Shown: positions 1 through 64,000 of the stretch, in pieces
Layout: the number at the start of each line of letters is the position of its first letter
How positions within the stretch are numbered: the stretch's first letter is position 1
From: Desulfopila aestuarii DSM 18488
GTDB taxonomy: Bacteria > Desulfobacterota > Desulfobulbia > Desulfobulbales > Desulfocapsaceae
DNA length: 64,000 nt
Assembly (NCBI GenBank): GCA_945863875.1
Contig: CAMBBS010000021.1
Coordinates: 1-64,000, forward strand
Reading direction: 5' to 3'
Translations under genes and position numbers: made by a program
The notes under the pieces: generated by a model
What the model was told of the DNA's origin: nothing
The model's database searches: none
The model's input: the letters and a program-made list of their open reading frames with translations, nothing else

Positions 1-1
1 G

Positions 2-136
2 GAAGTGTCACTCGCAGGTGGCGACGACAAAGAAGTAGCTAAAGAAGAGGCAAGGGTATGTTCCATGCCCCCTTTATACACGATTAAGTTTGATGTGTCC
101 CATCCTTTTTTTGATAATTTTGAAGGGCGGGGTTAA
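2..136 (+). CDS. Possible 3' end of an upstream gene (partial)
   Basis: One frame is open from the window edge to a TAA at 134-136 (44 codons), while the other two forward frames contain early stops. The peptide is not recognised. Its position directly before an ABC permease operon would suit the end of a substrate-binding protein or another operon member, but nothing in the sequence confirms this. A 26-nt gap separates it from the first permease gene. Confidence 0.3.
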   Translation, partial: EVSLAGGDDKEVAKEEARVCSMPPLYTIKFDVSHPFFDNFEGRG

Positions 137-162
137 CCGAATATTTACCAGAGACCGGACAC

Positions 163-1173
163 ATGTTCCTTTATTTCTTAAGAAAACTGGGTGTCATTCT
201 GCCCACCTTTCTCGGCGTTACCCTGGTGGCTTTTATCTTTATCCGTACCCTCCCCGGTGACCCGGTGCTCCTCATGGCCGGGGAACGAGGGATGAGCGAG
301 GAAAGACATGCCGCCCTGATGACCGAATTCGGCTTCGACAAACCGGTCATCCTCCAGTACGGTTATTACCTGAAACAGCTGGTGCAGGGCGATTTCGGCA
401 CGTCAATTATCACCAGAAAACCCGTGCTGGACGAATTCATGACCCTGTTTCCGGCAACGGTCGAACTTTCCCTGTGTGCGATGCTCATTGCCATATTCTT
501 TGGGTTGCCGGCCGGGATGATTGCTGCCACCCGTCGCGGCTCGATGTTTGACCACACGGTGATGACCGGCGCCCTGACCGGATACTCCATGCCGATCTTC
601 TGGTGGGGACTGCTGCTGATTATCTTTTTTTCCGGCATCCTGGGCTGGACACCGGTTTCGGGACGCATCTCCCTGCTCTACTATTTCGAACCCGTTACCG
701 GCTTTATGCTGATCGACAGTTTCCTCTCCGGGCAGGAAGGCGCCTTTGCCTCGGCGGTCTCCCATCTCATCCTCCCGGCCATCGTCCTCGGCACCATTCC
801 GCTCGCGGTTATCGCCAGACAGACCCGCTCCGCTATGCTTGAGGTACTCAGTGAAGATTACGTGCGCACCGCGCGGGCCAAAGGGCTCGGAGCCCAGCGG
901 GTCATTGGCCTGCATGCCCTGCGCAACGCCATGATCCCAGTCATAACCGTTATCGGTCTGCAGGTCGGTGTGCTGTTTGCCGGAGCAATCCTTACCGAGA
1001 CGATCTTTTCCTGGCCGGGGATCGGCAAATGGATGGTCGACTCAATCTTCAGGCGAGACTATTCGGCGGTGCAGGGTGGTCTGCTGCTCATTGCGGCAAT
1101 CGTCATGCTCGTCAATCTGGCGGTTGATCTGCTCTACGGTCTGATCAACCCGCAAATACGCCATACGGATTAA
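163..1173 (+). CDS. ABC transporter permease, DppB/OppB/GsiC-like
   Basis: Inner-membrane permease of a peptide/nickel/opine-type ABC importer, 336 aa. An N-terminal hydrophobic segment is followed by the family start (LGVILPTFLGVTLVAFIF), then about five further membrane spans. The binding-protein-dependent transport signature with the EAA-type loop is around residues 225-245 (DYVRTARAKGLG). The next gene begins 2 nt after the stop, and four transporter genes follow in order. The substrate cannot be read from the permease; dipeptides, oligopeptides or nickel are all possible. Confidence 0.92.
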   Translation: MFLYFLRKLGVILPTFLGVTLVAFIFIRTLPGDPVLLMAGERGMSEERHAALMTEFGFDKPVILQYGYYLKQLVQGDFGTSIITRKPVLDEFMTLFPATVELSLCAMLIAIFFGLPAGMIAATRRGSMFDHTVMTGALTGYSMPIFWWGLLLIIFFSGILGWTPVSGRISLLYYFEPVTGFMLIDSFLSGQEGAFASAVSHLILPAIVLGTIPLAVIARQTRSAMLEVLSEDYVRTARAKGLGAQRVIGLHALRNAMIPVITVIGLQVGVLFAGAILTETIFSWPGIGKWMVDSIFRRDYSAVQGGLLLIAAIVMLVNLAVDLLYGLINPQIRHTD

Positions 1174-1175
1174 TT

Positions 1176-2102
1176 ATGACCGAAACAACCATGCAAGAAG
1201 GAATTGAAGAGGGAATCATTGATAGTCGGCCGACTGGATTCATGGCCGATCTTCGCGAATTCTGGTCCTATTTCAGTGAAAACCGTGGCGCCGTTATCGG
1301 CCTATTTTTTTTCATTGCCGTCGTCCTTATCGCCGTCTTGGCCAATATCATTGCCCCCCATTTACCAAACGAGCAGTTCCGAGACGCCCTTCTCCAGCCA
1401 CCGTTCTGGCAGACCGGCGGCGATGCCCGTTTTTTACTCGGCACCGACGCCATCGGCCGGGATATGCTGTCACGGCTGATCTACGGCTCACGCTATTCGC
1501 TCTTTATCGGCTGTATCGTCGTCTCGATTTCTCTGGTTGTCGGGGTAATTCTTGGCCTTATGGCCGGATTTTTTCGCGGCCGGGTCGACACCTTCATCAT
1601 GCGTATCATGGATGTCGTTCTCGCCTTTCCCAGCCTGCTGCTGGCCCTGGTTCTCGTCGCCATCCTCGGCCCAAGTCTGATTAACGCCATGGTGGCCATC
1701 GCCATCGTGCAGCAACCGCATTATGTCCGGTTGACCCGGGCGGCAGTGATGACGGAGATGACCAAGGACTATGTTACCGCCGCCAGAGTCATCGGCGTCA
1801 AGTCGCTGCGGCTGATGTTTATCACCATTTTACCGAACTGCATGGCGCCGCTGATCGTCCAGGCTGCCCTCAGTTTTTCCACCGCCATCCTTGACGCCGC
1901 GGCACTCGGTTTTTTAGGCATGGGCGCCCAGCCACCGACTCCGGAATGGGGAACCATGCTGGCCGAGGCCCGAGAATTTATTCTGCGCGCCTGGTGGGTG
2001 GTCACCTTTCCCGGAGTTGCCATTTTAACCACCGTTCTGGCAATCAACCTGATGGGCGACGGTCTGCGCGATGCCCTCGATCCGAAACTCAAACGCTCAT
2101 AA
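1176..2102 (+). CDS. ABC transporter permease, DppC/OppC-like
   Basis: Second membrane subunit of the importer, 308 aa. The N-terminal cytoplasmic stretch and first span (residues about 30-60) match the OppC/DppC N-domain. The conserved GTDAIGRDMLSRLIYGSRYS motif and the EAA loop (DYVTAARVIGVKSLRL) follow. It should pair with the preceding DppB-like subunit to form the channel and dock the two ATPases encoded downstream. The gene starts 2 nt after the first permease, so the two are probably translationally coupled. Confidence 0.92.
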   Translation: MTETTMQEGIEEGIIDSRPTGFMADLREFWSYFSENRGAVIGLFFFIAVVLIAVLANIIAPHLPNEQFRDALLQPPFWQTGGDARFLLGTDAIGRDMLSRLIYGSRYSLFIGCIVVSISLVVGVILGLMAGFFRGRVDTFIMRIMDVVLAFPSLLLALVLVAILGPSLINAMVAIAIVQQPHYVRLTRAAVMTEMTKDYVTAARVIGVKSLRLMFITILPNCMAPLIVQAALSFSTAILDAAALGFLGMGAQPPTPEWGTMLAEAREFILRAWWVVTFPGVAILTTVLAINLMGDGLRDALDPKLKRS

Positions 2103-2109
2103 ATGGACC

Positions 2110-3105
2110 ATGCCATTACTTGAAATTGAAAATCTCAGCGTAACCTTTTTGACCGGCGGGGGACAATTCACCGCGGTCGACCGGGTCTCCCTGAATATTG
2201 AACCCGGAGAGGTCGTCTCCATTGTCGGGGAATCCGGCTCGGGAAAATCGGTGTCGATGCTGGCACTGATGGGACTTTTGCCCTGGACCGCGACCATCAC
2301 CGCCGACACCCTTCGTTTTGACGGTCAGGATCTGACAACGATCAGCAAAAAGCAGCTCCGGCAGATCATCGGTTCGAAGATGGCGATGATCTTTCAGGAA
2401 CCCATGACCAGTCTCAACCCCTGTTTTACCATTGGTTTTCAGTTAAGCGAAACGCTGAAAATCCACATGGGCATGAACCGGGCAGAGAGAAAAAAACGCG
2501 CCATCGAACTGCTTGATCTGGTCGGCATCCCCGAACCGGAGAAACGCCTTTCCGCCTTCCCGCATCAGCTTTCCGGCGGCATGAACCAGCGGGTTATGAT
2601 CGCCATAGCCATCTCCTGCAACCCGAGATTATTGATCGCCGACGAACCGACGACCGCCCTCGACGTCACCATTCAGGCGCAGATTCTTGATCTGCTGCTC
2701 ACATTACAAAAAGAAAAGGGCATGTCACTGGTGTTGATAACCCATGATATGGGCGTGGTTGCCGAGACCGCCGAAAGAGTTGCGGTGCAGTACGCCGGGC
2801 AGCAGGTGGAAAAACAGCTGGTGAAGGGGTTGTTTTCCGATCCGCACCACCCCTATACCCAGGCATTGCTCAACTCCCTGCCGGAGCGCTCCACGGCGAA
2901 GATACTGCCGTCAATCGCCGGCGTCGTGCCCGGTCAATTCGACAAACCAGCCGGTTGCCTCTTTTCCCCCCGCTGCAAATATGCCACCGACCTCTGCCGA
3001 ACGACACCACCGGTCGTTGCATCGCTTGAGTTTGGCCGTGCCCTCTGCCATTACCCCCTGCTGGCCGGGCTCCCGACCAACTATCCCGAGGAGGTAAGCG
3101 CATGA
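2110..3105 (+). CDS. ABC transporter ATPase, DppD/OppD-like
   Basis: ATP-binding subunit of the peptide-type importer, 331 aa. It contains Walker A (GESGSGKS), the Q-loop ([11 protein letters not shown]), signature (LSGGM), Walker B ([12 protein letters not shown]) and the H-loop. The C-terminal oligopeptide/dipeptide extension with Cys-rich [14 protein letters not shown] follows and in some homologues binds a 4Fe-4S cluster. Start at 2110 is preferred, since the peptide [11 protein letters not shown] aligns with the family. An earlier in-frame ATG at 2071 would overlap the upstream permease gene. The end overlaps the next gene by 4 nt. Confidence 0.9.
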
Positions 3106-4073
3106 AAGGAGATGTGGTTCTGGAGGCGGAAAATATCACCCGTTACTATAAGGTCGAACGCGGTTCCTTTCAAAAGCCCGCCATTTTAAAGGCCCTTGAC
3201 GGGGCTTCTTTTCAACTGATCAAGGGCAAGACCCTGGCGGTCGTCGGCGAATCAGGCTGCGGCAAGTCGACCCTGGCCCGCCTGGTAACGATGATTGAAA
3301 AGCCGACCTCCGGCGAGCTGAAAATAGCCGGAGTCAATATCATCACCGCTGATAAGAAGGTGCTCGGCGACCTGCATAAAAAGGTGCAGATAGTCTTTCA
3401 GGATCCATACGGCTCCCTCAACCCCCGCCAGAAAATCGGCCATGCGCTGGAAGAACCGCTGCTGGTCAACACCACCATGGGTAAAAAGGAAAGACGGGAC
3501 GCCGCCCTGAACATCATCAACCTCGTTGGACTCCGGCCGGAATATTATGATCGCTATCCGCACATGTTTTCCGGTGGCCAGCGGCAACGAATCGCCGTGG
3601 CCAGGGCTCTGATGCTCAATCCGGAAATCGTCGTGCTCGACGAGCCGGTCTCCGCCCTGGACGTGTCGATACAGGCCCAGATTCTCAACCTCATCGCCAC
3701 GCTGCAGGAACAGTTCGATCTGGCCTATATGTTTATCAGCCATGACCTGTCGGTGGTCAAACACATCGCCGATGAGGTTATGGTCATGTATCTCGGTAAA
3801 CCCATTGAGTCCGGCAGCCGGGATACCCTGTTCAGGAAACCGCACCATCCGTACACCAGGGCGCTGCTATCGGCCACGCCGGTGGCCGATCCTTTTCGAA
3901 CCAAGGAGCGAATCGTGCTGCGCGGGGAGCTGCCCTCGCCGATTGCCCCGCCGGCAGGATGTACCTTTCATCCACGCTGTCCGTCGATGACCGAAATATG
4001 TCGCGACAAACCGCCGGAACCTTACGACATTGACGGCTGCATGGTGGCCTGTTATCATCCGAAAACCTATTAG
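3102..4073 (+). CDS. ABC transporter ATPase, DppF/OppF-like
   Basis: Second ATP-binding subunit, 323 aa, forming a heterodimer with the DppD-like ATPase. Visible motifs are Walker A (GESGCGKST), Q-loop (VFQDPYGSLNPRQ), signature (FSGGQRQRIAVARAL), Walker B (IVVLDEPVSALD) and the C-terminal extension with CTFHPRCPSMTEIC. Its ATG overlaps the stop of the previous gene (ATGA), so this is the last gene of the transporter operon. The aldo/keto reductase follows 32 nt later with its own strong ribosome binding site and may be co-transcribed. Confidence 0.92.
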   Translation: MKGDVVLEAENITRYYKVERGSFQKPAILKALDGASFQLIKGKTLAVVGESGCGKSTLARLVTMIEKPTSGELKIAGVNIITADKKVLGDLHKKVQIVFQDPYGSLNPRQKIGHALEEPLLVNTTMGKKERRDAALNIINLVGLRPEYYDRYPHMFSGGQRQRIAVARALMLNPEIVVLDEPVSALDVSIQAQILNLIATLQEQFDLAYMFISHDLSVVKHIADEVMVMYLGKPIESGSRDTLFRKPHHPYTRALLSATPVADPFRTKERIVLRGELPSPIAPPAGCTFHPRCPSMTEICRDKPPEPYDIDGCMVACYHPKTY

Positions 4074-4105
4074 TAGAGATTATACAACTCACCACGGAGG
4101 AGCTG

Positions 4106-5059
4106 ATGAAATATCTTCCCATTACAGATAAAGTTACTCTGCCCGCCCTCGGGCTCGGCACCTGGAAATCAAGCAATGGAGAGGCGGGCCGGGCTGTGGC
4201 AAAAGCCATAGAAATCGGTTATCGCCATATCGATTGCGCGTCCATCTATCAAAACCAGAAGGAGATCGGCACGGCCCTGGCCGGAGCACTGACGACCGGA
4301 CAGGTGAAGAGAGAGGAGCTGTGGATCACCTCGAAATTGTGGAACAATGCCCATGCCCAAAAGCATGTGCAGCCGGCTCTGGAAAGAACCTTGAAAGACC
4401 TGCAGCTTGATTATCTGGATCTTTACCTTATTCACTGGCCGGTTCACTTTCAGCAGAATATTGTTTTTCCCAAACGGCCGGAGGAGTATCTCGCCCCGGA
4501 TGCCATTCCACTCATGGAAACCTGGCAGGCGATGGAGAAGATGGTAAAAAAAGGTTTATGCAGGTTTATCGGCGTGTGTAATTTCAATCTCGCCCGCCTC
4601 ATTGACCTCAAAGGCCAGGCCCATATTCATCCGGTAATGAACCAGATTGAGCTGCACCCCTTCCTGCAGCAGGTAAAGATGCTTGAATACTGCAGGCATC
4701 ACCAGGTGCTGCTCACAGCCTATTCCCCATTGGGCTCGGGGGATCGGCCGGCTGCCCTGAAAAAGGCCAATGAACCATCGCTCCTTGATCATCCGATTAT
4801 CCTGGAAATCGCCGAAAAACGGCAAATCACCGCGGGCCAGGTGCTGCTTGTCTGGGGGCTTTCCCGTGGCACGGCGGTGATTCCTAAATCGGTCAACCCG
4901 GAAAGATTACGGGAAAATTTTCTTGCCGCCGATCTGCAGCTTGAGACCGGTGACCTGGGGGCGATAGACGCTCTGGAGAGTGGTTATCGTTTTGTCGATG
5001 GCGCCTTTTTCCAGACGGTCGGTTCACCGTATACCGTCGCTGACCTTTGGCATGACTGA
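4106..5059 (+). CDS. Aldo/keto reductase
   Basis: NAD(P)H-dependent carbonyl reductase with a TIM-barrel fold, 317 aa, presumably cytosolic. The family pattern GLGTWKS, the catalytic Tyr in HIDCASIYQNQ, Lys in WITSKLWN and His in LIHWPVHF are all present, as is the nucleotide-binding IPKSVNPERLRENF near the C-terminus. The start is fixed by a GGAGGAG ribosome binding site 5 nt upstream. The physiological substrate is unknown. It is the last plus-strand gene before a convergent hairpin. Confidence 0.9.
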   Translation: MKYLPITDKVTLPALGLGTWKSSNGEAGRAVAKAIEIGYRHIDCASIYQNQKEIGTALAGALTTGQVKREELWITSKLWNNAHAQKHVQPALERTLKDLQLDYLDLYLIHWPVHFQQNIVFPKRPEEYLAPDAIPLMETWQAMEKMVKKGLCRFIGVCNFNLARLIDLKGQAHIHPVMNQIELHPFLQQVKMLEYCRHHQVLLTAYSPLGSGDRPAALKKANEPSLLDHPIILEIAEKRQITAGQVLLVWGLSRGTAVIPKSVNPERLRENFLAADLQLETGDLGAIDALESGYRFVDGAFFQTVGSPYTVADLWHD

Positions 5060-5125
5060 GGAGTCATTTCCAGGGATGACGTGCAAAGCTGCACATGAGA
5101 GCCAGGCGGCAAGCATTGCCTCGAA

Positions 5126-5162
5126 GTCGTACCGGCGGCGGTTTTCGCCGGCCCGGTACGAC
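5126..5162. terminator. Convergent hairpin between reductase and peroxiredoxin
   Basis: A 10-bp perfect inverted repeat (GTCGTACCGG / CCGGTACGAC, 5126-5135 and 5153-5162) with a further GGCG/CGCC inner stem sits between two converging genes. There is no long T-run, so it may act as a bidirectional 3' hairpin and not as a classical intrinsic terminator. Confidence 0.6.
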
Positions 5163-5179
5163 GTGCACCTCACAATAAA

Positions 5180-5896
5180 TCAATCAAAGGCCATGTCGGT
5201 CTTCCATTCCTGCCAGACCTTGCCAACCAGCTCAATGCCTGGTTTCAGCGTTTTCTTGCCCGGGCGCCAGCCGGAAGGAGTGGCCTCGGCACCCTTCGTT
5301 TCTCGCACCAACTGGAATGCCTGAATTTGCCGAATGGATTCATTGACATTTCTGCCGACCGGAGGAGTAAGCACCTCAAAACCCTGAATGACTCCATCCG
5401 GATCGATGATAAACCGGCCACGAGCTTCGACACCGGCGGTTTCATCAAAGACCCCATAGACTTTGCCAACCTTGCCACCCGCGTCGGACAACATGGGAAA
5501 AGGAACTCCTCCTGCAACCATTTTTGCCAGCTCGTCATCATCCCACATCTTATGGACAAACATGGAATCAATGGACATGGAAAGTACTTCGACACCCATG
5601 TCCTGGAACACGGAATATTTTTCAGCGACCGCTGAAATTTCCGTAGCTCAGACGAAAGTAAAATCGCCTGGATAAAAACAGAGCACAACCCACTTACCTA
5701 AATAATCCGAGAGCTTAATATTGATAAACTTCCCTTGCTGATAGCCCGGGGCAACAAAATCAGGGGCTTTTTGACCAACCATGACCATAGTACGTTCCTC
5801 CTTGATTATTTTAGGTGACGCCTCTACTTCTGTAACATCCTCTCCAACCGGGCCCCCTGTCGGCCTGGCACATCCAACAGCTGCTTCTTCCGCCAT
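5180..5896 (-). CDS. Selenocysteine-containing peroxiredoxin (Prx1/AhpC family)
   Basis: Thiol/selenol peroxidase that reduces hydrogen peroxide or organic peroxides, 238 aa with read-through of one UGA (5648-5650, residue 83). The sequence runs [12 protein letters not shown][17 protein letters not shown], placing selenocysteine exactly at the peroxidatic Cys position. The frame continues into normal AhpC sequence ([21 protein letters not shown]). The resolving Cys expected just before GWRPG (family CPAGW) is absent; the sequence reads EATPSGW, so this appears to be a 1-Cys type. Two in-frame starts have good ribosome binding sites: 5896 (AGGAGGT) and 5788 (AAGGAGG). The longer form adds about 36 residues with one Cys. 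Neighbours are redox genes. Confidence 0.9.
5620..5637 (-). promoter_or_regulatory. SECIS-type hairpin of the peroxiredoxin mRNA
   Basis: Directly 3' of the UGA on the minus strand is a 7-bp stem UUUCAGC/GCUGAAA closed by a GGUC loop. The loop starts 17 nt after the UGA, within the 16-37 nt window described for bacterial SECIS elements, and has G in the first loop positions. It is expected to bind SelB. Confidence 0.8.
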
Positions 5897-5920
5897 AATT
5901 ACCTCCTTTTTCTTTGGTGG

Positions 5921-5935
5921 TGCGACAGTGTCGCA
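5921..5935. promoter_or_regulatory. Palindromic operator candidate upstream of the peroxiredoxin
   Basis: TGCGACA-G-TGTCGCA is a perfect 7-bp inverted repeat about 14 nt upstream of the ribosome binding site of the peroxiredoxin gene. A second short repeat (ATGGG...CCCAT) is immediately upstream. The position suits a repressor overlapping the promoter or leader. The cognate regulator is unknown, and it does not match the GGTAACGTTACC site of the neighbouring regulon. Confidence 0.45.
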
Positions 5936-6564
5936 TTATGGGCATATACCCATCTCATGCGCGTAGTGTTGCGATAAAACCTCCCGGCAGTCAAGTTAAA
6001 AGAATTAATTTTGATAGCATCGCGACGATCTCAACTCCGCCGAAATGATACTTAATTTTTACAGCCCGCCGAGGAGCGTTTTTACGACGCCATTCACATT
6101 GCTCACTTGGCTATTTCCTATATAATCTCAAAACCTTCCATGGGGTTTCCCCCTTTACTGCTGCTGACGGCCTTGACGGTATCGGCCGCCTGTGCAGTAA
6201 GGACATGGTCTCGGCAAGATCGAGATTCATCCTGCGGCAAAACATCTTCAGCGAAGGGAGTTCGGCCTGACCACAGGACGGTTCCCCATATTTTTCATCA
6301 GCTGACTCGGTAAGGTATTCGCCCGGGCGAAGAATGTAGTTCATCGGCGGCAGACGATAAAGCGTCCCGACGGTGATGTGGATAGGTTACCCCATTCGGT
6401 CTTGCTGAGCCCCAGGAGCTGGTAATCGGACCAGCAGGCGACACGCCCTGCGGGCAGAGTATACAGAACGACACTGGTAATGAGCTCGATCAGCCCGCTA
6501 ATGACCGGGGTGAGGGAGGTAATTTTTCGCAGAGACGGATCGTTCTCTAGGCATTGATATAAAC
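5936..6564. other. Long intergenic region, no gene recognised
   Basis: About 630 bp between the peroxiredoxin promoter and the terminator of the FAD reductase operon. Two short minus-strand open frames (6111-6344 and 6341-6568) overlap by 4 nt in different frames, lack convincing ribosome binding sites and are not recognised. They could be remnants of a decayed gene. No RNA gene or repeat was identified here. Confidence 0.4.
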
Positions 6565-6604
6565 GCAAAAAAGCAATGAAAGAATCCTCTCATCGCTTTT
6601 TTGC
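6565..6604 (-). terminator. Intrinsic terminator of the FAD reductase operon
   Basis: GCAAAAAAGC (6565-6574) and GCTTTTTTGC (6595-6604) form a perfect 10-bp stem, extended inward by ATGA/TCAT. It lies 43 nt beyond the stop of the minus-strand reductase gene. Confidence 0.75.
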
Positions 6605-6646
6605 TATGCGGCCCTGCACAGAGGCCAGCATGACAAGGATAAAAAT

Positions 6647-8005
6647 TTACTGCTGTTTCAATTTCTGCAATGCATGCTCGGCGGCAATGGTGATAGGTTC
6701 CGCACTGGGCTCGGAAGAAATGTCCGGATTACAGGCCGAGGTAAAGGTTGTCAGTTGCGAAATTGTTCTCCCGCCGAGGATAAATGCGGAAACAGCATCA
6801 ATTTCTCGCGCAGGTGCGATCGAATGACTGACAATCTGCCCCCCGATCAGTTTCTCGGTATTTTTGTCAAAGACCAGCTTCAGCTTCCATGGTTTCATCC
6901 CTGGAATCATGCCGTGTTTGCTTCGAGAATCGACCACGGCGCAGACGGTTTCTATTCCTTCTTTGGCGGCATTTGATTCCGTCAGGCCGGTTGCGGTGAT
7001 GGTCATGTCAAACATTTTACAGCCACCGGCATCCAGCACACCGGGAAATTCGATGGCATAGCCGGCGAGCCGTTTGGCGGCCAGCCGACCCTGCACAACC
7101 GCCGGCCCGCGCAGCTGTCCCGGGGTAGGTTTTTTGGTGATGAAATTTATTTTTTCGACACAATCGCCACCGGCAAGAATATCCGGATCGGAGGTTTCCT
7201 GGAACGCATTCACCTTAATACCGAACTGGCCCATCTCCAGGCCGATTTCCTTGGCAAGTTGAATGTTCGGGCGAACGCCAACGTTCATGAATACGACATC
7301 CGCATCCAGTGTTTCCCCGGAAGAGAGCTGAACGCCAACGACTTTTCCGTCTTTGCCGATCAGTTTTTCCACTTTTACTCCAGTCTGGATATTCAACCCT
7401 TTTCCTTCAAGATACTCCCGAACAGAATCGGACATATCTTTGTCGAGCATGAGAGGGAGCGGGCGATCCATCAATTCAATGATGAAAATATTATAGGTGC
7501 TCGGAGCGGTCTCTGCCAAGAGGGAGGCGATTTCCATGCTGATGAAACCGGCACCAATAAATATGATATTTTTCTTTTGATCGCCGGCAACAGCGGCTTT
7601 GATCTTTTCTGCATCGGGGAGCCCCCGCAAGGTCATGACCCCTTCCAGGTCATTTCCTTCGATGGGTGGAATAAAGGAACTGGAGCCAGTCGCCAGATAC
7701 AACTTGTCATATTTGAATTCTTTGCCGCCGGCAGAAAAAACGGTTTTATTCTTTGCATCCACCTGAACAACTTCATCTTGGACAACATTTATGCCCATTC
7801 CCTGCAGCATTTTATCAGGGACAACAATTGATGAGCTAGTAGCCAGACCGGCTATTACATGAGGCAGAGCTCACCTGACAATAAAAAATTCTTCCTTGCG
7901 AATAACAGTAACGTCCACCTCCGGCATGAGTTTTTTCGACATCATGGCCGCCGGCCCGCCTGAGCCACTACATCCAACAATAACCAGCTTCTCGCCTTTC
8001 TTCAT
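6647..8005 (-). CDS. Selenocysteine-containing FAD-dependent pyridine nucleotide-disulfide oxidoreductase
   Basis: Flavoprotein of the CoA-disulfide reductase/NADH oxidase family, 452 aa with one UGA (7871-7873, residue 45) read as Sec. The start at 8005 has an N-terminal Rossmann motif (VIVGCSGSGGPAA, residues 8-20). Sec occurs in VR-Sec-ALPHVIAG, the position of the single redox-active Cys of CoA-disulfide reductases. NAD-binding GAGFISMEIA and the FAD motif ILAGGDCVE follow, then the C-terminal dimerisation domain. A Cys paralogue of identical length lies at 10452-11810. It is the third gene of an operon controlled by a sigma-54-type promoter (8725-8740). Substrates could be CoA disulfide, polysulfide or another low-molecular-weight disulfide; this is not determined. 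Confidence 0.88.
7832..7873 (-). promoter_or_regulatory. SECIS-type hairpin of the FAD reductase mRNA
   Basis: The UGA itself begins a lower stem UGAGCU/AGCUCA (7868-7873 with 7832-7837). An upper stem UAGCC/GGCUA closes a GGUCU loop at 7845-7849, 21 nt after the UGA. Loop sequence and spacing match the rhodanese SECIS in this window. Confidence 0.82.
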
Positions 8006-8130
8006 GGTATCTCCTTTGTTTACCGTGTTTAATAGATAGTGAAAAGGCTCACTACTCCCGTTGCTGCGTTCTAATCTTTAAGGATAATTTTTTAAACTTA
8101 TGCCCATAATGACAGGTTGTCAAAGGCAGA

Positions 8131-8328
8131 TCAACCACTCTTTTCTTTCTCGGTTACGGTCTCCATTCCGGCTATCTTTTTAGTCATAAACCAAATGATG
8201 CATGACGGGCGAAACTTACAATAGATCTCCGGGTCACTGCAGGCGAGACACTCTTCGCATAAATAGACATTTTGCTTTAAGCATATGAAGCTGGTTTCTC
8301 GATCAGGGTGATTGACGCATGTTCCCAT
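8131..8328 (-). CDS. Small Cys-rich (B-box-like) protein
   Basis: A 65-aa protein with eight Cys and one His, arranged CVNHPDRETSFIC near the N-terminus, then CEECLAC and C...C, suggesting one or two zinc sites of B-box/ribbon type. It lies 20 nt downstream of the thioredoxin-like gene and about 125 nt upstream of the selenocysteine reductase, all on the minus strand, so an operon is likely. A role as a metal-bound partner or thiol sensor is inference only. Confidence 0.7.
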   Translation of the reverse strand: MGTCVNHPDRETSFICLKQNVYLCEECLACSDPEIYCKFRPSCIIWFMTKKIAGMETVTEKEKSG

Positions 8329-8347
8329 GTATATGTGTCCTTAATTG

Positions 8348-8662
8348 TTACGTCCGTATGAAATCATGAAGCGTTTCTGCAGACTGAAGGCCGACCGTAC
8401 GTTTTATTTCCTTGCTTTTTCGGTATATTATCAATGTTGGTACTGTCTGAATATTACATTTCCGGGCAATCCTTTGATGTCTTTCCACATCAATTCTGGC
8501 AATAGCTAAGATATCACTGTGTCTCCGTATAAAATGAACAAGTATTTTATACTGAATACGACAAGGATATGACCAGGGCGTACCAAAAGCAACCAGACTC
8601 AGTTCTTGCTGGATAATCCGTTCAAATTCTAAAGAATTGGACACTGTCAATAGCTCGACCAT
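8348..8662 (-). CDS. Thioredoxin-like protein with SxxC active site
   Basis: Thioredoxin-fold protein of 104 aa, likely cytosolic since no signal peptide is seen. The active-site segment is GTPWSYPCRIQ, where thioredoxins have W-C-G-P-C. The nucleophilic first Cys is Ser here and only the second Cys remains. The cis-Pro loop (QTVPTLIIY) is intact. First gene of the operon containing the Cys-rich protein and the selenoprotein reductase, behind a -24/-12 promoter 63 nt upstream. It could be a monothiol binding or mixed-disulfide partner and not a general reductant. Confidence 0.8.
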   Translation of the reverse strand: MVELLTVSNSLEFERIIQQELSLVAFGTPWSYPCRIQYKILVHFIRRHSDILAIARIDVERHQRIARKCNIQTVPTLIIYRKSKEIKRTVGLQSAETLHDFIRT

Positions 8663-8724
8663 CTCCTCACTCCTCCAATCCTTTATGGCTATTATATAGG
8701 CGATAGCCGATTTTCATTGATTTA

Positions 8725-8740
8725 TACAACTTTCATGCCA
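8725..8740 (-). promoter_or_regulatory. Sigma-54-type promoter for the thioredoxin-like/Sec-reductase operon
   Basis: On the minus strand this reads TGGCATGAAAGTTGTA. The -24 half (TGGCA) is perfect and TTG sits at the -12 spacing; TTGT differs from the TTGC consensus in one base. It is 63 nt before the first start codon, with an activator palindrome 95 nt further upstream. Confidence 0.7.
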
Positions 8741-8834
8741 ACCAGGCATTCTCAATATAAGATACTGTTATATGTGGCATTTGTTTTTACCTTTCTCTTT
8801 TGTGCCGATGTTTTTCCCATTCAATGGAAACGGT

Positions 8835-8846
8835 GGTAACGTTACC
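8835..8846. promoter_or_regulatory. Enhancer site GGTAACGTTACC (thioredoxin-like operon)
   Basis: Perfect 12-bp palindrome about 95 nt upstream of the -24/-12 element at 8725-8740. The same palindrome recurs at three other sigma-54-type promoters in this window, and spacing is typical of bacterial enhancer binding proteins. Confidence 0.75.
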
Positions 8847-8910
8847 TCTGGCATGAACGAAGAAAATCTCTTTGAAAAGTTGCTCTTCCGGCCATTTTAA
8901 CGAATCTGAT

Positions 8911-8950
8911 TTATTATCGTCTCCAGGCTCCGGCGTGGAGACGATAATAA
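8911..8950 (-). terminator. Hairpin after porin gene
   Basis: A perfect 15-bp inverted repeat (8911-8925 and 8936-8950, core CGTCTCCA/TGGAGACG flanked by AT-rich ends) with a 10-nt loop lies 54 nt beyond the stop of the minus-strand porin at 9004. Confidence 0.7.
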
Positions 8951-9003
8951 ATGGCCCTGGAGCATGGGAGCGATCGGCTATTTTTCTGAAATAACGATTC
9001 GGT

Positions 9004-10317
9004 TTAGAACTTGTAGCTGACGTCAAGTTGATAGGTCTGCATATCATCAACTGGTTGGGCTGCGTAATCTTCAACGCGATCAAAATTGAAGTAGTTGACA
9101 TCAATCGCCCAGTTTTTGGTGACATCATAGCCGATATTCGCCTTGTGTCCTTTTTTATTGGTTCTTTCAATACCGAAGTCGGCGTCTGCGAGGAAGCCAT
9201 AGTAGGAGTCAGCTTCGACATAGGCATACGCATAACCAAAATGGAGCTGCTCATATTTGCCGTTGATGCCGAGAACCCAGCCCATGGCGTTATCTCCGGC
9301 TTTCTCAGGAAAGGTGCTACCGGCCTGGCTCTGACCAATGGTGCCATCGGCACCAAAGTTCTTCCAGACCTGACCATAGAACTTGAGACTGACCGGTCCG
9401 GCGGGGAAGCTGACATCGCCATAGAGATCTGCGATATCGAGGCCATATGTATTTGGATCAATGCTGCCGAGCTTGCCGGCGACGCTATCATTGATAAATT
9501 CCTGGTCGTAGGTATGATAGCTGACGGCAACAGTATACCGGCCTTTTTCGCTGAAGGTGTTTTGGTAGCCGACCTGTCCCATATACATCATACTGACGTT
9601 GTCTTCAGAGGAAGTCAAAGCATCTGTACTCACGACCTTGGCGCCAAATGCGCCGACGGTGCCAAATACGCCTTCTTTCTCACCATAAGCAAGAGTCAAA
9701 CCGGTCAACCGGACGTCGGGATCAAACACGGTCCAGGTGGTAACATAGGGATTTTTCATCTGTCCCAGGGTCGCGCTGAAATCATTCCACTTATGTTTCA
9801 CGTAGGCGTAGTCAAGGTTAAGCGCACTGTGATCAAAGGAATTCGTCTCTCCCCACGTATCATTGGTGCTGGTTGGATCGGTAGCGACACCAGTAGCCAG
9901 GCCTGCGCTAATCTGCCAGTTTTCAGCCCTATTGTCCCATATTCCGCCAAGACGAAAGCGGCTGCGGTAACGATCTCTGCTGCGATCGTCTGTAACTTTG
10001 TAATCACGGTTGTCATGCTGGTAGCGGACACGAAAATCCCCTTTCAGGGTAATCTGGTCGATTAACTCATTACCGACCATGACATACCCATTTTTCTTCT
10101 CCAGGGCATCAACCCTTGTGCTCAGATCGCTGCTGTCACCGGTTTTCCGGCCTTTTAGCATGTCAATCTCGGCCTGCTGTTTTAAGACCAGGTTCCGTAA
10201 TTCCTGCAGTTCATACATGATTTCATCATTGGAGACCTGTATGCCGTCACTGGCCAGAGTGGCGGCGGGCAGGGACAGACAAAAACCAAGGGTTGCTGCT
10301 GGAATTATTTTTATCAT
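9004..10317 (-). CDS. Outer-membrane porin with N-terminal coiled coil
   Basis: 437-aa beta-barrel protein. A Sec signal peptide (IPAATLGFCLSLPAATLA) is followed by a short coiled-coil region (YELQELRNLVLKQQAEIDMLKG) and alternating amphipathic strands, ending in the outer-membrane signature with terminal aromatic (LDVSYKF). It probably forms a general or anion/solute pore. Start at 10317 is preferred because GAGG lies 6 nt upstream; an upstream TTG at 10332 is less likely. No GGTAACGTTACC site was seen directly upstream. Confidence 0.85.
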   Translation of the reverse strand: MIKIIPAATLGFCLSLPAATLASDGIQVSNDEIMYELQELRNLVLKQQAEIDMLKGRKTGDSSDLSTRVDALEKKNGYVMVGNELIDQITLKGDFRVRYQHDNRDYKVTDDRSRDRYRSRFRLGGIWDNRAENWQISAGLATGVATDPTSTNDTWGETNSFDHSALNLDYAYVKHKWNDFSATLGQMKNPYVTTWTVFDPDVRLTGLTLAYGEKEGVFGTVGAFGAKVVSTDALTSSEDNVSMMYMGQVGYQNTFSEKGRYTVAVSYHTYDQEFINDSVAGKLGSIDPNTYGLDIADLYGDVSFPAGPVSLKFYGQVWKNFGADGTIGQSQAGSTFPEKAGDNAMGWVLGINGKYEQLHFGYAYAYVEADSYYGFLADADFGIERTNKKGHKANIGYDVTKNWAIDVNYFNFDRVEDYAAQPVDDMQTYQLDVSYKF

Positions 10318-10451
10318 GATAACCTCGTTCAACTGGGGTGATACGACATACCTTTCTCCCCCCTGGGAAAAGAAAAGGGAAGAAAGGCAGATCCCAGTTC
10401 AATACGCCCATTAGGTGACGTAACTTAGCAAAAAAAATGTAAGATAAATTT

Positions 10452-11810
10452 CTAGCACATGCATTTATTTCGTTTTATAGCAATAATCTCGGCTGCTTTA
10501 ATGAGTGAATACGCCGTTGGAGGTCCTGTCAGAAGAGGGTGTGTACCGATTTGAGAGGTTAAAACCGCATCTACGGTCATTCTGGTTTGGATAATAAATC
10601 CTATCAAATTAGTTAACTCACCAACTGACTTTCCGCCAAAGACTTCTCCGCCAAGAATAGTTCCTGACTCTTTTGACGCAATCAATTTGACAATTTGTTT
10701 GTGTGTTCCAGGTAAGCTGCCGGGATGACTATCTATCCCTTCAAACATACCGGTACAAACATCAAAACCTCTTTCATTTGCCAAGTCTTCGGTCACACCG
10801 GCTGCGCCGAATGCATCTTCACCAATCGCCGTACAAAAGATAGAAATTGTCCCATTAAAAGAACGAACAGTTGATAGCTTAAAAAGATTCATACCGGCAA
10901 TCCGTGCTTCAGCACATGCGGTAGATGCAAGCATGGTTCTTTTCGGTGTCCGGGTTATAAAGCTGAATTTTTCAGCACAATCGCCTACGGCGAAAATATC
11001 CGGATGCTCTGTTCTCATGTATTCGTCGACTTTAATAAAGCCCATCTTGCTGATTGTCAGCTCAGCTTTTGCGGCAAGATTTGAATTGGGATTATATCCA
11101 ACAGACAATATAACTGCCTCGGTATCCAGAATTTCACCATTGTCCAGCAAAACGCCAGTGACCTTCCCGTCTCCCAAAATTTTCTTAACTTTCCGGCCAC
11201 AACTGAGCTTGATCCCTCTGGCAAGCAAAGCATCTTCAGCTCTTGTGGCGAATTCTGCATCAAAAGCGAGGCTTAAAACATGGGGTAAGAGTTCGACAAT
11301 CGTAACATCCTTACCTGCCTTCACAAGTTCATCAGCCATCTCGACGCCAATAAAGCCACCGCCTATGACAACAATCTTATTGCATGCCGTAAAGGCCCTG
11401 CTTCCCTTATCTAGATAGTCCTTTTCTTTGGGAATAAAAAACACATTTTCCAGATCAATGCCCTCAAGCCACTGCGGTCTGACCGGAGAAGACCCCGTTG
11501 CAAAAATCAGTTTATCAAAACCGATTTCCGATCCATCGGTCAGCGTGCATGTCTTGTTTTGTTGATTAACGCTGATAACTTCATCTATAATCAGTTCAAT
11601 ATCTGCTTTTTCCAGCACCATATCCGGCACAACGTTTTTATCGCTGGAATCCAGCGTGCCAAACATATAGGGAATCCCACAAGGGACCAGCATCTTTTCT
11701 TCTTTGCGCACCAAGGCAACTGTTTTAGCCGGATAGAAATTTCTCGAAGTTGTCGCTGCAACTATTCCCGCAGCACTACCACCTATAACCAATACATCCA
11801 CCTGTTTCAT
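10452..11810 (-). CDS. FAD-dependent pyridine nucleotide-disulfide oxidoreductase (CoA-disulfide reductase-like, Cys form)
   Basis: 452-aa flavoprotein with the same length and domain order as the selenocysteine reductase at 6647-8005. It has N-terminal GGSAAG, redox-active Cys44 in LVPCGIPYMFG, NAD motif GGGFIGVEMADEL, FAD motif FAVGDCAE, and a C-terminal dimerisation domain. The start at 11810 follows AGAGGG by 4 nt. A -24/-12 promoter lies 67 nt upstream and GGTAACGTTACC 100 nt further, so it belongs to the same proposed regulon. Likely NAD(P)H-dependent reduction of a small disulfide, persulfide or oxygen. Confidence 0.88.
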   Translation of the reverse strand: MKQVDVLVIGGSAAGIVAATTSRNFYPAKTVALVRKEEKMLVPCGIPYMFGTLDSSDKNVVPDMVLEKADIELIIDEVISVNQQNKTCTLTDGSEIGFDKLIFATGSSPVRPQWLEGIDLENVFFIPKEKDYLDKGSRAFTACNKIVVIGGGFIGVEMADELVKAGKDVTIVELLPHVLSLAFDAEFATRAEDALLARGIKLSCGRKVKKILGDGKVTGVLLDNGEILDTEAVILSVGYNPNSNLAAKAELTISKMGFIKVDEYMRTEHPDIFAVGDCAEKFSFITRTPKRTMLASTACAEARIAGMNLFKLSTVRSFNGTISIFCTAIGEDAFGAAGVTEDLANERGFDVCTGMFEGIDSHPGSLPGTHKQIVKLIASKESGTILGGEVFGGKSVGELTNLIGFIIQTRMTVDAVLTSQIGTHPLLTGPPTAYSLIKAAEIIAIKRNKCMC

Positions 11811-11876
11811 TTTTCCCTCTATCGTCTGTTTTCTTAAAAATTGCATATTCGCCTGTGCAGCTCGCCCGTATGGTCA

Positions 11877-11892
11877 TCCAATATTCGTGCCA
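11877..11892 (-). promoter_or_regulatory. Sigma-54-type promoter for the Cys FAD reductase
   Basis: Minus-strand sequence TGGCACGAATATTGGA: consensus -24 half TGGCACG and TTGG at the -12 spacing. It is 67 nt before the start codon at 11810. Confidence 0.7.
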
Positions 11893-11991
11893 AAAGACAT
11901 TTGCATTTCCACGAATTATTAATGTGTATTTTCAGTAAGATAGTTGGAAGGCGGGAGGGGCGTGTAACAATTGAATACAGAAAAGAGATAT

Positions 11992-12003
11992 GGTAACGTT
12001 ACC
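11992..12003. promoter_or_regulatory. Enhancer site GGTAACGTTACC (Cys FAD reductase)
   Basis: Perfect palindrome 100 nt upstream of the promoter at 11877-11892. A second half-site GTTACC at 12019-12024 is flanked so that ATATGGTAACG and CGTTACCATAT form a larger inverted repeat (about 11989-12028), which could also serve as a 3' hairpin for the exporter gene ending at 12033. Confidence 0.75.
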
Positions 12004-12032
12004 GTCCCTGCGTAAACCGTTACCATATGCAG

Positions 12033-14615
12033 TCACTCTTTTTGAGTACTTTGCGGATTATTATTATGATAGAGCTGAGAGAAAGCACCTTTTTGCTGCA
12101 TAAGATCGTCGTATGTGCCCGTTTCAACTATGGTGCCATTATCCATTACCACAATGAGGTCGTAAAATTTAGCCAGATCCAGACGGTGAATGATCGAGAT
12201 GATGGTTTTTTCTTTAAAATATGTCGAAATAAAATCCTGGATCATCGACTGGGATATATTATCCAGACTTGCCGTTGCTTCATCCATAATGAGGATAGAC
12301 CTATCTGTGAGCAGGGCACGGGCTATGGCAATCTTCTGTTTTTGTCCTCCCGAAAGATGCCCTCCTTGACTGCCGACAAAAAAATCAAGACCAAGATCAA
12401 TAATTTCTTCCATGAGGCCGTAGCGCTTGAAAGTGTTCCAGGCGAGATCTTTTATCTGCAGGATATCTTCAAAGGTCTTCTTGACTGAGCCCAGCAATAT
12501 ATTTGTTCGAATATTGTGGTTATACAAGTAACCTGAATAACAATAGGTGTTAAACTCATGGGGAGGATCTTCCATAGAGACCCTGTGATTCTTGCACAAA
12601 TGATCATGGAGATCATACTTGCAGAGACAATTGACGACATGTTTAATATCCGAGAGAAAGTATTTACGGGCCGCAAGAACCTTTCTTTCAAATTCCGGCT
12701 GCAGACGAATCTGCCCATGTTTGGCCGGGATATAACGTAGAGCAAGAATTATCAGGAGGTTTTTTTCTTCCCTGGTTAAAGGGACTGCATTATCAAGGTG
12801 GCTGAGGATATTCTCATATTTCCCAACTTCCTCTTCTGCCATAGGATTATTGCAAAAAAAGGATTCGTCAGTAGCAGTTTGTTGAAGTATATCCAGAGTG
12901 ATACGGGCCAGGGCAAAGCCCAGCCCGGTGAGATCACTTTCCAGATCTGTCTGCTTCATCAAGGTAATAAAGTCTTGATTGGTTGGGAGTCTTTCGATTT
13001 GATATTGGCCGCTGAGGGATTCCCCAAAAATCAGATTATCGCGTAACGTGGCATAATAGAGGAATTTATCCCGATCGTAAAACTCGACAACTTCCCCGAA
13101 CTGCTGCTTCAGCTCCTGATGAACGATCTGTCGCATCTTTAATATATGTGCCTTGAGCTTGTGAGCTTTATCGATAGGGGGGGTCGAGCTCATTCCCATC
13201 CACACCACGTCCTTTTCCAGACCGATATTTTGAATAATCAGACGCATCCGATTTTTAATCTTCAGAGAAGCATCAGCACCGATTGCTGAATCACACAGGC
13301 CGTACATAATATTTTCGCTGATAGTCCCTGAGAAGATGAATGGGTGCTGGGGAATCATCGCGATTTTGGAGCTGATATGCTCGGCAGTGCAGCAGGATAT
13401 GTCCTCACCGTCGAGATGGATAGTGCCTTCCGTCGTCCGATACAACCGGGCGAGCAAGAGGGCAAGTGTCGATTTGCCGCATCCTGATGTACCTACAAGA
13501 GCGATATGCTGTCCGCGATGTATCGTCAGGCTGACATCGCGAAGCAGGGTGATATTGCCGGGCAGTTTATAATATATATGCGCAATATCGAGGTACGCGG
13601 GGGTGGTGCTTGCTGGTCGGGTGGCAGGAAGAGGCAGTGCTTCCTGGTGATCAAAAAGCCTGGTGATCTGTTGATAAACGACACGGGCATTTTGATATTC
13701 TTGATAAAAAAGGCGCAGCTCCTGCCAAGGGTCATACAGTTTTTCATGGGCGGAAAGAAACGCAACCAGTGCGCCAAGACTGAACTGACCATTAATCGCC
13801 AGATGGCCACCGATTAAAAACAGCAGAAACGGCCCCAGGGCCTGGAAAAAATTACCGGAAAATTTAATGCCGAATTTGTAGATACTGAGGGTGACCGTGA
13901 TGCGGTAGAGTTTGTCTATCAATCGCCTGATCCGGTTCTTTTCAAATTCATATCTGTTATAGCTCTGGATTTCAACGATGCCGTTGATAGCTTCATTGAC
14001 GGTATCGCTCATCTCCCGTACTGTTGTGATTCGCTTTTGATTCCAGGCATTAAACTTTTTTTGCAGCAAAGGAATGGCAATAAGCTCAAAAGGGTAAACA
14101 GCAATGGTAACGAGGGTGAGCATATGGCTCAAGGAAAACATATAACTGAACACGACGACGTAGGTGAGTATTGAGGTAAGGGGGACTGCTAAGGCCTGGC
14201 CCAGAAAGGCACCAATGGCATTGAGTTCCCCGGTCATGGCGGAAATGGCGGAACCTGGCCGTAAGCCGCGGTAACGTTGAAGCGGCAGATGCAGGACATG
14301 CAGAAAGAGTCCTGTCCGTAAGCCGATGAGTATTTTTTGACCGATGATAACCTGCAGCATATTGATCAGGTATTTACTGAGGCCGGCAAGTACGACGGCA
14401 CCAAGGTACAGCCCGCAATACCACAGAAGCAGATGTTCGTCCCGTTTGCTGATTGCTTCATTGACAATTCTTTTTTGCAGCTCGAGCGGAACAACCCTGA
14501 AAAACACACTTACCAGAATGATAGCCAACAAGAGAAGCTGCAAGCCATGGTATCGGCTGAAAATCCAGTAATAGAGCGGCCGTTTGGTAATCGGTATATT
14601 CTTTTTATCAAACAT
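12033..14615 (-). CDS. ABC exporter (TMD-NBD fusion) with a large insertion in the nucleotide-binding domain
   Basis: 860 aa. Residues 1-320 form a type IV exporter membrane domain with about six spans. The NBD has Walker A GTSGCGKS (375-382), a Q-loop (IPQHPF, Gln423) and FSGTISENIMYG. The signature LSGGQKQK only appears at residue 754, about 330 residues later, where ordinary exporters have roughly 80-110. Walker B (ILIMDEATASLD) and the H-loop follow normally. The insertion contains two further segments resembling the post-Q-loop motif (YATLRDNLIFGE and NHNIRTNILLGS), suggesting internal duplication. Substrate unknown. It follows porin 14775-16091 on the same strand, but a hairpin lies between them. 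Confidence 0.85.
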   Translation of the reverse strand: MFDKKNIPITKRPLYYWIFSRYHGLQLLLLAIILVSVFFRVVPLELQKRIVNEAISKRDEHLLLWYCGLYLGAVVLAGLSKYLINMLQVIIGQKILIGLRTGLFLHVLHLPLQRYRGLRPGSAISAMTGELNAIGAFLGQALAVPLTSILTYVVVFSYMFSLSHMLTLVTIAVYPFELIAIPLLQKKFNAWNQKRITTVREMSDTVNEAINGIVEIQSYNRYEFEKNRIRRLIDKLYRITVTLSIYKFGIKFSGNFFQALGPFLLFLIGGHLAINGQFSLGALVAFLSAHEKLYDPWQELRLFYQEYQNARVVYQQITRLFDHQEALPLPATRPASTTPAYLDIAHIYYKLPGNITLLRDVSLTIHRGQHIALVGTSGCGKSTLALLLARLYRTTEGTIHLDGEDISCCTAEHISSKIAMIPQHPFIFSGTISENIMYGLCDSAIGADASLKIKNRMRLIIQNIGLEKDVVWMGMSSTPPIDKAHKLKAHILKMRQIVHQELKQQFGEVVEFYDRDKFLYYATLRDNLIFGESLSGQYQIERLPTNQDFITLMKQTDLESDLTGLGFALARITLDILQQTATDESFFCNNPMAEEEVGKYENILSHLDNAVPLTREEKNLLIILALRYIPAKHGQIRLQPEFERKVLAARKYFLSDIKHVVNCLCKYDLHDHLCKNHRVSMEDPPHEFNTYCYSGYLYNHNIRTNILLGSVKKTFEDILQIKDLAWNTFKRYGLMEEIIDLGLDFFVGSQGGHLSGGQKQKIAIARALLTDRSILIMDEATASLDNISQSMIQDFISTYFKEKTIISIIHRLDLAKFYDLIVVMDNGTIVETGTYDDLMQQKGAFSQLYHNNNPQSTQKE

Positions 14616-14671
14616 AGCTGATAAACTCGTAAAAAGTCGGATTTCAAGATGTGTAAGTAAAAGGCCGTGAT

Positions 14672-14692
14672 AAAAATGAGATGCTCATTTCC
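14672..14692 (-). terminator. Hairpin between porin and ABC exporter
   Basis: AAATGAG/CTCATTT with a 3-nt loop (14674-14690), followed on the minus strand by a T-rich stretch, 85 nt after the porin stop. Plausible intrinsic terminator that would separate the porin from the exporter gene. Confidence 0.5.
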
Positions 14693-14774
14693 CCTGAAAG
14701 AAATCTCTCTCTTTCTTGTCAGATGAGCGCCGGCAAAAAAGAGAGGAGGAGGGCATGCCAGAAGAGTCTGATTT

Positions 14775-16091
14775 TCAGAAACTGTACTGAAAGCCTAACT
14801 GCAGCCGGTTAATATCTCCATCATCGCCATTCTCGACTTCTCGAGTCGCGTAGATGTATTCCAGACCAAGGTTGACCCGGCTCACCGGACTCCACATAAG
14901 ATTAGCATGAATCGACTGATATTTGCTATCCACGGTGTCAGCCACATAATTCAAATCATTATCCCGTTCCGCATAGGAATACACCAGGGTAGAACGGAGG
15001 TTGTCAAGCCAAAAATGCTGATAACTGACCAAGCCGCCCCACTGCACAGTCGTCTCAATTTTATGGGTGACGGGATCAATAAAGGCATCGGCAAATTCAG
15101 CTTCCATATAGCGACCGAGGGCATTGCCGTAATTGAGCATCATCACCAGCTTGTCCTTGTCAAGAAGAGGAATGGCGCCGGTGAGACTGAGGGCGCCGCC
15201 ATAGGTCTCGTCATTGTCTGTGTCATCATCAACAATGAGTTGTCGGCCTAATCCTGCGATGGAAAAATGTCCAATGGACGTCTCCAGGTTGGCCCGGATC
15301 ACTGCATCCGGCAGATATTCTCCGCTGCCGTCTTTTCGAGCACTCCCATCCTGCGAGGCAAAAGTACTTTCGGGATTTTCCAGGGCAAACTGCAGAGAAC
15401 CAAAGGCAAATGGCTGCGTCCAGCGTATCTGGGCCTGCCGGATAAAAAGACTCCCGGCCGGGCCACCAAAGTCGATGGTCTCCGGATAGGAGTTCAGGTC
15501 AATAAAGGTACTCCACTCCTGTCCCGCCAGCAGATTACCCAATTCCCCGTATGCCCGCCGCACTCGAAGTCCATAGGAATTACTGTAAGACTCATTGCCG
15601 CCCGAGCCGAAGAAATCAGTCTCAATTCGGATATTCATTGGACCGTAATCGGTTGGCGTACTCGTGAGAATACCGAGCCTGCTCTGCTGTGCATGCATTC
15701 TGAGGGCGCTGTCCGCGACGTTGGCCGAATCCAGTGGAACTTTCGAAGGAACATAGGTTGTTTCTCCGCCGCCGTCCTTGTCCGTGTAAATCCCGTCGAA
15801 TTTCGCATAACCGTATAATTTAACGGTCGTGTTCTCGGGGAGAAGCAAAGAGCCGCCGCTAGGAGCGCCGGTGGAGCCATCTTTCGGTACAGCTGCCTGT
15901 TTCTCTTCCAGGGCGACAACTTTTTGCTGGAGCAACTCCATACTGGCCCTCATCTGATTGATGGTCATTTTCAGATCCTCAATGGTCTCTGCCCGGCTTG
16001 TCTGGGGGACGACCACCCAAAGAGGGGTGAAAACAAACAGCGCAAGAAACAACGAACCTACACGAGACCTCATCCGAATAATTCTTTTCAT
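14775..16091 (-). CDS. Outer-membrane porin with N-terminal coiled coil (DcaP-like)
   Basis: 438-aa barrel protein. A signal peptide (GSLFLALFVFTPLWVV... ending near SRA) is followed by a coiled coil (IEDLKMTINQMRASMELLQQK), a Ser/Gly linker and a barrel starting VKLYGYAKFDGIY, ending in QLGFQYSF. The sequence resembles DcaP-type porins for organic acids. Start at 16091 has GGAG 6 nt upstream. It is transcribed divergently from the sigma-54 activator and has a -24/-12 promoter plus the shared palindrome in the intergenic region, so it is probably activated by that regulator. Confidence 0.85.
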   Translation of the reverse strand: MKRIIRMRSRVGSLFLALFVFTPLWVVVPQTSRAETIEDLKMTINQMRASMELLQQKVVALEEKQAAVPKDGSTGAPSGGSLLLPENTTVKLYGYAKFDGIYTDKDGGGETTYVPSKVPLDSANVADSALRMHAQQSRLGILTSTPTDYGPMNIRIETDFFGSGGNESYSNSYGLRVRRAYGELGNLLAGQEWSTFIDLNSYPETIDFGGPAGSLFIRQAQIRWTQPFAFGSLQFALENPESTFASQDGSARKDGSGEYLPDAVIRANLETSIGHFSIAGLGRQLIVDDDTDNDETYGGALSLTGAIPLLDKDKLVMMLNYGNALGRYMEAEFADAFIDPVTHKIETTVQWGGLVSYQHFWLDNLRSTLVYSYAERDNDLNYVADTVDSKYQSIHANLMWSPVSRVNLGLEYIYATREVENGDDGDINRLQLGFQYSF

Positions 16092-16159
16092 TATTACTCC
16101 TTCGTAGAAATTTACTCCGAACACAGCCCCTCCAGCCACGTCCTCCTGGAAGGGTAATT

Positions 16160-16175
16160 ATCAACTTTCATGCCA
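16160..16175 (-). promoter_or_regulatory. Sigma-54-type promoter for the DcaP-like porin
   Basis: Minus-strand sequence TGGCATGAAAGTTGAT, nearly identical to the promoter at 8725-8740, 69 nt upstream of the porin start codon. Confidence 0.72.
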
Positions 16176-16266
16176 AAAAATTCATCCTCTGCAACCTCCT
16201 GCTCTGTAAAGACAATTTACATATTGACATATGCCTCCACATGCTTGACTATGCAAAGGGAACGGT

Positions 16267-16278
16267 GGTAACGTTACC
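16267..16278. promoter_or_regulatory. Enhancer site GGTAACGTTACC between porin and activator gene
   Basis: Perfect palindrome 92 nt upstream of the porin promoter and 28 nt before the start codon of the activator. From here the activator could both turn on the porin and control its own gene. Confidence 0.78.
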
Positions 16279-16305
16279 TGAACACAACCGAGGAATACAT
16301 AAAAC

Positions 16306-17721
16306 ATGTCACTGAAAACACATGAAATCTGGAACCATCGTTTCCTCAGCAGGATTATAGATTCGATGGCGGATGGAGTCTTTACCATGGATAGCGAAGG
16401 AAAGATCTCTTCCTGGAATCAAGCCATGGAACGAATCAGCGGTTATACCGCCAAGGAAGCCCTGGGCCGGCAGTGTGATTTACTCAATTGCAGTCGGTGC
16501 TTCGGTGAAAACTGCCCGGCAAATATTGAGAAATGCCGGATTTTTATCCAAGAGCATATTGAAGTCAAAGAATGCCAGTTACGGCATAAAGATGGCCATG
16601 ATGTCCCGGTCATAAAAAATGCCAGTGTTGTCAAAGATGAGGATGGCGTGATTCTTGGCGTGGTTGAAACGGTAACGGATGTGACGGAACTGAATCAGGC
16701 ACGTCAGCGAGCGGAACAGGCGGCTCTGCGTCTGGGTGAAATCCACCGGCTCGATAACATTATCGGCAAAAGCCAGGCAATGCGCGATGTCTTTACGGCA
16801 ATCAAGGCCGCAGCCGACAGCGATGCGACCATTATTATCCAGGGCGAAAGCGGCACAGGCAAAGAACTGGTCGCCGGGGCCATACATTTTAACTCCATGC
16901 GCCGGGATAAACCGTTGATCACGGTCAATTGCAGTGCGCTGTCGGAATCTCTGCTGGAGAGTGAACTTTTCGGCCACACCAGGGGCGCCTACACAGGTGC
17001 TATCCGTGATAGAATCGGCCGATTTGAGGAGACGGCCGGCGGCACGCTTTTTCTCGATGAGATTGGTGAGCTGAGCCCTTTTATCCAGGTCAAACTCCTA
17101 CGGGTGCTGCAGGAGCGGGAAATTGAGCGGGTTGGCGAGTCCAGAAAACGAAAGATTGACATCCGGCTCATCACCGCTACCCATCAGGATATTTATAAGC
17201 TGGTCAGTCAAGGCAATTTTCGCGAAGACCTCTACTACCGCCTGAAGGTGTTCCCGATAACCATTCCGCCCTTGCGGCGGCACAAAGAAGATATTCCCCT
17301 GCTGATCAGTCATTTTGTCCGTATCATGAATAAAAAAACCGGTAAACAGGTCATGGATACCTCGCGAGAGGTCATGCGCACGTTGATGGATCATGACTGG
17401 CCCGGCAATGTCCGAGAGCTGGAAAATGCCATCGAACATGCCTTTGTCCTCTGTAAAACTGATAGAATCGAACTGAAGGATCTGCCTCTTGAAATTCGAC
17501 AGAGAGGCAAGGGCCGCGCGGCAACAAAGAACAATAGCTCTCCGGAAAATCAGCCACGACAACACCTGAAACAGATCAACCTGACGAAGGAAAATCTGCT
17601 TGCCTTGCTGGCCGATTGTACCTGGAATAAAGCAGAAGTCGCGCGGCGGGTCGGAGTAAGCCGTACCGCCATCTGGAAATATATGAAGAAATGGGATATT
17701 CCACTGCAGGGTGACCAATAG
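16306..17721 (+). CDS. PAS-domain sigma-54-dependent transcriptional activator
   Basis: 471-aa enhancer binding protein. N-terminal PAS domain (about 10-130) carries a Cys cluster at residues 57, 62, 65, 70 and 77 ([14 protein letters not shown]...C). The AAA+ domain has Walker A GESGTGKE (180-187), the sigma-54 contact loop GAYTGA (227-232), Walker [10 protein letters not shown] and the C-terminal [14 protein letters not shown] Fis-type helix-turn-helix closes the protein ([21 protein letters not shown]). The Cys cluster suggests redox, metal or iron-sulfur sensing. It very probably acts at the GGTAACGTTACC sites around it, activating the two FAD reductase units, the porin and the flavodoxin unit. 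Confidence 0.9.
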
Positions 17722-17749
17722 TACAATACCCCAGCCAGGGCGCCCCACG

Positions 17750-18400
17750 CTAAGAATTGAGCACCTCCGCCTTTTCCGCCAGTAACCCCTTGAAACGATC
17801 AAGGGACAGAGGATAGGCGGTGAGCGTTATGCCCATCCAGTCGACATACTCGAGAAATTTTTCCGGGTCTTCCGCCATATAGCTGTCAAGATAGCCTATA
17901 CCGTCCAGGACTATGGCCCCACCGGTATGTCTCGGAAAATTTTCATTGGCTCGTCCCTGATCCCAGCCATCGAAGACCTGGGCACGATATTTCACCCATC
18001 CCGGGGTCATCCACCAGACCGGTTCTCCCCCGGCCATCTCCTGGGCAATGCCCTCAAGTTCCGCACCACTTGCCAGCATATCCATGCAGTGTGTTGCCTG
18101 GATGCGTACCACGCCTTCGCCCTGTTCCTCAATGATCTGCTGCATTTGCCGCATCGGATCATCGATGTTCACATAACAGAATTTGCCACCATAAACGACA
18201 ATGACTTTGCGATAGTTCTCTTTGGCCTTGCGAATCTGTTTGACCAACTGGTGCTCCAGCTCCTGGACATTCTGGTGCAGTCCCGGGAGGGTATAGTATA
18301 TCTGCGGGGAATTAAGAAAGCCCTCCTCCTGCAGATGCTGAAGTTCCATCCTCATGGTGCCACAGGAGACAATCGCAATATCGGAAAATGTTGTTGCCAT
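17750..18400 (-). CDS. DUF1638 domain protein
   Basis: 216-aa cytosolic protein of the DUF1638 family, recognised by the N-terminal IAIVSCGTMRMELQ, the VVYGGKFCY segment and the WWMTPGW motif. The biochemical function of the family is not established; members often lie near corrinoid or methyltransferase genes. Start at 18400 is fixed by GGAGG 5 nt upstream. It follows the flavodoxin gene by 41 nt on the same strand and is probably co-transcribed from the sigma-54-type promoter at 18986-19001. It converges on the activator gene with 28 nt between stops. Confidence 0.8.
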   Translation of the reverse strand: MATTFSDIAIVSCGTMRMELQHLQEEGFLNSPQIYYTLPGLHQNVQELEHQLVKQIRKAKENYRKVIVVYGGKFCYVNIDDPMRQMQQIIEEQGEGVVRIQATHCMDMLASGAELEGIAQEMAGGEPVWWMTPGWVKYRAQVFDGWDQGRANENFPRHTGGAIVLDGIGYLDSYMAEDPEKFLEYVDWMGITLTAYPLSLDRFKGLLAEKAEVLNS

Positions 18401-18441
18401 TCGTCCCTCCTCAGGGGGTCGTGCTTGGGTGATATGCCCTG

Positions 18442-18921
18442 TCAAGGTGTTACCTTGTCAATCTCTTTGAGTAGCTTGGCGATATCTGCATCGTCGGGAT
18501 GTCCTGCCGCGGATGGAGCATCCGTGATCCACGGTGGCGGCGGTTCCTTCGCCTGGGCCTTCACCAGGAAGTCCGCATTGACTTCTCCCTGGCAGTTAAA
18601 AGTTCCCAGAATGTGACAGGAAGAAGCCAATTTCACCGCACCGGCCATGGCGTTTCTGGCATGCTCGGAATGCACAGAAGCGCCGTGGGTGGCCATGAGA
18701 AACAGCTTGCCGCCACGCAGATTTTCCAGATACTTTCCTGCCAGGGGATCAACCTTGCCGGCCTGCAGCCAGAAACCGGCAACAACAAGATCATATCCTC
18801 TGCCTTCCGGGGATTCTTCCATGGTCTGTATGACTTTTTCACCGGGAAGATGCGCATAGACAGCTTCGGCCAGTTTCTTCGTGTTACCTGATTTGGATGA
18901 ATAGACTACCAAGGTTTTCAT
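18442..18921 (-). CDS. Flavodoxin family protein
   Basis: 159-aa FMN-binding electron carrier or flavin reductase. The phosphate-binding loop is visible at the N-terminus (VVYSSKSGNTKKLAEAV), followed by VVAGFWLQAGKVDP and the isoalloxazine-loop region (MATHGAS). The C-terminal tail is Pro-rich. First gene of a two-gene unit with DUF1638. A -24/-12 promoter 65 nt upstream and two GTAACGTTACC-like sites place it in the activator's regulon, together with the disulfide reductases. The electron partner is unknown. Confidence 0.85.
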   Translation of the reverse strand: MKTLVVYSSKSGNTKKLAEAVYAHLPGEKVIQTMEESPEGRGYDLVVAGFWLQAGKVDPLAGKYLENLRGGKLFLMATHGASVHSEHARNAMAGAVKLASSCHILGTFNCQGEVNADFLVKAQAKEPPPPWITDAPSAAGHPDDADIAKLLKEIDKVTP

Positions 18922-18985
18922 GTGATTTTTCTCCTCTTTTGCTCAGTAAAAACTAATTATGCTGCCGCTGTTCTTCTCTCCGTAC

Positions 18986-19001
18986 TACAAGATCAATGCC
19001 A
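18986..19001 (-). promoter_or_regulatory. Sigma-54-type promoter for flavodoxin-DUF1638
   Basis: Minus-strand sequence TGGCATTGATCTTGTA; -24 half perfect, -12 TTGT. It is 65 nt before the flavodoxin start codon. Confidence 0.7.
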
Positions 19002-19084
19002 ATCATTCGAGACCAGGCGTAAAACAAAAGTAGAGTTTATTTTCAATAAGTTAGAAACCCTTCATAGGTAAAAGACAGAAGGAA

Positions 19085-19119
19085 TAAACGTTACCTCCCC
19101 CAAAAGGAGTAACGTTACC
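19085..19119. promoter_or_regulatory. Tandem enhancer sites upstream of flavodoxin
   Basis: Two copies of the palindrome: TAAACGTTACC at 19085-19095 and AGTAACGTTACC at 19108-19119, centre-to-centre about 24 bp. They lie 84 and 107 nt upstream of the promoter at 18986-19001. The second has a perfect GTAACGTTAC core. Confidence 0.72.
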
Positions 19120-19147
19120 AGCCACTTTCACTGCATTGTTTTCTTTG

Positions 19148-19191
19148 CCGGTGGGTGCTTATGCAAAGCACCATTTTTGCCCTAACACCGG
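19148..19191 (-). terminator. Hairpin after corA
   Basis: Outer stem CCGGTG/CACCGG and inner GGTGC/GCACC form a nested hairpin 26 nt past the corA stop on the minus strand. The T-run is not well placed, so confidence is modest. Confidence 0.45.
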
Positions 19192-19216
19192 TAAACGGGA
19201 AATTGGCCATTAATTC

Positions 19217-20302
19217 CTAGAGCCATTTCCGCCTTTTGAAGATGCCCAACATGATAAGTCCGAGGGCGGTCATCACCCCCAAAAGACCAAAGTAGCCCCA
19301 GGTCCACTTCAATTCAGGCATATACTCAAAGTTCATGCCATAGATACCGGCGATAAAGGTGAGAGGAATAAAAATTGTCCCAATGATGGTCAGCACCTTC
19401 ATGACTTCGTTCATGCGATTGCTGACGCTTGACAGATAGGTGTCATGCATGCCGCCGATGATGTCGCGATAGGTCTCGACCATGTCGATGATCTGGATGG
19501 TGTGGTCATAGAGATCGCGCAGAAATGGTCGCGTTGATTCATCAATGAGCCCTGAGGCCGACTTTTCAATAGTTGAAGCGTTTTCCCGCAGAGGCCATAT
19601 TACCTTGCGGAGAAAGACGATCTCGCGTTTCAGTCGATGCAGCTCATTCATATGCCTCGTATCGGCTGCGGTCAAAATCTCATCATCGATTGCCTCGATG
19701 TGATCGCCTAGCTTTTCAAGAGCAACGAAATATCCATCCACCACCCCGTCCATAAGGGCGTATGCCAGATAATCGGCGCCGGCACCGCGTATCTTGCCCT
19801 TCCCGGAACGAATGCGCTGTCTCAGTTGATCAAGCACATCGCCGCTTCGTTCTTGAAACGAAATGACATAGTTTTTGCCGAGGATGAGACTGACATTCTC
19901 ATTTTCGATGGTGTTTTTTTCTTCATCATAGGTCAACATCTTCAAAACAAACAAAATGTATTCGTCAAACACTTCGACCTTGGGGCGCTGATGGGTATTG
20001 GTGATGTCCTCGGTGGTGAGCGGATGCAGGCCAAAAAAATTGGCCAGGGCTTGAACCACCTTAACATCATGGATACCATTGACGTTAATCCAGGTGATAT
20101 CGACGCCTTTCGGCAGTTGCATACAATCCTCGACGCTTGCCGTATGCATTTCCTCGATATGCTCCCTGGAGTACTGCAGTATGCTGATGTCGATCATCTC
20201 CTGTTTTTGCTCGCCGACAAAAACCGCTGTTCCCGGCGGCAGCCCCGATTTCTTCGCCCGCCTGAACACCTCACCGGCTTTACCTCGTCTACTTCGTTTC
20301 AT
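19217..20302 (-). CDS. corA: Magnesium/cobalt transporter CorA
   Basis: 361-aa homopentameric divalent cation channel of the inner membrane. The long cytoplasmic domain contains the family segments WINVNGIHD and TTEDITNTHQRPKVE. Two C-terminal membrane helices are present with the selectivity motif YGMNFEYMPEL between them and the basic C-terminus KRRKWL. Start at 20302 has GGAAGAG upstream. It is not obviously part of the sigma-54 regulon, because the enhancer sites lie beyond its 3' end. Confidence 0.93.
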   Translation of the reverse strand: MKRSRRGKAGEVFRRAKKSGLPPGTAVFVGEQKQEMIDISILQYSREHIEEMHTASVEDCMQLPKGVDITWINVNGIHDVKVVQALANFFGLHPLTTEDITNTHQRPKVEVFDEYILFVLKMLTYDEEKNTIENENVSLILGKNYVISFQERSGDVLDQLRQRIRSGKGKIRGAGADYLAYALMDGVVDGYFVALEKLGDHIEAIDDEILTAADTRHMNELHRLKREIVFLRKVIWPLRENASTIEKSASGLIDESTRPFLRDLYDHTIQIIDMVETYRDIIGGMHDTYLSSVSNRMNEVMKVLTIIGTIFIPLTFIAGIYGMNFEYMPELKWTWGYFGLLGVMTALGLIMLGIFKRRKWL

Positions 20303-20610
20303 ATCTCTTCCCCCTGACTCGATGCAGAATCATATGTAACATATTTGTAAAATATCCGTCGCAACCTTACTTCCATGTTGTCTTCGTCACAAAGCGACAC
20401 CTCACCCGCAGCCATAACCGATATCCCAAGCGTTGAATATTGCTGAAATAAATGACTCACTGCATCGCAGCCTCTCCATGGCACAACCCTTGCGACATAC
20501 GGTACCGTCTGGTGATGTATTACCTGCATTTTTACAATCAGCCTCAACCAGACCTTTTCGTTACGCCACACCCCCAACCACTGTCCAGCAGCACAACCGG
20601 TGAGTGGTAC
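20303..20610. other. Intergenic region between corA and the TRAP remnant
   Basis: About 300 bp between divergent genes. It should hold the promoters of corA and of the TRAP locus. No clear -35/-10 pair, GGTAACGTTACC site or hairpin was identified. Confidence 0.3.
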
Positions 20611-21419
20611 ATGGAAGGACGCGAATTCCTCAAAAAAGCAGGCCTTGGACCAGTCGCGGCAGTCGCCGCCACAACAATTAAAGCGCCTTTCGTGCACGCT
20701 GCAAAAAAGTCCCCGATCAACTGGTACCAACGGGGGAGCTGTTCCGGGCCATGCAGCGGGGCACGATCGATGCCGTGCAGAGTGACGACGACTCTATTGC
20801 CGCCCCTGTGGATATCTCCGCATTCGGTGCCTGCTTCCCTTTTGCCTCGCGCTATTCCCTAGATGTTCCGGTTCTATTTTATCATTACGGCTTGAAAGAG
20901 ATATGGCAAGAGGCCTATGCCGAAGTAAAAGGTGTTACCTGGTTAAGTGATGGCGCCTGGGATCCATGTAACTTTGCCACCGTTGAGCCGATTCGCACGA
21001 TTGCCGATTTAAAGGGCAAGAGAATATTCACCTTTCCCACCGGCGGGCGTTTTCTCAAACGTTTTGGCGTCGTTCCGGTTACCCTGCCGTGGGAGGATAT
21101 CGAGGTGGCCATGCAGACCGGCGAATTCGACGGTATCGCCTGGTCGGGGGTCACCGAAGTCTACACCGCAGGCTGGGCCGATGTCACCAAATACTACCTG
21201 ACCAATAATATTTCCGGCGCCTGGGCCGGTTCTTGCTTTGCCAATTCAGACACATGGGCCGCCCTGCCCCAGCACCTGAAAACCTTATTCCCGTTGTCCA
21301 TGGACAGTTCGCACTATTATCGGCAGCACTGGTACTGGTGGGGGGAGGCGCATTGCCGCACCACCGGTGGAAAACTGGAGCTCACGACCATCCCTGACGA
21401 AGAATGGAGCAACCGTTTC
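20611..21419 (+). pseudogene. TRAP transporter substrate-binding protein DctP, broken
   Basis: The N-terminus (MEGREFLKKAG, a Tat-like leader ending PFVHAAKK) is in one frame up to about 20710. The reading then resumes in another frame at DQLVPTGELFRAMQRG. About 45-50 codons of the usual N-terminal lobe are missing at the junction. The body (ASRYSLDVPVLF, KGKRIFTFPTGGRF, TLPWEDIEVAMQTGEFDGI, NNISGAW) is normal, but the sequence leaves the family after TIPDEEWSN, about 50 residues early. Two lesions make a working binding protein very unlikely. Confidence 0.82.
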
Positions 21420-21520
21420 CCAATCCTGTGCAGGAGAAGGGAGAAGGTTTCTCTCTTTGCTCATGCCAATCGTTATGCCATTCCTCGTCAACTTCTTACT
21501 CAACGGGGGGAAGACCCACC

Positions 21521-22033
21521 TTGCCTGACGCAATTAAAGCCTACGTGCGTCATGTCGAAGCCCTGAACCGCATCCTAGGGAAGTTCGCCATGTACCTTGT
21601 CTTCGCGATGATGGGCATTCTGCTCTTTTCGTCCGTATTCAGGACCATCTTCAATGTGCCGCACATCTGGGCCGTCGAGATGGCCCAGTTCACAATGGCC
21701 GCCTATTATTTTCTCGGTGGTGGCTTTTCCATGATGCCTGGTGCTCATGTGCGAATGGATGTTCTCTATAGTAAATGGACCCCCAAAAAACGCGCAGTCA
21801 CCGATGCCATGACCATTTTCTGCAAGATCTTCTACCCTGCCGTTCTGCTTATCGGCGGCCTGTCCAGCACACTCTACTCCCTGGAATACGGCCAGAGAAA
21901 CTACTCCTCCTGGGGACCGCTGGTCGCGCCGAGCAAAATTATCATGGTCATCGGCATCTTCATGATACTGCTGCAGGCTATCGCCATATTTTTCCGGGAT
22001 CTGGCAAAAGTTAAAGGGGTGTCGATACAATGA
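21521..22033 (+). CDS. TRAP transporter small permease DctQ
   Basis: About 170 aa with four membrane helices and the family core (FRTIFNVPHIWAVEMAQF, ending KVKGVSIQ). It appears intact, unlike the two flanking TRAP genes. A TTG at 21521 is the likely start, with a G-rich stretch about 10 nt before it; the first ATG would be at 21590. The stop overlaps the ATG of the large permease (ATGA at 22030-22033). With both partners damaged it probably has no transport role. Confidence 0.75.
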   Translation: MPDAIKAYVRHVEALNRILGKFAMYLVFAMMGILLFSSVFRTIFNVPHIWAVEMAQFTMAAYYFLGGGFSMMPGAHVRMDVLYSKWTPKKRAVTDAMTIFCKIFYPAVLLIGGLSSTLYSLEYGQRNYSSWGPLVAPSKIIMVIGIFMILLQAIAIFFRDLAKVKGVSIQ

Positions 22034-22835
22034 GTTGTGAATTTATTGCCTTGTTGATGTTTTCCACCCTGATGCCGATATGTTGTCGAAATCCGGTATC
22101 GCCAGCGATCGCTACCGCATGTTTCACGTATGGACGGGCCCGCTCAACGGCGGCCTGGCCATCGGCACAGTTGTGCTCATGGCCGCTGTATCGGCCATGA
22201 ACGGTCTGAGTGTCGCAGGTATGGCCATCGGCACAAGTGTTGCCCTGCCGGAGATGCTGAAACGCGGCTATGACAAGAGAATGGTCACCGGCGTCATACA
22301 GGCCGGCAGTTCTCTCGGAATCATCGTTCCCCCGTCTCTCGTCCTCGTCCTCTGCGGCATGATCGCCAGGCAGCCGCAGCTCGGACCACCCCTGCCCATC
22401 GAGGAACGGCAGATGGACCGGAGTGAAAGATTCAAGCTGCTTGCGGCAGGAATTCTCCCTCTGATCATAATTTTCTCCGTTACCGGCCTGTTCGTGTGGA
22501 TAATTCTCGCGGCACTCTGCTTTGGTGCGGTCTTCGACGATACCGCCATGCTCGTCATCGTTGCCCCGCTGTATATTCCACTGGTCATCTCACTCGGGTT
22601 CAATCCCATCTGGTACGGTGTCCTCTATACCGTAACCTGTCAGATCGCCTACATGGCCCCGCCGTTTGGCAATAACTTATTCCTCATGACAGCGATGGCC
22701 GCAAAAGAGATAACTCTGGTCGATATCCACGGCTCCAGCTCCCCCTTTGTCATTATTATGCTGATCGGTTTTCGCCTGGTGATGCTCTTCCCGCAGATAG
22801 CCCTGTGGCTGCCTGAAACATATTATGCAAGTTAA
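22030..22835 (+). pseudogene. TRAP transporter large permease DctM, internally deleted
   Basis: A normal N-terminus (MSCEFIALLMFSTLM) is joined out of frame at about 22079 to SGIASDRYRMFHVW, losing about 55-60 residues. Two further joints keep frame but drop segments: IARQP runs straight into LGPPLPIEER, and SVTGLF into VWIILAALCFG. The remaining 250 residues compare with about 430-440 for complete DctM. The C-terminal CQIAYMAPPFGNNLFLM region is well conserved. The losses look like deletions, not random base changes. Confidence 0.82.
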
Positions 22836-22982
22836 TATACAGGAGATACCGTCAGGGAAAATTTGCCCGGAAATTAATCTTTTATTTTGTCAGTTTTCAA
22901 CCTATAGTAGCGTCATTTAAAATGAAAATGGGAACGGAATAATAAGGGCGCTGATAAAAACTCCTGCAACGGGGTACAATGC

Positions 22983-24353
22983 ATGAATCCAAGAGAAGTT
23001 GTGACAATCGTCGACGCCAGACAGATTGTTGAAGAACGTGGTCTGACCCACGTCAAAGTCTGCCTGTCTGACAACGACGGCGTTATGCGCGGCAAGTATA
23101 TGAGCCGCGAAAAATTCTTTTCTTCGCTCGACAACGGCTTTGCTTTCTGCGATGTGGTGCTGGGCTGGGATAGCAAGGATCAGCTCTACGACAATGTCTC
23201 CTATACCGGCTGGCATACCGGCTATCCTGATGCCCCGGTGAGAATTCTGCCCCATACCTGTCGCGAAATTCCCTTTGAAGACAACATGCTGCTGTTTCTC
23301 GCCGAGTTTGATGGGGAGGCCGAGGCCGTCTGTCCCCGTGCCGCCCTGCGCCGGGTCATAAACAAAGCCGCAGACATGGGGTTTGATGCTTTTGCGGCAT
23401 TGGAATATGAATTTTTTCTCTTCGAGGAAACCCCCGACAGTATCAGAGAAAAGCATTTTATGAATCTAAAGCCGTTCACCCCGGGCTGGTTTGGCTATTC
23501 GATGATTCGTAATTCCACCCATGCGGAGCTGTATCATGAGATCATGACCCTGTCGGAACAGATGGATTTCCCGCTGGAAGGGATCCACACCGAAACAGGG
23601 CCGGGTGTGCTGGAGGCGGCCATTACCGTCGATGCGGCAATGAATGCCGCCGATAAAGGGGCACTGTTTAAAACCTTCATGAAGGTACTGGTGCAGCGCT
23701 ACGGCTTGATGGCCACTTTTATGGCCAAATGGTCCAACAGATATCCGGGGCAAAGTGGCCACATTCATGTCTCCTTACGCCGAAAAGATGATTCCCGTTC
23801 AGCCTTTCATGATGCAGAAAAAGAGCACAACATGAGTGACGTGCAACACCACTTCGTCGCTGGGCAACAGAATCTCATGCCGCAGCTGCTGTGTATGATT
23901 GCCCCGACGATCAACAGTTATACCCGCCTCATCCCTGGATTCTGGGCGCCGACCGATGCGACCTGGGGCGTGGAGAACCGGACGACTGCCCTTCGGGTAA
24001 TCCCCGGCAGCGACAAGTCCCAGCGGGTTGAATATCGTTTGGGGTCCGCGGATGCAAATCCTTACCTCGCCCTCGCCGCAGCCCTTGGTTCCGGCCTGTA
24101 CGGCATCGAGCACGAATGGGAGCCGGCACCAGAGATCAAAGGCAATGCCTACGACCAGAAACATCCGGAATATCTCGCCCTGCCGAAGACCCTGTGGGAT
24201 TCCGCCCAGGCCCTGAAGGCGTCCGAGGCGGCACGGTCCTTGTTCGGCAATGCTTTTGTCGACCATTTTGCCGCCACGCGGGAGTGGGAAGAACGTGAAT
24301 TCCGCAAGCATATTACCGACTGGGAGCTGGAGCGGTATTTTGAAATTATATAG
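22983..24353 (+). CDS. Glutamine synthetase-family ligase (gamma-glutamyl-amine ligase-like)
   Basis: 456-aa ATP-dependent ligase of the glutamine synthetase superfamily. Catalytic-domain signatures are present: ALEYEFF, IHTETGPG, GHIHVSL, NSYTRLIPGFWAPTDATWGVENRT and RVEYRLG. The N-terminal beta-grasp region has DNDGVMRGKYMSREKF, closer to PuuA/GlnA-like type III enzymes than to assimilatory GlnA, and no adenylylation Tyr motif is evident. With aldehyde and alcohol dehydrogenases and a glutamine amidotransferase immediately downstream, it probably glutamylates an amine or amino alcohol. The exact substrate is unknown. Confidence 0.85.
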   Translation: MNPREVVTIVDARQIVEERGLTHVKVCLSDNDGVMRGKYMSREKFFSSLDNGFAFCDVVLGWDSKDQLYDNVSYTGWHTGYPDAPVRILPHTCREIPFEDNMLLFLAEFDGEAEAVCPRAALRRVINKAADMGFDAFAALEYEFFLFEETPDSIREKHFMNLKPFTPGWFGYSMIRNSTHAELYHEIMTLSEQMDFPLEGIHTETGPGVLEAAITVDAAMNAADKGALFKTFMKVLVQRYGLMATFMAKWSNRYPGQSGHIHVSLRRKDDSRSAFHDAEKEHNMSDVQHHFVAGQQNLMPQLLCMIAPTINSYTRLIPGFWAPTDATWGVENRTTALRVIPGSDKSQRVEYRLGSADANPYLALAAALGSGLYGIEHEWEPAPEIKGNAYDQKHPEYLALPKTLWDSAQALKASEAARSLFGNAFVDHFAATREWEEREFRKHITDWELERYFEII

Positions 24354-24385
24354 ATACTCCCGTCTCTCGGCGGGAGCATCTATAT
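24348..24385 (+). terminator. Hairpin after the glutamine synthetase-like gene
   Basis: ATATAGAT-A-CTCCCG pairs with CGGGAG-C-ATCTATAT around an 8-nt loop, starting at the stop codon and followed by a T-rich stretch. It could attenuate transcription between the ligase and the dehydrogenase gene. Confidence 0.65.
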
Positions 24386-24423
24386 CTTTCTATATTTATT
24401 GAACATTTTTAATGAGATAAACG

Positions 24424-25815
24424 ATGAGCGAAACCTTTGTTACCATCAGTCCGATTGATGGTTCGAGTTATGTGGTACGCCCCTACGCCATTGCTGATGA
24501 CATTGAGTCAACACTTGCCAAGGCCGCAGCCGCGCAAAAGAGCTGGAAAAAAGTTCCCCTCAGTCAACGCAAGGCCTTGTGCACAAAAGCAATCAATGCC
24601 TTTGTCGCCAAAAAAGAGCAGATAGCCACGGAAATCTGCTGGCAGATGGGACGGCCTATCCGCTCGGCGGCCGGCGAAGTCGGTGGTTTCGAAGACCGCG
24701 CCCGAACGATGATCAATTTTGCCGATCAGGGTTTGGCCCCGGTGCAGCTTGAGAAAAAGCCCGGTTTTGTACGCTGGATTGAACGCGAAGCACTTGGCGT
24801 GGTTTTTGTCATAGCGCCCTGGAATTATCCTTATTTAACGGCAATCAACACGGTATTGCCGGCTCTTCTTGCCGGTAATACCGTTATCTTGAAACACTCC
24901 GCACAAACCCCGCTCTGCGCCGAACGGCTGGACGAAGCCTTCAAAACCGGCGGTCTGCCGGAGGGGGTTTTTCAATACCTGCACCTGACCCATGGAGATA
25001 CCGAGGTCATCATTAAAGATAAGCGTATCAATCACGTGGCCTTTACCGGCTCGGTACCGGGCGGCGAGATGGTGGAAAGGGCCGCCGCCGGCCGCTTCAT
25101 CGGTGTCGGCCTGGAACTGGGCGGCAAGGACCCCGCCTATATCCGCGAAGATGCCGATCTGGCCCACGCCGTCGACACCACCATGGATGGCGCCTTCTAC
25201 AACTCTGGACAGTCCTGCTGCGGCATCGAACGGGTCTACGTGCATGAAACGGTGTATGAACCATTTGTACAACAGGCCGTGGCTTGGGTAAAAGCGCTGA
25301 AACTTGGCCGATCGGACGATCCGGAGACGACTCTTGGCCCAGTCATTCGGGCCAGTGCCGCCGAGTTTGTCCGCAAACAGACACGAGAAGCGATTGCCCA
25401 GGGCGCCATAGCGCATATTTCCGCCGCTGATTTTCCCTTGGATAAGCCGGGCAGCGCGTATCTCGCACCGCAACTGCTCACGGAGGTGAATCATACCATG
25501 CGGGTCATGACGGAAGAGAGTTTCGGACCGGTTGTCGGTATTCAAAAAGTTCACTCCGACGAGGAAGCAATCGCCCTGATGAATGACAGCGCCTTTGGTC
25601 TTACCGCCGCCCTGTTCACCAGGGATATCGACAAAGGCGTAGAACTGGGCCGGCAGATTGACACCGGCACCTTTTTTATCAATCGATGCGACTATCTCGA
25701 TCCAAACCTGGCCTGGACCGGGGTGAAAAACTCCGGCCGTGGCTGCACCCTCTCGGTGCTTGGCTACGAATCTCTCACCCGTCCAAAATCTTATCATATC
25801 AAAACAAACTCTTAA
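24424..25815 (+). CDS. Aldehyde dehydrogenase (NAD(P)+)
   Basis: 463-aa enzyme oxidising an aldehyde to the acid. Conserved elements are VIAPWNYPY (126-136), GNTVILKHSA, FTGSVPGG, the general base Glu in LELGGKDPAYI (about 231), the catalytic Cys265 in NSGQSCC, and ESFGPVVG. In context it would oxidise the aldehyde made by one of the neighbouring alcohol dehydrogenases from a gamma-glutamylated intermediate, as PuuC does in putrescine use. The start follows a weak GAGAT ribosome site. The next gene starts 12 nt downstream. Confidence 0.9.
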   Translation: MSETFVTISPIDGSSYVVRPYAIADDIESTLAKAAAAQKSWKKVPLSQRKALCTKAINAFVAKKEQIATEICWQMGRPIRSAAGEVGGFEDRARTMINFADQGLAPVQLEKKPGFVRWIEREALGVVFVIAPWNYPYLTAINTVLPALLAGNTVILKHSAQTPLCAERLDEAFKTGGLPEGVFQYLHLTHGDTEVIIKDKRINHVAFTGSVPGGEMVERAAAGRFIGVGLELGGKDPAYIREDADLAHAVDTTMDGAFYNSGQSCCGIERVYVHETVYEPFVQQAVAWVKALKLGRSDDPETTLGPVIRASAAEFVRKQTREAIAQGAIAHISAADFPLDKPGSAYLAPQLLTEVNHTMRVMTEESFGPVVGIQKVHSDEEAIALMNDSAFGLTAALFTRDIDKGVELGRQIDTGTFFINRCDYLDPNLAWTGVKNSGRGCTLSVLGYESLTRPKSYHIKTNS

Positions 25816-25827
25816 GAGGATACTGCA

Positions 25828-26988
25828 TTGACTTATTCTGTGAACTGGAATTATCCGACAAATGTCAAGGTGGGGGCCGGCCGAATCAAGGAAGTGGCTG
25901 GACTCTGTCAGGACCTGGGTATGCACGCCCCACTGCTCATCACCGACCCGGGCATAAGCGCCTTACCGATGCTGGAAAAAGTGGTCGACGAGGTGAAAAA
26001 TGCAGGGCTTCGCTGTGGATTGTTTTCCGCCATAAAGGCCAATCCGACCGGGGAAAACGTTCAGGACGGAGTCGACTTCTATAAAAAACATGCCCATGAC
26101 GGGGTTATCGCCTTTGGTGGGGGTTCCGCCCTTGACGCCGCCAAAGCTGTTGCTCTTATGGTTGGCCAGGACCGTCCCATCTGGGATTTTGAGGATGTCG
26201 GGGATAACTGGACCCGGGTCAAGATGGCCGGCATGGCCCCGGTCGTCGCCGTGCCGACTACCGCCGGCACCGGCTCCGAAGTCGGCCGGGCATCGGTCAT
26301 CACCGATCAGGCGGAACAGCTGAAAAAAATTATCTTCCATCCGAGAATGTTACCGGCGCAGGTGATTCTCGATCCGGAACTGACCGTCGGCCTGCCACCG
26401 ATGGTCACGGCGGCAACCGGCATGGACGCCCTGTCGCATAACCTGGAGGCTCTCTGTTCGCCGTTTTATCATCCGATGGCCGAGGGCATCGCCGTCGAAG
26501 GCATCCGGCTGGTGAAGGAATATCTGCCCAAAGTCGTCGCTGACGGCACGGATATCGAGGCCCGCACGCAGATGCTCGTCTGTTCCAGCATGGGGGCAAC
26601 CGCCTTTCAAAAAGGATTGGGGGCGATGCATGCGCTGGCCCATCCCCTTGGCGCCTTATACGATGCCCATCACGGCACCTTGAATGCCATCCTCATGCCC
26701 TACGTCCTGATGGCCAACCGTACGGCGATTGACGAGCGTATTACGCGACTGACGCGGTATATTGGCCTTGACCTGCCCGGGTTTGACAGCTTTTTGCGAT
26801 GGGTAGTGCAGATGCGCCAGCATCTCGGTATTCCACATACCCTTGCGGCAATCGATATCGATGCCTCCAAAGCTGAAGCGGTGGGTATAATGGCCAATCA
26901 GGACCCGTCAGCCGGTGGCAATCCGATACAATTCAGCCCGGGGCAATACCAACAGATCTTTACCGACGCCGTCGACGGCAGGCTGTAA
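25828..26988 (+). CDS. Iron-type alcohol dehydrogenase 1
   Basis: 386-aa group III metal-dependent alcohol dehydrogenase. The NAD-binding GGGSALDAAK (about residue 96), TTAGTGSEVG and the metal-ligand region MHALAHPLGALYDAHHG are intact. The start is a TTG at 25828 preceded by AAGAGGA 7 nt upstream; no ATG gives the full N-terminus. It lies between the aldehyde dehydrogenase and the amidotransferase, so it plausibly oxidises the hydroxyl of an amino alcohol derivative. Confidence 0.9.
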   Translation: MTYSVNWNYPTNVKVGAGRIKEVAGLCQDLGMHAPLLITDPGISALPMLEKVVDEVKNAGLRCGLFSAIKANPTGENVQDGVDFYKKHAHDGVIAFGGGSALDAAKAVALMVGQDRPIWDFEDVGDNWTRVKMAGMAPVVAVPTTAGTGSEVGRASVITDQAEQLKKIIFHPRMLPAQVILDPELTVGLPPMVTAATGMDALSHNLEALCSPFYHPMAEGIAVEGIRLVKEYLPKVVADGTDIEARTQMLVCSSMGATAFQKGLGAMHALAHPLGALYDAHHGTLNAILMPYVLMANRTAIDERITRLTRYIGLDLPGFDSFLRWVVQMRQHLGIPHTLAAIDIDASKAEAVGIMANQDPSAGGNPIQFSPGQYQQIFTDAVDGRL

Positions 26989-26993
26989 AAGTC

Positions 26994-27737
26994 ATGAAAG
27001 TTGCCATTCTCGAGTGCGATGATGTGCTGGAAAAGTTCCAGCCGCAATTCGGCCATTACCGGGACATGATCCGGCGCATGTTTCTGCGAAGTGACGTTGC
27101 GGCGGATCCCCTTCGGTTTGCCGACTTTACCTGCCGGCAGGGGCATTACCCCGAAGATATAGACAGCTATGATCTTTATATCACCACCGGCAGCAAGGCC
27201 AGTGTCTATGAGGACACGCCGTGGATTGCCCAGCTTATCCACTTTGTCCGGCAGCTGGACCGCCGGGAGAAGAAACTGATCGGCATCTGTTTTGGCCATC
27301 AAGTCATCGCCATGGCCCGTCAGGGCATGGTGGAAAAATCCGCACGGGGCTGGGGCATCGGCGTTGCGGTGAACCGGGTCGTCGCCACCCCCGCCTGGAT
27401 GCATGAAACAAAAGACCATCTCAACATCATCGTCAGTCATCAGGACCAGATAACCACATTGCCGGAGGATGCTCTGGTGATTGCCGGGAGTGACTTCTGT
27501 CCCTTTTTCATGGTGCAGTGGCATGACCATTTCTTAAGCATCCAGGGGCATCCCGAATGGAACCCGGCCTATGCACGTACCCTCATCAACGAAAGAAGAG
27601 CGCACTTTACTCCTGAGCGAATCGCCACGGCTCTGGAATCGCTTGACATGCAACCGGACAATGAGCTGTTTGCCCGCTGGATTCTCGATTTTGTCGGGTA
27701 CTCCAACCCCAAAAATATACCTCCACCACAGGGGTGA
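26994..27737 (+). CDS. Class I glutamine amidotransferase (GMP synthase-like)
   Basis: 247-aa protein of the type 1 GATase fold. The triad is visible: Cys99 in IGICFGHQ, His186 and Glu188 in SIQGHPEW. No synthetase domain is attached. In the PuuD-like context beside a glutamine synthetase-type ligase and aldehyde dehydrogenase, it probably hydrolyses the gamma-glutamyl bond at the end of the pathway. It starts 5 nt after the alcohol dehydrogenase and its stop overlaps the GTG of the next gene, so the set is one operon. Confidence 0.85.
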   Translation: MKVAILECDDVLEKFQPQFGHYRDMIRRMFLRSDVAADPLRFADFTCRQGHYPEDIDSYDLYITTGSKASVYEDTPWIAQLIHFVRQLDRREKKLIGICFGHQVIAMARQGMVEKSARGWGIGVAVNRVVATPAWMHETKDHLNIIVSHQDQITTLPEDALVIAGSDFCPFFMVQWHDHFLSIQGHPEWNPAYARTLINERRAHFTPERIATALESLDMQPDNELFARWILDFVGYSNPKNIPPPQG

Positions 27738-28921
27738 AAATTGTGCTTTCCTCATTTACCCTCAAGCTTCCGCGACAGATTGTTTTCGGCCCAGGCAAAC
27801 TGAGCGAACTTGAAAATACCCTCGGCCGTTTCGGTGCCCGGCCGCTACTGGTGCTCGGGGGCCGCTCGGCTGCAGCAACCGGGCACTCTGCCAAGCTCGA
27901 GAAAATATTTGCCAAGCTGGGGATACTGGTGCCGACCGTGCATATCGGTTCGGAGCCATCACCGGAGATGATCGATACAATAGTTGCCGACCTTGCCGGT
28001 GAAGAAATTGATCTGGTCATCGCCCTCGGCGGCGGCTCGGCCCTTGACGGCGGCAAGGCCATTTCGGTTATGCTCAAGGAAAAAGGAGAGATCACCCGGT
28101 TTCTTGAGGGTGTCGGCAGCACAACTCCCAGCGGCAGGAGACTGTCCTTTATTGCCATTCCGACAACATCCGGCACCGGCAGCGAAGCGACCAGTAATGC
28201 CGTGATCAGTTCTATCGGCAGCCAGGGCTTTAAAAGCTCCCTGCGTCACGATAACTTCATCCCCGACCTTGCCCTGGTCGACCCGGCATTAACGCTGTCC
28301 TGCCCGGAACAATTGACCGTTGCCTGCGGCATGGACTGCTTTAGTCAACTGGTTGAAGGCTATCTCTCGACCAACAGTTCATCTCTTACCGACGCCCTGG
28401 CTCTCGAGGGCCTCAAGGCCATCCACCGATCATTGCGTCTGGTCTGCGCTGATGGCAGCAATCTCCCGGCCAGAAGCGACCTCGCCTATGCGGCCCTGCT
28501 CTCCGGCATTGTCCTGTGCAATAGCGGCCTCGGCGCGGTACACGGCTTTGCCTCTGCTCTTGGCGGCCTTTTTGCCATCCCGCACGGCCTCGTCTGCGGG
28601 ACCCTGATGGCTCCGGTGAATGCGACATCCCTGAAAAATCTGCGGATAAAAGGTGATAATCTCCCGGCTCTGACCAAGTACGCCCAACTTGGCAGTTTCT
28701 TTAGCGACCAGCAGAACAAGACGGACGCCTGGTATCAAGATTATTTCATAGAGGAGCTGGCAAAACTCGCCGACGACCTGGCCATTGCACCACTCAGCGC
28801 GTTTGGCGTCAGCACCACCGACATTGAAAATATTGTGGCAAAAACAGGTAATAAATACAACCCGACCCCGTTGACCAGGGAGGACCTGGCCACCATACTG
28901 CACAGCAGAATCAGGGAATAA
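27734..28921 (+). CDS. Iron-type alcohol dehydrogenase 2
   Basis: 395-aa second group III alcohol dehydrogenase. It has VIALGGGSALDGGKA, PTTSGTGSEAT and metal-ligand His residues in VHGFASALGG and IPHGLVCG. It is only distantly similar to the first dehydrogenase of the operon, so the two likely act on different intermediates or directions. The start is GTG at 27734, overlapping the amidotransferase stop (GTGA). It is the last gene of the operon and converges on the PagL-like gene with 5 nt between stops. Confidence 0.88.
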   Translation: MKIVLSSFTLKLPRQIVFGPGKLSELENTLGRFGARPLLVLGGRSAAATGHSAKLEKIFAKLGILVPTVHIGSEPSPEMIDTIVADLAGEEIDLVIALGGGSALDGGKAISVMLKEKGEITRFLEGVGSTTPSGRRLSFIAIPTTSGTGSEATSNAVISSIGSQGFKSSLRHDNFIPDLALVDPALTLSCPEQLTVACGMDCFSQLVEGYLSTNSSSLTDALALEGLKAIHRSLRLVCADGSNLPARSDLAYAALLSGIVLCNSGLGAVHGFASALGGLFAIPHGLVCGTLMAPVNATSLKNLRIKGDNLPALTKYAQLGSFFSDQQNKTDAWYQDYFIEELAKLADDLAIAPLSAFGVSTTDIENIVAKTGNKYNPTPLTREDLATILHSRIRE

Positions 28922-28926
28922 ATAAG

Positions 28927-29466
28927 CTAGAATTTATACGACACCGCAAAGTGATGCATATTAAGACCAATATTATAATCATAGATGCCGGCATTGGATT
29001 GGTGATAAAAGACATATTCCAGTCCCCAGTGTTCCCCTAATACCAGCTGCGCTCCAACCTTGGAATTGAACAAAAAACTTCCGCCGAGATTCTGGCCGGT
29101 GAACTCCGTCTCGCCTACCATGAAGCCGGCACCAACGCCGACGATGAAATTGACCATGTCATGCGGGCCGAAAATAACCTGTGGCATCAAAGAAAACCTG
29201 CCCGTCTCGTCATTGTCGCAGCCCTCTTCCCTGAGCAGGGTCGCACCCACTTCTACGCTAGTTGTAACATTCCAGGAATCACCAAAGGTTGTCTTATAGG
29301 GGAGTGGCTGCCGCCAGAATATTTCGTATTGTTCCAGATCCTTATTTTCTTTAAATTCCATGCCATATCCGACACCCAATTGAGACAACATCTCGGCAAA
29401 TGATGAAGGAGTAGCTACAACGACTATGGCAAGAGATAAAATAAATATTTTTGCTGTAGACATCAT
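28927..29466 (-). CDS. pagL: Lipid A 3-O-deacylase, PagL-like
   Basis: 179-aa outer-membrane protein. A signal peptide of about 24 residues (ending SSFA) is followed by beta strands, the active-site motif YHQSNAGIYDYNIG (catalytic His and Ser in HxSN), and a terminal aromatic strand (FAVSYKF). PagL removes the 3-O acyl chain of lipid A and modulates envelope and endotoxin structure. The motif and length agree with the family. No obvious functional link to neighbours. Confidence 0.8.
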   Translation of the reverse strand: MMSTAKIFILSLAIVVVATPSSFAEMLSQLGVGYGMEFKENKDLEQYEIFWRQPLPYKTTFGDSWNVTTSVEVGATLLREEGCDNDETGRFSLMPQVIFGPHDMVNFIVGVGAGFMVGETEFTGQNLGGSFLFNSKVGAQLVLGEHWGLEYVFYHQSNAGIYDYNIGLNMHHFAVSYKF

Positions 29467-29752
29467 ATATCTGTTCCTTATTCGAATTGTCGGTAAAGAA
29501 CGTTCAGTATTATCAAAACAGATCTCAGGTTACCCTTAAAGGGTCATAAAACCCATTAAAACATCTGGTAATCATTGAATGTTCATTGCCGGGAATTAAG
29601 AATAGTGGCGAAAAAGCTGAATTTACAGCTCACGGTTAACTGAATTTATGAGCTAGATTGTGTTTTTCAACACCCTTATCATGTAACTTAATTCTTTTTG
29701 TAAACGTGTTGACATTTTCGTGTGGTTGTAAAATGTGGTGGACAACAGCTGA
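29467..29752. other. AT-rich intergenic region
   Basis: About 285 bp that should contain the pagL promoter. No coding potential, terminator or repeat was identified. Confidence 0.3.
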
Positions 29753-30328
29753 TTAAATGCACCCCTCGACAATATCCCTGCCGAACTGCTCCGCCCGGAC
29801 CATTTCGTCTGGAACCTCGAGAACGGCTTTTCGCTTATCGACCCCTTTCACCAGCAATTCTCCACCGTACTCGACATCCATGGCGTCATAGATATACCTG
29901 GCCGTCAATAGGCTGCAGTCGAAAATCTTCGGTCCCACCGTCGCGGCGGTGGACAACAGATAGCCCCTGCGCCCTTCACTTTGGCGAAATCTCTCATGCA
30001 ACAGATATTTTCTTGACCAGCGGGCCTGCATTCTATCGCCGAAGATCTTACATTGGGCAGACAGTCCGTAAAAATAGACTGGGCTGACCAGCAGTATGCG
30101 GTCTGCTGCATCGGCCGCCTGATAGATCGCCGTCATATCGTCCTTGATGACACAATTTCCGGTTTTTTCACAGCCGCCGCATCCCTGACACGGCCGGATG
30201 TTCAAGTCATTGAGGCGGATATAGTCAACCGTACCCCCGCCCTGCGCCACCATTTCGGCAACTTTACCGGCCAGTGTCTCCCCGTTTCCCCCTTTGCGGG
30301 GACTTCCCAACACAACGAGCATTTTCAT
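29753..30328 (-). CDS. Iron-sulfur flavoprotein (flavodoxin-like, Isf family)
   Basis: 191-aa FMN-dependent oxidoreductase. The N-terminal GSPRKGGNGETLA binds the FMN phosphate. The compact motif PCQGCGGCEKTGNC gives Cys spaced 2-2-5, matching iron-sulfur flavoproteins that carry a 4Fe-4S cluster. LLVSPVYFYGLSAQCKIFGDR follows. Start at 30328 has GGGGGAG about 8 nt upstream. These enzymes handle electron transfer or oxygen and peroxide stress in anaerobes. It is divergent from the glycyl radical activase. Confidence 0.85.
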   Translation of the reverse strand: MKMLVVLGSPRKGGNGETLAGKVAEMVAQGGGTVDYIRLNDLNIRPCQGCGGCEKTGNCVIKDDMTAIYQAADAADRILLVSPVYFYGLSAQCKIFGDRMQARWSRKYLLHERFRQSEGRRGYLLSTAATVGPKIFDCSLLTARYIYDAMDVEYGGELLVKGVDKRKAVLEVPDEMVRAEQFGRDIVEGCI

Positions 30329-30641
30329 AATGTACTCCCCCTTGCAAAATTCATGTTTGATCCCGCAACTTTTGCTCGATTTTAAGCAACTGTCAAGTGC
30401 AAACCTTACGGAGCCACATTCCCCTGCCGTCTTTTCCATCAGCACCTTTAAACCGAGAGACGCCGGCAAAAACGATTTCTTCTCTTTCTTCTTTACAATC
30501 GCCACAAACAGTATACATTAATGGTATGCAATCTCTAATATCTCCCTGTTGCCAGGGGTAAAAATCTTTTTTTTACTCGGCCACCATACCGAGACAGACA
30601 TTTCCATTGCATGGGAATGAGATTTATTGTTAGCTAACTCT

Positions 30642-31553
30642 ATGGACACGATAAACTCAACCATTTTTGCCATCAAGCGATATGCGCTCCACGATGGACC
30701 GAACATCAGGACGACCATTTTTTTCAAAGGCTGCCCGCTGAACTGCCACTGGTGCCATAATCCCGAGGGGATCGATTTCAACATTAAAATTGTCACCCTT
30801 GGCGAGAAATGTGTCGGCTGTGGCGAGTGCGTTGACAACTGCCCCGAAAATGCCCTGCAGCTCACCAAGGATGGTATAGAGCGTAACACTGAGCGCTGCA
30901 CACTCTGCCGAACCTGTATTGACGCCTGTCCGGCCCTGGTGCACGAGCCGACCGGGTGGGAAATGACCACGGACCAGCTGCTGAACGAAATCAAAAAGGA
31001 TCTGCCTTTTTATGACCAGTCCGGCGGCGGCGTGACCATCTCGGGAGGCGAGCCGCTCGCACAGCCAAAGGGACTTCTCGCCCTGCTGCAGGGCTGCGGC
31101 GCACTCGGTATCCACCGGACCGTCGACACCAGCGCTTTTGCGCCAACCGACACCCTGCTGCACATTGCCGAACATACTGAGCTTTTTCTCATTGATCTCA
31201 AGCACATGAACAACAGGCAACACCGGCACTATACCGGCGTTGCCAACGACCTTATTGTGCATAATCTGCAGACCCTGGCGAAAAACCGGATACCGATACG
31301 AGTACGCCTGCCGATTATTCCGTGCATCAATGATGATGAAGAAAATATCAGGGCAACGGGTATCTTTGTTGCCGGGTGCACAGGTGTCCAGGGCATCGAT
31401 GTACTCCCCTATCACCCTTCGGCAACCGCCAAATACAAAAAACTCGGCCTGGAGTATAAAGGGCATACTTTTACCGCCCCTTCCAGGCAACATATAACCG
31501 AGACAGTACACATTCTTAAAGAATATATCGAAGATGTCCAGATTGGAGGATAA
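30642..31553 (+). CDS. Glycyl radical enzyme activating protein (radical SAM)
   Basis: About 303 aa. The radical SAM cluster motif is GCPLNCHWCHNPE (CxxxCxxC), preceded by the activase signature YALHDGPNIRTTIFFKGC. An inserted ferredoxin-like domain carries two 4Fe-4S motifs (CVGCGECVDNC and CTLCRTCIDAC). GGVTISGGEPL and the SAM-binding strands follow. It installs the glycyl radical on the enzyme encoded 2 nt downstream. The start is not certain: ATG at 30642 lacks a strong ribosome site, and a TTG at 30627 is also possible. Confidence 0.92.
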   Translation: MDTINSTIFAIKRYALHDGPNIRTTIFFKGCPLNCHWCHNPEGIDFNIKIVTLGEKCVGCGECVDNCPENALQLTKDGIERNTERCTLCRTCIDACPALVHEPTGWEMTTDQLLNEIKKDLPFYDQSGGGVTISGGEPLAQPKGLLALLQGCGALGIHRTVDTSAFAPTDTLLHIAEHTELFLIDLKHMNNRQHRHYTGVANDLIVHNLQTLAKNRIPIRVRLPIIPCINDDEENIRATGIFVAGCTGVQGIDVLPYHPSATAKYKKLGLEYKGHTFTAPSRQHITETVHILKEYIEDVQIGG

Positions 31554-31554
31554 A

Positions 31555-33915
31555 ATGAAACAACGGATAGCACGACTGCGCGAGGAAAGTTTTCTCACAA
31601 AACCATCTATTTCCATCGAACGGGCACTGCTGGAAACCGAATTTTATAAAGAGAACAGCGGCAAATACTCTCTGCCCGTTTTGCGCGCCCTCTGTTTCAA
31701 GCATATCTGCACCTACAAGAGCCTCTATATCGGCGAAGGTGAGCTGCTCGTCGGCGAGCGCGGCCCGGCGCCAAAAGTGGTGTCGACCTTTCCCGAGCTG
31801 ACCTGCCACAGTGCCGACGATCTGCGGATCTTAAACGATCGGGCCATGACCAGCTATCGGGTCGCCGAAGAGGATATCCGGCGCTACGAAGAGGAGGTGA
31901 TCCCCTACTGGCAGGGACGATCCATGCGTGACCGCATCTTCAGCAACATCCCCGAGGACTGGCGCATTGCCTATGAAGCAGGTCTGTTCACCGAATTCAT
32001 GGAACAGCGCGCGCCGGGCCATACCGCCCTGGACGGCACCATCTACACCAGCGGCATGATTAACTTCAAAGAGCGCATAGCGGAAAAGATCGGCCGCCTG
32101 GATTATCAGAACGACCCCGAGGCCTCCGATAAGGCCGAGCAGCTCCAGGCCATGGACATCTCCTGCGACGCGGCGATCATTTTTGCAAATCGCCACGCCG
32201 ACCTCGCCGAAAGCATGGCGGCAGAAACGGAAGATCCGGCGAGGCGGGTAGAACTGCGGAAAATTGCGCAAATCTGTCGACATGTCCCGGCCCACAAGCC
32301 GAGAACCTTCCATGAAGCCCTGCAGATGTACTGGTTTGTCCATTTGGGCATCATTACCGAGCTGAACGGCTGGGATGCCATGACCCCGGGCCATCTCGAC
32401 CAGCACCTGCAGCCATTTTATGAACGAGGCCTGGCCGATGGTCTGCTTGACCGCGATGCGGCCAAAGAGCTGATCAGCTGTCTGTGGATAAAAGTCAACA
32501 ACCACACCGCCCCGCCCAAGGTCGGCGTCACCGCCAAGGAGAGCGGCACGTATAACGATTTCACCCAGATTAATCTTGGCGGACTGAATGCCGCCGGGGG
32601 CGACGCCAGCAACGAGGTATCCTTTCTCTGCCTGGAGGTTTCCGATGAACTCCACCTGCTGCAACCCCAGCCGAGTGTCCATATCAGCAACAAAACCCCG
32701 GAACGCTTTTTAAAAGCGGCGACCAGGGTCATTCGCAAAGGCTATGGCTATCCATCGGTTTTCAATACCGATATGGTGGTCATGGAGCAGGTCCGTGTCG
32801 GCAAGAGTGTCGAGGACGCCCGGGAAGGCGGCACCAGCGGCTGTATTGAAACCGGCGCCTTCGGCAAGGAGGCCTATATCCTTACCGGGTATCTTAATGT
32901 ACCGAAAATATTAGAAGTTACCTTAAACAACGGCGTTGATCAGCTGACGGGAAAACAGGTCTCGATTGCCACCGGTGATGCGACAACCTTTACCAGCTAC
33001 AAACAGCTCTATGATGCCTTCACCAGACAGCTTGAGCATGTCGTCAACCTGAAAATACGGGTCAACAACTACATTGAGCGGATGTATGCCAAGTACTCAC
33101 CGGCGCCTTTTTTGTCGGTGGTCATTCATGACTGCATTGAAAAAGGCAAAGACTATTATGACGGCGGACCGCGCTACAACACCAATTACATTCAGTGCTG
33201 CGGCATTGGAACGGTCACCGACAGTCTGTCGGCAATCAAAACCCATGTTTTTGACAACGGGTCGATTCCCATGGACAGGCTGCTCACCGCTCTGAAATGT
33301 AATTTCGCCGAAGAAGAGGCGCTGCGGCTGAAATTGTGGAACAAAACGCCCTTCTTCGGCAACGATGACGACCGGGCCGACGCTATTATGAAACGTGTCT
33401 ACGACTCCCTCTTTGAGAGCATCGACGGAAAAGCCAATACGAAAGGGACCGTCTATCACCTGAACATGCTCTCGACCACCTGCCATGTCTATTTCGGCAA
33501 GATGCTCGGAGCCTCCGCCAACGGCAGGTTCAGCCACCTGCCTGAATCCGATGGCACATCCCCGTCCCATGGTGCCGACCGCAATGGCCCGACAGCAGTC
33601 ATTAAATCGCTCAGCAAGATGGATCAGTTAAAGTCTGGCGGGACCCTCCTCAATCAGCGTTTTCTGCCTAGCGTTCTGGCAAGCGAGCAGGATCTGGACA
33701 AGCTGGGCGGCCTGATCCGTACCTACTTCACCCTGGGCGGTCACCATATCCAGTTCAACGTCATCGACGGCAAGACCCTGCGTTCAGCCCAGCAGCACCC
33801 GGATGAATACCGCAACCTGCTGGTCCGGGTCGCCGGCTACAGCGACTACTTTGTCGATCTTGACAGGGAACACCAGGAAGAGATTATCAGCAGGACAGAG
33901 CAGGAACTGGCCTAA
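31555..33915 (+). CDS. hypD: Glycyl radical enzyme, HypD-like (trans-4-hydroxy-L-proline dehydratase)
   Basis: 786-aa glycyl radical enzyme. The catalytic Cys430 and Glu432 are in GGTSGCIETGAFGKEAY, and the radical Gly761 in RVAGYSDYF close to the C-terminus. Segments FTEFMEQRAPGHT and WDAMTPGHLDQH match, from memory, the HypD sequence of Clostridioides difficile over its whole length. HypD dehydrates hydroxyproline to pyrroline-5-carboxylate. The usual partner proC is not adjacent here, so a related substrate cannot be excluded. Start at 31555 follows GGAGG by 5 nt. Confidence 0.82.
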   Translation: MKQRIARLREESFLTKPSISIERALLETEFYKENSGKYSLPVLRALCFKHICTYKSLYIGEGELLVGERGPAPKVVSTFPELTCHSADDLRILNDRAMTSYRVAEEDIRRYEEEVIPYWQGRSMRDRIFSNIPEDWRIAYEAGLFTEFMEQRAPGHTALDGTIYTSGMINFKERIAEKIGRLDYQNDPEASDKAEQLQAMDISCDAAIIFANRHADLAESMAAETEDPARRVELRKIAQICRHVPAHKPRTFHEALQMYWFVHLGIITELNGWDAMTPGHLDQHLQPFYERGLADGLLDRDAAKELISCLWIKVNNHTAPPKVGVTAKESGTYNDFTQINLGGLNAAGGDASNEVSFLCLEVSDELHLLQPQPSVHISNKTPERFLKAATRVIRKGYGYPSVFNTDMVVMEQVRVGKSVEDAREGGTSGCIETGAFGKEAYILTGYLNVPKILEVTLNNGVDQLTGKQVSIATGDATTFTSYKQLYDAFTRQLEHVVNLKIRVNNYIERMYAKYSPAPFLSVVIHDCIEKGKDYYDGGPRYNTNYIQCCGIGTVTDSLSAIKTHVFDNGSIPMDRLLTALKCNFAEEEALRLKLWNKTPFFGNDDDRADAIMKRVYDSLFESIDGKANTKGTVYHLNMLSTTCHVYFGKMLGASANGRFSHLPESDGTSPSHGADRNGPTAVIKSLSKMDQLKSGGTLLNQRFLPSVLASEQDLDKLGGLIRTYFTLGGHHIQFNVIDGKTLRSAQQHPDEYRNLLVRVAGYSDYFVDLDREHQEEIISRTEQELA

Positions 33916-33930
33916 CTTTTAAGGTAACAA

Positions 33931-33973
33931 AACTGCCGGTCAAGGTGAAGAAACACCTCCGCCGGCAGTTTTT
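33931..33973. terminator. Bidirectional intrinsic terminator
   Basis: AACTGCCGG (33931-33939) pairs with CCGGCAGTT (33962-33970), with an inner GGTG/CACC stem. It is followed by TTTT on the plus strand and preceded by AAAA, so it can terminate both the glycyl radical gene and the convergent aminotransferase. Confidence 0.85.
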
Positions 33974-34004
33974 GTTGTCATGGATGAAGTTTTTTTCGGC
34001 GGTA

Positions 34005-35201
34005 TTATTGTCTTAAGCCTTCGGCAATGGCATCACAGACATAATCGATATTTGCTTTTGTCAGCCCTGCCAGGTTGATCCTTCCTCCGCCCACAACATA
34101 GATACTCTTGTTGCTGCGCAGCCAGACCACGATGTCACTGGACAGGCCACTGAAGGAAAACATCCCGCGCTGATTGGCGATGGAGGAAAAATCGCCTTCC
34201 ACCCCTCTTGCCGCAAGCCCCTTGACCAGGGCAACACGCATGGCCTTGATCCGGTCGCGCATCCCGGCCAACTCGCCCAGCCACTGTGCATGCAGCTTTG
34301 GGTTACTGAGGATAGTCGACACGACCAGACCGCCATGGGCCGGCGGATTGGAATAAATAACTCGGATGGTCGTTTTCAGGTGACTCATGGCCACCGCCGC
34401 TTCCTGTGCCGTCGGACTCACGATGGTCAATGCACCGACACGCTCATTGTACAGTCCAAAATTTTTGGAAAAAGAGCTGGCTACGAAAAAATCAATGCCG
34501 GTCGCGGCAAACTCCTCAATACCGCACCGATCCGCCTCGACACCTTCGCCAAACCCCTGATAGGCGAAATCAAGAAAGGGGATCCAGCCCTTGTCCTTGC
34601 CGATGGCGGCCACCTCTTTCCACTGGGCCGGAGTGAGATCAACGCCGCTCGGATTATGACAGCAGGCATGGAACAGCACAATGTCGTCGGCCGGAATATT
34701 TTCAAGGCTGTCCACCATGGCCGAAAAATCGACGGCTCTGCTTGCCGGATTGTAATAATCATATTCCGCGAGCTCAAAGCCGGCGGTCTTGAAGACACCC
34801 TTATGATTCGCCCACGTCGGATTGCTGAGCCACACCTTGGCGTCCGGATAAAATTTCTTCAACAGATCGCCACCCACCCGCAACGCTCCGGTCCCACCTG
34901 GTGCATGGGCGGTGACAGCCCGACCGCTGATGATAACCTCTGCCGATTTCCCAAAGAGCAGTTTCTGTACCTCCGCCGCATAGAGCGGATCACCGGAAAT
35001 CGGCAGGTAACTTTTCGTAGCTTCCTGTTCCAACAGGATTTTTTCCGCTGCCTTGACACACTTCAAAATAGGGGTTTTACCCGTCTCGTCTTTATATACA
35101 CCTACGCCGAGATTGACTTTCTGGACACTTGGATCGTTTCTAAACGCCTCGGTCAAGCCAAGGATAGAGTCTGCCGGAGCCGCCTGAATATCTTGCCACA
35201 T
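34005..35201 (-). CDS. Aromatic amino acid/aspartate aminotransferase (AspC/TyrB type)
   Basis: 398-aa PLP enzyme of fold type I, subgroup Ia. Signatures include KVNLGVGVYKDETGKTPIL near the N-terminus, HACCHNPSGVDLT, the FLDFAYQGFG strand and the Schiff-base Lys in SSFSKNFGLYNERVG. The C-terminal Arg for the alpha-carboxylate is present in the GRINLAGL region. It interconverts aspartate or aromatic amino acids with 2-oxoacids. It is not obviously part of the hydroxyproline module, since it is transcribed convergently. Confidence 0.9.
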   Translation of the reverse strand: MWQDIQAAPADSILGLTEAFRNDPSVQKVNLGVGVYKDETGKTPILKCVKAAEKILLEQEATKSYLPISGDPLYAAEVQKLLFGKSAEVIISGRAVTAHAPGGTGALRVGGDLLKKFYPDAKVWLSNPTWANHKGVFKTAGFELAEYDYYNPASRAVDFSAMVDSLENIPADDIVLFHACCHNPSGVDLTPAQWKEVAAIGKDKGWIPFLDFAYQGFGEGVEADRCGIEEFAATGIDFFVASSFSKNFGLYNERVGALTIVSPTAQEAAVAMSHLKTTIRVIYSNPPAHGGLVVSTILSNPKLHAQWLGELAGMRDRIKAMRVALVKGLAARGVEGDFSSIANQRGMFSFSGLSSDIVVWLRSNKSIYVVGGGRINLAGLTKANIDYVCDAIAEGLRQ

Positions 35202-35470
35202 CTATATGCCTCCATAAGGGATAATTATTTATCATACGTGGAATGTGGAAAATACAAACTTTTATTGAATTGTGTCAACAGGAATGAGAAGGAGGCGGCA
35301 AACTGTTGCAAAGAAGCAGGTGAAAAGGCCTAAGACTAGGACAAACAAGAGAGCAGGAAGAACACACTTTGTCGGGCGAGACAATCGGCTGCTTGCTCTT
35401 CGTCTCGACACGTGGTAAAAATTCTTCTTTATCTCCTGCCAAAACGACATCAAATATAAACCGAAACCAA

Positions 35471-36322
35471 ATGAAGAAAATTATCGCCGTTTGTTTTCTC
35501 CTTTTCTGTGGTTTACCTGTGTTTCTCGCCACAATCGACCTCGAACCGTACCTGGCGCCGGAGCAACCGGACATTGCGCAAAGTGATGCCGATAAACCAT
35601 CCCTGCTGGGACCGGGCGAACTGCCAGGCAAAACCGACGAAGCCGGACAGCCCGAGCCGGAATCAGCGGTGATCCCGGCGCAAACAGAGTCCGTTGGCAA
35701 AAGCCAAGCAGAGGACACTCAACAGGAAGAGACGCTGGAAAACAGCACAGCCGCGGCACCCATTGATGAAACCACAACAGGCCGGGAACAGGCAACCGCT
35801 GCTTCCGCGACACAAATGCCGTCATCACTGATCGAACTGCAGGTCGAACGGTTGCCGGAGGGCGAGTATCCATTTTCTATCCTCCTGGAAAGCTTTACTG
35901 AACAGGCAACCGCCGAGATGGCCATCCCCTACTATAAAAAACGCGGTCTATCGGCGCATTGGGTTAAGGTAAATCTAGGCGAAGCGGGTATACAATATCG
36001 GCTGTTCACCGGCGTCTTTGCCACCGTGCCGGAAGCACAGCGATACCTAAATCAAAACAAGCTGGTCGGCAGACCGATTAAAGCGACCCATTATGCCGCC
36101 CGTGTCGGCGTCTATCAGGATAAAGCACAGCTGGCCAGCACCTTTGTCAAAACGAAAAATGCCGGCGTCGTTCCCTACATCCTGGGTACACAAAATGGCA
36201 GCTACCATCTCTTCGTCGGTGCCTTTTATACCTTTATCGGCGCCGCCGGTCAGTGTCGTGATCTACAGGATGCCGGTTTGAATTGCGAACCGGTCAAGCG
36301 CTCGACCATCCCGCCACGGTAA
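35471..36322 (+). CDS. SPOR-domain protein with signal anchor
   Basis: 283-aa secreted or membrane-anchored protein. One N-terminal hydrophobic segment (IIAVCFLLFCGLPVFLA) is followed by an acidic, low-complexity linker rich in Glu, Gln, Ala and Thr (about residues 25-125). A C-terminal SPOR-like repeat follows (YPFSILLESFTEQATAEMA to YRLFTGVF), with a second, weaker copy (YHLFVGAFYT). SPOR domains bind denuded septal peptidoglycan. The start at 35471 has a poor ribosome site but is chosen because it begins the signal segment. Confidence 0.7.
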   Translation: MKKIIAVCFLLFCGLPVFLATIDLEPYLAPEQPDIAQSDADKPSLLGPGELPGKTDEAGQPEPESAVIPAQTESVGKSQAEDTQQEETLENSTAAAPIDETTTGREQATAASATQMPSSLIELQVERLPEGEYPFSILLESFTEQATAEMAIPYYKKRGLSAHWVKVNLGEAGIQYRLFTGVFATVPEAQRYLNQNKLVGRPIKATHYAARVGVYQDKAQLASTFVKTKNAGVVPYILGTQNGSYHLFVGAFYTFIGAAGQCRDLQDAGLNCEPVKRSTIPPR

Positions 36323-36360
36323 CCGGGGCAAGATAACCGCAGGCAGTTCCGGTTGCATGT

Positions 36361-37410
36361 TCAACAAACAACTGCGGCCATCCGCTTTACTTCCGCTTTC
36401 TTACCGATGACGACAATGACGTCACCGGCATTAAAAATCTCGTGAGGCCCGGGATTGAATACCATCTCTCCGGATTTTCTTTTGATGGCGATAATGATCA
36501 CGCCAAAATCTTGCCGCAGATTACTGCTGACCACGGTTTTGCCGGTGATGGGTGAATGCTCGGGGATAATAGCCTCTTCCATCTGCAAGCCGAGTTCAGT
36601 GTGCATCATTGTCTGGTCAAGGAAATCGACAACCGTTGGTTTATGCAGGATCTCCGCCATTCTCCGTCCACCCATCTGATACGGACAGACAACCCTGGAG
36701 GCCCCGGCACGAAGCAATTTACTTTCGTTTTTCACGTCCGAAGCACGGGCCAGAATAAAAATATCCGGTCGCAGGCCTTTTGCGGAAAGGGCAATAAAAA
36801 CATTGTCCGCATCGGAGCTGACCGCTGTCACAAGGCCGATGGCTCGGTCGAGACCAGCAGCTACCAGGGCCTCGTCAGTGGTGGCATCCATATTCAGGTA
36901 GAGCGTATGCTCGGCTTCAAGGACGGCAATAGATTCGGGCTCCTGCTCGATTACCACCAGCGGAGTACCTGCCGCAGTCAATTCCCTGACAATGGTAGAG
37001 CCTATCCTGCCATAGCCACAGATAATATAGTGATTTTTCAGTGCCGAAATCTGCTTTTCCAATTTTCTTCTCCCAAGAACTTTTCTTAACTCACCTTCAA
37101 CAAATATGCGTGCGACCTGCCCCAGGGTATAGGTTAAAAGGCTGATGCCGAGAATGATAATAATAATGGTGATGGTTCTGCCGATATCGGACAGAGGCTT
37201 GATTTCAGAAAAACCAACGGTACTTATGGTGATAAGCGTCATATAGAAGGCCTCGAAAGGCAGCATATCTTCGAATACGACATATCCGCTGGTACCAAAC
37301 CCAATGGTAACAAGGAGGAGAAAAAGAGAGAGTTTTAGTTTTGAGTAGTCCATATCCGAGCAGTCAGGAGGCAACGACAAATGTCTTTCCGGGATCTTGT
37401 CTGGTACCAT
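36361..37410 (-). CDS. Potassium channel protein with RCK/TrkA domains
   Basis: Up to 349 aa. Two membrane helices flank a pore loop with filter TISTVGFSE (classical filter TVGYGD). A Rossmann RCK domain follows (ICGYGRIGSTIVREL, with an acidic E at the end of strand 2), then a TrkA-C domain (FGVIIIAIKRKSGEMVFNPGP). The layout matches MthK/Kch-type ligand-gated K+ channels. Met at 37353 (MDYSKLKLSLF) may be the true start because it directly precedes the first helix; neither start has a strong ribosome site. Confidence 0.85.
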   Translation of the reverse strand: MVPDKIPERHLSLPPDCSDMDYSKLKLSLFLLLVTIGFGTSGYVVFEDMLPFEAFYMTLITISTVGFSEIKPLSDIGRTITIIIIILGISLLTYTLGQVARIFVEGELRKVLGRRKLEKQISALKNHYIICGYGRIGSTIVRELTAAGTPLVVIEQEPESIAVLEAEHTLYLNMDATTDEALVAAGLDRAIGLVTAVSSDADNVFIALSAKGLRPDIFILARASDVKNESKLLRAGASRVVCPYQMGGRRMAEILHKPTVVDFLDQTMMHTELGLQMEEAIIPEHSPITGKTVVSSNLRQDFGVIIIAIKRKSGEMVFNPGPHEIFNAGDVIVVIGKKAEVKRMAAVVC

Positions 37411-37523
37411 CGCTGTTTACCATGAAAAATAGCTTGCTGCCATGGCTTTCCAGACCCGCGGAAAAGAGGCAACTGCAAGAGGATATGGATAAAAGTCAGC
37501 AATAATAGGGAAAAGCGCCCCGG

Positions 37524-38630
37524 TTATACGACCAGATCGAGCTGCTGCAAGGTAACGACCTGTCCACTTTCCATAACGGCAAGACCGGTTTCTTTTACCT
37601 GACCCAGCAGGGCATTGTCGCTATCTTTTATGGAAAAAAGCGATTCAATATGGCCGAGATATAAGGCGCCGACACCGGCCCTGCCAAGCGCGACGAGCTG
37701 GTCTTCTCCGGCACTGTTTTTCGACCAGATGCGCAGGCTGTCAAAGATGGCATCATTTTCATCGATCCAGTTATTACCGTCGCCGTCATAGACGCTCAGG
37801 TCAAGGAAACCATCACCGGAAGCGGTACCGAACAGCTCACCGCCGTCATTAATGACCCCATCGTCGTTCTTATCAAGGGCGAGAAAGCCGCTTCCGGGCC
37901 TGATGAAGGAAATCTGGTCTTTATGGCCATCGGTATCGATGTCAAACGTGAATTCCCGCTGGGTCAGCTCTGCAGCGGTACCCGAGAAATTTATGACAAG
38001 TGGATCCTTGAGCGCGTCTCCCGCCCGCAGCTGAATATTCTTTTCGGTATAGAATTCCCGGCTCATAGTCAGACTGAGGGAAAAGTCGATCTCCTGGCCG
38101 TCGGCAGTAGTAATTATTCCAGCTGCAGCGACTGCTGTTTTTTCTGCTTCATAATGCGATTCATGATAATCATACGCCAAGCCGTACCCTGCACTTTCTG
38201 TCCCGGAGATGGGTGCAGGCCGCTCTGCCTGGCCGGAAGGCATTGCTGCATCGACAGGACCATCACTTGAAGCAGCCGTAAAGGCCGCCGGGTCGATAAC
38301 CTGGAATTTCCGTCCGGTAAGTCGTTCGAAAAGAGACCGCAATAAATTGACATTCAGGTCAGTTTCTAATTTCTGTTCTTGCGGGAGTTCCATATCAGCC
38401 GGATGCACATGACGCTTCTTCACCCCATTTCGATGCGGAAGATTGACAAGATCGCGCTGGTGGCGATTTTGCATTTTCGCAGCATCAAGCCCACTAATAT
38501 TCTTGAGATCTGCCGTGCTTGCCGGTGGTTCCCTGTCCCCTTGCCAAACGGTCAGCGATTCACGTTTTTCGCTTCTCTCAACGGCAGTACGTTCAGAGTA
38601 AAATTGAATGAGAGACTGAGAAATAATCAT
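37524..38630 (-). CDS. EF-hand/dockerin-like calcium-loop protein
   Basis: 368-aa protein without a clear signal peptide. The N-terminal half is low complexity. The C-terminal half has two adjacent calcium-loop-like segments (DKNDDGVINDGGELFG and DGDGNNWIDENDAIFDSLRIW), preceded by FDIDTDGHKDQISFI. Proteins with this layout are found in many aquatic proteobacteria but have no assigned role. Start at 38630 follows GGGAGG by 7 nt. It is divergent from the response regulator. Confidence 0.7.
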   Translation of the reverse strand: MIISQSLIQFYSERTAVERSEKRESLTVWQGDREPPASTADLKNISGLDAAKMQNRHQRDLVNLPHRNGVKKRHVHPADMELPQEQKLETDLNVNLLRSLFERLTGRKFQVIDPAAFTAASSDGPVDAAMPSGQAERPAPISGTESAGYGLAYDYHESHYEAEKTAVAAAGIITTADGQEIDFSLSLTMSREFYTEKNIQLRAGDALKDPLVINFSGTAAELTQREFTFDIDTDGHKDQISFIRPGSGFLALDKNDDGVINDGGELFGTASGDGFLDLSVYDGDGNNWIDENDAIFDSLRIWSKNSAGEDQLVALGRAGVGALYLGHIESLFSIKDSDNALLGQVKETGLAVMESGQVVTLQQLDLVV

Positions 38631-38875
38631 GATCGGCCCTCCCTGGCTGTTTTTTTTTAGCGGATACATCTCTCTTTCTCCAGTCATCCTTGACCAGGAA
38701 AATACTGTACTTTTTTGTATCGGATAAATTTGATTGTTCTTTAGCAAAAAGAAAATTTCCCTGCAAAATTTCTGCAAGGTTTATAAAAGGCTCGACACAT
38801 GCTATGCTGTCCGCCACGAAATGGCCAACCTGTTTCAGGAAGCCTCCACAGGAAGCCACACAAAGGAAAACAAGA

Positions 38876-39502
38876 ATGGAAATTCTCATCGCCGAAGATG
38901 ATGTCACCTCAAGATTGATTCTTGAGTCTATTGTAAAAAAATGGTCGTTTGAAGTGATCAGTGTCGACAATGGCTTGGCGGCATGGGAGATTTTACAGCG
39001 GGAAAATGTCCCGCCAATCGCCCTGCTCGATTGGGAAATGCCAGGTATCGATGGCCCCGAGCTGTGCAGAAGAGTCAAGCTCCTTGACCGGGAAAATCCA
39101 CTTTATACCATTCTCCTCACCGGCCGGGACAGCAAGGAAGATATTGTCACCGGCCTTCAGGCAGGCGCGGACGACTACATAACCAAACCCTTTGACAACA
39201 ATGAGCTGCTGGCCCGGATCAATGTGGCAAAACGCCTGGTAAAAACCCAGCTCCTGCTCAATAAAAAAGTTACAGAGCTTGAGAGCGCCCTCGAGCATGT
39301 GAAAACCCTTCAGGGTATCATTCCTATCTGCATGCACTGTCACAGTATTCGCAATGACGATGCAGCCTGGAACAAGCTCGAAATCTATATAGAACAACAC
39401 TCCGATGCCCAGTTCAGCCACTCCATCTGTCCAGTCTGCATCACCAAATATTATCCCGAATATGCCAAAAATAGTGCGCTGACAGACAAGGAGCACGATT
39501 GA
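38876..39502 (+). CDS. Response regulator with C-terminal Cys motifs
   Basis: 208 aa. The receiver domain has acidic residues EDD near the N-terminus, the phosphorylation Asp in ALLDWEMPGIDG and Lys in YITKPFDN. A predicted coiled coil (residues about 120-150) leads to a short domain PICMHCHSIRNDDAAW...SICPVC, a CxxC...CPxC arrangement common in sensor proteins of Desulfobacterota and probably metal binding. There is no DNA-binding or enzymatic output, so it may act by protein contact. The start follows AAAGGAAAA. Confidence 0.85.
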   Translation: MEILIAEDDVTSRLILESIVKKWSFEVISVDNGLAAWEILQRENVPPIALLDWEMPGIDGPELCRRVKLLDRENPLYTILLTGRDSKEDIVTGLQAGADDYITKPFDNNELLARINVAKRLVKTQLLLNKKVTELESALEHVKTLQGIIPICMHCHSIRNDDAAWNKLEIYIEQHSDAQFSHSICPVCITKYYPEYAKNSALTDKEHD

Positions 39503-39641
39503 TTGTTGCCAGCCTGCCCCTCCGTCATTTCCAAGGAAAGAAAATCAGTTGCAGCGACCAAACCTTTACGATAGGATACAGCCGCAACAGTTGTTTACTG
39601 ACCCCGGTAACTGGACAATAAGCCGGGATAAGTACCTTGGG

Positions 39642-39680
39642 ACCGGTTGTTTCTTGCAAAAAAAGAAGGAAACAACCGGT
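39642..39680. repeat. 12-bp inverted repeat
   Basis: ACCGGTTGTTTC (39642-39653) and GAAACAACCGGT (39669-39680) are exact reverse complements around a 15-nt A-rich loop. It sits about 100 nt upstream of the aspartokinase gene. Part of its left arm and loop (GGTTGTTTCTTGCA) recurs in the 26-bp repeat at 61436-61500. Confidence 0.7.
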
Positions 39681-39713
39681 AAGTTGCTAAAGTATTTAAC
39701 CATATACTATTTT

Positions 39714-39766
39714 GCCGACAGTACCAGCACAGCATTGACGATGCTGTGCTGGTACTGTCGGCTTTT
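39714..39766 (+). terminator. 22-bp perfect hairpin before the aspartokinase gene
   Basis: Arms 39714-39735 and 39741-39762 (start GCCGACAGTACC) pair perfectly around a 5-nt loop, followed by TTTTC. It looks like a very strong intrinsic terminator ending only 15 nt before the aspartokinase start, so it could be a leader attenuator or a terminator for upstream transcription. Confidence 0.7.
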
Positions 39767-39781
39767 CATTGGTGAGACGTA

Positions 39782-41176
39782 ATGAGTATGCAAAAACTTC
39801 GTGTAGAAAAAATCGGCGGAACGACCATGTCGCGCTTTGGAGAAGTTCTAGACAATGTTATCCTGCGCGATAAAAACGACATCTACAACAGGATCTACGT
39901 TGTTTCCGCCTATTCAGGCATTACCAACGAACTCCTTGAGCACAAAAAAACCGGCCTGCCAGGTATTTATCAGGCCTTTTCCGAAAATGAAGATTATGAG
40001 CCGGCCATGGTCAAGCTGAAAGAAAAGCTCTGCGCACTGAATCAGAGTTTTGCAGCAATCGGACTGGATGTTGCGACAGCCGACCGCTTTGTTTGCGAGC
40101 GTATCGCTTTCGCCGTCAATATCCTCAAGAGTATGGAAAATGTGCTGTCCTCGGGATACGTCAATCGCACTGAAGTACTCCTGGCAGCGCGAGAACTTCT
40201 TTCTTCCATCGGGGAAATGCACAGTGCCTTCAACAGTTCGAATATCCTGCAAAATCTAGGCTACAACGCTACTTTTGTCGACTTGAGCGGCTGGCAGGAC
40301 AAACGCGAAAGGACTATCGATCAACGCATTAAAGAAAACTTCAAAGAACTTGATCCATCAACAACAATCTGTGTTGCCACCGGATATACCAAGGGCAGCG
40401 AAGGGATAATGCGGGAATTTGACCGCGGCTATTCCGAGGTTACTTTTTCAAAAATAGCCGTTCTGCTCGGTGCGGCCGAGGCGGTTATTCATAAAGAATA
40501 CCATCTCTGCTCGGGAGACCCGATGATCATCGGCGAGGAAAAAGTCCATCCGATTTGCAATACCAATTTCGATGTGGCCGATCAGCTCGCCGATGTCGGC
40601 ATGGAGGCAATTCACCCCAAGGCCTCAAAACCGTTGGAGACCGCCGGCATTGCCATCCGCATAAAGAATGCTTTCGATCCAAGCCACACCGGGACCCTGA
40701 TCACCAAGGAGTATATCTGTCCAAAATCGAAAACAGAGGTCATAACCGGTTCGAACGCGGTTACCTGTGTGGAGATTCATGATACCCGCATGGTCGGGGA
40801 AGTGGGTTTTGATATGCAGATCATGAAGATCCTCCTCGATCATCGAATCAGCTATATCAACAAGGCGACCAACGCAAATACCATTGATGTTGTCATCTAT
40901 GAAAAAGACTGTACTGCCGAATTACTGAGGGATATGCGCGAGCATTTTGAAAACGTTGTCACCCAGAATGTGGCCATTGTCTGTGCCATAGGTTCGAATA
41001 TCGCCAAACCAGGAATTCTGGCCAAGGCCACCAAGGCGCTGGCGAACTCGGCCATAAACATCTTGACGGTTTCACAGACATCAAGGCAGACCAACATGCA
41101 GTTCACCATGAACCGCGAGCATTTTGTCCAGGCGCAAAAGGCCCTGCACCATGCATTATGTGAAACAGATGAGTAA
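39782..41176 (+). CDS. Aspartokinase, ectoine-type (Ask_Ect-like)
   Basis: 464-aa enzyme phosphorylating aspartate, the first step to lysine, threonine and methionine or to ectoine. The N-terminus VEKIGGTTMSRFGEVLDNV with YNRIYVVSAYSGITNELLEHKKTG matches the specialised aspartokinases of ectoine clusters more than LysC. The kinase core FDRGYSEVTFSKIAV and two ACT domains near the C-terminus are present. No ectABC genes are nearby. The ATG at 39782 overlaps a hairpin-rich leader; an alternative Met follows two codons later. Confidence 0.82.
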   Translation: MSMQKLRVEKIGGTTMSRFGEVLDNVILRDKNDIYNRIYVVSAYSGITNELLEHKKTGLPGIYQAFSENEDYEPAMVKLKEKLCALNQSFAAIGLDVATADRFVCERIAFAVNILKSMENVLSSGYVNRTEVLLAARELLSSIGEMHSAFNSSNILQNLGYNATFVDLSGWQDKRERTIDQRIKENFKELDPSTTICVATGYTKGSEGIMREFDRGYSEVTFSKIAVLLGAAEAVIHKEYHLCSGDPMIIGEEKVHPICNTNFDVADQLADVGMEAIHPKASKPLETAGIAIRIKNAFDPSHTGTLITKEYICPKSKTEVITGSNAVTCVEIHDTRMVGEVGFDMQIMKILLDHRISYINKATNANTIDVVIYEKDCTAELLRDMREHFENVVTQNVAIVCAIGSNIAKPGILAKATKALANSAINILTVSQTSRQTNMQFTMNREHFVQAQKALHHALCETDE

Positions 41177-41230
41177 AAGTCGGTGAGGTAGGACAAGCTC
41201 GTCGTTGAGGATGGCCGTATAGCCCGGCCA

Positions 41231-41734
41231 TCAGAGCACATTCACCCGTACATCTTCCGAGAGCGCTTCTATTTCTCCGGCGATAATCTCACTTTCCGCC
41301 GCTTTCGGAACTGCCAGGGTCAGATGTGCTGAAAAAACGGTTTCATTTATCCCATCCATGGCAAAACGTGTACATTCCATCTTTTCCACGGTGATATCCA
41401 GATTAGCCAGGATATTGCTTAAATCTCCTGTCAAGCCGGGTCGGTCTATGCAGTCAACAACCAGATTTATTATTTTTGTCTTTTCCTGATTGGTTATCTT
41501 GGCCGCGGCATAGACAAAGGTAAGACTGGGATAGGTCAGCTCCAGGGTCGACTTCAAGTGCATCTCAAGCGCTTCCTCGACAACCACACTCATAATAGCG
41601 GCAAACTGTCCGTCCAGCTTTATCACCTTGCTGGTCAACCATTCTCCGCCCTGACTGCGGGTAGTTTGTGCCAAGGCTTTGATTATCCCCGGGATATCCG
41701 AGCCGTAAACAGTGCTGATAAAATTGGTCCTCAT
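41231..41734 (-). CDS. ACT-domain regulator, GcvR-like
   Basis: About 167 aa consisting of two ACT domains (FISTVYGSDIPGIIKALAQ and LVVDCIDRPGLTGDLSNILA), as in the glycine cleavage regulator GcvR and related amino-acid sensors. The first 8 residues of a longer form (start 41758) are poorly supported; 41734 has AGAGG almost abutting the ATG, so the start is uncertain. It converges on the ACT-containing aspartokinase with a short hairpin (41210-41232) between them. Confidence 0.75.
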   Translation of the reverse strand: MRTNFISTVYGSDIPGIIKALAQTTRSQGGEWLTSKVIKLDGQFAAIMSVVVEEALEMHLKSTLELTYPSLTFVYAAAKITNQEKTKIINLVVDCIDRPGLTGDLSNILANLDITVEKMECTRFAMDGINETVFSAHLTLAVPKAAESEIIAGEIEALSEDVRVNVL

Positions 41735-42030
41735 ACCTCTTCTTTTCCTGTATGGCAAAACGGTAAATGATTGTCGATCAAGATTTTCTCCTCTACCTCA
41801 TAAAACAAGCCGAGCGTTTCAGAAGGTAAGGAAATGGTAGCGTAACACATTTTCCAGAGCAACTCTACCGTCCTTTCCACCATAAAGTAACGACCTGCCT
41901 GACTCTTCTTCGCGTGGTTCGAGCTTGCATCAATTTTGTTACAGTATATACTGTTTTTCGTATTACTGGATAGCAGTTACAGTTCATCAATCAAAAATAC
42001 TTCAGCGATACAGCACGACAACGAAAAACT

Positions 42031-42315
42031 ATGAATCCTCCAGTATATAACAATTGGGACGGGACTGAACGTCGAAAACCAAATAGTTGCCGGAGAAATA
42101 CCGAACGGCGTTCGGCGCGAGAACGGCGGTACGACAGCAGAGACCGTGCCACCAAGATCAATCGCAGCTTTTACGGGTGGTTACGATCTCTTTTAAAAGC
42201 CAGGCTGGGGGTTGACCGGCGAAAATATACCGATCAACGAATTGTCGCCGACCGGCGCAACCCCACGCCAAGATCAATGCTGACGAAGGAAGAACTCGCC
42301 GATCTGCTGCGATAA
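42031..42315 (+). CDS. Small Arg-rich hypothetical protein
   Basis: 94-aa basic protein with repeated ERR/DRR motifs (GTERRKPN, NTERRSARERR, VDRRKY, VADRRN). It ends in a short amphipathic segment (LTKEELADLLR). No domain is recognised. Similar short Arg-rich proteins occur in Desulfobacterota and may bind nucleic acid or polyphosphate, but that is speculation. No clear ribosome binding site was seen. Confidence 0.55.
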   Translation: MNPPVYNNWDGTERRKPNSCRRNTERRSARERRYDSRDRATKINRSFYGWLRSLLKARLGVDRRKYTDQRIVADRRNPTPRSMLTKEELADLLR

Positions 42316-42330
42316 CCAGGAAACATCCAG

Positions 42331-43293
42331 TTACTCCTTTTCCACAGCCTTCCCGGGCGGCAAAGGGTCACACTCGGTGTCCACGGGGCAGGCATCCCTT
42401 CGCTGACTTTCCAATCCAGGGAGTATTATTTCAGCTACATTTGTCGAGGCAGTCGGCGCCGCGCTGCTGGTTCCGCTGTAATCCACCGCCTTTTTTTCCC
42501 GGCAGGTTTCATCCAGATAATGTCGAATTCGCTGCTCTCCCCGCAAAACCATGGTATTCTGCAGTTCCATGGCTACAAGCACCGGAATCTCTTTCATCGA
42601 CAGACTGTTCAAAAAAGAGATATTGATTTCGGGGTTATATTCCGCAGAAAACCGGCTCCCGGGGAAAGTAAAGTTTTCAATTCGCTCAATCGGATTAAAA
42701 TGTACCGTACAATTGTTCTCTTCCTGGAGAGCCTCGATAACTTTTTCGCAGTGGGCGCAGGTCGAAGAAAAAAAGAGGTAGAGCTTTACCTCCTGCTTTT
42801 CTCCCACCACCATCGCCATGCTTCCCTGATCCAGCGACCCACCTGCGTGTGCCGCCCGCCCGAACTGCAGGCTGAAGCAGGCGACCATCACCGCCGAAAA
42901 AAGCACTATCCCACGGAATATCTGCCGCGGACCGCTCAGTACGTTCAACAGAACAATGCAGGCAAAGATAAGCATGCAGTACGAACAAAAAACCGTGACG
43001 ATGGCATATTGAAAGTAAACCAGTACCGCCTCGGCACAAAGGCCTGCCAACAGGAGCAGCCTGGCAAATTTATGCCAGTGCTCCGCGCCGTCACGCCCCC
43101 ACAGCAGGCTCCAGAAAAGAGCCTGGAAAAACAAAAATCCGGCTATATTGAAATACAGCGGAGAAACATTGGTCAGACTGTCGACAATCGCACAGCCATT
43201 GCTGAAACATATGGTCTTCCCGCCGGTGTAAATGAAAAAGGCCTGTGCCGCCGCTAAAACGCTTGCCAGAAATGCTATAATCGCTCGTATCAT
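42331..43293 (-). CDS. VKOR-thioredoxin fusion (disulfide bond formation)
   Basis: 320-aa inner-membrane protein. Four or five helices carry the vitamin K epoxide reductase features: the loop Cys pair near CFSNGCAIVDS and the redox CxxC in VFCSYCM. A periplasmic thioredoxin-like domain follows with LFFSSTCAHCEKVIE. It should oxidise cysteine pairs in exported proteins and pass electrons to quinone, replacing DsbB/DsbA. The tail beyond the thioredoxin domain is low complexity. Confidence 0.85.
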   Translation of the reverse strand: MIRAIIAFLASVLAAAQAFFIYTGGKTICFSNGCAIVDSLTNVSPLYFNIAGFLFFQALFWSLLWGRDGAEHWHKFARLLLLAGLCAEAVLVYFQYAIVTVFCSYCMLIFACIVLLNVLSGPRQIFRGIVLFSAVMVACFSLQFGRAAHAGGSLDQGSMAMVVGEKQEVKLYLFFSSTCAHCEKVIEALQEENNCTVHFNPIERIENFTFPGSRFSAEYNPEINISFLNSLSMKEIPVLVAMELQNTMVLRGEQRIRHYLDETCREKKAVDYSGTSSAAPTASTNVAEIILPGLESQRRDACPVDTECDPLPPGKAVEKE

Positions 43294-43660
43294 GAAGAAT
43301 ATCTATCTTTAAAAATTGTATTGACCAATCTGTTGCGCGGATTTTCCCGTTCGCAGAAGGCCCGAGAGTGCCGAATATGCACGTGCCGCAGTATTATTGC
43401 CACTGCCGCTTCTTTTTCGAAGATACATTTAAGTAAATTTTCCAGGAACCGCAATGATGAATACCGCACCAGACGACAATGGGCAGCAATTTTTCGATGC
43501 AGGGATTTTTTCCATCACACCATTTGCGTTTTAATGGCCCGAAGCTTATCCTTTTTACCCCAGTTGTGGAATGACTTGTAAAAAGACAGCTCCTGCCTTC
43601 GCCGGGCGCTTCGCTTTCCCGGTAACACCATTGATCAGACACTTACCCTGCGGAGATTGC
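43294..43660. other. Intergenic region, nothing recognised
   Basis: About 365 bp between divergent genes. Short open frames here have no convincing ribosome sites or family features. No RNA gene or hairpin of note was seen. Confidence 0.3.
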
Positions 43661-44152
43661 ATGGAAATACAATGGAAATTATCCGCCTTTGAGGAATTAT
43701 CGACCGAAGAGCTCTATGAAATTCTCCACTTGCGGCAACAGGTCTTCATCGTTGAACAGCAGTGTATCTATCAGGATTGTGATGGTCACGACAAAAAAGC
43801 CCTGCATCTGGTGGGATGGTCTAACAGGGCTGAACGACCGGAACCGGTTGCCTATCTGCGTATACTCCACCCCGGAAAAGAACGCATATTTCCGTCCGTT
43901 GGTAGAGTACTCACCCACCCGGATTTTAGAGGAAAGGGCCTTGGCCGAGAAATTATGGCAAGATGCCTGCACACCCTCGAGGAGCTCTACCCCGAATTGC
44001 CTGTTTGCATCTCCGCTCAGCAGTACCTTATTTCCTTCTACGAGAGCTTTAGTTTTCGTCTCTCTTCCAACGGCTATGAAGAAGATGGTATCCCACATAT
44101 AAAAATGATACGCAATCCCTCGGGAACCGATAGTACGGGGTGCATCGGCTAG
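43661..44152 (+). CDS. elaA: GNAT acetyltransferase, ElaA-like
   Basis: 163-aa N-acetyltransferase. The N-terminus IQWKLSAFEELSTEELYEIL and LRQQVFIVEQQCIYQDCDGHD are diagnostic of ElaA. The acetyl-CoA loop is VLTHPDFRGKGLGREIM. Start at 43661 is set by CGGAG 7 nt upstream; earlier in-frame Met residues lack support. Substrate not established for the family. Confidence 0.85.
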   Translation: MEIQWKLSAFEELSTEELYEILHLRQQVFIVEQQCIYQDCDGHDKKALHLVGWSNRAERPEPVAYLRILHPGKERIFPSVGRVLTHPDFRGKGLGREIMARCLHTLEELYPELPVCISAQQYLISFYESFSFRLSSNGYEEDGIPHIKMIRNPSGTDSTGCIG

Positions 44153-44158
44153 CGGATA

Positions 44159-44698
44159 TCAGGCTAATTTTTGCACGACCATTGCCCTGAACTTTTCCGC
44201 CGGCACCGATGCAGGAAGTTCCGCGACCAGTGCATCAATCGCCGCCTCAAGGTCGACAGCGGCACCAAGATGGTCCTCACAGATAATCCCGGCCATCGGT
44301 CCTATATATCCTGCCAGACAGGTTTCAAGGATGTTTTTTTGTTCTTCGGTAAGACCAGGACCAATCGACTGCAGTTCGCCCGCCTGATGGACAAACTTCT
44401 GCCCACTGCTCAGGGACTGGAGAATAGCATCGGTGGACGGCAGAGCAGATCGACGGGAGACAGGACCCTCCTGAAAGCGATACCGACCGGCGAGAATTGT
44501 CGACATCAGGTCCAATGCCTCTTCCCCCCGTTTATTAAAGAAATAGAGAAAAACTATTTCTCCCCTCTCAAGTACCACCTGAGCGCTGCGATTTGCCTTG
44601 GTGGCGACAAACAAGGTGCCGGTAACCCTTTGCACGCATAATTTTTTTAAGGCAGCGACAATCTCCGAGAACGGCATATAATCTTGAGTCATAGCCAT
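44159..44698 (-). CDS. DUF4388-like protein
   Basis: 179 aa. The N-terminal half (CVQRVTGTLFVATKANRSAQVVLERGEIVFLYF, RGEEAL) resembles the DUF4388/PATAN-type regulatory fold. The C-terminal part (ILETCLAGYIGPMAGIICEDHL) resembles a small helical domain often found with it. It begins directly after the stop of the dCache-HAMP gene, so the two are co-translated and probably functionally linked in signalling. Confidence 0.65.
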   Translation of the reverse strand: MAMTQDYMPFSEIVAALKKLCVQRVTGTLFVATKANRSAQVVLERGEIVFLYFFNKRGEEALDLMSTILAGRYRFQEGPVSRRSALPSTDAILQSLSSGQKFVHQAGELQSIGPGLTEEQKNILETCLAGYIGPMAGIICEDHLGAAVDLEAAIDALVAELPASVPAEKFRAMVVQKLA

Positions 44699-45793
44699 CT
44701 ACCTTTTTCGTAATCGGTCAAAAGCCATCTGCAGACTGACGCCCATTCTCTCAATAGCCCGCGCCAGAGCACCAATTTCGTCGTTTCGCTCTGTCTCACG
44801 TATTTCCGCGCTCAAGTTCCCTCGACTTATTTCTTCGGCTATTAGGGTCAAGTTACGTAGGGGGGTACTGAGACGCCGAGCAAGGAAATATGCGACAAAG
44901 ACAACAGTAACCATGGTGACCACAAGCAGTAGCAGCGCATTTCGCTGCGCCTCGTCGGCAGCCGCGTAGGCCTCACGATAGTCCTGTTGAACGATGAGTG
45001 TCCAGCCCTGCTGGGTCTTTTTTGTGTAGGCGACAATTTTTTTTCCCCCCTCCTCGAAGACAAAGGAGTTGCGATCAAACCTGTTCCGCTGGCGCAGGGC
45101 AGGATGGGAGCCAAGATCCTGCAGCTCTGAGGAGACCTCGCCATTACCATGGGCAATAAGGCGATTGTTTTCATCAAGCAGCACGGCAAAACCGGTTTCT
45201 CCAATCCTGGTCTTGGTAATGGTTTTTGACAGGTCCTCAAGGGACATGGCGATGGCAATCACCCCGAGCGTCTTCGCCCCCTCGCCCGTGATTGGTTTGG
45301 CCAGGATGAAAGCCGGTTTACCGGAAGTCTTGCCAAGAAGCACCTGCTGTCCAAGTGCCTTGCCGCCGAGGACCTGTTTGAAGTAGTCGCGATCGCCATA
45401 AAACGTTTGGGGTTTTCCATCACTTCGGCCGAGATTCTGCCCATTGGGCCAAACCGTAAAGGCCAGATAGACCCATTCATAACTATCCGCCATGGTTTTT
45501 AATACCGGGTTCTGTAGTTCACTCTCCATGCTCAGCATTGCCGGTGTTACGGCGTTCTGTTCTAAAACCCGTAAATTCATTGCCGTCCAGTCATCGACAC
45601 TGCGGCCTAGGCTCGCGGTGTTGTTTATCAGATTTTGCAGGATATTGGTCGTCCAGTCCTGCCTGGATTTATAAATACTTATATACCAGAGCCCACCGAT
45701 GGGAATGAGGGCGATAACACACATGGTTGCCAGTATCTGATATAAAATTTTAAAACCAGCATCATCCTGATCCCTTGCCGTTCCTTCAGCCAT
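44699..45793 (-). CDS. dCache-HAMP membrane sensor without output domain
   Basis: 364 aa. An N-terminal helix (about 20-40), a periplasmic double Cache domain (GDRDYFKQVLGGKALGQQVLLG, FAVLLDENNRLIAHG), a second helix and a HAMP domain (ARRLSTPLRNLTLIAEEISRGNLSAE) are visible. The protein stops after a short coiled coil with no kinase, cyclase or methyl-accepting domain. It probably signals through the downstream DUF4388-like protein or another partner. Confidence 0.8.
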   Translation of the reverse strand: MAEGTARDQDDAGFKILYQILATMCVIALIPIGGLWYISIYKSRQDWTTNILQNLINNTASLGRSVDDWTAMNLRVLEQNAVTPAMLSMESELQNPVLKTMADSYEWVYLAFTVWPNGQNLGRSDGKPQTFYGDRDYFKQVLGGKALGQQVLLGKTSGKPAFILAKPITGEGAKTLGVIAIAMSLEDLSKTITKTRIGETGFAVLLDENNRLIAHGNGEVSSELQDLGSHPALRQRNRFDRNSFVFEEGGKKIVAYTKKTQQGWTLIVQQDYREAYAAADEAQRNALLLLVVTMVTVVFVAYFLARRLSTPLRNLTLIAEEISRGNLSAEIRETERNDEIGALARAIERMGVSLQMAFDRLRKR

Positions 45794-46006
45794 CGGTGCC
45801 CTCCTCGTTGCTAAATCTTCCCTGTTTCAAATCTCACACGCATTTGTCCTTGTGTACCAAGCGCACGGATGCCAAATAAACAAAGAGAATGTATTCTCGC
45901 AAAAAATCGCTGCATTTACCAAGAAAATTGTCAAAAAAGAGAAAATACGCTACCTTGAACCAAACACCTTATCCGCAACCTCATCTTAACGTAAAGAGTC
46001 TCTCTC

Positions 46007-46366
46007 ATGATCACCTATTTGTACTGGACCGCCATCATCATTTCCGCCGGTGCAATTTTCGCCCTCTGTGCGAAAAACGATAAGTGGAAAATCGGCACCA
46101 TCCTTGCCCTGATTGTTCTTTCAGCCGGCTGGAGCGCATATTATTTCAGCCTGCAGCAGATTTTCGTCAAACGCTACGGTGGCGTGATGACCTTACAGGT
46201 TCCAGAAGGCCAATACCATATTTTAGCCACCTGGAAAGACGACAACCTGTGGATTGAAAATTTTGATCCTGCTACAAACACTTGTATTTTCAGTGAATAT
46301 TCAAAAGGAAACCTGCTCCAAGGCAGAGTGACCATAAAAAATTGCAAGCCGATTCCCAAGATGTAG
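46007..46366 (+). CDS. Small membrane protein, hypothetical
   Basis: 119 aa with two N-terminal membrane helices (residues 5-20 and 28-50), then a basic and polar domain ending IKNCKPIPKM. No family recognised. Ribosome site not clear. Codon use is ordinary for the region. Confidence 0.6.
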   Translation: MITYLYWTAIIISAGAIFALCAKNDKWKIGTILALIVLSAGWSAYYFSLQQIFVKRYGGVMTLQVPEGQYHILATWKDDNLWIENFDPATNTCIFSEYSKGNLLQGRVTIKNCKPIPKM

Positions 46367-46498
46367 AGGCATAAAATCCTATTGCGCTGACAGAAGTGCG
46401 AAAAAAATAAGTTCGGAAGAAATTACCTTTTCTTTTACAGATCGGAGAATCCTATCAATATCGAGCCTTTTTTGATCCAAATTCCTGTGATTTTAGAT

Positions 46499-46521
46499 GA
46501 TTGTCATTGACGATAACAATC
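46499..46521. promoter_or_regulatory. Operator-like inverted repeat upstream of rubredoxin
   Basis: GATTGTCAT (46499-46507) and ATAACAATC (46513-46521) are inverted repeats with one mismatch and a 5-nt spacer, about 55 nt before the rubredoxin start. It resembles a Fur/PerR-like or similar repressor site but does not match a consensus well enough to name. Confidence 0.4.
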
Positions 46522-46575
46522 CTTCCTATTACTATCGTAGATTCATTCAGTCTTATTCATAAAAAGGAGAAAACA

Positions 46576-46734
46576 ATGCAAAAATGGGAATGTCCTTGTG
46601 GTTATATCTATGATCCGGAAGAAGGTGATTACGAAAATGGTGTCGATCCAGGGACCCCGTGGGAAAAAGTTCCTGCCGACTGGGTTTGCCCAAAGTGTGG
46701 TGCGGTAAAAGAGGATTTCTGGAAAGTTGATTAG
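46576..46734 (+). CDS. Rubredoxin
   Basis: 52-aa electron carrier with a single Fe(SCys)4 centre. The two ligand pairs are [16 protein letters not shown] and [10 protein letters not shown]. The first pair is CPC, spaced C-x-C where most rubredoxins have CxxC (CxxCGY), an unusual spacing shared by a rubredoxin-2-like subset. The start is set by AAGGAGA 7 nt upstream. Rubredoxins supply electrons to oxygen and superoxide reductases in anaerobes. Confidence 0.9.
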
Positions 46735-46798
46735 TGCCTTTTTAGATACCTTCCGCCCCTCAAGGGAGGCCTGAACAGCGTCCCCCTTCGAGATGGTG

Positions 46799-47866
46799 CT
46801 GAAAGTGCAAAATCAGGTATATGTTACCGTGCAACGGTCTATAACATATACCTGACAGGTGGTAAATTATGGCTCGGTTGAATCAAGATACGATCAAAGC
46901 GGCATGGAAATGTCGCCTTCTCCAGGCAGGGCAACTTAAAAAACATCTTTGTCCATTTAGTCACTCCTGCACCTGCCGGACTTAGCGGCAGGCAACTTGA
47001 GGAACTCCTTAGCCTTTCGCCACAATCCTTTCTGTATCATTTTCTCAATTGTCCCGGCATCTGCCGAGAAAAACATGACGGTGTCTATGTCTCCTTCTCC
47101 GATGACACTGCAATATACGAAAAGCAGGTGCAGCAGAAGAACTCTCTGGCCTGCCGACTGTCCAAGGATTTTTCGACTGCATGGTCCGGGTAAAAAACTC
47201 CGGATTCACGGCCCTGAAACTGCTCAAGCAGTTTGTGAATAAGGTAATCGCCGGCACCGGCGCAGGTACCTTATTCGCGAAAATTCCGACCGGACATTTC
47301 TATCCGGAGACCCTGGAATGCCCGGCATGCGGTTCCATGCCGCACATCCGGAAACCTCGCACGAAGACTGCGGTCACCATGGACATCGGTGCCTTTTGTG
47401 CCAAGGAAACGGTGCTGTCCTGCCCACATGATCAAACGGTTTTCGCTTCGGAACAGTTACGCAGCCTCGTCCCTGAACGGGGCACCTGTGGTTTTGATGT
47501 CATCGTGGAGGTGGCTACATCCTCCATGTGGATGGGACGGTGACAGCCCCAATTTGTTTTGTGGCCTTGATGGGATTGTCACGGCGGTTACAGAAGTGTT
47601 TCCAGGTGTGGCCGATTTTATTTGCCACTTTCATTCAAAAAATACTGTAGAAGACAAACGACAGGGAAAGGATATCGCTCATCTTTCTTGTGGCCGAAAT
47701 AGGCAAGGCCTGGATTCACCCAGAGGACCACTCTTTTTCTGTTGAGCAGTGGTCCTCCCCGTGTTAATACATTCACCCCAATCCACTCAACAGGCAGTAC
47801 TTTTCCAACCGCCCCTCCTCACACCAATCGACTGCACCAGCCGTGTGCAAAACTTGCACTTTTCAG
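46799..47866 (+). mobile_element. Remnant of an insertion sequence
   Basis: Left CTGAAAGTGCAA (46799-46810) and right TTGCACTTTTCAG (47854-47866) are near-perfect terminal inverted repeats flanking a ruined transposase gene. Inside the left end is a 14-bp inverted repeat (46813-46826 / 46842-46855) and near the right end a 10-bp one (47723-47732 / 47748-47757). No clear target duplication was found. It is probably an old, inactive insertion. Confidence 0.6.
46869..47745 (+). pseudogene. Transposase pseudogene, multiple frameshifts
   Basis: Fragments in all three forward frames together resemble a DDE-type transposase. They include a start MARLNQDTIKAAWKC, LLSLSPQSFLYHFLNCPGIC and EKHDGVYVSFSDDTAIYEKQ; then, after a shift, FYPETLECPACGSM (zinc-ribbon-like), DIGAFCAKETVLSCPHDQTV, LHVDGT and finally EVFPGVADFICHFH. 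Internal deletions also seem likely, since the whole is under 880 bp. It cannot encode a working enzyme. Confidence 0.65.
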
Positions 47867-48130
47867 TTTTTACAGAGCAATATTTGAACTTTTTTGATGT
47901 CTTCGAGGGAGTGCCGTGCAGTTAAATGCCCGAATACAAAAACATTAACAATTCGGCACGTAATTTGCAATAATCATAGCAAAGCGTCGAGACCGTGTTT
48001 TGATAACTGAACGACAGTAATCACCCTCCCCGGCCATCAATGGCACATCTTCCCAACGTAGGATGTCAGTCAGACGTGGGATATTTATACGCATCAAACA
48101 GTGGAGATCGACATCTTTACGGAGGAACGT

Positions 48131-48535
48131 ATGAACCAACTCGCCACCTACAAAATACCAGAGTCTCCTTATTTTTCAGAACAGAGGAAAAATGGCCGCC
48201 ATGAGGTGGTTAATCTTCTGGCCATTACCGACAGGGGCACCGGACAGATACTCGACATCAATCGGGAAGGCTTATCCTTTGGCTGTCTCTACCCGCATAC
48301 TTTCCCGAATGAATTCAATATTGATATTCTTGATGCCAAAGGCTCCCACATCAAAAAGCTCAAAGTATGGAAAAGGAGGGAAACAGACGGTGATTACCAG
48401 GAGCCGGCAGGAATTTTTGAACTGGTCCTAGGCGTCGAGTTTGCCGAAATTACCGCATTGCAAGCAGAGGAACTTGAGTATCTGCTGGACCACAATATCG
48501 ACTTGCTTGATTATTCCTATCCGCATCTGCTGTAG
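48131..48535 (+). CDS. PilZ-domain protein
   Basis: 134-aa single-domain protein. An Arg-containing lead-in (EQRKNGRHEVVNL) precedes the DINREGLSFGC motif, corresponding to the RxxxR and D/NxSxxG c-di-GMP binding elements. The first motif is not perfect (RKNGR), so ligand binding is likely but not certain. Start at 48131 follows GGAGGAACGT; an upstream in-frame ATG is less well placed. Confidence 0.75.
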   Translation: MNQLATYKIPESPYFSEQRKNGRHEVVNLLAITDRGTGQILDINREGLSFGCLYPHTFPNEFNIDILDAKGSHIKKLKVWKRRETDGDYQEPAGIFELVLGVEFAEITALQAEELEYLLDHNIDLLDYSYPHLL

Positions 48536-48567
48536 ATCCACCATAAGCTCCTCTTCCTCCTGCACCA

Positions 48568-48602
48568 TCCACTCCCAGTAAGAATCAATTACTGGGAATG
48601 GA
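48568..48602. terminator. Hairpin after PilZ gene
   Basis: Arms TCCACTCCCAGTAA and TTACTGGGAATGGA pair with one mismatch around a 7-nt loop, 33 nt beyond the PilZ stop. There is no long T-run. Confidence 0.5.
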
Positions 48603-48767
48603 GTCATCCGACTCATCAAATGAATGCCTCTGGCACCATCCCCACGTAGATTTGCTGAAAAGCTCGCGTCACTTTGCACCTTGCCAGCAACGGCTTCTGT
48701 CTTAGTTTTACAAGTCATAGCTCAGTAACAGAAAGAGAAGAAAAATTGCTTCATAACAGGACCCACT

Positions 48768-50045
48768 GTGACCCGATCATTTCTATCATCTGCCGGATTA
48801 GCCCTTTGCTGGATGCTCTCGCCCGAGGCTCTGGGTATTCTGGGCAACAATGCCGGCCGAAGCGGCATTATGATTTTTGTTGCATTGACGATCGGTGCAC
48901 TCCTCTCTCTTTTTACCATTGCCATGATCCATGACCCTGCTATAACAAAAAGAGATTCTTCTCTTACCTGTCTTGCTGCGGTAGCTGGCCTTCTACCGGC
49001 CATGACCCTGACCCTGGCCAGTCGCCTCGGTCTGGCGCTGTTTTTACCCACCGGTATGCTGGTTACCGCCGGTTTTACCTTCAATGAAACCTTCGTCTAC
49101 TGGTTTCCAAATTTCGCCTTTAGTTTTCTGTTGCTGGCCATCGTCCTGACACTTCATCTTGCCGGTGAGCGCGTCGCTCTTCTCGCCCAACCATTTTTTG
49201 TTGGCCTGACGATGAGCTGCCTGGTGCTGCTTTGTCTTGCCGGCCTCATCGGATCTCCGGAGGAAACGTGGTCGACAGAAATCCAAACGGGTAACCCATT
49301 ATCTTTGTCTTTGCACGTCGTCTTCACTGCGCTTCTGCTTTTTCTCGGTTATGACCAGCCTGGGTCCGCCCTTTTTTCCGGGAGCCGTGTCCAGTACATC
49401 GTGCCACTTATGGCCGGCTTTATTCTTCTGGCTCTCTGGGGTTTCGTTTCCTTAAAACACGTTCCCCGGGCAAAACTGGCCGCTTCAACAATTCCCTACA
49501 GTATCAGTGCCAGGGAAATTTTCGGACAACCCGGGAGAGTCATTATCGGCGTTGCCGTCATCAGCGGCACCTGCGGTCTGGTCAACGGTCTTTTTCTGCT
49601 GGCCGAACGTTCCCTGCGGCATATGGCTGATTATATCTCTCCTTTGCCACCTTTTCGCGCTGCCTATAACGGGAGAATCTTGCCCGTTATTTTTTCTGTC
49701 TGCATAGGAATTTTCATGGCAGCCGGATTGGCCGGCAGTGATAAGCTGAAAATATTTATCTATGGGGCCTTGCTGTTATGGCTCGTCCAGGTCGGAACGC
49801 ACTGTTTTGCCGCAGCCTCGAGATTGCACAAACAACAAAAATCGTGCAGATACCGGTATCTGCTCGTAGCTGTTTTTCCTTTGGCTGTTCTATGGCTGGC
49901 GTGCAGAGGCGAGCATGCCACAGCACTTGTTGTCTTCTTTTTTTTAGCACTGGCTGTCAGTGCGGCATGCTCGGCCGGATGGGTCTGGTATGAAGGGAAA
50001 AGACCCAACAAGACAATTCAGGATTCACAAGGAGATTTACCATGA
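48768..50045 (+). CDS. APC-like integral membrane transporter
   Basis: 425 aa with about 11-12 hydrophobic helices and few charged residues outside loops. The organisation resembles amino acid/polyamine/organocation permeases but no family signature is decisive. The stop overlaps the ATG of the selenocysteine rhodanese by 4 nt, suggesting a shared operon and perhaps handling of a sulfur- or selenium-containing compound. Start at 48768 is a non-ATG codon (GTG) and lacks a strong ribosome site, so the start is tentative. Confidence 0.65.
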   Translation: MTRSFLSSAGLALCWMLSPEALGILGNNAGRSGIMIFVALTIGALLSLFTIAMIHDPAITKRDSSLTCLAAVAGLLPAMTLTLASRLGLALFLPTGMLVTAGFTFNETFVYWFPNFAFSFLLLAIVLTLHLAGERVALLAQPFFVGLTMSCLVLLCLAGLIGSPEETWSTEIQTGNPLSLSLHVVFTALLLFLGYDQPGSALFSGSRVQYIVPLMAGFILLALWGFVSLKHVPRAKLAASTIPYSISAREIFGQPGRVIIGVAVISGTCGLVNGLFLLAERSLRHMADYISPLPPFRAAYNGRILPVIFSVCIGIFMAAGLAGSDKLKIFIYGALLLWLVQVGTHCFAAASRLHKQQKSCRYRYLLVAVFPLAVLWLACRGEHATALVVFFFLALAVSAACSAGWVWYEGKRPNKTIQDSQGDLP

Positions 50046-50428
50046 ATAAAATTCTTGCATTCCTCATTATTCTGCTCGTAGCGACAACGCCGCTCCTTGC
50101 CGCCTCGGTACAAAAAATGGACAAGGATGTACTGAAATCCCTGCTCGGTTCGGAAAACCTGCTCATCCTTGACGTGCGTCAGGGCAGGGACTGGATTACC
50201 AGTGAATTCAAAATAAAAGATGCTCTGCGGGTCGATGACGGGGATTTGTCGGTAGCGAAGACCTATCCCAAGGAGAGCACCTTTGTTCTCTATTGCGCCT
50301 GACCGAACGAAGCTACAAGTGCCGGTCTGGCACAAAAACTCATCGATGCCGGATATGACAAGGTTTATGCTCTGAAAGGCGGATGGCAGGAATGGTACCG
50401 CAATAAATATCCCGTGGAAGAGAAATAG
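50042..50428 (+). CDS. Selenocysteine-containing exported rhodanese-like protein
   Basis: 128 aa with one UGA (50300-50302, residue 87) read as Sec. A signal peptide (residues 1-21, ending LLAA) directs it to the periplasm. The rhodanese fold follows: LLILDVRQGRDW (CDC25-like motif), then FVLYC-A-Sec-PNEATSAGLAQKL and VYALKGGWQEWY. Cys85 is at the usual catalytic position and Sec87 lies two residues later, making a C-x-Sec redox pair. Without read-through the protein would lose the active loop and the C-terminal third. It overlaps the upstream permease gene. Confidence 0.88.
50319..50333 (+). promoter_or_regulatory. SECIS-type hairpin of the rhodanese mRNA
   Basis: Stem GUGCC/GGCAC closes a GGUCU loop (50324-50328) that begins 21 nt after the UGA. 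Loop sequence and distance are identical to those of the FAD reductase SECIS. Confidence 0.8.
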
Positions 50429-50449
50429 TATCCGAGGCTGCATGCGAAA

Positions 50450-50484
50450 AAGCCGGAATCACCAAGGCTGTGCGGTTCCGGCTT
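50450..50484 (+). terminator. Hairpin after rhodanese gene
   Basis: AAGCCGGAA (50450-50458) pairs with TTCCGGCTT (50476-50484) 22 nt after the stop. No clear T-run. Confidence 0.55.
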
Positions 50485-50604
50485 GAAAGCAGATAGTGTT
50501 GCAGTTAAATTTCTTCTGTAAAGCAACGGCGTTGTTCCAGACGAACCAGCAGCACCCGGCCTGTTGCCGGAACAATTGCTGCTGATCTTGTTTGACCTTC
50601 AGTC

Positions 50605-51225
50605 TCTATTTATATGCCTTGCGTATTTCCATAAGGTATTTTATACTTTGGTCTATGGAGAAAAACAACGAGATTCGAACAGGGAGACATTGCGTTTTCA
50701 ATATGCACGTCCATCTGGTGTTTGTCACCAAATACCGGAAAAAAGTGTTGGACGGAAAGGCTATCGAAATACTCCGGGAATCTTTTGCTGGGATCTGCCG
50801 GACGTCTGCAGCTGAACTGATCGAGATGAACGGAGCAGAGGACCATGTTCATCTGCTCGTTTTTTATCCGCCCAAGGTGGCCGTCTCTGCCCTGGTGAAC
50901 AGTCTGAAAGGCGCTTCGTCCAGGATATTGAAGAAGCGTTATCCCGGGATAGCCGAAAGGTATTACAAAAATGTTCTGTGGAGTCCGAGCTACTTTGCGG
51001 CCTCCTGCGGCGGTGAGCCGAGCTCCATTATCCGGCACTATGTCGAACAGCAACAGACACCGGAGAACAGCTTAGGAGCCGTTACGAAATAACCCGGCCA
51101 TTTATATCCATTTCGTTACGGATCCTTATGGCGTTCCGAGCATTCTTCCGGCCATGTTATTTTTGACAACGCTTTACCCCTTGTAGCCCCGACCTGAAGG
51201 ACCGGGCTCTACCGCGCGTTTTTGG
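50605..51225 (+). mobile_element. IS200/IS605-type element (tnpA only)
   Basis: A Y1 transposase gene is followed by a right-end-like hairpin at 51187-51206 (GCCCCGACCTGAAGG type, pairing with the CCGGG side). Such elements end in subterminal hairpins and do not make inverted repeats. The left end is only suggested by an imperfect hairpin around 50610-50640. No tnpB is present. Boundaries are approximate. Confidence 0.6.
50655..51092 (+). CDS. tnpA: IS200/IS605 family transposase TnpA
   Basis: 145-aa single-strand transposase of the HUH/Y1 family. The histidine-hydrophobe-histidine motif HVHLLVF is at about residue 64, the N-terminal FNMHVHLVFVTKYRKKV is typical, and the catalytic Tyr lies in IIRHYVEQQQ near the C-terminus. 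Length is normal for the family, so the gene may be active. Start at 50655 fits the family N-terminus. Confidence 0.88.
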   Translation: MEKNNEIRTGRHCVFNMHVHLVFVTKYRKKVLDGKAIEILRESFAGICRTSAAELIEMNGAEDHVHLLVFYPPKVAVSALVNSLKGASSRILKKRYPGIAERYYKNVLWSPSYFAASCGGEPSSIIRHYVEQQQTPENSLGAVTK

Positions 51226-51354
51226 TAAGGTTTGAAGTTAGCCAGACTAAGGGTACAAATAAAAAGAGCGACGAGCGGCAGATGAGTGATGGCACCGGTG
51301 CCGTGCTGTTTCCTGTTCTGCGCAGCTGTGATGCTGTACGATCATGCTGTACGG
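51226..51354. other. Intergenic region between IS element and ilvC terminator
   Basis: The stretch between the transposase gene and the ilvC stop totals about 340 bp. Apart from the element's right end and the ilvC terminator it shows no gene. Confidence 0.3.
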
Positions 51355-51403
51355 ACAAAAAAACCGGGGACCTGAAGTCATTACTATACTTCAGGTCCCC
51401 GGT
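51350..51403 (-). terminator. Intrinsic terminator of ilvC
   Basis: A perfect 16-bp stem (ACCGGGGACCTGAAGT at 51363-51378 with its complement at 51388-51403), followed on the minus strand by TTTTTTT. It lies 33 nt past the ilvC stop. Confidence 0.92.
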
Positions 51404-51435
51404 CTCGTTCTTGCGAAAGAACTGATTAAAAATAT

Positions 51436-52908
51436 TTACATAATCGGTTTCATGGCGCTCATATGCGACCGTAATTCCTCACCTACCCCTTCGATTGAAG
51501 TGTACCGAATGGCCTCATTGACCTGAATAAGGTCGAGGTTATCGACACCGTGGTCCTGCAGCTCAAGGCCCTTGCCGATGACGTCGGTGCCGATGGTCTG
51601 CATAAAATCCTGCAAAAGAGGCACGGCGGCGTTGGCAAAAAGATAGTTGCCGTATTCAGCGGTGTCGGAAATAACCACGTTCATCTCATACAGTTTCTTT
51701 CTGGCAATGGTGTTGGCGATAAGTGGAGTCTCGTGGAGGGATTCGTAATAGGCCGACTCCTCTCTGATCCCGCAGTCGACCATGGTATCAAAGGCCAGTT
51801 CCACGCCGGCCTTGACCATGGCTACCATGAGTATACCCTTATCATAGTATTCCTGCTCGGGGATTTCCTCATTGGTCGAGACTGCCTGCTCAAAGGCGGT
51901 TTCTCCGGTTTCCTTGCGCCATTTAAGAAGATTTGCATCATCATTGGCCCAGTCTTCCATCATCGTTTTGGAGAAATGGCCGGAGGCGATATCATCCATG
52001 TGCTTTTCAAAAAGTGGCTGTAAAATAGTCCGCAGCTCTTCGGCAAGAAGATACGCTTTAATCTTTGCCGGATTGGACAGCCTGTCCATCATGGCGCTGA
52101 TGCCGCCGAGTTTGAGGGATTCGGTCACCACTTCCCAGCCGTACTGGACAAGTTTTGATGCATATCCAGCATCAATACCCTCCTCGACCATCTTGTCGAA
52201 ACAGAGCAGGGATCCGGTCTGCAACATACCGCAGAGAATGGTCTGCTCGCCCATGAGATCGGATTTTACCTCTGCGATAAAGGACGATTCCAGGACCCCG
52301 GCCTTATCTCCCCCGGTAGCGCAGCAATAGGCCTTGGCAATGTCCCAGCCTTCGCCGTTCGGATCGTTTTCTCCGTGCACCGCGATCAGGGTCGGTACGC
52401 CAAAGCCACGCTTGTATTCCTGGCGGACTTCGGTGCCGGGGGCCTTGGGTGCAACCATGATGACTGTCAGATCCTCGCGCACCTGCATTCCCTCTTCGAC
52501 GATATTAAAGCCGTGGGAATAGGAGAGACAGGCGCCTTTTTTCATCAGCGGCATGATCGTGGACACGACGTTGGTATGCTGCTTGTCAGGTGTCAGGTTG
52601 ATGACCAGATCAGCGGTGGGGACGAGCTCTTCATAGCTGCCGACACGAAAATCATTTTCCGTGGCGTTCTTCCAGGACTGACGTTTTTCCTTGATTGCCG
52701 CGGCCCGCAGGGCATAGGATACGTCCAGGCCGCTATCGCGCAGATTCAGCCCCTGATTCAATCCCTGCGCGCCGCAGCCGACGATGACGACTTTTTTGCC
52801 TTTCAGGTAGTCAACGCCGCTGAATTCGGAGGCTTCCATGAAACGGCATTTGGACAATTCCGCTAACTGCCGACGAAACGGCAGGGTGTTAAAGTAGTTC
52901 GAACCCAT
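51436..52908 (-). CDS. ilvC: Ketol-acid reductoisomerase (class II)
   Basis: 490-aa NADPH-dependent enzyme of valine, leucine and isoleucine synthesis. The NADP-binding [21 protein letters not shown] is at about 45-65, and the duplicated C-terminal knotted domain of the long (plant/E. coli-type) class is present. Start at 52908 follows GGAGA by 5 nt; a longer frame to 52983 lacks support. It is transcribed divergently from an IlvY-like regulator, the classic arrangement, and ends in a strong terminator. Confidence 0.95.
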
Positions 52909-53021
52909 TTTTATCTCCTTGTATCTGTATTGTTTTTTATTTTTTGCCGGCCAGTGATCATTCCCCATGTCATATATTGACAAACTCCTGTTGCGTCAAG
53001 TGATTTGTTCGTGATATTGTA

Positions 53022-53036
53022 TTGCACATACTGCAA
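53022..53036. promoter_or_regulatory. LysR-type operator between ilvC and ilvY
   Basis: TTGCA-CATAC-TGCAA, a perfect 5-bp inverted repeat, fits the T-N11-A layout of LysR-family boxes and sits midway between the two divergent start codons. IlvY with acetolactate as co-inducer is the expected binder. Confidence 0.6.
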
Positions 53037-53140
53037 CACTCAGCAGAAAATGCACAGCAGCAGCAACTCTTCTGGCCGGTCATGGCAGATAATTGCAGCT
53101 GCCCCTAGCCGTTTGACCATATCCTTTTATTGTTTCTATC

Positions 53141-54034
53141 GTGAAAATCCGGGAACTTGAGCTGTTTCGCCATCTGGCTTCGACTCTCCACTTCGGCCGT
53201 ACCAGCCAGGAATGCAATATTACTCCCTCCGGGCTGACCCGTACCATCCAGCGGCTGGAAAATGATGTCGGCGAACCGCTTTTTTTTCGCAACAACCGGT
53301 CGGTGCACCTCACCCCGGCCGGCATGCTGTTTAAAGAATATTGTGACGAGAGTATCAGCAACTGGCACCTGTTCCACAGCCATCTACAAAGCGATACCGT
53401 CCTGCGGGGCGAACTGTCTCTCTATTGCTCGGTCACGGCTATTCTCTCCATCCTGCCGCAGATCTTCAAAAGATTCCGCCGGACCCATCCGCAAGTGATG
53501 CTGCATGTGCAGACAGGCGATGCGGCCAAGGCCCTGCACAAACTCCAATCGCAGGAAGTCGATATTTCCATCGCCGCCCTTCCCGACTACCAGCCGGAAG
53601 GTCTTGATTTTATCGAACTCCTGGAGACCCCCCTGTTGTTCATTTTCCCCAGATTCTTTCCGGAAACGATCGTGTATCGCCGGGGCGCGATACACTGGCC
53701 GCGAACACCCATTATTCTGCCGGCCGATGGTTTAAGTAGAACCCGGGCGGAAAAGTGGTTTGCCGACAAGGGAATCCGCCCTTATATATATTCGCAGGTT
53801 TCAGGAAATGAGGCTATTATTGCCATGGTCGGCATGGGTTGCGGCATCGGCATCGTTCCCCGTTTAGTGCTTGAGAAGAGCAGCTTAGTCAACGAGGTGG
53901 ATATCCTCGACATCAATCCACAACTGAAACCTTTCACCGTCGCCGCCTGCACCTCCTTAAAAAATAAACGCAATCCCCTGGTGCAGTCTTTCTGGAATAT
54001 GGTCCAAACAGAAGCGACAGCAACATTCGTATAA
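53141..54034 (+). CDS. ilvY: LysR-family regulator IlvY
   Basis: 297 aa. A LysR helix-turn-helix (LELFRHLASTLHFGRTSQECNITPSGLTRTIQRLE) is followed by the effector-binding domain. The N-terminus and the divergent ilvC identify it as IlvY, which activates ilvC in response to acetolactate. The start is a GTG at 53141, matching the family N-terminus. An upstream box at 53022-53036 probably serves both genes. Confidence 0.9.
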   Translation: MKIRELELFRHLASTLHFGRTSQECNITPSGLTRTIQRLENDVGEPLFFRNNRSVHLTPAGMLFKEYCDESISNWHLFHSHLQSDTVLRGELSLYCSVTAILSILPQIFKRFRRTHPQVMLHVQTGDAAKALHKLQSQEVDISIAALPDYQPEGLDFIELLETPLLFIFPRFFPETIVYRRGAIHWPRTPIILPADGLSRTRAEKWFADKGIRPYIYSQVSGNEAIIAMVGMGCGIGIVPRLVLEKSSLVNEVDILDINPQLKPFTVAACTSLKNKRNPLVQSFWNMVQTEATATFV

Positions 54035-54048
54035 AAAAGTAAATCAAT

Positions 54049-54810
54049 ATGAAAACGATACTTATCACCAACGACGACGGCATTCATAGCGCCGGCATCC
54101 TGGCCCTGCAGCAGGCCCTGGCGGAACTGGGCCGGACCATTGTCATCGCCCCGGAGCGGGATAATTCAGCAGTCGCCCATTCGCTGACCATGAACCGTCC
54201 TTTAAAAATCAATAAGCTGAAAGAGAACTTTTATATGGTCGATGGCACGCCCACCGACTGCGTCGCCCTCGGGTTGAAGAAAATACTCAAGCAACCGCCG
54301 GATCTACTCGTTTCCGGAATCAACGCCGGCACCAATCTTGGCGATGATATTTCCTACTCCGGCACCGTCTCCGCGGCCATAGAAGGGACCATGTACGGCA
54401 TTCCGTCCATGGCTCTTTCCGTCGGCGGCGAGCTGCCCTACGATTTCCGGGCAGCCATGCAGATCGCCGTGTGCATGGCCGGAAGAATCCTGCGTAATTC
54501 CCTGCCCGAGAACACCCTGCTCAATATCAATATCCCCAGCGGCAGCGCCTACAAACAAATCAAGGTCACCCGCCAGGGCAGAAGACTCTGGGAAAATTCC
54601 ATCCATGAAACCCTCGACCCCCGGGGCAAGAAACACTACTGGATCGGCGGAGGTACCGCCGCTCCCGACCCTGGGGAGGACACTGATGTCTATACTTTTT
54701 CCTGCGGCAATGTCTCCATCACCCCCATACAGCTCGACCTCACCAACCACACCGGTATTACCTATCTGAAGGAAAAATGGCGTCTGGAAGATGGTGCACA
54801 CGGTGAATAA
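54049..54810 (+). CDS. surE: 5'/3'-nucleotidase SurE
   Basis: 253-aa metal-dependent phosphatase. The N-terminal ILITNDDGIHSAGI (metal-binding Asp pair), APERDNSAVAHSLT, VDGTPTDCVALG and SGINAGTNLGDDISYSGTV motifs are complete. It dephosphorylates nucleoside monophosphates and is linked to stationary-phase survival. It begins 14 nt after ilvY and ends 7 nt before the CDF transporter, so the three may be one unit. Confidence 0.94.
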   Translation: MKTILITNDDGIHSAGILALQQALAELGRTIVIAPERDNSAVAHSLTMNRPLKINKLKENFYMVDGTPTDCVALGLKKILKQPPDLLVSGINAGTNLGDDISYSGTVSAAIEGTMYGIPSMALSVGGELPYDFRAAMQIAVCMAGRILRNSLPENTLLNINIPSGSAYKQIKVTRQGRRLWENSIHETLDPRGKKHYWIGGGTAAPDPGEDTDVYTFSCGNVSITPIQLDLTNHTGITYLKEKWRLEDGAHGE

Positions 54811-54817
54811 AGGCACT

Positions 54818-55723
54818 ATGACAGCGGATCTGCGACAGAAAAAAAGCATTCTGGCGATAAACGTCGGCCTGGCGGTCAACGCGCTTCTCGCCGTGCTGAA
54901 GACCAGTGTCGGAATCCTCGGCCACAGCCCGGCGCTTCTCGCCGACGGCATCAACTCCACTTCGGATGTGGCCTACGGCATTGTCGTCAACATCTTCATG
55001 CGGTTATCAGGCAAACCGGCCGACAAGGAACACCCCTATGGCCACGACCGGCTGGAATCGATTGCCGCCGTCGTGGTCGGCGCCTTTGTTATCACCACGG
55101 CCATCTCCATTTTCTGGGCATCGATCAACAACATCTACGAGCTGCTGAGCGGGGCCAGTGATTTTACCGGGGCATCCCAACTGGCCCTGTGGATCGCACT
55201 GTTTACCATCTTGATGAAAATATGGCTGTCATTCTGGACCGATCGCGTCGGCAAACAGACCAACAACAACGTGTTGATGGCCCTGGCGGCAGATCACCGT
55301 AACGATATCTTTTCGGCTCTGGCCGCAACCATCGGCATCATTTTCGGCCGGGTGGGATTCCTCTGGGTCGACCCCCTGGCCGGCGGAGTTGTCTCCATCA
55401 TCATCTGTTACACCGGCGTGGAGATTATCCGGGAGTCAGCCGCCGATCTGATGAATACCCAGCCGGGTAAAAAAATCACCGAAGAAATCCGCGGCAAGCT
55501 GGCAAAATTGGATGAAGTACTCGATGTCGAGGAAATCCATGGCCATCGATTCGGCCTGTACATGGTCGCCAACATCACCATCGGCGTCTCCCCGGATCTC
55601 ACCGTCTCAGAAGGTGACCGGATCGCCACCCGGGTCGAAAATCTGCTTATCGACGAAATCGACTTCATGCGGCGGGTCTTTGTCCACTATCATCCGGTGA
55701 AAACGAAGCCCAAAAAAGCCTGA
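54818..55723 (+). CDS. Cation diffusion facilitator transporter
   Basis: 301 aa. Six predicted helices with the metal-site signature SPALLADGINSTSDV (a D-containing variant of HxxxD), HPYGHDRLESIAAVV, and DHRNDIFSAL in helix 5. A C-terminal cytoplasmic metallochaperone-like domain follows. It exports Zn2+, Fe2+ or Mn2+ by proton antiport; the residues do not settle which. Start at 54818 follows AAAGG by 4 nt; an upstream in-frame ATG at 54791 would overlap surE. Confidence 0.9.
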   Translation: MTADLRQKKSILAINVGLAVNALLAVLKTSVGILGHSPALLADGINSTSDVAYGIVVNIFMRLSGKPADKEHPYGHDRLESIAAVVVGAFVITTAISIFWASINNIYELLSGASDFTGASQLALWIALFTILMKIWLSFWTDRVGKQTNNNVLMALAADHRNDIFSALAATIGIIFGRVGFLWVDPLAGGVVSIIICYTGVEIIRESAADLMNTQPGKKITEEIRGKLAKLDEVLDVEEIHGHRFGLYMVANITIGVSPDLTVSEGDRIATRVENLLIDEIDFMRRVFVHYHPVKTKPKKA

Positions 55724-55804
55724 CCTCGGTAAACGGCAAGCAAGCCGGGACTTGTTTCATAAAAACACTATACAAGGGGTGTTCTCTTCAGCAGCTAAAA
55801 ACTC

Positions 55805-56518
55805 TCACGGACAGGAAGCGACAATGTCCTGCTGCATCTGTTCAATGATCCGTATCGGATCCGCAGCCCTGGTTATCGGCCGGCCGACAACCACGTGGTT
55901 GGCCCCGTTTCTGATAGCCATGCCGGCAGTGACAATACGTTTCTGATCATCGCTTTCATCACAGACGTTTGCGCCGGGGCGAATACCGGGGGTGACGATA
56001 AGCAGCTTGTCACCGAGGTCCTGACGCATTCTCTCCGCTTCCAGCCCGGAGGAAACAACCCCGTCACAGCCGAGTTCCAAGGCCTTTTTCGCTCGGAAAT
56101 AGACCAAATCGGCCACCGACTGGGTCATGCCCATCGCCCGCATATCCTCCTCACCAAAACTTGTCAGCACCGTTACCGCCAGCAGCTGCATATCCCCCCT
56201 GGCGGCAACGGCGGCACGAATTATCGCATCGTTGCCATGGATGGTGGCAAAGCTCACGCCCCGGCTATTGACCTGCTCGACCGCCAATTTCACGGTCTCG
56301 GGAATATCAAAAAACTTCAAATCGAGCATCACCTTATGGCCTCGGTCGACGATCCAGTCAACGCTATCGAACCAGCTCGCCATAAAGAGCTGCAACCCTA
56401 CTTTGTAAAAGGTGACATGTGATTCACATTTTCTGACTATCTCTTTGGCCAGCTCAGGACTATTGACGTCGAGGGCGACGATGATTCTTTCTTGTAATGG
56501 TATTGTTGTCTTATGCAT
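55805..56518 (-). CDS. pyrF: Orotidine 5'-phosphate decarboxylase
   Basis: 237-aa TIM-barrel enzyme making UMP. The N-terminal IIVALDV, the catalytic tetrad region VMLDLKFFDIPETV and C-terminal VTPGIRP and VVVGRPIT are all present. Length is normal. It is the only pyrimidine gene in the window. No hairpin of note beyond its 3' end. Confidence 0.95.
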   Translation of the reverse strand: MHKTTIPLQERIIVALDVNSPELAKEIVRKCESHVTFYKVGLQLFMASWFDSVDWIVDRGHKVMLDLKFFDIPETVKLAVEQVNSRGVSFATIHGNDAIIRAAVAARGDMQLLAVTVLTSFGEEDMRAMGMTQSVADLVYFRAKKALELGCDGVVSSGLEAERMRQDLGDKLLIVTPGIRPGANVCDESDDQKRIVTAGMAIRNGANHVVVGRPITRAADPIRIIEQMQQDIVASCP

Positions 56519-56580
56519 ATTTCTCCAGATAATGTCGTTGTGATGCGGCGTAAATGTCCTTTTCGTCCGGGCGCTGCTCG

Positions 56581-57576
56581 TTACGGTGAAGGCTCTTGCC
56601 GCCTGTTCTTTTCGTCTTCTGCAAGGAGGTCAAGAAGCAGCCGACATTGCTCCGTAACGGCTGCCGGACCGATTTCACCAAGCAGCAGCAGGGCTGCCGA
56701 CACTTTTTCTGCTCTTTCTCGTGGTAAGAGACCTGCCTGTTGAGCAAGCATTGTCTTACCCTGCAGCTGCATTTCGGCCCAGAATTGCACGTCCTGGTTC
56801 CCGGCACGACAATGTTCTTCGACTTGCGCCAGCCAGGAATCAACATCGACTGGCATCCCTGCCGCACCTGCCGGCTCATGCCTGGCTATTTTTTTCCCCG
56901 CCCCAGGCAATGCGGGTAAGGCCTGTAATGCCTTTGGTGAAGGGGCTGCTGTTTCGAGCATTTCCTGCTGCTCTTTCACCCCGACATCAGGCGGCAAAGC
57001 ACTCCTGCCATGGATTTCCTTGTCTTCGATGCCTTCCATACTTTCGGTGGTTTCGGTGGGCAGTGCGCCAGTCATCTCCAAAGCCCTGGGTACCGCGTTT
57101 TCGCTCTCGACTTCACTCTTTTTTTCCACTTTTTCCATGGTCAATGTCGGCGCAGCCAGCCTGCTGTCCGGCTGAACCAATGCCGGTTTTTCCGAGGAGC
57201 TATCGAGAAAAGTATCCGGCAACGGTGAAATATTCAGATACACCGCCACGCTCGCCGCCAGGGCGATGGCCGATCCGATAAAACCGTATTGCTGTCTTTT
57301 CGAAAAGCGATACAGGCGGCCACCCTTCCGGCCATGGCCCGCCTGCCGGTCGTCCATCTTTTTCAAGGTGAGCCACTCACCATAGCACGTTTCGCAACGA
57401 CTCAGATGGTCCATGAATAGGACTCGTTCTTCTTTTGCACAGGTGTTATCAACCAGCGCAGCCATCTCCCCGGGCGAAAGGCAGGCCCCGTGCCCTTCCC
57501 CCTCATCCGCAATCAACGCCAGAAGGGCCGCCGCTTTGTCCTTCTTCCTGCTGTTCTTCAAATTCGTGTCGGTCAT
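56581..57576 (-). CDS. Anti-sigma factor with zinc-finger (zf-HC2) domain
   Basis: About 331 aa. The cytoplasmic N-terminus has LSPGEMAALVDNTC and a ZAS-like HLSRCETCYGEW (H-x3-C-x2-C). One membrane helix (about 100-120, FIGSAIALAASVAVYL) and a long periplasmic low-complexity region rich in Glu, Ala and Pro follow, with a helical tail. It should hold the sigma factor encoded immediately upstream until an envelope signal arrives. Start at 57576 is chosen; longer forms overlap the sigma gene. Confidence 0.8.
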   Translation of the reverse strand: MTDTNLKNSRKKDKAAALLALIADEGEGHGACLSPGEMAALVDNTCAKEERVLFMDHLSRCETCYGEWLTLKKMDDRQAGHGRKGGRLYRFSKRQQYGFIGSAIALAASVAVYLNISPLPDTFLDSSSEKPALVQPDSRLAAPTLTMEKVEKKSEVESENAVPRALEMTGALPTETTESMEGIEDKEIHGRSALPPDVGVKEQQEMLETAAPSPKALQALPALPGAGKKIARHEPAGAAGMPVDVDSWLAQVEEHCRAGNQDVQFWAEMQLQGKTMLAQQAGLLPRERAEKVSAALLLLGEIGPAAVTEQCRLLLDLLAEDEKNRRQEPSP

Positions 57577-57679
57577 CGTGTCATGGCTACTCTTTGAATC
57601 GTCGGCAAATGTTTCCCGAGAGTCCTCTCTCCTTTGACGGACAGCGACCGGCGTAGTTGTCGTTGTAGGAGGTGTTTTT

Positions 57680-58513
57680 TTACACATCGAGGAAGAGGCG
57701 GAGGTCATCGGCAAGGCCGGTTCTTTCCAGCTCGTCCCTCAATCGATTCATAAGACGGCGCTTTTTCCCATGGACCTGAAAGCGGCTCATCCCAAGCATT
57801 TCCCCGGCCCTGGCCACGCCCAGGCCCTCCTGATAACAGAGCTTCAGCAACAATCTTTCTTCCGCGGACAGACGGATCTGTAACCGGCTGAGTTTTTGCG
57901 ATAGAGTGTCGGAAACGACAAATTCCTGTTCCCCGAGGACAAGCTGAAAGATCGCCGTAAACACTTCCACTTTTTGTTGTACTTCAAGGGTGCACTCTGC
58001 AACTGATTCGGCATAATTCCCGCCGGCAGAATCCTCATCGTCATACGCCACCTCAAGGTCCTGATGGCGACCGCAATCGGGAATCCTGCCGAGCAGCTGA
58101 TTGGCCGCATCCTCAATCTCGCTTTTTCCGGCAACCGCCTGCCGCTGCAGGACAACTTCCACCGCCTCGTGCACCGGCAGGCGTTCCAGGCACAGGGCGG
58201 TAAACAGTTTTTCCCAGATGCCGCCAAAGGTTTTCACCCACAGCGGCGGCCTGACCCGACCAAAACGTTTTCTGGAAAAATCCTCAAGCAACCTGGAGAT
58301 GAGGCTTCTGATAAAGGTGGTAAAGGTTGCCTGTTCGTTAAACGCCCGCACCCTGTGCCATTCGCCGGCCTGCAGACCTTCGATGACGGCGAGCGCCGCT
58401 TCCTCGGCCAGGGCTCCTTCGCCATACCGCCTGGCGGCCATGCGATTAATCGTCTCCCAGTAGGCCAGGGTTTTTTCTTTCCAGTCGGTCAAAATGTTTC
58501 CCCATCTCCACAT
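57680..58513 (-). CDS. Sigma-70 family (ECF-like) sigma factor
   Basis: 277 aa. A region-2-like segment (FTTFIRSLISRLLEDFSRKRFG) and a C-terminal region-4 helix-turn-helix (LSAEERLLLKLCYQEGLGVARAGEMLGMSRFQVHGKKRRLMNRL) are visible, with an acidic linker between. It is longer than most ECF factors. It precedes its anti-sigma gene and is divergent from a YfbK-type lipoprotein, likely a target or functional partner. Confidence 0.8.
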   Translation of the reverse strand: MWRWGNILTDWKEKTLAYWETINRMAARRYGEGALAEEAALAVIEGLQAGEWHRVRAFNEQATFTTFIRSLISRLLEDFSRKRFGRVRPPLWVKTFGGIWEKLFTALCLERLPVHEAVEVVLQRQAVAGKSEIEDAANQLLGRIPDCGRHQDLEVAYDDEDSAGGNYAESVAECTLEVQQKVEVFTAIFQLVLGEQEFVVSDTLSQKLSRLQIRLSAEERLLLKLCYQEGLGVARAGEMLGMSRFQVHGKKRRLMNRLRDELERTGLADDLRLFLDV

Positions 58514-58662
58514 CGTCTTTATTAACCATCATCAATGTAGGATGATTCTCTTTCTTTCTCCAGAAATATTTCTTTTTTTTCGACACATTTTCCTCCAGCG
58601 TCCGTCACAGCCGATACAAACGCACCTTATTGCGATTAATATTAAAAAAAAAGGGAAAAAAC

Positions 58663-60402
58663 ATGAACACTTTCAACAGACTTTACCCCGCGGCACTGCT
58701 GCTCAGCAGCATCATTTTTCTTCATGGCTGTACAGGGTCTCCCCCGCCTGACTCGAAAAAACAGGACCTGGTAGAGGTGAAAATGGCGAACGAAACCGGA
58801 TCGCCGCATCCCGCGGACAAGACAGCGTGGGTGCCGCCCATTGCCGCTCCGGCCCCAAGCACCCACGAAAAAAAAGAAACAGGTCTGCCCGGTCCGGCGG
58901 CCATGGGCATGATGCTCCAGGATTCCTCAGCTGGACGAGCCATCCACGCTGCAGCAGCGACAAATGATCTCCGCTTACCGGTCTATCCCCAGCTCCAGCG
59001 CGAATCCTACAGTGCGATCACGGAAAACCCGTTTATAGCCACGAGCAACGACCCGCTTTCCACCTTCGCCATCGATGTGGATACGGCATCCTACGCCAAT
59101 ATCCGCCGGTGGCTGACCGGCGGCAATCTTCCTCCAGTCGGGGCGATACGTATCGAGGAGATGATTAATTATTTTTCCTACCACTACCCGGAACCGGACA
59201 GCGGCCCAATAGGACTGACCGTCGAACTCGGCCCCTGTCCATGGCAGCCTGACAATAAAATTGCCCGCATCGGCATCAAGGCGCAAGACCTTGATCGAGA
59301 AAACATTCCCCCGTCCAACCTGGTTTTTCTGATTGACGTGTCAGGATCGATGAACGAGGTAAATAAACTCCCCCTTCTGCAGCAATCGATGCTCCTGCTC
59401 GCCGGCGAGCTTACCAGCCAGGATAGGGTTTCCATTGTCGTCTATGCGGGAGCGGACCAGGTCATCCTGGTGCCAACCGCCGGTGACCGGCAAGACGAGA
59501 TCAAAGAGGCAATCAACGCCTTATCCGCCGGAGGCTCAACCCATGCATCCAGCGGTATCGTCACCGCCTACCAGCTTGCCCGACAGAGTTTTATCAAAAA
59601 CGGCAACAACCGGATAATCCTCGCCTCGGACGGCGATTTCAACGTCGGTGTCACCAGTCGAGACGAACTCGAACGCCTGATAAGCAAAGAACGGGAATCG
59701 GGTATTTTTCTCACTGTGCTCGGATTCGGCCAGGATAACTATCACGACGATACCATGGAAATTCTCGCCGATAAGGGCAATGGCAACTACAGGTATATCG
59801 ACTCCCTGCTTGAGGCGAAAAAAGTACTCATCAAGGAAAGGGCCGGGACCCTGTTTACCCTTGCCCGTGACGTCAAGCTGCAGATTGAGTTTAATCCCTC
59901 GCGGGTCGGCGGCTACCGCTTGATCGGCTACGAGAACAGGGCGCTGGCCGACGAGGACTTCAACAACGACACGAAAGATGCCGGTGAAATCGGCGCAGGA
60001 CACAGGGTGACCGCCCTCTATGAACTGATCCCCATCGGCGCACAAGCGATCCCCAAAGTGGATCCTTTAAAATACCAGGCCGCTATGATGGCGGGAGACA
60101 ATTCGGCGGAAGTGCTCAACGTCAAATTGCGGTACAAACCGCTCAGCTCACATAAATCGGTCTTGTTGACGCTGGCGGCAACAGACACCGCCATCACCCT
60201 CGCCTCGACAAGCGATGATTTTCGCTTCGCGGTTTCGGTCGCGGGATTCGGTATGCTCCTTAGTCACTCGGAGTATGCAGGCTCGTTGAGCTACGCCCAA
60301 CTGATCACCATGGCCAGGCAGAGCCGAAGCACCGACGATGACGGGTATCGCGCCGAATTTGTCCGCCTTGTAGAGATGAGCGAACTCCTCAGCGATAAAT
60401 AG
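58663..60402 (+). CDS. yfbK: VWA-domain lipoprotein, YfbK-like
   Basis: 579 aa. A lipoprotein signal peptide with lipobox (LHGC, Cys about 23) is followed by a Ser/Pro-rich spacer and a conserved leader domain (NDPLSTFAIDVDTASYANIRRWL). The von Willebrand A domain carries MIDAS DVSGSMN and ASDGDFNVG, and a C-terminal DUF3520 follows. In YfbK-type systems these proteins sit with a sigma/anti-sigma pair, as here. Ligand unknown. Start at 58663 is the Met that begins the signal peptide. Confidence 0.9.
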   Translation: MNTFNRLYPAALLLSSIIFLHGCTGSPPPDSKKQDLVEVKMANETGSPHPADKTAWVPPIAAPAPSTHEKKETGLPGPAAMGMMLQDSSAGRAIHAAAATNDLRLPVYPQLQRESYSAITENPFIATSNDPLSTFAIDVDTASYANIRRWLTGGNLPPVGAIRIEEMINYFSYHYPEPDSGPIGLTVELGPCPWQPDNKIARIGIKAQDLDRENIPPSNLVFLIDVSGSMNEVNKLPLLQQSMLLLAGELTSQDRVSIVVYAGADQVILVPTAGDRQDEIKEAINALSAGGSTHASSGIVTAYQLARQSFIKNGNNRIILASDGDFNVGVTSRDELERLISKERESGIFLTVLGFGQDNYHDDTMEILADKGNGNYRYIDSLLEAKKVLIKERAGTLFTLARDVKLQIEFNPSRVGGYRLIGYENRALADEDFNNDTKDAGEIGAGHRVTALYELIPIGAQAIPKVDPLKYQAAMMAGDNSAEVLNVKLRYKPLSSHKSVLLTLAATDTAITLASTSDDFRFAVSVAGFGMLLSHSEYAGSLSYAQLITMARQSRSTDDDGYRAEFVRLVEMSELLSDK

Positions 60403-60536
60403 CGCGCCGGCTTTACAATTTTACTGATGCATATTATAATCATTACATGACAACAAACCCCGCACCCGTTTTTGTTGTCATGTTATCAACCGATTATGCT
60501 CCGATGTCCAGGAGGAATACAAGAAAGGAGATGCCT

Positions 60537-60821
60537 ATGACTGTTAAAATTTTCATCAAACGAAAAGTTTCATCTGAAAACATTCTCCCGCTCACTGTTC
60601 TCCTGAAAAAACTGCGCAGTCTGACCTTAAACCAGTCGGGATACATTTACGGCGAAACCCTGAAGAGAGTCGACGATAAAGATGAGTGTATGGTAATAAG
60701 CACATGGCGGTCAATGGAAGACTGGAAGGCATGGCTGCACAACGAAGAACGAATCGCTATCCAGAAAGAAATCGATCTGCTCCTTGGCGTGGAAACTGAG
60801 TACGCCGCCTACGAAGTATAG
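60537..60821 (+). CDS. Antibiotic biosynthesis monooxygenase-fold protein
   Basis: 94-aa ferredoxin-like dimer-forming protein. VKIFIKRKVS, LRSLTLNQSGYIYGETL and CMVISTWRSMEDWKAWLHNEER are typical of the ABM family, including the W-x-S strand. The fold occurs in heme- or quinol-oxidising monooxygenases and in sensor proteins; no activity can be assigned. AAAGGAG 6 nt upstream selects the ATG at 60537 over the one at 60531. Confidence 0.8.
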   Translation: MTVKIFIKRKVSSENILPLTVLLKKLRSLTLNQSGYIYGETLKRVDDKDECMVISTWRSMEDWKAWLHNEERIAIQKEIDLLLGVETEYAAYEV

Positions 60822-60837
60822 TGCCCACCTGAAAAAA

Positions 60838-60868
60838 CTGTACCACACAATATCCCGGTGTGGTACAG
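60838..60868 (+). terminator. Terminator-like hairpin after the ABM gene
   Basis: CTGTACCACAC and GTGTGGTACAG form a perfect 11-bp stem around a 9-nt loop, 17 nt after the stop and preceded by six A residues. Confidence 0.7.
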
Positions 60869-61072
60869 TCGGATTTGATTTTACCATAGTGTCGCCTCAA
60901 GAATGCTTTCATGAATCATGCATCCCACCGGCAAATAACGACGTTTTATCAGAAACATTTGGTAAGCGTATTTACGTTATTGTTTTGATTCGATCCCTCT
61001 CTTGGTGTACTCTGGAGTCCTTCTTTTTTACCATCCCAATCATTCATTCAACAGTACCGAGGCAAGGGCGCA

Positions 61073-61342
61073 ATGATATTTGAAGGTGTGAAGCTTATGG
61101 TCGTCGGCATGACAACTGTCATGCTCTTTCTCGTTCTGATGATTCTCTTTATCAACCTCGTTTCTTTCCTGACGCGTGGCTCGGCAGCTCAAGAAGTTGA
61201 AGCGATTGCCAAAGAGAGAGCCCTTCAGGCCGCAATTAGAAAAAAAGCTAAAGAAGTCACTTCCGGCGATGCCGACGAGGATATAGCAGTAATCGCCGCC
61301 GCTGTTGCAGCGTACGAGAGAGAACGATTTTCGCAGGCATAG
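61073..61342 (+). CDS. oadG: Sodium pump decarboxylase gamma subunit OadG
   Basis: 89-aa small membrane anchor. One N-terminal helix (VVGMTTVMLFLVLMILFINLV) is followed by a basic linker and a C-terminal segment ending IAVIAAAVAAYERERFSQA, typical of OadG. It tethers the biotin carrier subunit to the membrane beta subunit. Start follows AAGGG. It opens the decarboxylase operon. Confidence 0.9.
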   Translation: MIFEGVKLMVVGMTTVMLFLVLMILFINLVSFLTRGSAAQEVEAIAKERALQAAIRKKAKEVTSGDADEDIAVIAAAVAAYERERFSQA

Positions 61343-61435
61343 CCACAGACCTGTATAATTTCCCGCAGTCTTACTGCGTATATCTATTGGTCAAACACGA
61401 TAGTATTCCGATTTTAACACCCCACAAGGGGCATA

Positions 61436-61500
61436 AGAACCTTGAGACAAGGTTGTTTTCTTGCATAAATAACTAGAAAACAACCTTGTCTCAAGGTTCT
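61436..61500. repeat. 26-bp perfect inverted repeat upstream of oadA
   Basis: Arms 61436-61461 and 61475-61500 are exact reverse complements (core CCTTGAGACAAGGTTG) with a 13-nt AT-rich loop. The right end is 25 nt before the oadA start codon. Each arm also has an internal CCTTG/CAAGG repeat. It could be a transcription attenuator, a mobile short repeat or a protein-binding site. Confidence 0.85.
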
Positions 61501-61525
61501 AAACAACTAAGCGAGGAGAGGAACG

Positions 61526-63322
61526 GTGAGTAAAAAGGTTATTCAATTCATGGACACGTCTTTTAGAGACGGTTTTCAGTCCGTCTTTGGCGCGAGGGTA
61601 TTTACCGATGACTTTATGCCCGCCGTGAAGGCTTCCGTAGACGCGGGGATTACCAATATCGAAGCCGGTGGCGGCGCACGTTTTCAAAGCCTGTTCTTCT
61701 ACTGTGGAGAATCCGCTTTCGACATGATGGACCGCTTCCGGACCGAAGTTGGCCCGGATGTCGCCCTGCAGACCCTGGCCCGCGGTATCAATGTTGTGGC
61801 GCTGAGTCAGTGCCCCCGTGATATCATCGACCTGCATGCCAAAATGTTCAAAAAACACGGCATGACCACCATTCGAAATTTCGATGCCTTAAACGACGTG
61901 CGCAATCTGGAGTATTCCGGGGAACGTATCGCCCATCACGGCCTCAATCATCAGATCGTCGTTTCCATGATGGAGCTGCCTCCCGGCTGTTCCGGTGCAC
62001 ACACCCCGGAATTCTACATGGATCGTTTGAAGCAGATCCTCGATGCAAACATTCCTTTCCATTCGATCTGTTTTAAAGATGCTTCCGGTACGTCCAATCC
62101 GAGAAAGGTCTACGAAACGCTGAAGGCCGCCCGGAAGATCGTCTCCGAGGATACCATTCTCTGGTTCCACACCCACGATACCGCAGGCCTGGGCATCTCG
62201 CAGAACATGGCTGCCGTCGAAGGCGGCGCCACCGGTATCGATCTGGCCAAATCGCCGGTCAGCGGCGGTACCTGCCAGCCTGATATCCTTTCCATGATGC
62301 ATGCCATGAAGGGTACTGAATACACTCTGGATCTTGACTATGAAAAGATCATCACCGCTTCTGACGCCTTTGAAGAGGCCATGAAAGACTACTTCTTTCC
62401 GCCGGAAGCAAAAATGGTCTCGCCGAAGGTCACCCTTTCGCCGATGCCCGGCGGCGCGCTTACCGCCAATACCATGATGATGCGCGATACCGGTACGCTG
62501 CATCTCTACCCCGCCGTTATCAAGGAAATGTCGGAAGTAGTTGCCCGCGGCGGTTTCGGAACCTCCGTTACCCCGGTCTCCCAGTTTTACTTCCAGCAGG
62601 CCTATCTCAACGTCACCCAGGGTAAATGGAAAAAGATCAACCCGAGTTACGGTAATATGGTTCTCGGCTACTTCGGTCGCACCCCGGTGCCGGCTGATCC
62701 GGAAATCATCAAAATCGCCTCGGAGCAGCTTGGCAAACCCGTCTTTACCGATGATCCGCTCGACATCCTCGAACCCGGCATTCCTAAGGCCACGAAAATT
62801 CTTGAGGAGAATAAACTGCCGGTCACCGACGAGAACATCTTTATCATTGCCAGCTGTGAACAGAAAGGACTCGATTTCCTCCTCGGCAATGCGGTCACCA
62901 ATGTCCGCAAGATCACCGATGCGCCACCGGTCGACAAAAAAGCCGCTGCCCAAAAGGCCGCTGCTCCTGTTGCCCCCACCTCGATCGGACCACGTGATTA
63001 TACGATTACCGTCAATAACCGCCCCTACAATGTCACTGTCTCCGAAGCCGGAGGAATCCAGACAGCCCGGACCGGCGCACCTGTCCCGGCTGCCGCGCCG
63101 GTTGCCGAGGGAACGGAGGTGGAGGCCCCGACTCCGGGAAATATTGTCAAGATTCTCGTTGACCTCGGCAGCACTGTTACCGTCGATCAGCCTCTCGTCG
63201 TCATGGAAGCCATGAAAATGGAATCCGAGGTGAAATCTCCCTGCGCCGGTAAAGTCCTCGCGATTCACATCGCCCCCGGTGATACTGTCCAGACCTCTGA
63301 TCCGCTCTTTACCATCGGCTGA
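61526..63322 (+). CDS. oadA: Oxaloacetate decarboxylase alpha subunit / pyruvate carboxylase subunit B
   Basis: 598-aa carboxyltransferase with biotin domain. The N-terminus [18 protein letters not shown], metal-site [11 protein letters not shown] and SGGTCQPD motifs define the TIM barrel. A Pro/Ala linker (about 470-525) leads to the biotinyl domain with EAMKMES (Lys about 560). With OadG and OadB next to it, Na+-coupled decarboxylation of oxaloacetate or a related acid is likely. Start is GTG at 61526, 8 nt after GGAGAGG. Confidence 0.93.
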
Positions 63323-63339
63323 TGGGGTATACATCTTCA

Positions 63340-63366
63340 GGTTCCCTGATCTCTGATCGGGGAACC
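63340..63366 (+). terminator. Intercistronic hairpin oadA-oadB
   Basis: GGTTCCC (63340-63346) and GGGAACC (63360-63366) form a 7-bp stem followed by T-rich sequence. It may reduce read-through from oadA into oadB or protect the upstream mRNA. Confidence 0.45.
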
Positions 63367-63396
63367 GTCACTTCTTGTTTTTATCGGGATAGTATT

Positions 63397-64000
63397 ATGA
63401 AAATCAGAATTTTCATGCCTCTGCTGCTGGTGGTACTGTTGTCGTGGACCTCATTTGCCTGTGCAGATGACGGCACCATCGCAATAGTCTCTCCGGCGGA
63501 CGCAAAAATAAAACGTATTCTCGTGCAGCAGGATGCTTTTGTCTACAGCGGCGACGAGATAGCCACCATGCAGAAAGAGGACGGGGCAATTATCGTTCTC
63601 AAAGCAGGCTCATCCGGCCGAATCACCCAGGTTAACGTAACGTCCTATCAGAAGGTCCATAAAGGAGACGTCCTGGCCACCCTGGAATCTACTTTAATAG
63701 TTGCCGACCAGCCGGTAGCCACGGTCAACAAAAAATTACCGCCGCTGTCAGAGCTGCCCGCTAACCTTTTCAAGACCACGGGAGTCTATGGTATCATCGA
63801 TGGGCAAATGAACAAGGACTGGACGGTAGGTATCGGCCGGGTTCTGATGATCGGCGTCGGCCTGCTGCTTCTTTATCTTGGCATATTTAAAAAATTCGAA
63901 CCGCTGCTCCTTGTGCCGATCGGCTACGGCGCCATCCTGTCCAATATCCCCCTGGCGGGCATTGCCGACCCGGGTGGAATTTTAACGTATATTTACGATG
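63397..64000 (+). CDS. oadB: Sodium pump decarboxylase beta subunit OadB with N-terminal exported domain (partial)
   Basis: The frame is open from ATG 63397 to the window edge (201 codons). A signal peptide ([19 protein letters not shown]) is followed by a biotinyl/lipoyl-like beta domain ([39 protein letters not shown]) that lacks the MKM lysine motif. After residue about 145 the normal OadB start appears ([28 protein letters not shown] is its first-helix region). OadB carries out the Na+ export coupled to decarboxylation. The remaining helices lie beyond the window. Confidence 0.85.

Follow-up and report, generated by a model that had tools for sequence, protein, structure and literature searches.

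Several published listings include selenoproteins of the rhodanese type (PMC2398784, PMC1088965, PMC5029168, PMC8318568). In the accessible text of two reviews, one such form has a CxU motif: it appears as "Rhodanese-like domain-containing protein form 3" (NF041203), with one selenocysteine (Sec), in PMC13188914 and as "COG0607 form 2", with the same example protein, in PMC9312934. According to the latter text, the functions of most such predicted selenoproteins are unclear, and the accessible text assigns none to this family.

The gene analyzed here lies in a 64,000-nucleotide stretch of DNA from Desulfopila aestuarii DSM 18488, referred to below as the window. An initial annotation, made from the letters of the DNA, had read it as an exported rhodanese whose frame meets a UGA inside the active loop and continues beyond it. 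The frame begins with the ATG at 50042, contains the TGA at 50300-50302 and ends with the TAG at 50426-50428, and under the standard code gives a product of only 86 aa. With the TGA translated as a residue, the Pfam family Rhodanese (PF00581) matched residues 29-120 at 47.2 bits (cut-off 22.2), so that the domain runs across the UGA. The NCBIfam family NF041203 ("rhodanese_LYCAU, rhodanese-related (seleno)protein") matched residues 6-128 over profile positions 3-126 of 126 at 170.2 bits (cut-off 115), and its L-Y-C-A-U/C motif is present as LYCA-UGA. These two matches confirm the continuing frame, and the protein is almost certainly, on sequence grounds, a member of this known selenoprotein family. 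The rhodanese fold of the initial annotation is further supported by an AlphaFold2 model (pLDDT 92.7, from a 58-sequence alignment) that matches the single-domain thiosulfate sulfurtransferase GlpE (1gmx) with a Z of 15.1 and an rmsd of 2.2 over 104 residues. The N-terminus predicts export, again in line with the initial reading: a home-made hydrophobicity rule finds signal-like N-termini in 68 of the 77 aligned Sec forms, and is also positive in 17 of 23 CxC relatives, where membrane segments may be what it detects. Among the named relatives found, the closest is in Desulfobulbaceae bacterium BRH_c16a (L049), with 74% identity. The family is widespread: of 395 genomes sampled from the phylum of the window, 61 exceed its cut-off.

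Table 1. Features of the rhodanese locus, in window coordinates.
Feature	Position	Strand	Remarks
Upstream APC-superfamily permease	48768..50045	+	Stop overlaps rhodanese start (ATGA)
LYCAU-type rhodanese selenoprotein gene	50042..50428	+	128 aa with UGA as Sec; NF041203 170.2 bits, PF00581 47.2 bits
Likely Sec-type signal peptide, MNKILAFLIILLVATTPLLAAS	50042..50107, end approximate	+	From the sequence; heuristic over relatives
Cys85 codon, first residue of the C-x-U pair	50294..50296	+	Cys or Sec in 77/77 Sec rows; directly follows model strand 80-84
In-frame UGA, predicted selenocysteine 87	50300..50302	+	UGA at the same column in 65 CxU rows (window included) and 12 UxU rows
Predicted bSECIS hairpin GTGCC (50319-50323)-GGTCT-GGCAC (50329-50333)	50319..50333	+	Covariation in 77 loci

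Relatives came from a genome search that gave 122 matches at E 1e-20, of which 90 were taken: all 84 above the cut-off, including the window's own locus L025, and 6 below it; the other 32 were left out. Together with 23 further relatives these make 113 loci; a length filter removed L100 and L106, the latter ending before the active loop, and 111 aligned rows were left. Their loop types are CxU (65), UxU (12), CxC (23), CxS (8), CxA (2) and SxS (1). A corrected tally over 112 rows, in which the best domain is read in two loci (L054 as C-x-C and L100 as C-x-U with a full stem), gives CxU 66, UxU 12, CxC 24, CxS 7, CxA 2 and SxS 1. The figures given below for the alignment, the stem and the tree rest on the 77 Sec rows with L100 excluded.

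Bacterial SECIS elements are stem-loops shortly 3′ of the UGA, with a G among the first two bases of the loop. The hairpin noted in the initial annotation has this form: its apical loop (GGTCT in the window) lies 21 nt from the UGA on a 5-bp stem, and the second loop base is an invariant G in 77 rows. Folded as a lone sequence, the hairpin has a z of -0.60 and 52 of 200 shuffles are equally good; because shuffles fold as well, one sequence alone proves nothing about the hairpin. The single-sequence fold was therefore rejected as evidence of recoding and the comparative test kept. Across the 77 Sec-form loci, pairing at the five stem positions holds in 99.5% of 385 cells, two-sided changes occur at four of the five, and none of 500 shuffles reached any of five stem measures. 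Sliding the stem partner by 1-3 columns lowered pairing to 22-62%. The second pair is T-A in 48 loci and C-G in 26, with three exceptions, and both of its sides are third codon positions; the p-value of this switch is only indicative, since the sequences are related.

The stem is mostly lost in relatives with Cys, Ser or Ala. Non-Sec rows average 2.0-3.0 of the five pairs (3.0 in the 23 CxC rows), and all five are retained in 2 of 23 CxC rows and 1 of 8 CxS rows. One CxC relative near the window protein, L050 (Desulfatitalea sp.), has the whole GTGCC-GGTCT-GGCAC hairpin intact, as if Sec had been lost there recently. The codons 3′ of the UGA look constrained as protein: over 40 codons the window locus differs from L049 at 3, 7 and 16 first, second and third positions, respectively, and the third-position excess is smaller against four more distant relatives. 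A comparison of the whole window with Rfam gave no match at gathering scores. Reading of the UGA as Sec is well supported by these comparisons of sequence, and the hairpin named in the initial annotation is borne out by the covariation of its stem.

The active loop of the window protein reads Cys85-Ala-Sec87-PNEATSA and so has two chalcogen residues at a spacing of two. Cys or Sec occupies the first of these positions in each of the 77 aligned Sec forms, and parsimony requires at least eight C/U switches there among Sec rows (many forks being weak); the second position changed at least seven times over all rows on the same tree. This tree was built from 114 columns after removal of the three active-site columns, with L054 and L122 omitted; 46 of its 106 inner branches are open and some long branches meet. 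C/U exchange at both positions is what would be expected of two residues sharing in the chemistry. Twelve loci in 11 genomes (L011, L017, L021, L074, L081, L090, L091, L093, L095, L102, L123, L130) are UxU, their two UGAs six bases apart and a single hairpin 3′ of both; the genome search itself gave the same 12 places with two TGA. Some relatives keep the first Cys and have Ser (L096, L109, L114, L116, L117, L121) or Ala (L126, L131) at the second position, and L122 has Ser at both. The existence of one-Cys relatives indicates that the pair is not always needed. The C-x-Sec pair was largely upheld: relatives carry Cys or Sec, with a minority of Ser or Ala at the second position, and Sec forms have Cys or Sec at both.

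Two side observations concern the Ser forms. L109, L114, L116, L117 and L121 make up a C-x-S cluster of LYCAU relatives, in which L109, L117 and L121 are preceded by a 162-aa protein; for one of its copies, Pfam gave no match. L108, counted as CxS, has the loop YCCSUSGNNSA, in which the UGA is displaced by one codon toward the 3′ end relative to the other aligned Sec forms.

Compared with the canonical loops aligned with it, this one has two extra residues, a length shared by six C-x7-S rhodaneses from the same genus, so that Cys85 and Sec87 are both candidate nucleophiles. When the protein is aligned with rhodaneses from its own genus and order (17 rows), Cys85 falls in the canonical Cys column. 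The model has a strand at 80-84 ending at Tyr84, a loop at 85-90 and a helix from 91. In a control model of a canonical selenorhodanese from the same genome (L179), the strand ends one residue before Sec55 and the helix begins four after it. Relative to this control, whose pLDDT is only 84.1 from 9 sequences, the spacing to the strand is kept by Cys85 and that to the helix by Sec87; both models were made with Cys substituted for Sec and compared by secondary structure, not coordinates. HMMER aligned Sec87 pairwise to the catalytic Cys of 6mxv and the first Cys to that of other chains. Pairwise alignments were rejected as evidence for the nucleophile because they go both ways, and the secondary-structure anchors do not choose between the two residues, strand and helix disagreeing. 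The claim that the catalytic Cys is kept accordingly holds by the strand anchor, which gives Cys85, but not by the helix anchor, which gives Sec87.

The explanation that we favor, and consider fairly probable as a whole, is an exported LYCAU rhodanese with a SelB-decoded Sec and a two-chalcogen redox loop. SelB and the hairpin just 3′ would decode the UGA as Sec. In the periplasm, Cys85 or Sec87 would take sulfane sulfur from a polysulfide or persulfide; the other residue of the pair would then resolve it, forming an internal selenenylsulfide (Se-S) bond with release of sulfide, and an outside thiol reductant would reset this bond. We give this mechanism of sulfane-sulfur uptake with Se-S resolution an even chance. 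The function would be that of a periplasmic persulfide/selenenylsulfide redox sulfurtransferase. More tentatively, the loop could be an interchangeable dichalcogenide redox center (CxC, CxU, UxU), of which the window's C-x-U is one state, and the enzyme a periplasmic persulfide/selenenylsulfide reductase on a rhodanese scaffold rather than a plain sulfurtransferase. If so, the product of the UxU loci would be a rhodanese whose Sec-x-Sec site could form a diselenide. The recurrent Cys/Sec exchange in any case turns the vague label "rhodanese-related" into a testable claim, namely that an exported sulfurtransferase has a two-chalcogen redox site.

A simpler reading, which we regard as unlikely although it has real points in its favor, is a one-residue sulfurtransferase in which Sec87 replaces the catalytic Cys and carries a selenopersulfide, Cys85 being structural or incidental. 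The stretch from Sec87 to the C-terminus aligns with GlpE almost without gaps, the HMMER alignment to 6mxv sets Sec87 on the catalytic Cys, and the model helix begins four residues after Sec87, just as it does after the Sec of the canonical rhodanese from the same genome. On the other hand, the Cys85 position is occupied by Cys or Sec in every Sec row and still by Cys in the CxS and CxA rows, and the at least eight C/Sec changes at this position on the tree are hardly to be expected of a structural residue. By the strand end and the 17-row alignment, too, the counterpart of the canonical Cys is Cys85 and not Sec87.

Conversely, Cys85 could be the classical nucleophile, with Sec87 tuning it or ligating a metal or selenium and no Se-S bond being formed. 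Cys85 does come directly after the model strand, and the CxS and CxA relatives retain the first Cys alone. This reading is improbable given that position 87 is Sec in 77 aligned loci and Cys in 23 more rows, a pattern that suggests a redox or nucleophilic role for that residue.

The initial annotation had also looked to the Sec machinery of the genome. In the window's genome, a draft of 93 contigs that is 98.5% complete, selA (618 bits), selB (353 bits) and selD (367 and 358 bits) were all found above cut-off, but neither RF01852 model search nor pattern search of the assembly yielded a UCA tRNA-Sec. Each of the two selD genes (G000:C30:41797-42723 and G000:C4:18059-18988) has one in-frame TGA. 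The only RF01852 match above the gathering score (54.8 bits) has the anticodon GCA and is a tRNA-Cys according to ARAGORN. On contig C30, less than 1 kb separates this tRNA (L033, G000:C30:43537-43626) from one of the selD genes, and a gene identified by eye as Fe-S oxidoreductase-like is nearby; tRNA-Sec-shaped tRNAs with GCA also occur in L169 and L172. It resembles the selC* tRNA-Cys that the accessible part of PMC7609411 describes, with a UCA anticodon, in Desulfobacterales.

The UGA might accordingly be read as another residue, for instance as Cys by a tRNA of the selC* type, given that the assembly yielded a selC*-like tRNA and no UCA tRNA-Sec. We consider this very unlikely: UGA is not read by the GCA anticodon of the selC*-like tRNA in this genome, the genome has SelA, SelB and SelD in its Sec form, and a UCA tRNA-Sec was found in 22 of 26 relatives searched, same-genus relatives among them. 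The simplest reading is perhaps that the UCA tRNA-Sec falls in an assembly gap. In L155 the tRNA-Sec lies between an acyltransferase-like gene and glyQ (both named by eye); the surroundings of glyQ differ in the window's genome, and the acyltransferase-like neighbor was also not found there, in a search that had no positive control and by itself shows nothing. In another same-genus relative (L151, about 1501-2894) an integrase-like gene, identified by eye, adjoins the tRNA-Sec, a hint that selC serves as an insertion site in that genome. That the UGA is a true stop, leaving a broken gene or an 86-aa fragment, accords with a hairpin that alone folds no better than shuffles but can practically be dismissed in view of a UGA column common to 77 loci, a covarying stem and 3′ codons that look constrained.

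The rhodanese gene of the window stands directly behind the permease gene whose co-occurrence the initial annotation had raised. The permease protein itself had no Pfam match. Of three homologues tried, L008 and L010 were above the AA_permease_2 cut-off and L049 had no match, and an 11-row profile including the window protein matched ApcT MJ0609 (3gi8; E 2.7e-10) and AdiC (3ncy; E 1.1e-6). An APC-type permease upstream is thus upheld by profile, but the link is limited: one was found in 13 of the 77 Sec loci, all inside a single 21-row tree group (12 by gene calling, that of L022 being partial, and L009 by tblastn), with misses possible in L003-L032, which hold only about 1.5 kb or less upstream. 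Because only these 13 loci have one, the permease cannot explain the whole family and was rejected as a family-wide partner. Within its group it may transport whichever thiol or sulfur amino acid is involved, a role that we propose with reserve. A weak permease match in L073 (27% identity) is on the other strand and not upstream.

Other loci have other neighbors: a DUF547 protein downstream in five, grouped by clustering (Pfam run on two), and a cytochrome c-like protein upstream on the same strand in three (Pfam run on two). In the window, an IS200-like transposase gene (Y1_Tnp, 50592-51092) lies just 3′ of the rhodanese gene; a rubredoxin gene is at 46576-46734, and a ketol-acid reductoisomerase gene with two C-terminal domain matches is at 51436-52983 on the minus strand.

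Set beside NF041203, the window protein shares the CxU motif, and no difference was found at the window locus. Because NF041203 and the two reviews already list a CxU rhodanese, the novelty of the one in the window is weakened. The UxU state of the 12 relatives falls outside the motif given in the accessible text of PMC13188914 and PMC9312934, which makes no mention of a UxU rhodanese; such a form may be in print elsewhere. This state, which does not concern the window gene itself, may be the only new part. The CxC rhodaneses of Nitrospira and proteobacteria (L052 and others) have a [YF]CACPNEAT loop, with Cys in the place of Sec. In L052 the rhodanese, at 84 bits against the NF041203 cut-off of 115, is fused behind a membrane domain, unlike the window protein; this membrane domain looks DedA-like.

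Other rhodanese types were compared. Thiosulfate and mercaptopyruvate sulfurtransferases have a two-domain build and an active loop of the pattern CRxGx[R/T]; both were rejected for the window protein, which has a single domain of 128 aa and the loop CAUPNEATSA. TsoB (NF045694), a rhodanese/DsbD fusion-like selenoprotein, also has a rhodanese domain with Sec, but this identity was rejected at 23.7 bits against a cut-off of 805. The canonical selenorhodaneses of the same genome or genus (L179, L185, L191; YU-A-[SI]-GGRS) likewise have Sec in the active loop, at the place of the canonical Cys and without a preceding Cys, and in L179 and L185 the loop is two residues shorter than that of the window protein. 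The same genome has at least two more selenorhodaneses, L179 (G000:C9:108158-108424; YU-ASGGRS) and L192 (G000:C3:40697-40990; C-x4-U, YCGGSTU). With GlpE the window protein has the rhodanese fold in common, while scoring 29.5 bits against a cut-off of 102 for the GlpE family NF001195; to the GlpE plan it adds two loop residues, a second chalcogen residue and a predicted export signal.
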